This document shows positions 1-20,716 of a stretch of 20,716 nt of DNA, piece after piece. Within the stretch, counting starts at the first letter, position 1, and each line of letters opens with the position of its first letter. The position numbers and the translations under genes were made by a program. The stretch comes from a virus. The stretch is taken from positions 1 to 20,716 of the IMG/VR virus record IMGVR_UViG_3300032116_001573; one strand, written 5' to 3'. The notes beneath the pieces are model-generated. The model ran no database searches. It saw nothing but the letters and a program-made list of their open reading frames with translations, and was not told where the DNA came from.

Positions 1-437
1 GCGATGACGTAGACTGGGAGCGCCGGCAGATCCGGCTACTCAAGACCAAGACCAGTCGCCCGCGGGCGCTGGCGTGGCAGACGCCCGGCGGGGACGCCTC
101 GCCCGTGCTGACGGCCGCCCGGCGCCATGGGCCGCTGTTCCGGGCCGACACGGGGAAGCCATACCGGAACTTCAGCAGCAACGTGCGGCGCGTCATGCTG
201 GCGTGCCAGAAGGCTGACAAGGCGTTCCGCCCGTTTCGGGTCCATGACCTACGGCACGGGTTCGCTATCCGCTGGCTCAAAGCCGGCGGGGACATTTACG
301 CCTTGTCCCGGCATCTTGGCCACAGCAGCGTCAAGACTACCGAAGGCTATCTGGCTTACCTGACCGAAGAAGAGCGGCAGAAGGTGGCACAAATGGGGGC
401 ACAAAGGCTTGTGGAACCGGAGCCGGAAAAGCGCTAG
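1..437 (+). CDS. int: Tyrosine-type site-specific integrase, C-terminal part (5' end outside window)
   Basis: The open frame enters from the left edge (codons from base 3) and ends at TAG 435-437, giving about 144 visible residues of a longer protein. It carries most of the catalytic domain of a tyrosine recombinase: a beta-hairpin lysine candidate in 'LKTKTS', the HxxR box 'HDLRHGFA', the 'HLGHSSVKTT' box, and a nucleophile tyrosine candidate in 'TEGYLAY'. The first catalytic arginine and the arm- and core-binding domains would lie to the left. The enzyme would integrate and excise the phage genome at an att site. Its stop lies four bases from the tRNA-Ser fragment, the usual integrase-next-to-attP arrangement. 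It is read toward the att site and is convergent with the tRNA fragment. Assignment to the family is firm; target specificity is inferred from the adjacent tRNA piece. Confidence 0.93.
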   Translation, partial: DDVDWERRQIRLLKTKTSRPRALAWQTPGGDASPVLTAARRHGPLFRADTGKPYRNFSSNVRRVMLACQKADKAFRPFRVHDLRHGFAIRWLKAGGDIYALSRHLGHSSVKTTEGYLAYLTEEERQKVAQMGAQRLVEPEPEKR

Positions 438-441
438 AAAG

Positions 442-504
442 TGGCGGAGGGGAAGGGATTCGAACCCTCGATACCCCTTGCGGGGTATAACGGTTTAGCA
501 AACC
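442..504 (-). other. attP: attP core: 3' part of a tRNA-Ser(GCU) gene
   Basis: Read on the minus strand, this segment matches the 3' part of a class II serine tRNA: part of the anticodon stem, loop TTGCTAA with anticodon GCT (499-497), a long variable arm (TACCCC, loop GCAA, GGGGTA), the T arm (AGGGTTCGAATCCCT), the 3' acceptor strand CCCCTCC, discriminator G and encoded CCA (444-442). The 5' side is absent: from 505 upward the anticodon-stem 5' strand mispairs, and no D arm or 5' acceptor strand follows. It is therefore not a working tRNA. Such 3' tRNA segments are typical integrase crossover sites that restore the host tRNA on integration. The right boundary at 504 is inferred from where stem pairing fails. 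Confidence 0.85.
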
Positions 505-522
505 TTGGAGCATACGCCGCCA

Positions 523-1101
523 ATGTTAGAAATGCCTGCGCCTCAAGGTTTTCCTGCCTGCGAAGACAGCGAACAAACCGTGATTCGGCGTAAGCCGGCG
601 GCACATAAGGCGGCACAGCGCGACATCCCTTCGCGCTTGACCGGGCGGGCCGGGGTTGGGCTTGCAATGTTCCACCTTGGCCGGCTTGGATACGAGTTTG
701 TCGCCACGTCCGAAGGTAGCCACGCCGGGGATCTCTGGGTTGATTTTGGCGACGGCCCCGAGGCTGTTGAGGTCAAGGCGTCAACGACAGGAGCTTGGCA
801 TCTGCGGCGCCCTCAGTTGATGCGCGTTCGCCGCGTGGTGTTCGTCAACGTCGCGGACGGGACCGCCTGGCTTGCTGACGTTGCCGCAGTTCTCGCCGTA
901 TGGGAAACCACCAAGCAGCGCGGCAGAAACGCCTGCACCATGACTGAAAAGCAGCTTTGCAGCGGCAATGTAATCGCTTGGCACCGGCAGGTTCCGCGAG
1001 TGGTGCCGAAGCCGTCGCGTCCTGCGAAACAGCGTTACGCGAAAACCGTCAAGCGCAAACTTGCTGACGGAACAATCCGAGTTTACCAATACATCCGATG
1101 A
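523..1101 (+). CDS. PD-(D/E)XK nuclease-like protein beside attP
   Basis: This encodes a 192-residue protein from ATG 523; GGAG at 507-510 could serve as a somewhat distant ribosome site, and TTG 505 and ATG 532 are other in-frame starts. Residues 42-86 look like a PD-(D/E)XK nuclease core: a helix 'GRAGVGLAMFHLGRLGYEF', then D70 in 'HAGDLWVDF' and E83-x-K85 in 'EAVEVKAS'. This layout is shared with Holliday-junction-resolvase-like and restriction-like enzymes. A basic C-terminal tail follows (K172-R192, including 'KRKLADGTIRVYQY'). It is the only complete plus-strand gene with a clear domain, and it is convergent with the endolysin. Its start abuts the attP core, so after integration it would sit at one prophage end. 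A role in recombination, DNA processing or host takeover is possible, but the substrate is unknown. Confidence 0.72.
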   Translation: MLEMPAPQGFPACEDSEQTVIRRKPAAHKAAQRDIPSRLTGRAGVGLAMFHLGRLGYEFVATSEGSHAGDLWVDFGDGPEAVEVKASTTGAWHLRRPQLMRVRRVVFVNVADGTAWLADVAAVLAVWETTKQRGRNACTMTEKQLCSGNVIAWHRQVPRVVPKPSRPAKQRYAKTVKRKLADGTIRVYQYIR

Positions 1102-1229
1102 TCAAGGGAGTGGGCTTTGATTTCCCTCATTATTTCCCGACGCGCGCGCTAGGGTCGGGCAGTTAAAATGCGAAAGGCGCCGAGCGGTCATCCCGCCCGA
1201 CGCCCAACGTTCAAGTTTCGCTTGATAGT
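1102..1229. terminator. Convergent intergenic region with weak hairpins, possible terminator
   Basis: This 128-bp gap lies between the tails of the plus-strand nuclease and the minus-strand endolysin. It holds two short inverted repeats. One is CCCGAC (1136-1141) with GTCGGG (1154-1159) around a 12-base loop. The other is TCAAG (1211-1215) with CTTGA (1221-1225) around a 5-base loop, starting four bases after the endolysin stop. Neither has a clear T-run, so intrinsic termination is suggested mainly by position. I see no gene here. Confidence 0.3.
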
Positions 1230-1934
1230 TCAGCCCAGCGCCATCAGCGCCTGCGCGTATTTCTCGCGCACGTCCTGCAAGCCGATATCCCCGCCGTTGA
1301 CCTTGCGGCGCCACGCCCGCACGTCGCCCGCGTCGGCCAAGTCGTTGCAGCCGTGCGCGCTCCACCACCACGCCGCCGTCTCGGCCGCGCCCTCGGGCGT
1401 CACGATCCAGCGCAAGAACTCGTCAATCGGCCGCCCCAGCGCCTTCGCTGCGGCTTCATAGTTCGCCCGGCCGGTAAGCTGGATCAGGCCGCGCCCGCGG
1501 AACAACCAGCCGTCGCCGGGGACGATGTTCCCCATGCGCCCGCCGTAAGCCCGCTCGGCAATGGCCCGCTGGTCAGCCGCCCGCCCGACGCCCCTACCCC
1601 ACTTCGCGGCTTCTTCCTCGGTAAACCTATGCGGCCACGTCTTCAGAAGCCCCGTGGGGCTGTAGTCGAGGCTTTCCGTCAACCGGCGCAGCCCGCCCGT
1701 TTCGTGCAGCACCGTCGCGAGGAACGCCGCCGCGCGTTGCTTGTTTGCCGTGATGCCGCGCGTCCGCATGGCGCGGGCCAGCGGCGCCGCCCACAGGTCC
1801 GGCTCTGCGGCGCCGAGGCTTCGCAAAATGGCCGGGGTTATTGCGATGTTATCGGACGGGCCGCTAAACTCGCTAAAGTCGCTAACCTTCGCCGGGCGCT
1901 TGAACGCCGCCGCGATGCGGGACCAGAAACTCAT
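1230..1934 (-). CDS. GH19 chitinase-like endolysin
   Basis: This encodes a 234-residue muralytic enzyme of the GH19 (chitinase/lysozyme-like) fold, which would cut the glycan strands of host peptidoglycan at lysis. Visible family marks are 'VLHETGGLRRLTESLDYS' with candidate catalytic acids E78 and E87, 'AYGGRMGN' near 129-136, and the signature 'GRGLIQLTGRANY' at 147-159. There is no signal peptide or clear SAR segment; the N-terminus (MSFWSRIAAAFKRP) is only short and amphipathic. Export would therefore need a holin, consistent with the small membrane proteins upstream. The start at 1934 is set by an ATGA overlap with the o-spanin stop; an in-frame extension to 2054 would run through the spanin genes and is not supported. 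The gene order of membrane proteins, i-spanin, o-spanin and endolysin is a compact lysis cassette. Confidence 0.93.
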   Translation of the reverse strand: MSFWSRIAAAFKRPAKVSDFSEFSGPSDNIAITPAILRSLGAAEPDLWAAPLARAMRTRGITANKQRAAAFLATVLHETGGLRRLTESLDYSPTGLLKTWPHRFTEEEAAKWGRGVGRAADQRAIAERAYGGRMGNIVPGDGWLFRGRGLIQLTGRANYEAAAKALGRPIDEFLRWIVTPEGAAETAAWWWSAHGCNDLADAGDVRAWRRKVNGGDIGLQDVREKYAQALMALG

Positions 1935-2128
1935 CGGGGCGCCTCCCAGCATTGAAGCCGCAAGCCGGTCTCGTTGTGGGCAAGCAGTCGTTCCGCCGTT
2001 TGACGCGTAAGAACGTCCTCGACCCCAACGTAAATCGGGCGCCACGGCGCGCACACGTCAGGGGGTGCCCCATCGCTCCCGCAGCCGGCTAGCAGGGTCA
2101 GGGTCGCGAGCAGCGCGATCTTCCTCAT
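1931..2128 (-). CDS. o-spanin (Rz1-like outer-membrane lipoprotein)
   Basis: This encodes a 65-residue lipoprotein with a short basic N-terminus (MRK), a hydrophobic stretch and lipobox 'LLAGC', giving a mature protein from C16 with further cysteines at C25 and C61. The start ATG at 2128 lies inside the i-spanin gene in another frame (about 70 bases of overlap), with GGAG ten bases upstream. This is the classic Rz/Rz1-type overlap. The mature part ('CAPWRPIYVGVEDVLT', 'HNETG', 'LQCW') resembles small spanins of other phages that I recall, but this was not searched. It would sit in the outer membrane, bind the i-spanin across the periplasm and drive outer-membrane fusion. It ends in an ATGA overlap with the endolysin. 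Confidence 0.85.
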   Translation of the reverse strand: MRKIALLATLTLLAGCGSDGAPPDVCAPWRPIYVGVEDVLTRQTAERLLAHNETGLRLQCWEAPR

Positions 2129-2312
2129 GGCGTCGAATCTCCATGTTCCGGGCGTTGGCCTGGCATGCTTCCAAGGCCGCCCTAGCGGCGCGCGCGTCGG
2201 CCTGCGCCGACTGCCGCAACAGCCGCTCAAAGGCGCCCCACGACGCCACAGACGCCAGCAAGACGCCCACGGCGGCCCATCGGCCAAGGGGGGACAGAAT
2301 GAACGCGATCAT
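2058..2312 (-). CDS. i-spanin (Rz-like inner-membrane protein)
   Basis: This encodes 84 residues: an N-terminal membrane segment (about residues 8-27, 'LGRWAAVGVLLASVASWGAF') followed by an alanine- and arginine-rich, charged helix (about 28-68) likely to form a coiled coil in the periplasm. This is the expected build of an Rz-type inner-membrane spanin subunit. The start at 2312 overlaps the preceding stop as ATGA, and the end overlaps the o-spanin gene in another frame. Function is inferred from topology and from the embedded lipoprotein partner; sequence alone would not identify an Rz protein. Confidence 0.8.
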   Translation of the reverse strand: MIAFILSPLGRWAAVGVLLASVASWGAFERLLRQSAQADARAARAALEACQANARNMEIRRHEEDRAARDPDPASRLRERWGTP

Positions 2313-2524
2313 TTATCGCAATCCTTCCGGCGCTTGGGGTCGCGCATCACCAGCCCCACCACGCCGGCCGCGTGCAGCATGATCGGCAGGACGTGCGACC
2401 AGCGCCGCTCATACTCGGCCAGTTCGCGCGCATCGAAGGCCGCCGTCAGGACGAAGCCAGACACAAACAGGGCCACGCCTGCCCATGTGGTCCATTCGCG
2501 CGACTTGCGGCGCAGCCAAATCAC
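2309..2524 (-). CDS. Two-TM membrane protein, holin candidate
   Basis: This encodes a 71-residue protein from GTG 2524, which overlaps the preceding TGA as GTGA; no separate Shine-Dalgarno sequence is seen, so translation is probably coupled. It has a basic N-terminus (VIWLRRKSREW), two hydrophobic segments (about 14-29 'WAGVALFVSGFVLTAA' and 46-61 'LPIMLHAAGVVGLVM') joined by a charged loop, and a strongly basic C-terminus (RDPKRRKDCDK). This resembles two-TM phage holins or antiholins, and the gene lies directly before the spanins and endolysin. A larger in-frame extension to 2830 runs antiparallel-free but out of frame through the upstream gene and is rejected. Confidence 0.65.
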   Translation of the reverse strand: MIWLRRKSREWTTWAGVALFVSGFVLTAAFDARELAEYERRWSHVLPIMLHAAGVVGLVMRDPKRRKDCDK

Positions 2525-2844
2525 TGCGCGGTTGCCACATAGGCTGTGACGAGCAAGCCCCCGGCCAGCGGGGACAGGGCCTGCAAGCGCAGGTTCCACG
2601 GGGACCACGGCGCGCCCTCGCCCGCCAGCACGATATCCCAGCCGCCGCGCAGGTCGGTGTTGTGCCGCTCCGCAGCCGTCGCCGCCTCGCGCCAAGTCCA
2701 GAACGCGCAGGACGCGAGCGCCAGGACCAGCCCCGCCGGCCAGGCCGACACGCCCGCCGCGAGCGACAGGCCCGCGCCGATGGCAGACACGGCAAAGCCG
2801 GCGAGCGCGTGCATGATGACGGCGCCCCAAGTGATGCGGCTCAT
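2521..2844 (-). CDS. Small membrane protein, lysis-cassette holin candidate
   Basis: This encodes a 107-residue protein with two adjacent hydrophobic segments near the N-terminus (about 7-30 and 32-50) and a third at the C-terminus (about 91-105). A polar loop between them contains tryptophans ('GGWDIVLAGEGAPWSPW'). It has the best ribosome site in the lysis region, AGGAGGT six bases from ATG 2844, and opens the run of overlapping lysis genes. Either this or the next gene could be the holin; they might form a holin/antiholin pair. The family is not recognised with certainty and the function is inferred from position and topology. Confidence 0.7.
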   Translation of the reverse strand: MSRITWGAVIMHALAGFAVSAIGAGLSLAAGVSAWPAGLVLALASCAFWTWREAATAAERHNTDLRGGWDIVLAGEGAPWSPWNLRLQALSPLAGGLLVTAYVATAQ

Positions 2845-2850
2845 TTAAAA

Positions 2851-2857
2851 ACCTCCT
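2851..2857 (-). promoter_or_regulatory. Perfect Shine-Dalgarno of the lysis cassette
   Basis: On the minus strand this reads AGGAGGT, six bases before ATG 2844. It is the strongest ribosome site in the lysis region, where most other starts are coupled overlaps. It lies in the 24-base gap between the lysis cassette and the small plus-strand ORF, which has its own site-like TAAGGCGG at 2859-2866 facing the other way. Confidence 0.75.
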
Positions 2858-2868
2858 ATAAGGCGGGG

Positions 2869-3057
2869 ATGGAAGACAGCGCGCAGGGCGTCCGCGTCGT
2901 GCGGATTACGCCGTTCATGCTGGACGTAATCGAGGAATGCCCTGACAAGCCGTGGGACAAGTTTCTCGGCACGTTCTCGCGCCGCCGCGACGCGGAACGG
3001 TTTGCGCAAAAGGTGCGAGCCGAGCGTCAACTGTCCCGTTCCTCTGGCCCCGGCTGA
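2869..3057 (+). CDS. Small plus-strand ORF inside the late operon, unknown
   Basis: This 62-codon ORF runs against the surrounding operon. From ATG 2869 it begins 'MEDSAQGVRVVRITPFMLDV' and continues with 'DKPWDKFLGTFSRRRDAERFAQKV', a mixed, helical, soluble-looking sequence. About three quarters of its third codon positions are G or C, higher than in the competing minus-strand frame (2845-3090). TAAGGCGG at 2859-2866 resembles a ribosome site. TATAAG at 2857-2862 could be a -10 element, though no -35 is seen. It is divergent from the lysis cassette and overlaps the end of the small lipoprotein-like gene by 31 bases. I do not recognise the family. It could be an independently transcribed accessory gene, or not a gene. 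Confidence 0.5.
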   Translation: MEDSAQGVRVVRITPFMLDVIEECPDKPWDKFLGTFSRRRDAERFAQKVRAERQLSRSSGPG

Positions 3058-3176
3058 ACCGGCGCGGCAACCGGCGGGGGACAGACCCACACGACAAAGC
3101 GCGTGCCGTTGCTGGCCGTGAACTGTGACGACGCGCAGCCGATGGACAGCAGCATCGCCACGAGAAACTCAGGCAT
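3027..3176 (-). CDS. Small lipoprotein-like ORF, unknown
   Basis: This 49-codon minus-strand ORF begins 'MPEFLVAMLLSIGCASS' and continues 'QFTASNGTRFVVWVCPPP'. It has a hydrophobic N-terminus and a possible lipobox (SIGC), but no basic residue before the hydrophobic stretch, which weakens the lipoprotein reading. Third positions are GC-rich. It fills the otherwise empty gap between the zinc-ribbon gene and the lysis cassette in the operon direction. ATG 3188 is an in-frame alternative start. No Shine-Dalgarno is visible, and the arm of a perfect inverted repeat ends two bases before ATG 3176. Family unknown. Confidence 0.45.
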   Translation of the reverse strand: MPEFLVAMLLSIGCASSQFTASNGTRFVVWVCPPPVAAPVQPGPEERDS

Positions 3177-3178
3177 GG

Positions 3179-3212
3179 GTGTACCCATAGTTTTGCGGAA
3201 CTATGGGTACAC
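3179..3212. promoter_or_regulatory. Perfect 12-bp inverted repeat, operator- or hairpin-like
   Basis: GTGTACCCATAG (3179-3190) and CTATGGGTACAC (3201-3212) are exact reverse complements separated by the ten bases TTTTGCGGAA. The arm centres are 22 bp apart, about two helical turns, which would suit a dimeric DNA-binding protein. As RNA it would form a 12-bp stem covering the start region of the small ORF at 3176. There is no T-run after it on either strand, so it is not a standard intrinsic terminator. It lies in the gap between the zinc-ribbon gene and the small lipoprotein-like gene. Confidence 0.65.
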
Positions 3213-3223
3213 GGGCGGTTGGC

Positions 3224-3424
3224 CTAGGCATCTTCCTCGTCCTCGATGTCGTGGATCTGCACCCTGACGCCCCGGCGCTTGCCGCACTCAGGGCATTTGA
3301 AGAACAACGGCGCCCGCTTGGACCGCTCAAGCCATTGCGTCCCGCACGCCTCGCACTGGACTTGCACGGCAAGCGGAACCTGCACGGCGGCCAGAGCGCG
3401 GGCGCGCAGTTCGCGGCGGTTCAC
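3224..3424 (-). CDS. Small zinc-ribbon protein
   Basis: This encodes a 66-residue protein from GTG 3424, which overlaps the preceding TGA as GTGA. Two CxxC pairs, C24-E-A-C27 and C44-P-E-C47, spaced 16 residues apart, form a zinc-ribbon-like knuckle pair. A basic N-terminal helix (NRRELRARALA) precedes it and an acidic tail (IEDEEDA) ends it. Such small zinc ribbons may bind nucleic acid or protein; the sequence does not say which. It is co-translated with the 104-residue protein and the phosphoesterase upstream. An in-frame ATG at 3478 lies inside the preceding gene and is less likely than the coupled GTG. Confidence 0.7.
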   Translation of the reverse strand: MNRRELRARALAAVQVPLAVQVQCEACGTQWLERSKRAPLFFKCPECGKRRGVRVQIHDIEDEEDA

Positions 3425-3735
3425 GGCGACCGCAGCCTCGCCGCCAGCTTGTGGAACGTCGCCCACACAATGTCGCACTCGCCCGCGTTGGCTTTCTGCT
3501 GCGCGATTTCCTCGCAGAACGCGGCCAGTCCAAACGCATGGGCGTTGAAGTCCGGCATCCGAAAGCCGGCCATCTCCGTCGCCGTCGCGACCACCGCCGC
3601 GTCCCGGTCAAACTCCCACGCCGTCACGGGCGTATGCCGCTGCAACGCGGCCTCATACAGTTCCGCAGTTCGCTCCATGACGCGCGCCCGCCCGTCCTCG
3701 GGTAGCGCCGTAATCGTTTCCGCCAGTGTCGTCAT
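3421..3735 (-). CDS. Hypothetical protein in phosphoesterase-zinc ribbon cluster
   Basis: This encodes 104 residues from ATG 3735, chosen because it overlaps the phosphoesterase stop as ATGA; an in-frame start at 3780 lies inside that gene. The sequence looks soluble and mostly helical, beginning 'MTTLAETITALPEDGRARVM', with no membrane segment or signal peptide. Single cysteines occur near 'AAFCEEI' and 'GECDIV'. I do not recognise the family. Tight coupling to a metallophosphoesterase and a zinc ribbon suggests the three are expressed together. Confidence 0.72.
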   Translation of the reverse strand: MTTLAETITALPEDGRARVMERTAELYEAALQRHTPVTAWEFDRDAAVVATATEMAGFRMPDFNAHAFGLAAFCEEIAQQKANAGECDIVWATFHKLAARLRSP

Positions 3736-4697
3736 ACAGCCTCGCCCCTGAACCACGCTTTGCCGCGGATCACCTCGCAAAACTCAGGCGGCAGCATCAC
3801 GCCCGCGCGCCAGGTCAGCACCGCAAAGCCACTCCCCCACGGCGCGGGGTTGTCTTCCGCGTATGCAAATTGCGGGCTTCCGGGGCCATCCGCCAGCGTT
3901 CCGCAGTCCACGCCCCAGCGCCGCCCGCGGTAGTCGGTATGGGCCGTTGCTTGCAGCCGGTGCATGTGCCCGGTCACAATCGACATGCCGCCCTTAAGCG
4001 TGTTGTTGTAAGTGGCGTGTATGCCCTGGTGCCAGCGATGCTTGACCATGCACTCGCCGTTAATCTCGACCGACCAGCTTTCCAGCCACCGCGGCAGATG
4101 GTCCCGCAGGCGCGAGCCGGAAACGCCGCGCATCTCGGACGCGCGGACCGCCAGATACTTGTCGTATCGGATATCGTGGTTGCCGATGGTCCGCAGCAAC
4201 GCGGCGCCGCCCGCGGCAACCTCGATCTCGTGCATGTTGGATTGCAGGACCGCCAACTCGTCCTCAGTGGACGGGCGGCCTTCCCATCCGCCGGGGTCAT
4301 GGCGCGACATGCCGGCGCCGTCGAAGACATCGCCATTGGCAACAACCGCGCGCGGCTCTAACGTCCGCAGCAGGCTCAACAGCGCCTCATGCGCCTTTGC
4401 CCGCTTCTGCCCCGGCCACCAGTGCGCGTCCGAGAACACGATCACCGCGCCGTCGCGAACCTTGAGCGCGTGCCGCCTGTGGTAGCCGACATTGATGGCC
4501 ACCTTGGGCGTGCCGCCGCTCGTGGTCTGCTTTACGCTTGGAAGCGATATCCCAAGCTGCTTCTCAACCTCATTGCGTCGCGCGTAGATTGCCCGCTCGG
4601 CGTAGCCCGTGACCTTGTGGAACATCGCCGGGGAGCAGCCATAGCGGAACCATGCGTCCGCGAACTCCTGCGCGGCCAGTGGTAGGCGCTGCGGCAT
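3732..4697 (-). CDS. HTH plus calcineurin-like metallophosphoesterase
   Basis: This 321-residue protein has a probable helix-turn-helix at residues 5-50 ('SPAMFHKVTGYAERAIYARR') followed by a calcineurin-like phosphoesterase domain (about 84-300). The metal-binding motifs are in order: D90-x-H92, G122-D123-xx-D126, G172-N-H-D175, a candidate H220, and G243-H-x-H246. Such enzymes hydrolyse phosphomono- or diesters with two metal ions; the substrate (nucleotide, RNA end or protein) cannot be read from the sequence. The start immediately follows the TAG of the upstream gene. Its place in the late operon between tail and lysis genes is unusual for a catalytic, DNA-binding-like fusion. All key metal ligands appear intact. 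Confidence 0.9.
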   Translation of the reverse strand: MPQRLPLAAQEFADAWFRYGCSPAMFHKVTGYAERAIYARRNEVEKQLGISLPSVKQTTSGGTPKVAINVGYHRRHALKVRDGAVIVFSDAHWWPGQKRAKAHEALLSLLRTLEPRAVVANGDVFDGAGMSRHDPGGWEGRPSTEDELAVLQSNMHEIEVAAGGAALLRTIGNHDIRYDKYLAVRASEMRGVSGSRLRDHLPRWLESWSVEINGECMVKHRWHQGIHATYNNTLKGGMSIVTGHMHRLQATAHTDYRGRRWGVDCGTLADGPGSPQFAYAEDNPAPWGSGFAVLTWRAGVMLPPEFCEVIRGKAWFRGEAV

Positions 4698-4964
4698 CTA
4701 GCGCCCCGTCTGCCACACCGCCACCCATGCCGCGGCAATGGCAAGGGCAACGGTAAAAAACCAGTTCACCAGCCGGTGCATCAGGTTCGTCTTCGCGGCG
4801 CGCCAGTTCACGAGCAAGTCGCGCAACTCTTCCACGTCCTTGCCAGCATTCTCGTCGTCCAGGCCGAGCCGGCGAAAGGATTCCTGAACCGCAGTTTTTG
4901 ACGCCTCGGCGGCAATCTCGCGGATGAGCGCGCGGGTTCCGTCTGAGAGTTCAAAGTCTGCCAT
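4698..4964 (-). CDS. Small protein with one C-terminal membrane segment
   Basis: This encodes 88 residues from ATG 4964, which shares bases with the upstream TAA (TAATG). Residues 1-60 are charged and helical ('RALIREIAAEASKTAVQESF'); residues 67-83 ('LVNWFFTVALAIAAAWVAV') form one membrane helix. It resembles small single-TM proteins (DUF6127-like) that I recall from tail-lysis junctions of phages of alpha- and gammaproteobacteria, but I could not search. It might assist lysis or membrane association; no function is established here. A longer in-frame ORF from 5096 lies within the upstream fibre gene and is rejected. Confidence 0.75.
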   Translation of the reverse strand: MADFELSDGTRALIREIAAEASKTAVQESFRRLGLDDENAGKDVEELRDLLVNWRAAKTNLMHRLVNWFFTVALAIAAAWVAVWQTGR

Positions 4965-5950
4965 TAGCCGAACGCCATGTATGCGTAGCCAATGCCCGTC
5001 GCGTTGTAGGACAGCGGCGGACGGAAAGACGAGCCCGAGACGATGACGCCGTTTGCGTCCGTGTTCTGCGTGCCCGTGCCATCCCATCCGAACCACTTGG
5101 TCCAGGGGCTTGACGTGTTATTCACGTTGTCGAATACCGCCCATTCGGACAGCACCGTAAATGGCCGCTTGAGGAAGATGACCTTCGGCCGGAACGGCAG
5201 CGATATGGTCGCGCCGTTAGCCGCTCCGTCGCCGGTATAGGCGCCGAGTTTGCTGTTTTTATTGTCGCTGGCAAAAAGAACGTTTGTGATGTAGCGCGTG
5301 TTCGTGTTGAACAGCGCCGACCCGACCGTGAAGACGCTGGAGGTCGGCGCCGTGTTGTTCAGCCAGGTTGCATCGGCCGCGCCGAAAGCGTTGGTCATCG
5401 CCACGCGGAACCCGGCGTTGGCGCCCATGCTCGGCCCCAAGTAGGCCATCGAAAAAGCCGCATTGTCGGACTGATCCGACAGGATCATCATATCGGGAAC
5501 GGCGCCGAGATTGTGCGAGATGTTGCGCGGGTTGCTGCCGTTGCCGGTGTAGGGCGTCGCGTGAATGAAGCCGCGCCGGTATTTGAAAGCGTAGTAGGTG
5601 AAGGTCGCGCCGTTTGCGTTTACGTCCGCAAGCGTGCCGACAGTGAAGCCGTTCGCGGAGCGCGCGGTCACGGCCTGCGCGCTGCTCTGAAACTTCGCTT
5701 GCGGCCACAGGCGGATATAATGCGCCCCGTCAGTGGTCAGGCCCACTGCGGTCATCGTGAACCAGTAGCCAGCGCCCTTGATCATCAACAGGTCAGGCGC
5801 GAACCCCACGCGCACGGACTGCGACGAGCCGTTGCCGGTGTATCGGCCGACTGCGACAATCGGTGCAGGCGCGCCGCCGTAAAGCGGCGTCCCGCGCGCG
5901 TTTAGAACGACGCCGCTAGGCGGGCCGCCTGCAAAGGGTTGCAGGTTCAT
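4964..5950 (-). CDS. Tail fibre or receptor-binding protein with three tandem repeats
   Basis: This encodes 328 residues. After a short leader (1-34) it contains three copies of a beta-rich unit of about 95 residues: 35-124, 131-228 and 236-328. Each unit opens with a 'YTGNG' or 'YTGDG' box, followed by a short strand and 'P(D/K)xxxxK/S'. Each closes with a 'FTVG' or 'VIVSG' strand and an aromatic 'TYYAFK'-, 'TNVLFAS'- or 'AYMAFG'-type ending. This repeat style, similar to DUF7483-type domains, is known from phage tail and receptor-binding proteins. It lies two genes downstream of the main tailspike-like protein and so may be a second adhesin. There is no signal peptide, coiled coil or enzymatic motif. 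Confidence 0.78.
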   Translation of the reverse strand: MNLQPFAGGPPSGVVLNARGTPLYGGAPAPIVAVGRYTGNGSSQSVRVGFAPDLLMIKGAGYWFTMTAVGLTTDGAHYIRLWPQAKFQSSAQAVTARSANGFTVGTLADVNANGATFTYYAFKYRRGFIHATPYTGNGSNPRNISHNLGAVPDMMILSDQSDNAAFSMAYLGPSMGANAGFRVAMTNAFGAADATWLNNTAPTSSVFTVGSALFNTNTRYITNVLFASDNKNSKLGAYTGDGAANGATISLPFRPKVIFLKRPFTVLSEWAVFDNVNNTSSPWTKWFGWDGTGTQNTDANGVIVSGSSFRPPLSYNATGIGYAYMAFG

Positions 5951-5953
5951 GCG

Positions 5954-6298
5954 TCACGCCCGCTGGCCGGGAAGGATGACGCTGCCCACGCCGATCTGAA
6001 CGCGCACCGTGCCGCTGGTCCGCACCGTCGCATTGATGCGGTAGAAGATGCCTTGCTCGTCTTCCTCGAACCGCAGCCCGGAGCAGTTCTTTTCCCCGGC
6101 GCTGCTGAAGACGTAGGTGCAGGTATTCGCCTCGGCATCGCGCGCGACAGCAGCCCACAGGGTGCCATCGCGGGACCGCTCAATGGCGACCGTGCCGACG
6201 AAATCGCCGGTCATCTGGACGTTGAAGCGGCCGTAAATCTGGACCGTCGCGCTGGTCGTCACCGACGCCAGCGACACGTCAAGGAGAGCCTGTGCCAT
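5954..6298 (-). CDS. Small beta-rich virion-associated protein
   Basis: This encodes 114 residues with alternating polar and hydrophobic beta-strand patterns ('ATVQIYGRFNVQMTGDFVGTVAIERSRDG' region, 'GTVRVQIGVGSVILPG' end) and no helices or membrane segment. It resembles small phage beta-sandwich proteins placed between tail-fibre genes. A good ribosome site (AGGAG, nine bases from ATG) lies just after the stop of the large fibre gene. It could be a fibre chaperone, a fibre-attachment protein or a minor tail protein. The position between two adhesin genes supports a structural role; the exact role is unknown. Confidence 0.7.
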   Translation of the reverse strand: MAQALLDVSLASVTTSATVQIYGRFNVQMTGDFVGTVAIERSRDGTLWAAVARDAEANTCTYVFSSAGEKNCSGLRFEEDEQGIFYRINATVRTSGTVRVQIGVGSVILPGQRA

Positions 6299-6310
6299 GT
6301 GTGATTGCTC

Positions 6311-8296
6311 CTAGAGCCGCGCGTCGGCGGTGTAGTGGACGATGAGTTGCTGCCCGGCCGCGGAGCCGCCAGGCGTGGTCGCAGTGCCGCTGAAACCCCA
6401 TTCCGTCGCGGTCGCGCTGGTAAGCGTGCAATCCGTTCCGGTGCCTACGTTGCGGGCCTCCGCGTTGGCTGCGGACGGGTTAAACAGGGTCACGACGGGC
6501 GCGGCGCGCATGGTGGCGGGGAACGTCACCGCCGGCAGCGTCATGGCCGTCGAGGCGCCGACAACCTGCGGGAAAGACACGGCGCCGGTAACGCCTGCGT
6601 TCTGCGCAGGCGCGGTTGCCTGCGGGAAGGACTTGGAATACCACCGCTGGCAGCGGGCGAGAGTTTCGCCAATGTCTTCCACTACGAACGGCGCGGAGGA
6701 ATCCCCGATGTGAAGCCGAACGTTGAAGACGTTAAAAGAGTCATCCGCGCCAGCGGTGCCCGAAGGCGTCCATTCCCAGCAGATGCAGGCTTGCGTAAAA
6801 TCCCCGACGCCGACCGGGATATCGGCGCCCCAGCCTGTGGACGTGAACGAAAAGTATTGCTCGCTGCCTGCGGAAATCTGGATCAGGTCGGCAAGCGTGC
6901 CGCTGATGATCGTCGTCTCGCCCGTGTAAGCTGCGGCGTTCGTGCGGCGCCCCTCGGTGCCCGTGCCCGCAAGAACCTTGAAAGTAAGCGAACCAGCAAA
7001 ATCGCTTCCCGCCGAAATCAAGAAAGACGCGGTAAGCTGCCGGTCGCGGATGGCGTAAAGGTCGGCGGTTTCAAGCGCCTGTTGAAAGCGCAGCACGCTT
7101 GTCCCGGTCTGGCCGGCGTTGCGCTGGATCTTCGCTCCGTATGCGGTGCGCGTTGCAGCCGTGCCTGCAATCCGCGAAATCGTGCAAGCCTGGTTGGCGT
7201 CCGTCTCCATGCACCACCGATCAGGCCCATAGCAGGCGGTCGTGGTCGTGCTGGCCGGAATGGCGATCGTGGCGCCGCCCTGCCAGACGTTGAAGTCACC
7301 GTTGACCGCAAGATTGCGCTGCGCGAGGAACGGGTCCGGCTGCGCGATGACCTTTTCCGTCTTGTAATGGCGCCGCTGAAAGTCCGAAACGGTCGTGCCC
7401 TGCGTCAGCCGCGCGTTCGTGATTTTCAGCGAACGGCTGCTTGTCGTGGCGCTTTCAGTCCAGATGATGACGCCAATGGCCTGCGGGTTGGACGAACAGA
7501 CGCCCGTAATGGCTGGAAGGTCAATGTAAGTGGAGTTGTTCGCCGTTGCCACGCCCACAGCCAGCGCCGCGACGTTTGACGTAAAGAACGCCCCTGAACT
7601 GTAAGTTGTGGATGTCCAATCGGCCACGGGATCGGCTGGAAGGTCGGTCGGATAAGACGCCCACTGAATGATGGCATAACGGACGTTCCCGCTGGTTACG
7701 CCGTTCCACTGAACCCGCGCCGAGAACGCTACGCTCTGCGCCGCCAGGTGCGCGCAGTCCTCGGGGAGAACCCATTGGACAACGCCATACCGCTGGGAGC
7801 CCGTTCTAATATTGAGGCGCAGCACGTCAGCCGCCCATCGGGATGCAACAGTGCTGTCAGCCCTGACTTGCACCGTCCCCGATTGCGACAGCGCAAGCCA
7901 TCCGGGGGCGCAAGGCTGAGTGTCCGAAAAATAGCCGTATTGCCCGGCCGGCAGCGGCGAGTTGACCCGGAAGTCGCCGTTGTAAACCAAGTTGGTTTCG
8001 TTGATGCCGCTGCCCGCGCTGCTGGCGCCGTCAACCGGGTCAGCCGTCCAGAGCAGCGTATCGGCCGATGTGTTCATGACGACGCGGTAGTCACCGACGC
8101 CCGCGAAGATATCCCCGAACCGGCCCGACGCATCCGCAACCACGGGGTTTGCGTTGGGGACGGTAAGCGCCGCGTCGGCGTAGGTTTCCTTGGGATTGGA
8201 AGTCCCCGCGCTGTAGGTGTAGAGCTTCGCCCCCGGCGCGATGGCGCCAGTGGGGAGAAACTCCTGATAGCCGGGAGGGAGAAGGCGAGTTGCCAT
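6311..8296 (-). CDS. Tailspike/tail fibre with two tandem jelly-roll-like modules
   Basis: This encodes 661 residues. The N-terminus (1-90, 'LPPGYQEFLPTGAIAPGAKLYTYSAGT' region and 'ASGRFGDIFAGVGDYRVV') matches the common virion-binding start of podovirus and siphovirus fibres. Two similar modules follow: about 98-317, opening 'NLVYNGDF' and closing 'LKITNARLTQG', and about 325-553, opening 'NLAVNGDF' and closing 'FNVRLHIGD...ETLARCQRWYSKSF'. Each looks like a carbohydrate-binding jelly roll. A final beta domain (about 565-661) may trimerise the fibre. The gene occupies the slot of P22 gene 9, after the ejection proteins. No catalytic site for polysaccharide cleavage is apparent. GAGG, nine bases before the ATG, can pair with CCTC beside the start. 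Confidence 0.85.
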   Translation of the reverse strand: MATRLLPPGYQEFLPTGAIAPGAKLYTYSAGTSNPKETYADAALTVPNANPVVADASGRFGDIFAGVGDYRVVMNTSADTLLWTADPVDGASSAGSGINETNLVYNGDFRVNSPLPAGQYGYFSDTQPCAPGWLALSQSGTVQVRADSTVASRWAADVLRLNIRTGSQRYGVVQWVLPEDCAHLAAQSVAFSARVQWNGVTSGNVRYAIIQWASYPTDLPADPVADWTSTTYSSGAFFTSNVAALAVGVATANNSTYIDLPAITGVCSSNPQAIGVIIWTESATTSSRSLKITNARLTQGTTVSDFQRRHYKTEKVIAQPDPFLAQRNLAVNGDFNVWQGGATIAIPASTTTTACYGPDRWCMETDANQACTISRIAGTAATRTAYGAKIQRNAGQTGTSVLRFQQALETADLYAIRDRQLTASFLISAGSDFAGSLTFKVLAGTGTEGRRTNAAAYTGETTIISGTLADLIQISAGSEQYFSFTSTGWGADIPVGVGDFTQACICWEWTPSGTAGADDSFNVFNVRLHIGDSSAPFVVEDIGETLARCQRWYSKSFPQATAPAQNAGVTGAVSFPQVVGASTAMTLPAVTFPATMRAAPVVTLFNPSAANAEARNVGTGTDCTLTSATATEWGFSGTATTPGGSAAGQQLIVHYTADARL

Positions 8297-8311
8297 GAGG
8301 GAAACCTCGAT

Positions 8312-8392
8312 GTGACGGAGGCGCTAATCATCATCGCCGCCGCCTTTGTGGTCGGCGTTGTCGCGGCGATGCTGGACGATTGGCTCAGTTAG
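8312..8392 (+). CDS. Possible 26-residue plus-strand membrane peptide
   Basis: This lies in the 88-base gap between the ejection-protein and tailspike genes. A GTG-start ORF encodes a peptide that is almost one perfect membrane helix (hydrophobic core 'LIIIAAAFVVGVVAAML') with acidic residues at both ends (TE and DD). Twenty of 25 sense codons after the start end in G or C. GAGGG at 8297-8301 lies ten bases before the GTG. It overlaps the end of the ejection-protein gene by eight bases. No promoter is seen and ORFs this short arise by chance, so the call is tentative. Confidence 0.3.
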   Translation: MTEALIIIAAAFVVGVVAAMLDDWLS

Positions 8393-10406
8393 CTTCGAGC
8401 GAAGCCGCGACCGGCAGGCCGCGCGTGGCCGCGCGCGCAAACGGCGCGATGGCGTTCCGCAACTCAGCGTCACGCATGGCGCGGACAAGCAGGTTTTCCG
8501 CGTATTGCTGACGCGCGCGCGGGTCCGTGTTGAACAGCATCGGCGCAAGCTGCTGCATGTTCTGGCGGTAAGCGTTCTCGCGGAACGCCTGCCCCACCCG
8601 CTGCCCCGTAGCGAACAGCGGCGCGGTCAGGCCGCCCTGCGTGCCAGCCTGCAACAGCGCGGTTCCCAGCGGGACGCCTGGCGCAAGTTCCGGATTGACC
8701 ACCGCGCCGGACACCGGGCCGGGCGGCACGTTGCGGAGATCCGCCGCACGCTCCTGCATCGGCATCGTCGGACTGCCGCCACGGGGCGCGATGTTCTGGT
8801 TTGTCCGCGCCATCTGCGCTTCCTGCATGAAGGCTTGCAGAAAGCGCCCCGTCTCGGCGTCGTTGTCGAACGTCGCCCGGATGCGCTCGCGGAATGCGCT
8901 GGTCATCATCAGGCGGTTAAGCCGCGTCAACTCCTGCGCGTCGGTCGTGTTCTCGATCCGGTCAAGCATGTTGCGCGCAAGGCCCATGCGAAGCGCCTCG
9001 CGCTCGCTGCCAGACATGCGAGCAACGGCCGGCGCAAACTCCCGCCAATCAGCCGGGCGCATGTCCAGCAGTTCCGAGCCCCGGCGAGCCGCGTCCAAAA
9101 GCGCGCTTTCCCCAGCATAGGCCGCACGGGCAGCGCGGAAGTCAGGGTTAAGTTCGTCCAGCCGGGCAAGCAACGCCTCGCGAAGCTGACCGACGCGGCG
9201 GGAGGCGTCGGTCGCCTGGCCGTTCGGCCCGCGAGCGCCTTCCGCGATTTCGCGAAGCCCGCGCTGCGCTGCGTCAAACAACTGCGTCGGCGTGCTACCG
9301 CCAATCAAGTCGAAGCCGCCATCGGGGCGGATGCGGACGCCGAAGGCCGCAGGGTCAAACGGACGGTCGAGCGCGATAGCCTCGCGGCGCGCGTCCACCA
9401 GACCGCGGCGAATGCCCTCGCGAATGTCGGGGTCGTTAAGGAACCGCTGCAATCGGGGATCTTCGGGAAGCTGCACGGCGTATGCGCGGTCATAGTTTGG
9501 CGCAGCCGCAGCAGCGCGACGGCGCGCAATGTCCTGCATCGTCGCCGTGAAGTCGTCGCCACTGACCAGCGCCCGCACGTCATCGGCTAGCCGCACCGCC
9601 TGCCGCTCACCGCCGCGCCCCTGAATCGCCTCGGCCGCAATCTGCCGCCCCTGCCCCGGCGTGCGCGCGACTACCTGCGCCGTCTGTTGCAGGTTTTCGC
9701 CGCCCAGGTCGGCCAGCATCATCGGGCGGCCCGCCGCGCCGGCTTCCGCCGAACGCTGAACCAGTTCTTCCGGCGTGACGCCATCGCGCGCCAGTTCGCG
9801 CAGCGCAATCCGCTCCGCGTCGGCCCGCGGCGTGCCGTAGCCCATTGCCCGCGAGCCCGCCCGCCAGGCCGCGCTTCCCGCGGCAAGCGCCGCCGGGACT
9901 GCCGCGCCCACGCCAAGCCCCAGGCCGCCGCCTATGGCCGCCGTCATAAGCCGCTGACCTAGACCGCCCTCGCCCTCGCCAAAGCCGCCCAGCGCCCCGC
10001 CAGAGGCGCCCACGACGGCACCGCGCCCCACGGCACCCGGAAGGCTTGCAGACTGCCCGCGCGCCATCGGAAGCAGCCGCCCGGCGGGGGACACCACCGC
10101 GCCGGCAACCTGCGCGGCGGTCGCCGCAATCGGGTTGTCCCGGCGAAACGCCGTGTCGCGGTCGCGCTCTTGCTGCAAGGCTTCGTTGTAGGGGACGCCC
10201 TCGGTCAGAGCGCGCGCGCCGGCCGCGCCTTCGTCGGCAAAGCCGAACGTCGCACCGCCGGCAAACTGCCGCGCGAGGTTGTCCACATAGCCGAGCGCAG
10301 CAAGCGCGCGCTGCGTCGCCGTCTGCGGGGCTTCCTGTGGCGCGTAGTTCTGCCACGGGCCGCTAGGGGCTTCCTGCTGCGCGTAGGCTTCCCATGGTCC
10401 GCTCAC
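8385..10406 (-). CDS. Ejection (DNA-transfer) protein, P22 gp16-slot
   Basis: This encodes 673 residues. Residues 2-14 and 15-27 are a tandem 13-residue repeat (SGPWEAYAQQEAP and SGPWQNYAPQEAP). A long glycine- and alanine-rich hydrophobic region (about 120-185) contains GxxxG-like patterns that could insert in membranes. Helical, charged sequence rich in arginine and glutamate follows to the end. By size, composition and its place as the last of three large proteins before the tailspike, it fits the P22 gp16 role: an internal head protein ejected with the DNA to help it cross the envelope. The ATGA overlap with the upstream transglycosylase gene sets the start. Homology to gp16 was not shown; the role is inferred from synteny. 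Confidence 0.75.
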   Translation of the reverse strand: MSGPWEAYAQQEAPSGPWQNYAPQEAPQTATQRALAALGYVDNLARQFAGGATFGFADEGAAGARALTEGVPYNEALQQERDRDTAFRRDNPIAATAAQVAGAVVSPAGRLLPMARGQSASLPGAVGRGAVVGASGGALGGFGEGEGGLGQRLMTAAIGGGLGLGVGAAVPAALAAGSAAWRAGSRAMGYGTPRADAERIALRELARDGVTPEELVQRSAEAGAAGRPMMLADLGGENLQQTAQVVARTPGQGRQIAAEAIQGRGGERQAVRLADDVRALVSGDDFTATMQDIARRRAAAAAPNYDRAYAVQLPEDPRLQRFLNDPDIREGIRRGLVDARREAIALDRPFDPAAFGVRIRPDGGFDLIGGSTPTQLFDAAQRGLREIAEGARGPNGQATDASRRVGQLREALLARLDELNPDFRAARAAYAGESALLDAARRGSELLDMRPADWREFAPAVARMSGSEREALRMGLARNMLDRIENTTDAQELTRLNRLMMTSAFRERIRATFDNDAETGRFLQAFMQEAQMARTNQNIAPRGGSPTMPMQERAADLRNVPPGPVSGAVVNPELAPGVPLGTALLQAGTQGGLTAPLFATGQRVGQAFRENAYRQNMQQLAPMLFNTDPRARQQYAENLLVRAMRDAELRNAIAPFARAATRGLPVAASLEAN

Positions 10407-12391
10407 TGCGCGCGTTCCCAGTTGTTGCGGTCTGCGGGGTTGCCGCCACGGAACCGGAACCCGCCCTCAACCGTCCCCGGCTGCGGCGCGGGCCGGGGCG
10501 CGGTAGCAGCGGGCGGCGGTTGCGCGCCACCCGGCGGCGGCTGGTCGCCCGTGCGGTTAATGAAGCCGCCCAGTTCTGCGGTCGCGTCCGGCATCGGGTT
10601 CGCCTGCACAAACGCCGCGATTTCCTCGCGCACACTAACCGGGTTCGGCTGCCCGCCGTTCCGGCGCGCGTTCTCGCGGTAAATCTGCGCGATCCGCACA
10701 TCATAGGCGTCAAGCCGGCGAAGCAGGTTCATCGCCTCGCGCGCGCCCTGCGGCGTGCTGAGAAGCACGGGGATTGTCTCGCGGATAAGCGCGCGCTCGT
10801 TCTCCGTAATGGCGCCCTGGCCTCGCGGCGTGGCCGCAAGTTCAAGTTGCCGCTGAACGGCGCGCAGCACTTCGCCCTCGGACTGTCCCTCGACGCGCAA
10901 TCCGAGTTGCGAGGCAAGGCCGCCAAGCCAAAGGCGCCGGTCGGCAAGCTGGCCGGGGTTGAACGTCGCCATGGCTTGTTCCGCGCGCTGGAAAAGCCGC
11001 TCGCGGCGCCCGGCGTCAACCACGGTGTTCTCATAGGTTTCCCAGGCGTTCGCGACCAGCGTATCCGTGCGGCGCTCGCCCGTGTTGACTTGGGTTTGAG
11101 TAGACGGCGGCGGCTGCGCGCCGAGACGGCGCAGGCGAGGCCCTTCCGGCGTCTGCTCTACAGCGTAGCGGCCGGGGCCTTCCGGCGCGCCTTCGCCAAG
11201 GTCCACCGTCTGCATATTGCGCTCAGGCGCAGGCGCGGGGGCGCCGTAAGCCTCTTGCCGCTGCACAAGCCGGCGCCCGGTCGGGCTGGACGGGTCCGCA
11301 ATCTCGACGGGCGCGGAAGGCTCGCCGCGCTGCATAAGCTGCGCCGCCTGCATGTAGGCTTGCAGATACTGCCGCGCATATTGGTTGTTCGGCATCGTCA
11401 ACGCGCGTTGAACCCGCGCCATGTCGAAGCCGGGAACCTCGGGAAGCCCCTGCCCTGCCCCACGCGACGGCACGGCGCCCGGCGCTGCGGGCGCGCCGCC
11501 CTGCTGCATTTGAACCGGCGTCACGTTCGGGTCGCCAGCCGGCGCAGCGTCACCACCTGCGAACGTGCTGCCCGCGCCATAGCGGCGCTGCATCATCTGC
11601 GAGAACTGGCCGGCGGTCATCCCGCGCCAAGTCGGGTTTGCCTGCATCACCCGCTCGCCCAACACTTGCGCGAGCGGCGTGTTCGGGTCTGCGCGCAGAA
11701 CAGCCGTGGCCCCGCCCGCGCCGAGCGCGTGAGACAGCGCAATGGTGGCGTCGTTGACCGGAAGGCCCGCGCCTTGCAGCGTCGAAGCGTTGCGCTGGGC
11801 ATACCAGCGCGCGGCCTGCTCTTGCAGTTGCGGGTTGACGCGCGCGGCAAGGATTTGCTCGCGGGACATGCCGCGAAACAGGTCCGGGTTTTCCTGCGCG
11901 AAGGTCAGCCACGTCCCGTCAATGAACTGATAGCGGCCCGTCGCCGTGCTGCGGGGATTGCGCGCGGCGTCGTCGGTGCCGCTCTCCTGCCGCCGCAGCG
12001 TGCCGTAATAGCCGCCCGCGCCAGCCCCGGCGGGGAGAGGCGGCCCGCCGGGGCTGGGGGCGCTGGGCGCTGCCTGCGGAGACGGCGCGCCTGCGCTCGG
12101 GTTGTTCCAATCCATTTGCGCGCGAAGGTCCGCGATCTGCGGAAGCGCGATCTGCAACCCCTGCGGCCCCATCGTGGCAAGCTGGGCAAGGACGTTCATG
12201 CGCTTCGACGGATCTTCCGCCGCGAAGCCGCCCGCGTTGTTGGCGAGGAATTCGTCCATCGCCTGGCCCTGCTGCAACTGGCGCTGCTGCGCGAGCATGG
12301 CGAGCCGGTTCGCCTGCAAGCCCTGCGCGCGCGCAAGGGTCTGCCCGAAATCGGGAACCTGTATCGGCGTGTAGGAGAATGCCCCGCTCAT
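10403..12391 (-). CDS. Ejection protein with lytic transglycosylase domain, P22 gp20-slot
   Basis: This encodes 662 residues from ATG 12391, chosen for its ATGA overlap with the upstream stop (an in-frame start at 12412 lies inside that gene). Residues 1-95 are helical and glutamine-rich, a proline/alanine linker follows (97-125), then a transglycosylase-like domain at about 128-275. There 'RRQESGTDDAARN' gives candidate catalytic E136, followed by 'GRYQFIDGTW' and 'ALSHALGAGGA'. The C-terminal half is helical with proline-rich spacers ('PAPAPERN', 'PPPGGAQPPPAATAP'). The protein would be ejected from the virion and locally open the peptidoglycan for DNA passage. P22 gp20 itself has no such domain as far as I recall, so the enzyme fusion resembles T7 gp16-like or other podovirus ejection proteins. 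Confidence 0.82.
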   Translation of the reverse strand: MSGAFSYTPIQVPDFGQTLARAQGLQANRLAMLAQQRQLQQGQAMDEFLANNAGGFAAEDPSKRMNVLAQLATMGPQGLQIALPQIADLRAQMDWNNPSAGAPSPQAAPSAPSPGGPPLPAGAGAGGYYGTLRRQESGTDDAARNPRSTATGRYQFIDGTWLTFAQENPDLFRGMSREQILAARVNPQLQEQAARWYAQRNASTLQGAGLPVNDATIALSHALGAGGATAVLRADPNTPLAQVLGERVMQANPTWRGMTAGQFSQMMQRRYGAGSTFAGGDAAPAGDPNVTPVQMQQGGAPAAPGAVPSRGAGQGLPEVPGFDMARVQRALTMPNNQYARQYLQAYMQAAQLMQRGEPSAPVEIADPSSPTGRRLVQRQEAYGAPAPAPERNMQTVDLGEGAPEGPGRYAVEQTPEGPRLRRLGAQPPPSTQTQVNTGERRTDTLVANAWETYENTVVDAGRRERLFQRAEQAMATFNPGQLADRRLWLGGLASQLGLRVEGQSEGEVLRAVQRQLELAATPRGQGAITENERALIRETIPVLLSTPQGAREAMNLLRRLDAYDVRIAQIYRENARRNGGQPNPVSVREEIAAFVQANPMPDATAELGGFINRTGDQPPPGGAQPPPAATAPRPAPQPGTVEGGFRFRGGNPADRNNWERAQ

Positions 12392-12960
12392 TTCTGGTTC
12401 TGCATCCACCAAGAGGCGAGGTTGTTCGCGCCGCCCATCAGCGCGTTAGCCGCCTGGTTCTGGCCGCCCGCGAGCGTCGAGCCGATGCCCTGCATGGTCT
12501 GGCCGGCGTTCTGGCCATACATCTGCCCGGCCTGCACGCCCTGCCCCACCGCGGTCTGGCCAACGCCCGCGAGACCCGCGAGGCGGTTCCAATAATTCCC
12601 GTAGTCCTGCGCCGCGAGGCCCTGGGAATACTGCAACGCCGCGCGCTGCGCCTGCCCGCTGTTCGCCAGCCCCATCCCGGCGAGGCGGTTGTTGAGCATC
12701 CGCATCCCCTCGTTCTGCTGGAACTGGTAGCCGGGCGAGCCCTGGAAGCCGCCCGTCACCTGCGGGACCATCGCGCCGAGCGCCTGCTGACCGGCCGCGC
12801 GCCATGGCGCCAAGTCCTGCCGGTTCTGGTTATACATCTGCGCCTGTAGCGCGAGCGCGTTCTGCCCGCCCTGCGCCGCGGTGTTCGCCGCCTGATTGGC
12901 GCTGTATGCGCCGTAAAGCGCCGAGCCGCCTTGAAGCAGCGGGACGAGCCAATCCATCAT
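12388..12960 (-). CDS. Ejection (DNA-transfer) protein, P22 gp7-like
   Basis: This encodes 190 residues rich in Gly, Ala and Gln. A short hydrophobic start ('MMDWLVPLLQGGSALYGAYSA') is followed by glutamine/asparagine-rich helices ('QMYNQNRQDLAPWRAAGQQAL') and many GxG turns. This composition and the place as the first of three proteins between the tail accessory genes and the tailspike match P22 gp7-type DNA-transfer proteins. ATG 12957 is an in-frame alternative start. It ends in an ATGA overlap with the transglycosylase gene. It has no enzymatic motif. Confidence 0.75.
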   Translation of the reverse strand: MMDWLVPLLQGGSALYGAYSANQAANTAAQGGQNALALQAQMYNQNRQDLAPWRAAGQQALGAMVPQVTGGFQGSPGYQFQQNEGMRMLNNRLAGMGLANSGQAQRAALQYSQGLAAQDYGNYWNRLAGLAGVGQTAVGQGVQAGQMYGQNAGQTMQGIGSTLAGGQNQAANALMGGANNLASWWMQNQK

Positions 12961-12963
12961 CGG

Positions 12964-13389
12964 TCAGTATCCCATAAAGCGGCGGATGTTCTGGTCGGCG
13001 CCGTAGTTGTTCCCGCCCTGCGCGACGGGCGCCTGACCGCCGAGCGCGCCGAGAACAAGCGCGTTGAGTTGGTCCGCGCCCATTTCACGGGAAACAGGTC
13101 GCCGCGCCTGCATCGGCGCGCGCTGCGGAGGCGCAGCACCGAAGGCGGCGCCGGCCTGTCCGCGCGGGTCCCACATGTAGCCGCCGGGGAACGCGGAACG
13201 CGCCGCCGGCACATACTGCATTTCGTAGGGCGCCGGCCGCGCGCCGATAGGCGGCATGGGCGCTTGCATCTGCGGGTTGGCGAGCGCCGCCATAAGCGCC
13301 GCGGCGAGTTCGGGGTTCATGCCGTTTTCCCAGCCCATAGAAGGCGCAGCCACGCCCGCAAGCGCGTTGCGCGGTCCAACGATGCTCAT
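12964..13389 (-). CDS. Proline/alanine-rich small virion protein, gp14 slot
   Basis: This encodes 141 residues. It is low in complexity, with proline-, alanine- and methionine-rich stretches ('PQMQAPMPPIGARPAPYEMQ'), and ends 'QNIRRFMGY'. No domain is recognised. ATGA overlap with the upstream gene and its position between the gp10/gp26 slots and the gp7-like gene suggest a head-assembly or ejection-related protein like P22 gp14. This is synteny only; no sequence similarity is claimed. Confidence 0.62.
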   Translation of the reverse strand: MSIVGPRNALAGVAAPSMGWENGMNPELAAALMAALANPQMQAPMPPIGARPAPYEMQYVPAARSAFPGGYMWDPRGQAGAAFGAAPPQRAPMQARRPVSREMGADQLNALVLGALGGQAPVAQGGNNYGADQNIRRFMGY

Positions 13390-13757
13390 GTCGTGCTTTC
13401 CACTCCTACGCGCAGCGTGCCGCTGGCCAGGTCAATCGGTGCGCCCGTGACATTCCAGAACGTCACGGTCACGCTGTTCGTCGTCGCCGTCGCAAGCAGG
13501 ATGATCCCGCTTTGAACCGCGCTATGGGTCGCCCACGCCTTGTCGCCCGGCTTCGCGCCCGCGAAGGCAACGGCAATCGAGGAAGTCGCGCCGCTCAGGA
13601 TGTTCGGCGGGTCATAAACCTGCGCCTGTTCGGTCAGGATGCCGAAACGGTCGCGCCATGCGTTGAACAGCTTCAACCAGATCGGCGTGACCATCCGCGA
13701 CGCCCCAACCACCGGATCGGCGGAAGGGATCGGGAAGTCGTAGCGTTGCTGGGCCAT
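13386..13757 (-). CDS. Small tail protein in the tail-needle slot
   Basis: This encodes 123 residues, joined to the gp10-like stop by TAATG. The N-terminus 'FPIPSADPVVG', followed by a tryptophan-containing helix ('TPIWLKLFNAWRDRF'), resembles the start of small phage tail-associated proteins. The second half is beta-rich with 'SVTVTFWNVTGAPIDLASGTLRV', a pattern often seen in phage tail proteins. P22 has the trimeric coiled-coil needle gp26 here, but no long coiled coil is present. It may therefore plug or connect the tail in another way, or be unrelated to gp26. Confidence 0.68.
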   Translation of the reverse strand: MAQQRYDFPIPSADPVVGASRMVTPIWLKLFNAWRDRFGILTEQAQVYDPPNILSGATSSIAVAFAGAKPGDKAWATHSAVQSGIILLATATTNSVTVTFWNVTGAPIDLASGTLRVGVESTT

Positions 13758-15160
13758 TAGCTGGCGCCCGGCACCGCATCAAAGTTGGCCGCAATCAGCG
13801 TCGTGCGGACGGGGTCGCTCATCTGAATGCGAAACACCCGCTCGCGCGACGTGCCCAGCCGCAGCCACCGAACCCGCGTGCGATATTGGCCCATGGCGCC
13901 AAGGCTCGCCTCGTGGTCATAGCCGAACGTCCGGCCGCCATCGTCGGAGACGGACAACCAAACCTTCGGCGCCGAGCCCAGCCCGCTAACCGTGCCAACG
14001 CCCGTCTCCATGTCGGCTTCAAGCTTGCTCAGAAACAGCCGCTTGCCTTCGTTGTAGAGCGGCGCGCCAACGGCCGTGCGAATGATGGGGTCGCCGTCCT
14101 CGGTCGGGAACGTCGGGTCAACGACATAAATCCGCCCGTCAACGCTATCCCCGGCCAACGTGGCGCCGCCGAACGACACGCCACCAATCGCCCGCCACGT
14201 GCCGTTGTATTGAACCGGCTCGCTTTCGCGCTCGTGCCAGGACTGCGTCGCCAGGTCATAGACCCACGTCTCGCCCGCGTCGGGGAACGTCAGGACGTAG
14301 AAGGTATGGCCCTCTTGCTCATAAATCCAACCGCGGGAATCGGATACTGTCTCGTAGCCCGCAATCGCCTGCTCAATCGCGTGCGTGCTGATGCGCTGCG
14401 CGGATGCGCCCTCGCCGCGATAGACCACGCGGTTAGCGCCAAGCCAGAACGGGTTGTTATTGTAGTCCGCGATGCTGAACCGCGAGCCGCAGCCCTGCGG
14501 CACCAGCCCCCCCGCGAGTTCCGTGAACGGCACGTCGCCCTGAGTGGACCCGGACCATATCTCGATGCTGTCGGTCCCGAAGAACCACAGGAAGTCGCCG
14601 ATGCGCCGCACCGCCACGATGGCGTCCGGGGCGCTTTCCGCACTCGCGAAGTCAAGCGCGTCATAGGTCGCGGCGTCGTTCAGCGCGGACCAGAAAAACG
14701 ACGTGCTATCAGGCCGCGAGAACACCATGAACCCGTTGAGGTAAGCCACGGTCGCCGCGCCGGGGAAATCCGCGTCCGTGATCTGCGTCAATGTTGCAGG
14801 TGTTGCAATCCACGCCTGTTGCGTCTCGGGGACCACCACAACCATCTGCGTCCCGTTGTTCGCCATGCTGACCGCGCCGCCGGCCGCCAGCGTGCCGAGC
14901 GCGGTATAGGCGCCGGACGTGTCCACCGCATACACCGTGTCATCGGCCACGATGTAGCAGAGGTTGCCCATAACCTGCGCGCCGCGGAACGGTCCCGCCG
15001 GCAGGGTCGTGAACACGTCGAGCCCCGGCGTGGGGATCAGAATGACAGGGGCTTTGGCGTCGCGAGGTTCTTGCTCGGCGCACCAATTAATTATGCGCTG
15101 GGCAGAAACGGGAAGGCTACGGTGGCGATACGATTGGAGCGCCATGGGGATGCGCGGCAT
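13757..15160 (-). CDS. P22 gp10-like tail accessory / packaged-DNA stabilisation protein
   Basis: This encodes 467 residues, close to the roughly 470 of P22 gp10. The beta-propeller-like sequence opens 'MPRIPMALQSYRHRSLPVSAQRIINW' in part (start and 'INWCAEQEP' box) and contains 'LIPTPGLDVFTTLPAGPFRG', 'FFGTDSIEIWSGS' and 'WVYDLATQSWHER', all typical of the P22 gp10/Phage_stabilise family. Such proteins close the portal vertex after DNA packaging and hold the tailspikes. ATG 15160 is preferred: GGAGG lies 13 bases upstream, inside the end of the HNH gene. GTG 15172 would be almost on top of that site, and ATG 15145 is further away. The start codon lies in one copy of a 13-bp repeat flanking the HNH insertion. 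Confidence 0.87.
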   Translation of the reverse strand: MPRIPMALQSYRHRSLPVSAQRIINWCAEQEPRDAKAPVILIPTPGLDVFTTLPAGPFRGAQVMGNLCYIVADDTVYAVDTSGAYTALGTLAAGGAVSMANNGTQMVVVVPETQQAWIATPATLTQITDADFPGAATVAYLNGFMVFSRPDSTSFFWSALNDAATYDALDFASAESAPDAIVAVRRIGDFLWFFGTDSIEIWSGSTQGDVPFTELAGGLVPQGCGSRFSIADYNNNPFWLGANRVVYRGEGASAQRISTHAIEQAIAGYETVSDSRGWIYEQEGHTFYVLTFPDAGETWVYDLATQSWHERESEPVQYNGTWRAIGGVSFGGATLAGDSVDGRIYVVDPTFPTEDGDPIIRTAVGAPLYNEGKRLFLSKLEADMETGVGTVSGLGSAPKVWLSVSDDGGRTFGYDHEASLGAMGQYRTRVRWLRLGTSRERVFRIQMSDPVRTTLIAANFDAVPGAS

Positions 15161-15692
15161 TGTGCGGAACACACCTCCATGTCTTGCCGGTTGCGATGTT
15201 GTGAACGGTGGCCAAGTGCAAGCCCACGTCAGCCGCGATTACGCGAAGAAGTTCGCCGCGAGCGCGTCGCTTGCGTATTTCCAAGACAACTGCGGGGTTT
15301 ATCTTCGCGCAGTGGTGCTTTTCGCCTGCGGGATATGTGTAGTGCTTCTTGCTGTTTCTGACGTTCTCGCGGCGCGTAACCCACCGCAGGTTTTCCGGGC
15401 GGTTGTCGTCGCGAACGTTGTTGATGTGATCCACTTCGTGCCGCGGCGAAGGCGGCAAGCCGTGGAATGCGAGGCATATCAACTGATGCACCGGGCGCCC
15501 TGCGCGCCGGGGCTTTCCAACTTCCGGCGGGCAGTCAGCGTCGGCAATGGCGCCGCACTGCATGTAACCGCACGGATTCCTAAACGACTTCAACCGCAGC
15601 GGCGGGTTAAGCGGTTTCTTGTAGTGCCACAGCCGGTAAACGTGTCCGTCTTCGCCGGCCAGATAGTTGCTGTATCCAGGGATCTTCCGCAT
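15117..15692 (-). CDS. HNH homing endonuclease (NUMOD4-HNH-HTH)
   Basis: This encodes 191 residues. Residues 1-40 form a NUMOD4-like DNA-binding motif ('IPGYSNYLAGEDGHVYRLW'). The HNH fold follows at about 66-115 with H69, D88-H89, N97 and N101-L102 ('VDHINNVRDDNRPENLRWVT'). A helix-turn-helix lies at about 128-170 and ends 'GKTWRCV', the usual end of this family. The last 14 residues (178-191) are read out of frame through the start of the gp10-like gene, so the ORF runs past its natural end into target DNA. Only a weak CAGGG lies at the ATG. It would cut an uninterrupted phage allele so that the gene is copied in during repair. It is free-standing: no room exists for a group I intron core. 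Confidence 0.9.
   Translation of the reverse strand: MRKIPGYSNYLAGEDGHVYRLWHYKKPLNPPLRLKSFRNPCGYMQCGAIADADCPPEVGKPRRAGRPVHQLICLAFHGLPPSPRHEVDHINNVRDDNRPENLRWVTRRENVRNSKKHYTYPAGEKHHCAKINPAVVLEIRKRRARGELLRVIAADVGLHLATVHNIATGKTWRCVPHNAAHPHGAPIVSPP
15148..15160 (-). repeat. 13-bp direct repeat, downstream copy at gp10 start
   Basis: GGATGCGCGGCAT on the plus strand, which is ATGCCGCGCATCC on the coding strand, covers the start codon of the gp10-like gene. It is identical to 15742-15754, and the flanking base differs on both sides. The two copies bracket the HNH gene. Confidence 0.9.
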
Positions 15693-15741
15693 CCCTGATA
15701 CTTAGTGTTTTTCGTGCTAGTTTCCAGTATCTACCGGCACA

Positions 15742-15754
15742 GGATGCGCGGCAT
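15742..15754 (-). repeat. 13-bp direct repeat, upstream (orphaned) copy
   Basis: This copy is identical to 15148-15160, 594 bp away. Its ATG (15754-15752) shares an A with the TGA of the glycine-rich gene (TGATG), which was probably the original start junction of the gp10-like gene. Translation from it now stops after seven codons (MPRILCR, TAG at 15733-15731). Confidence 0.88.
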
Positions 15755-17346
15755 CAGCCCATGCTCTGGTTCTGTTCAGCCTGCGCGAAGTAGTTCTGAC
15801 CGCTCGTGAAGTTCTGCTGCGCGGTGCCCATAAGTTGCTGCAACGCCGCGTCCTGACTGACCGCCTGACCCTGCGGCACGAACAGCCCTTGGCGAACAAG
15901 GTCGTCAAAGGCGTAATCGAGCATATATTGCCCGACCGTCAGGTTAGATTGCGGGAACAGGCCGCTAAATGCGCCGTTGAACGGCTGGTATTGCGCGTTG
16001 AGGTCCGTGCCGAAGAACCGGCTGGGGTTGTCGGCGTAGTCGTCGCCCGCCTTGTAGAAGTAGCCTTGGCCCGGCGCCGTCATGCTATCGCTGGGCATGA
16101 ACTGCCCCACGGCGTAGCCCGCGCCCACCGCGGTCGGGTTGACCGCGTAGCCCTGCGCCGCCGCCATCGCCATAAGCTGCTGCTGGAATGCGTTGGCGAA
16201 GTCCATGTTCGCCTGACCGCCGTTGTCCTGACCGCTGAACGATTGAAACCCGAAGCCGCCGGTCAAGCCGGTCGGCATGGTGCCGCCGGATGCGATAAAG
16301 GAATTCTGCACTTGGTTCGCGAGTTCGGGCGACCACGTGAAACCTGCATTCCAGTTGGCGCCCACGCTTTCCTGCGGGCCGAACTGGCCGCCGATGGCGC
16401 CGCCAAGCTGCGCGCCGAGGAATGCGCCGATGGGGCCAAGGAACAGGCCGCCGACAGCCGAGCCGAGCCCGGAACCGATCTGCTGTCCCATGGGGTCGCG
16501 GTCGCCGCTGTATCCAGCCTGCCCGGCGACGTAGTTGCCAAGGAGGCCGCCGCCGAGCGTGCCGAGGCCGCCGAGCAAGTCGAAGCCGCCGCCAAGCAGC
16601 CCGGAGCCCATGACGCCTTCAAGGCCGCCAGTGGCCGCGCCGGCAACGTCGTCAACGAGGTCCGCGCCAAGCGCCGCAGCCGTGCCACCGCCGTCCATGA
16701 CGGTCTGCCCACCCGTCGCAAACTGCGACAGATCAATAGGCTGCGGCGACCACAAAACTTGATTGCCCGCCGAGGCGCCCCAGCCGGCCGGCAAAACCGC
16801 CGAGCCGAACTCAGCGCCGCCGAACGGCACAATAGGAAGCCCATACAGGCCCGTCAGGCCGCCAGCGGCACCACCGCCACCGCCGCCGCTGCCCGTGCCC
16901 GCCAGGCCGCTCGTAGAGCCCTGCGTGGCCGCTTCTGGCGCAAGCGCGCTGATCGGGTCAATCGGCGCCCCCGCAGCCGGTGCCGCAGCGCCCGCGCCGA
17001 GCGACGTGCTGCCCTGCGTGATGCCCGAAACCGCCGTGCCGGAACCGCCGAGCAAGCCGCCCAACTGCCGGATTAGGTTCGGGTTCGCCAACGCCGCAAG
17101 CAGCCCCGCGCCGCCGCCAATCGCGCCGAGGCTGCCGCCGCCGCCGCCGCCAATCGGAACAACAACGCCGTCATCATCATCCGGCGGCATAATCGGAGAC
17201 ACGCCGCCGCCGACGTTCGTCACCGGCCCGCCGCCGCCGCCAGTCATCCGCTCGGGACGATAGCGGCTGTCGGCAAGCCCAGGCTCGTAGGACAGCCCGC
17301 GCTGATAGCGGGACGAGGTTCGCGGTGCAGCGCGAGTGCCGCTCAT
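15754..17346 (-). CDS. Glycine-rich glycine-zipper virion protein, unknown role
   Basis: This encodes 530 residues from ATG 17346, set by an ATGA overlap with the gp4-like stop. Residues 30-165 are low complexity with several polyglycine runs and an aspartate run (56-59). Residues 235-325 contain hydrophobic Gly-rich segments, including a glycine zipper at about 291-322 ('GSAVGGLFLGPIGAFLGAQL'). Such zippers pack membrane helices or form pores. The C-terminal 200 residues are less repetitive and rich in Gln, Asn, Phe and Tyr. P22 has no gene of this kind between genes 4 and 10. Candidate roles are an ejected pore-forming protein or a tail component. No family is recognised. Confidence 0.75.
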   Translation of the reverse strand: MSGTRAAPRTSSRYQRGLSYEPGLADSRYRPERMTGGGGGPVTNVGGGVSPIMPPDDDDGVVVPIGGGGGGSLGAIGGGAGLLAALANPNLIRQLGGLLGGSGTAVSGITQGSTSLGAGAAAPAAGAPIDPISALAPEAATQGSTSGLAGTGSGGGGGGAAGGLTGLYGLPIVPFGGAEFGSAVLPAGWGASAGNQVLWSPQPIDLSQFATGGQTVMDGGGTAAALGADLVDDVAGAATGGLEGVMGSGLLGGGFDLLGGLGTLGGGLLGNYVAGQAGYSGDRDPMGQQIGSGLGSAVGGLFLGPIGAFLGAQLGGAIGGQFGPQESVGANWNAGFTWSPELANQVQNSFIASGGTMPTGLTGGFGFQSFSGQDNGGQANMDFANAFQQQLMAMAAAQGYAVNPTAVGAGYAVGQFMPSDSMTAPGQGYFYKAGDDYADNPSRFFGTDLNAQYQPFNGAFSGLFPQSNLTVGQYMLDYAFDDLVRQGLFVPQGQAVSQDAALQQLMGTAQQNFTSGQNYFAQAEQNQSMG

Positions 17347-17756
17347 TGCCAATCCCCATCCCAAATCCCGATGCGGCCACCGCGCAGAAGCGCAGGCTCA
17401 ACCGTCATCGGTATGTCGTCGGCATAGATGCCCTGAAGGTTGCGGAAGGAAGTTTCCGCGCGCTCGATCAGCAGCGGCGAGATAACCGCCGTCGCGCCGT
17501 ATTCCGGCGCCATCCGCAGCGCCAGGTTGGTCTGAATCGCCTCGTCATGCGTGGCCGGAACCGCGAGGTTCGTGCCCGCGGCAAGCGTCGCGCCGACAAG
17601 CCCGGAAAGCTGGACGCCCTCGTTTTCCCAAGCCGCGATCATTGATTGCAGCGCGCCGATGAAGTCGCCGGCCGCATCCGCGTTGAGTTGCTCGCCCTCT
17701 TGCAGCACGCCGATAAGGCGCGCGGCGCGCGTGATGTGCTGCAAGACGGTTGCCAT
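17343..17756 (-). CDS. P22 gp4-like head-completion / tail accessory protein
   Basis: This encodes 137 residues, slightly shorter than P22 gp4 (about 166). The helical start 'ITRAARLIGVLQEGEQLNADAAGDFIGALQSMIAAWENEG' in part (alternating ITRAARLIG and ALQSMIAAW boxes), a central 'NLAVPATHDEAIQTNLALRMAPEYG' region and a helical end ('ERAETSFRNLQG') are typical of the gp4 family, which adds to the portal after packaging and forms the platform for gp10. The TGATG junction with the glycosyltransferase gives the start. P22 gp4 was reported to have muramidase activity, but no such motif is evident here. Confidence 0.85.
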   Translation of the reverse strand: MATVLQHITRAARLIGVLQEGEQLNADAAGDFIGALQSMIAAWENEGVQLSGLVGATLAAGTNLAVPATHDEAIQTNLALRMAPEYGATAVISPLLIERAETSFRNLQGIYADDIPMTVEPALLRGGRIGIWDGDWQ

Positions 17757-18487
17757 CAGACTTCCTCGCCCAGATCCGGCTTGTCAGCCGTCACGGTCAA
17801 CACCGTCTCGCCCATCAGGAACTTGTGCAGGTTGCCCGTCCAAGCCTTGGAACCGACATGGTCAAGCGTCACGTCCGGATCTACCCAAAGCTTGCCGCCG
17901 ATGCGGCGCCACTCCCGGCTAAACCAGACATCCTCGCCAACGATTCCCTCCGTCGCGCTCGGCGGGGTCGCAAACCAGTTATGCATTTTGCGCTCAGGGT
18001 TGACCGGGTTCGGCCAATCGTATTCCGGCCGCTTCTCCCGCATCACCATCAGCGCGTCGCGCGTGATCTTGGTGAACCCCATCGGGATCGCCTCGGCCTC
18101 GATGAGATGCCCGGTCTGGTCCGCGCGCGACCGGCCCATCATCTGGCCGTTGTCCTCGACAAACTGCGCCGTCCACTGTTCCCACGAGTTTTTCATGGGA
18201 TACGCCGCCGCCGCTACCGGCGCGTCCGCGGTCAGGATGCGGAAGAAGCCTTCCGGCTCCCAGCCCATGTCCTGGTCAATGAAAAACAGCGTATCGCCGT
18301 CCCCTTGCAGGAAGCCCAGCGCCAGCGTGTTCCGCGCCCGCGCAATGTAGGCATCGCCCTCAAGGATCAGCACGTCATACGGCTGCCCGGCCTGCTGTAG
18401 CGCGTGCAACGTCTTGGTAAGCGAGGCGACATAGCGCCCCACGGCCCCGCCGAAGATCGGCGTTGCGATGATCACCTTCTCCGCCAT
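17756..18487 (-). CDS. GT-A fold glycosyltransferase-like protein in the capsid module
   Basis: This encodes 243 residues. The N-terminus 'IIATPIFGGAVGRYVASL' matches the nucleotide-sugar-binding strand of GT-A (family 2-like) enzymes. A basic 'YIARARNTL' follows, then a metal-binding DxD motif, D71-Q-D73, in 'FFIDQDMGW'. The later 'GEDVWFSREWRRIGG' (E185-D186) and 'DPDVTLDHVGS' (H210) fit the acceptor-base and metal-ligand positions. There is no membrane segment. It would transfer a sugar to a protein, lipid or glycan; its place between head genes suggests virion decoration or host-surface modification, but the acceptor is unknown. No ribosome site is visible; a 10-bp hairpin ends seven bases before the ATG. 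Confidence 0.83.
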   Translation of the reverse strand: MAEKVIIATPIFGGAVGRYVASLTKTLHALQQAGQPYDVLILEGDAYIARARNTLALGFLQGDGDTLFFIDQDMGWEPEGFFRILTADAPVAAAAYPMKNSWEQWTAQFVEDNGQMMGRSRADQTGHLIEAEAIPMGFTKITRDALMVMREKRPEYDWPNPVNPERKMHNWFATPPSATEGIVGEDVWFSREWRRIGGKLWVDPDVTLDHVGSKAWTGNLHKFLMGETVLTVTADKPDLGEEV

Positions 18488-18494
18488 GAAGGTA

Positions 18495-18522
18495 GCAGGG
18501 GGCGAGTTGCCCCGCCCCCTGC
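18495..18522 (-). terminator. Strong GC hairpin between head protein and glycosyltransferase
   Basis: GCAGGGGGCG (18495-18504) and CGCCCCCTGC (18513-18522) are perfect reverse complements around an eight-base loop. In the transcript this gives a 10-bp, almost all-GC stem eight bases after the stop of the small head protein and seven bases before the glycosyltransferase ATG. No T-run follows, so full Rho-independent termination is doubtful. Attenuation, mRNA stabilisation or control of translation of the next gene are alternatives. Confidence 0.7.
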
Positions 18523-18529
18523 CCTGCCC

Positions 18530-18778
18530 TTAGCCGACGAGGCCGAGGGAACGCAGCGCCGTCGCCATCTGGCGAACCGCTGTGTTCACCGCGTCGGCTT
18601 GGGTGGACGTGCCGAAGCCCCAGGGCGAAGTCGAGGTCGCCGCGGTCGTGGTGGTGTAGGCCGTCACGCTCGGGCGCACGATGGGCGTGGTCAGCCCATA
18701 GAAGCCAAGCAGGTCAGACGAGGCGTTCCCGAGGCGCGTGCCGTCGGGGTTGCCGTCAGAGAGTTCACGCACAGGCAT
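18530..18778 (-). CDS. Small head-associated protein
   Basis: This encodes 82 residues. It begins 'MPVRELSDGNPDGTRLGNAS', with a Ser/Thr-rich middle and a C-terminal helix ('AVNTAVRQMATALRSLGLVG'). The 'SSDLLGFYGLTTPIVRP' box followed by a short C-terminal helix is a pattern I recall from small proteins downstream of coat genes in many phages, often labelled head-fibre or decoration proteins. A strong AGGAGG eight bases before the ATG suggests high expression, which suits a stoichiometric capsid component. Assignment rests on position and resemblance only. Confidence 0.75.
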   Translation of the reverse strand: MPVRELSDGNPDGTRLGNASSDLLGFYGLTTPIVRPSVTAYTTTTAATSTSPWGFGTSTQADAVNTAVRQMATALRSLGLVG

Positions 18779-18791
18779 TTGATCGGCCTCC

Positions 18792-20045
18792 TTAGCCGTT
18801 CATGCGGACGCCGAGGCGACCGTCCAGCGTCTTCACGCCGTAGATCACATCGAGACGCCAGCGCTGGTTGCTGTTCACGCCGTCCCACACCGGGGCGAAG
18901 CGCATGCTGATCCCCTTGTGGGTCTCGCGGGCGCATTCGGTGACGCCAGCCGGCATGACCAGCGGACGGTTCACGAAGGCAATCGCGTTCTTGTGGAACA
19001 CCGCGTTGAGGGGGATGGTGGTGGACGCGGCGCCGATGAAGACGAGGTTGAGCCCGTCCGTGTTGGCGCTGGTCATGCTCACGGTCTGCTCGGCGCCGCT
19101 CGTGATGATCGGCGGGCTGATGTCGAGCGTGATGTTGCCGCCGCCGTCCGCAGTCGCGTCGGTGTTGACGACGAACTGCTGAAGATACGGAAGCACCGGC
19201 TTGGAGCCGACCACGCTCGGGACCGGGTTCACGGCAACCATGCCGCTCGCCAGCGTGCCCAGCGTGAACACTTCGCCAGCCTTCACGGTCGCACCTGCGG
19301 CAAAACCGTCGCAAATCAGGTTTTGCTTGTAAGTGGACTTGACCGCCGAATACGCGGAAGTCTGCGCCGCGCCGTTGGTCAGCAGGCCCGCGCCGTTGAC
19401 GCGCGTGCCCGTGGTCACGGTCGGCACGTTCTGCGAGCGGTAGACGTTGTCCACGCCCGCCATCTTCGGCATCTCGGCCTCTTCGATGGCCGACTTGGCG
19501 ATGTTGTTGACGAAGACGGAGTTGAAGCTGCCCGCCAGCGCATAGGCATCGGCGCTGGTCAGCACCGCCTTACGCATGGAGTCCGGCACCGCCATCTCGT
19601 CAAGCCGCTGCGGCCCGCGGGCGAAATCGGCCCAAGAGTCGATGGTGTTGCCCACCGTGCCGACATGGTTCCACAGCCCGGCGATGCGCGCGCCAATGGC
19701 GCGGTCGATCGTGTTGGCGATGGTCCGCATGGCGGGGACGAGGAAGCGCTCGCGGAAGTCCGTAATGGACAGCGTGCGCTCCTTGTCGGTGAACTGGATC
19801 GCGACGCCGGCCCACTTGTCGATGCTGACAGTGGTCGAGCCTTCATCCGTGTCGGACACCGACATGGTGGCCGACTCGTAGCCCTGGTAAGACACCGGGC
19901 GGCGGATGGTCACGGTGTCACCCGTGCCGGCCACGAACTCGTCCGAATAGTCGGTGTGGACGAGCTTCGGGAAGACAAGCATGTTGTCGAGAAGGACAAG
20001 GCCCTCCCGCACCACGCGGGTCGGCGTGATGATTGCGTTAGACAT
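18792..20045 (-). CDS. Major capsid protein, P22 coat (gp5) type
   Basis: This encodes 417 residues (P22 gp5 is 430). It follows the scaffolding-like gene and shows the P22-coat layout: an N-terminal arm 'ITPTRVVREGLVLLDNMLVF', a 'GDTVTIRRP' strand, 'SIDKWAGVAIQFTDKERTLS', then a spine-helix region 'FLVPAMRTIANTIDRAIGARI'. It continues with 'ADAYALAGSFNS' and ends with a beta-rich domain ('DGRLGVRMNG'). It would form the icosahedral shell (HK97 fold with a P22-type inserted domain). The ribosome site is modest (AGGGA, nine bases before the ATG) and lies in a small hairpin. Confidence in the class is high from pattern and synteny. Confidence 0.88.
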   Translation of the reverse strand: MSNAIITPTRVVREGLVLLDNMLVFPKLVHTDYSDEFVAGTGDTVTIRRPVSYQGYESATMSVSDTDEGSTTVSIDKWAGVAIQFTDKERTLSITDFRERFLVPAMRTIANTIDRAIGARIAGLWNHVGTVGNTIDSWADFARGPQRLDEMAVPDSMRKAVLTSADAYALAGSFNSVFVNNIAKSAIEEAEMPKMAGVDNVYRSQNVPTVTTGTRVNGAGLLTNGAAQTSAYSAVKSTYKQNLICDGFAAGATVKAGEVFTLGTLASGMVAVNPVPSVVGSKPVLPYLQQFVVNTDATADGGGNITLDISPPIITSGAEQTVSMTSANTDGLNLVFIGAASTTIPLNAVFHKNAIAFVNRPLVMPAGVTECARETHKGISMRFAPVWDGVNSNQRWRLDVIYGVKTLDGRLGVRMNG

Positions 20046-20050
20046 TTAGC

Positions 20051-20071
20051 GGGGTCCCTATGGGATGCCCC
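20051..20071 (-). promoter_or_regulatory. Bulged hairpin over the coat-gene ribosome site
   Basis: In the scaffold-coat gap the transcript can pair GGGG with CCCC and TCCC with GGGA around an ATA loop, with a two-base CA bulge. The AGGGA that would serve as the coat gene's ribosome site is in the 3' arm. A role in setting the coat/scaffold ratio is possible but speculative. Confidence 0.35.
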
Positions 20072-20076
20072 TGCGC

Positions 20077-20716
20077 TCAGCCGCGGTGAGTGACTTCCTT
20101 ACTCACGATGGCCGCAAACTGGCTCATCGGGATTCGGTCGAGGTCCACCGTGTTCCCGCCCCCGCCTCGCAGGCGTGGCGGCGGGTTCGGCGCAGAGGTC
20201 GGTTGCACCACGGGCGTCGCCGTGCGCGCTTTGAGCGTCGCGCGGAGTTCGCCCAGTTCGATCAGTGCGACCGGGACAGGAACGGACCTAAGACGCGCCT
20301 CAACCTCGGGATTCCTGGCGATGTGATACGCCACGTCCGCGCCGAGTTCGGCGATGACATTGGCGACGGCCTGGCCATGCTGCCCGGCCTTGCCGAGCCT
20401 CATTCCCAGTTCCGCGATAGCCGTCCGGGCTTCCGGGTCGGCTTTCTCGATCACTGCCACTTGCTGGGCTAGGTTCGCCGCAAGATGCTGCTCACGGGTC
20501 GCGATCTGCGCCTGTTGCAGTTGCTGCGAAATGCGAACCTGCGCCTCGACTGCCGCAGACCGCCGGATGTAATCCGTCTCAGCCTTGCGAAAGCCGGGGT
20601 CAAACTCCCCAGCGGGGAAATCCTCTGGCTTGGGCGCCGGGCCGACGTGCTGCTCCACGATGGCCGCAAGCGGGTCTGCCTGCGGTGCGCGTGGTGCCTG
20701 GGTCGGCTGCTGCTGC
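20077..20716 (-). CDS. Scaffolding-like capsid assembly protein (5' end outside window)
   Basis: The frame is open to the window edge, with no convincing start; GTG 20658 is only an internal candidate, and the readable part is about 212 residues. It begins in a Gln/Pro-rich stretch ('QQQPTQAPRAPQADPL'), continues with long charged helices suited to coiled coil (about 'YIRRSAAVEAQVRISQQLQQ' and onward), a Pro/Gly-rich linker and a short conserved-looking tail 'LDRIPMSQFAAIVSKEV'. This is the typical build of phage scaffolding proteins, and it sits directly upstream of the coat gene as P22 gene 8 does. A basic C-terminal helix in P22 gp8 binds coat; the tail here may play that part. Confidence 0.72.
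   Translation of the reverse strand, partial: QQQPTQAPRAPQADPLAAIVEQHVGPAPKPEDFPAGEFDPGFRKAETDYIRRSAAVEAQVRISQQLQQAQIATREQHLAANLAQQVAVIEKADPEARTAIAELGMRLGKAGQHGQAVANVIAELGADVAYHIARNPEVEARLRSVPVPVALIELGELRATLKARTATPVVQPTSAPNPPPRLRGGGGNTVDLDRIPMSQFAAIVSKEVTHRG

Follow-up and report, generated by a model that had tools for sequence, protein, structure and literature searches.

An HNH homing-type endonuclease gene at the start of a phage gp10-like head-closure gene, with an orphan start codon and a candidate supplied gene end

How can a homing endonuclease gene occupy the very start of a virion gene and leave that gene intact? The question is raised by the DNA analysed here, positions 1 to 20,716 of IMG/VR virus record IMGVR_UViG_3300032116_001573 (20,716 nucleotides; hereafter the window), in which an HNH gene lies between a glycine-rich gene and a gp10-like gene (Table 1). 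The first-pass annotation had read this arrangement as an insertion that duplicated the gp10 start, and most of its description can be followed directly in the sequence: a perfect 13-bp direct repeat, an upstream copy that forms TGATG with the preceding stop codon (TGA/ATG overlap at 15754) and opens seven codons before TAG (ATG CCG CGC ATC CTG TGC CGG TAG), a downstream copy that starts the gp10-like gene, and a GGAGG inside the HNH frame. The exact 13-mer occurs at only these two places in the window, and shuffling of the flanks never produced a 13-bp flank repeat (0/300). Stop/start overlap also proves to be a habit of this operon, as neighbouring junctions in the ORF table overlap by 1 or 4 nt. 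The repeat copies do not enclose the whole HNH gene: its frame runs on beyond the insert, and its stop codon falls 44 nt within gp10. Outside the HNH frame the insert comprises only 49 of its 581 nt, and neither a promoter nor a terminator was found inside these 581 bp.

Table 1. Features around the gp10 junction of the window.
Feature	Coordinates	Strand	Basis
Glycine-rich gene upstream of the insert, 530 aa	15754..17346	-	sequence
Orphan 13-bp repeat copy, ATGCCGCGCATCC	15742..15754	-	ATG overlaps TGA of upstream gene
Orphan 7-codon frame, ATG..TAG, left by displaced start	15731..15754	-	sequence
Inserted DNA between the repeat copies, 581 bp, termini TGTGC / GCACA	15161..15741	-	sequence, relatives
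Hairpin GTATCAGGGAT..ATCCCTGGATAC, predicted to bury the HNH start codon along with its sole SD-like bases	15674..15703	-	folding, z -2.5
HNH_3 homing-type endonuclease gene, 191 aa, C-terminal GKTWR motif	15117..15692	-	profile match
GGAGG, Shine-Dalgarno candidate of gp10, in HNH codons TGG AGG (= W R)	15174..15178	-	sequence, anti-SD energy
Second 13-bp repeat copy, ATGCCGCGCATCC, = gp10 start	15148..15160	-	sequence
First 96 nt of gp10, candidate supplied 5' end	15065..15160	-	75% identity to L005 vs 92% in rest
gp10-like head-closure (Hc3) gene, 467 aa	13757..15160	-	PHROG 578, Pfam

The gp10-like protein matches PHROG 578, head closure Hc3 (E 5e-119), and Pfam Phage_stabilise; it had been called an essential tail gene, and the narrow tail role has to give way to that of a head-closure or tail-accessory gene. 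IMG/VR was searched with gp10 and yielded four contigs. Three of them (L002-L004, from different metagenomes) carry the window's occupied allele with 0-2 differences over 6-7 kb, so the window is not an assembly error. The fourth, L005, is the one empty relative known for this lineage. It has no HNH gene, its gp10 is 97% identical to the window's in amino acids, and its junction GGTTAATGCCTCGCATCCCC holds a single 13-bp-type copy with a one-base stop/start overlap, TAATG. An HNH-less allele with a single copy, sought among related phages, therefore exists, and it supports both the insertion history and the orphan start that had been proposed. Relatives of the window's gp10 were absent among genome contigs, and the best DNA match to described phages covers 2% of the region at 78-79%. 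The HNH product matches HNH_3 (E 5e-16) and has its own intact reading frame; the full-length relatives found for it beyond the window's allele are only ~35% identical or less. The sole solved structure matched by its sequence is PDB 1U3E (E 3e-4), listed as an HNH homing endonuclease, which we take to be I-HmuI. I-HmuI is intron-encoded, so the two have the sequence match in common and differ in this respect. The intact HNH_3 frame, together with occupied and empty alleles in near relatives, points to a free-standing HNH homing endonuclease gene.

Compared with L005, the window's gp10 differs by 25% in its first 96 nt and by 8% after them (change-point at nt 96, permutation p 5e-4), and 6 of the 14 amino acid differences fall in the first 29 residues. 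In control pairs the better conserved part of gp10 is its first 90 nt (median +5 points), whereas the window stands at -13, a 5' deficit more extreme than in all 111 control pairs. It is this divergence shift at nt 96, seen in one background, that marks a candidate supplied end in the window. The 75-76% identity to L005 continues upstream through the whole glycine-rich gene, however, in a block spanning 3.9 kb, so that one ordinary recombination event with its breakpoint at gp10 nt ~96 is compatible as well. Both repeat copies, identical over 13 nt, differ from L005 at one site. An abnormal first 90 nt of gp10 was not seen in the other occupied metagenomic loci, most of whose nearest empty relatives are too distant, with the exception of L077, L078 and L088, where the first 30 nt are divergent. 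The divergence beside the HNH gene would fit a supplied or co-converted gp10 5' end, the 13-nt orphan then being the start that was displaced.

The same architecture, here with an end that is clearly recoded, is present in Salmonella phage UPF_BP1 (P22-like) and elements of its type. In UPF_BP1 the native gp10 is interrupted at nt 94, followed by an HNH gene and then a complete gp10. The orphan 5' piece is shared, letter for letter, with ~50 Salmonella phage records; the first ~124 nt of the complete gene match no other phage record at the DNA level and, set against HK620, keep 33 of 41 residues with 22 synonymous and 8 other codon changes. Matches that span 80% or more of the cassette occur in 18 E. 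coli genomes, and two prophages were read in detail. Between UPF_BP1 and these two prophages the recoded stretch is identical at 123-124 of 124 positions, against 77-80 of 124 to native sequences. The prophage orphans (nt 1-94; annotated by NCBI as a gp10 pseudogene lacking the C-terminus) match HK620 at 91-92 of 94 positions and UPF_BP1 at 78-79 of 94, and the gp10 bodies of UPF_BP1 and the prophages differ as much as native alleles do. Since the recoded end is constant across backgrounds, and orphan and body follow the recipient, the mobile unit is the HNH gene plus the rewritten gene end. This suggests that UPF_BP1-type elements home and rescue, like the yeast WHO elements. The same facts may also be worded as homing in which the donor was distant, the flanks were co-converted and the junction on one side was illegitimate; under either wording the outcome is a replaced gene end travelling with the HNH gene.

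A mirror form is found at the other end of gp10. In HZ41, L191 and L192 ~300 nt at the 3' end of gp10 are rewritten and accompanied by an HNH gene; this end is 98% identical between HZ41 and L191 and 59% between HZ41 and HK620, while the HZ41 gp10 body is 95% identical to both L191 and HK620. In phage 683R2 an HNH-AP2 frame ends in AGGATTGAGTAATG, which looks like a displaced native gp10 tail. Thus a supplied gene end that differs from the native one and travels with the element occurs in the UPF_BP1 and HZ41 types, and a displaced native gene end beside the element in the window (13-nt orphan) and the UPF_BP1 type (94-nt orphan).

The junction before gp10 is a recurrent landing site of HNH genes. 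Among gp10-like loci gathered from phages and IMG/VR, 138 distinct junctions were scored, 127 of which have no HNH gene by search (83 of the 127 show a one-base overlap). An HNH gene abuts the gp10 start at 12 distinct loci, one of which (L077) lies outside the 138. The types include a sense HNH_3 with a C-terminal helix-turn-helix-like end (the window type), a sense zinc-loop HNH, an antisense HNH_3-AP2 and another antisense type. Searching 100 whole records with the HNH_3 profile gave 28 matches, 12 of them abutting gp10 (two of the 12 being near-duplicates), a share that is not an unbiased rate because occupied loci were deliberately included in the 100 records. At 5 of the 12 occupied loci an orphan start remains, its codon overlapping the stop of the upstream gene (TRATG; p 5e-4). 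A long flank repeat is absent from the other 11, bar a 10-bp repeat in L078 (p 0.013), so duplication is not the regular outcome. The notion of an HNH-only hot spot was rejected: other cargo genes have also inserted at this junction, and permissiveness as well as targeting may therefore explain the recurrence.

From these comparisons we consider it fairly probable that the HNH gene invaded the 5' end of gp10, broke up the native gene behind nt 13 and made it complete again with a gp10 5' end of its own. In detail, a free-standing homing endonuclease gene would have entered the 5' end of gp10 (Hc3), a gene taken to be essential, and the element would have restored the interrupted gene from the far side with its own start codon and probably the first ~95 nt. 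The last conserved HNH codons would encode a Shine-Dalgarno sequence (TGGAGG), and the displaced native start would stay upstream as the 13-nt orphan. The cut site is presumably missing from the supplied end, and this would render the occupied allele immune; a phage that lost the element would also forfeit the ribosome site of gp10. We infer that the enzyme cuts at the junction, that the window's 5' end came with the element, that gp10 is translated from the new site and that the occupied allele is immune. The 13-bp duplication may accordingly represent a displaced native start plus a supplied copy (home and rescue) and not a simple target duplication. The window is thus probably a short version of a home-and-rescue element, although the 13-bp repeat alone is also compatible with plain duplication. 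Our judgement is evenly divided on the wider proposition that phages carry a distinct natural class of home-and-rescue elements, each combining an HNH gene with a recoded end (5' or 3') of an essential target and with a ribosome site encoded in the conserved C-terminal W-[RG] motif, and that the window is a compact member of it.

One competing account is ordinary homing or end-joining in which a short stretch of the target was duplicated: repair of a staggered break would have duplicated 13 bp, and the divergent gp10 5' end would be part of an unrelated mosaic block or co-conversion tract. The identity of the two copies with their one shared difference from L005, the extension of the 76% block over 3.9 kb upstream and the absence of a long orphan from the window all agree with it. 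Set against this, the breakpoint at gp10 nt ~96 adjoins the insert, the divergent stretch covers a part of gp10 that is normally better conserved (control median and window differing in sign, as given above), and flank repeats of such length are missing at the other 11 occupied loci; we hold this account to be doubtful, if a serious contender. A transposon-like element, with its 13-bp target duplication and short inverted termini carried by the HNH gene, would explain why TGTGC and GCACA lie exactly inside the repeats (p ~0.001 versus random 581-bp pairs, in a post hoc test). Yet these termini measure only 5 bp, the frame is HNH_3 with no transposase frame present, the insert does not include the HNH stop codon, no second copy of the inserted element was found and the other occupied gp10 loci have no such flank repeat, all of which makes a transposon very improbable. 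Also, phage group I introns often contain HNH genes, and a direct repeat at the edges would permit a clean junction if a self-splicing intron with an HNH gene were spliced to restore gp10. With the HNH frame taking up all but 49 nt of the insert, no Rfam intron match in the insert, and gp10 intact downstream so that splicing is not needed, this scenario has next to no probability.

A further alternative concerns expression only and is compatible with the insertion history. The proposal that the HNH frame supplies the gp10 ribosome site, already made in the first-pass annotation, draws support from several sides. Ahead of gp10 the anti-SD energy reaches -10.6 kcal/mol in the window, compared with -2.7 in L005. 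SD motifs precede 8 of 11 occupied gp10 starts, against 23 of 127 empty ones (Fisher p 3e-4), and SD energy is stronger at occupied starts (p 0.0015), a difference that stems mostly from the window and the gp4-type clade (DFGFVG clade alone, p 0.35). HNH homologues with a gene start 3-14 nt downstream have TGGAGG or TGGGGG at the C-terminal W in 4 of 5 cases, versus 3 of 34 otherwise (p 0.002; few loci, downstream starts chosen without regard to SD), and in phage HZ41 the W-R codons at the homologous place, TGGAGG, stop 7 nt short of gp26, the tail-needle gene. Alternatively there would be no effective new site: gp10 would be translated via HNH translation and reinitiation, with GGAGG a by-product of the W-R codons. 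The spacing of 13 nt from GGAGG to the gp10 ATG, long for a Shine-Dalgarno sequence, would agree with this, as would the folding of GGAGG and the gp10 AUG into one hairpin (-17.9 kcal/mol; not significant, z -1.0), and a purine stretch is expected anywhere TGG AGG occurs. Reinitiation is nevertheless rather unlikely in our view: the HNH stop, 44 nt inside gp10, is far for backward reinitiation, SD-forming AGG or GGG after W goes with a close downstream start, and SD is stronger at occupied than at empty starts. With GGAGG and AUG predicted to share a hairpin, the candidate ribosome site supplied by the HNH frame may be accessible only while HNH is translated.

These loci show how a selfish endonuclease gene can sit, with neither intron nor intein, on a conserved end of an essential virion gene, through a rewritten gene end plus start signals that the element supplies; this suggests a route of invasion that does not kill the phage. 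If true, such elements would be the natural equivalent, in phages, of home-and-rescue gene drives, able to land harmlessly at the start codon of an essential gene. Prophages of the UPF_BP1 and HZ41 types have many empty relatives; they are ready experimental systems and offer a clean route to ask whether an embedded ribosome site keeps a homing gene locked into its phage operon.

In the open-access literature we found no account of phage homing genes that supply a 5' end or embed a ribosome site; new here is an HNH gene with a recoded 124-nt gp10 5' end interrupting native gp10, in UPF_BP1 and E. coli prophages. In T4, free-standing seg/mob homing genes embed promoters for downstream essential genes (PMC2988022). 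There too the element's coding region holds the expression signal of an essential neighbour, favouring retention; the signals are promoters and not, as in the window, a putative ribosome site, and the part of that account considered here describes no supplied gene end for T4. HEG-islands likewise place homing genes beside essential virion genes, exchangeable at one place, and orphan or recoded gene ends do not appear in the part of the source drawn on (PMC10448857). Closer in outcome are fungal mitochondrial mobile ORFs, which make gene hybrids (Allomyces atp6; Glomus atp6/atp9/cox2/nad3), carry a foreign gene end and leave the displaced native end as an orphan, but at C-terminal ends and with LAGLIDADG or GIY-YIG enzymes (PMC3630166). 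In the yeast WHO elements an endonuclease gene lies beside an essential gene, homing replaces one gene end without any need for splicing, and the occupied allele resists cleavage (PMC7282813), much as we propose for the phage elements. The WHO endonuclease is intein-derived and acts on the FBA1 3' end in a eukaryote (PMC7282813), whereas the phage case would involve an HNH enzyme in a phage operon, a 5' end including start codon and ribosome site, and a resistance that is putative.

The gp4/gp10 junction is a general cargo site, since genes other than HNH genes are also inserted there (in the gp10 loci L026, L070, L116, L121-L124, L075 and L089). Locus L030 has an antisense HNH-AP2 gene there, and the HNH-less junction of locus L029 retains a stretch of about 20 nt that resembles this gene's 3' end; the stretch is possibly a scar left by a lost element.

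Phage vB_EcoP-683R2 encodes an HNH_3-AP2 protein under the annotation "endolysin", and a displaced gp10 3' tail is apparently fused onto the end of this frame. The prophage of E. coli NZ_CP053079 (L190) carries a UPF-type cassette at the gp10 5' end and an HZ41-like NUMOD4 gene directly after gp10. In locus L077, an ATA codon preceded by AGGAG seems to be the gp10 start, and would be either a non-canonical start or a sequencing error.

Coordinates of features in the window and in compared gp10 loci
Feature	Record	Position	Strand
HNH-AP2-like stretch	L029	2960-3000	
HNH_3-AP2 gene	L188 (vB_EcoP-683R2)	2965-3459	
ATA codon	L077	about 1407	
Insert ending in TGTGC/GCACA	window	15161-15741	
Start-codon hairpin	window	15674-15703	-

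Inverted repeats form the ends of the window's insert (p about 0.001). A strong hairpin (z -2.5) encloses the HNH start codon and recalls mobE and I-TevI, whose ribosome sites are sequestered by hairpins.
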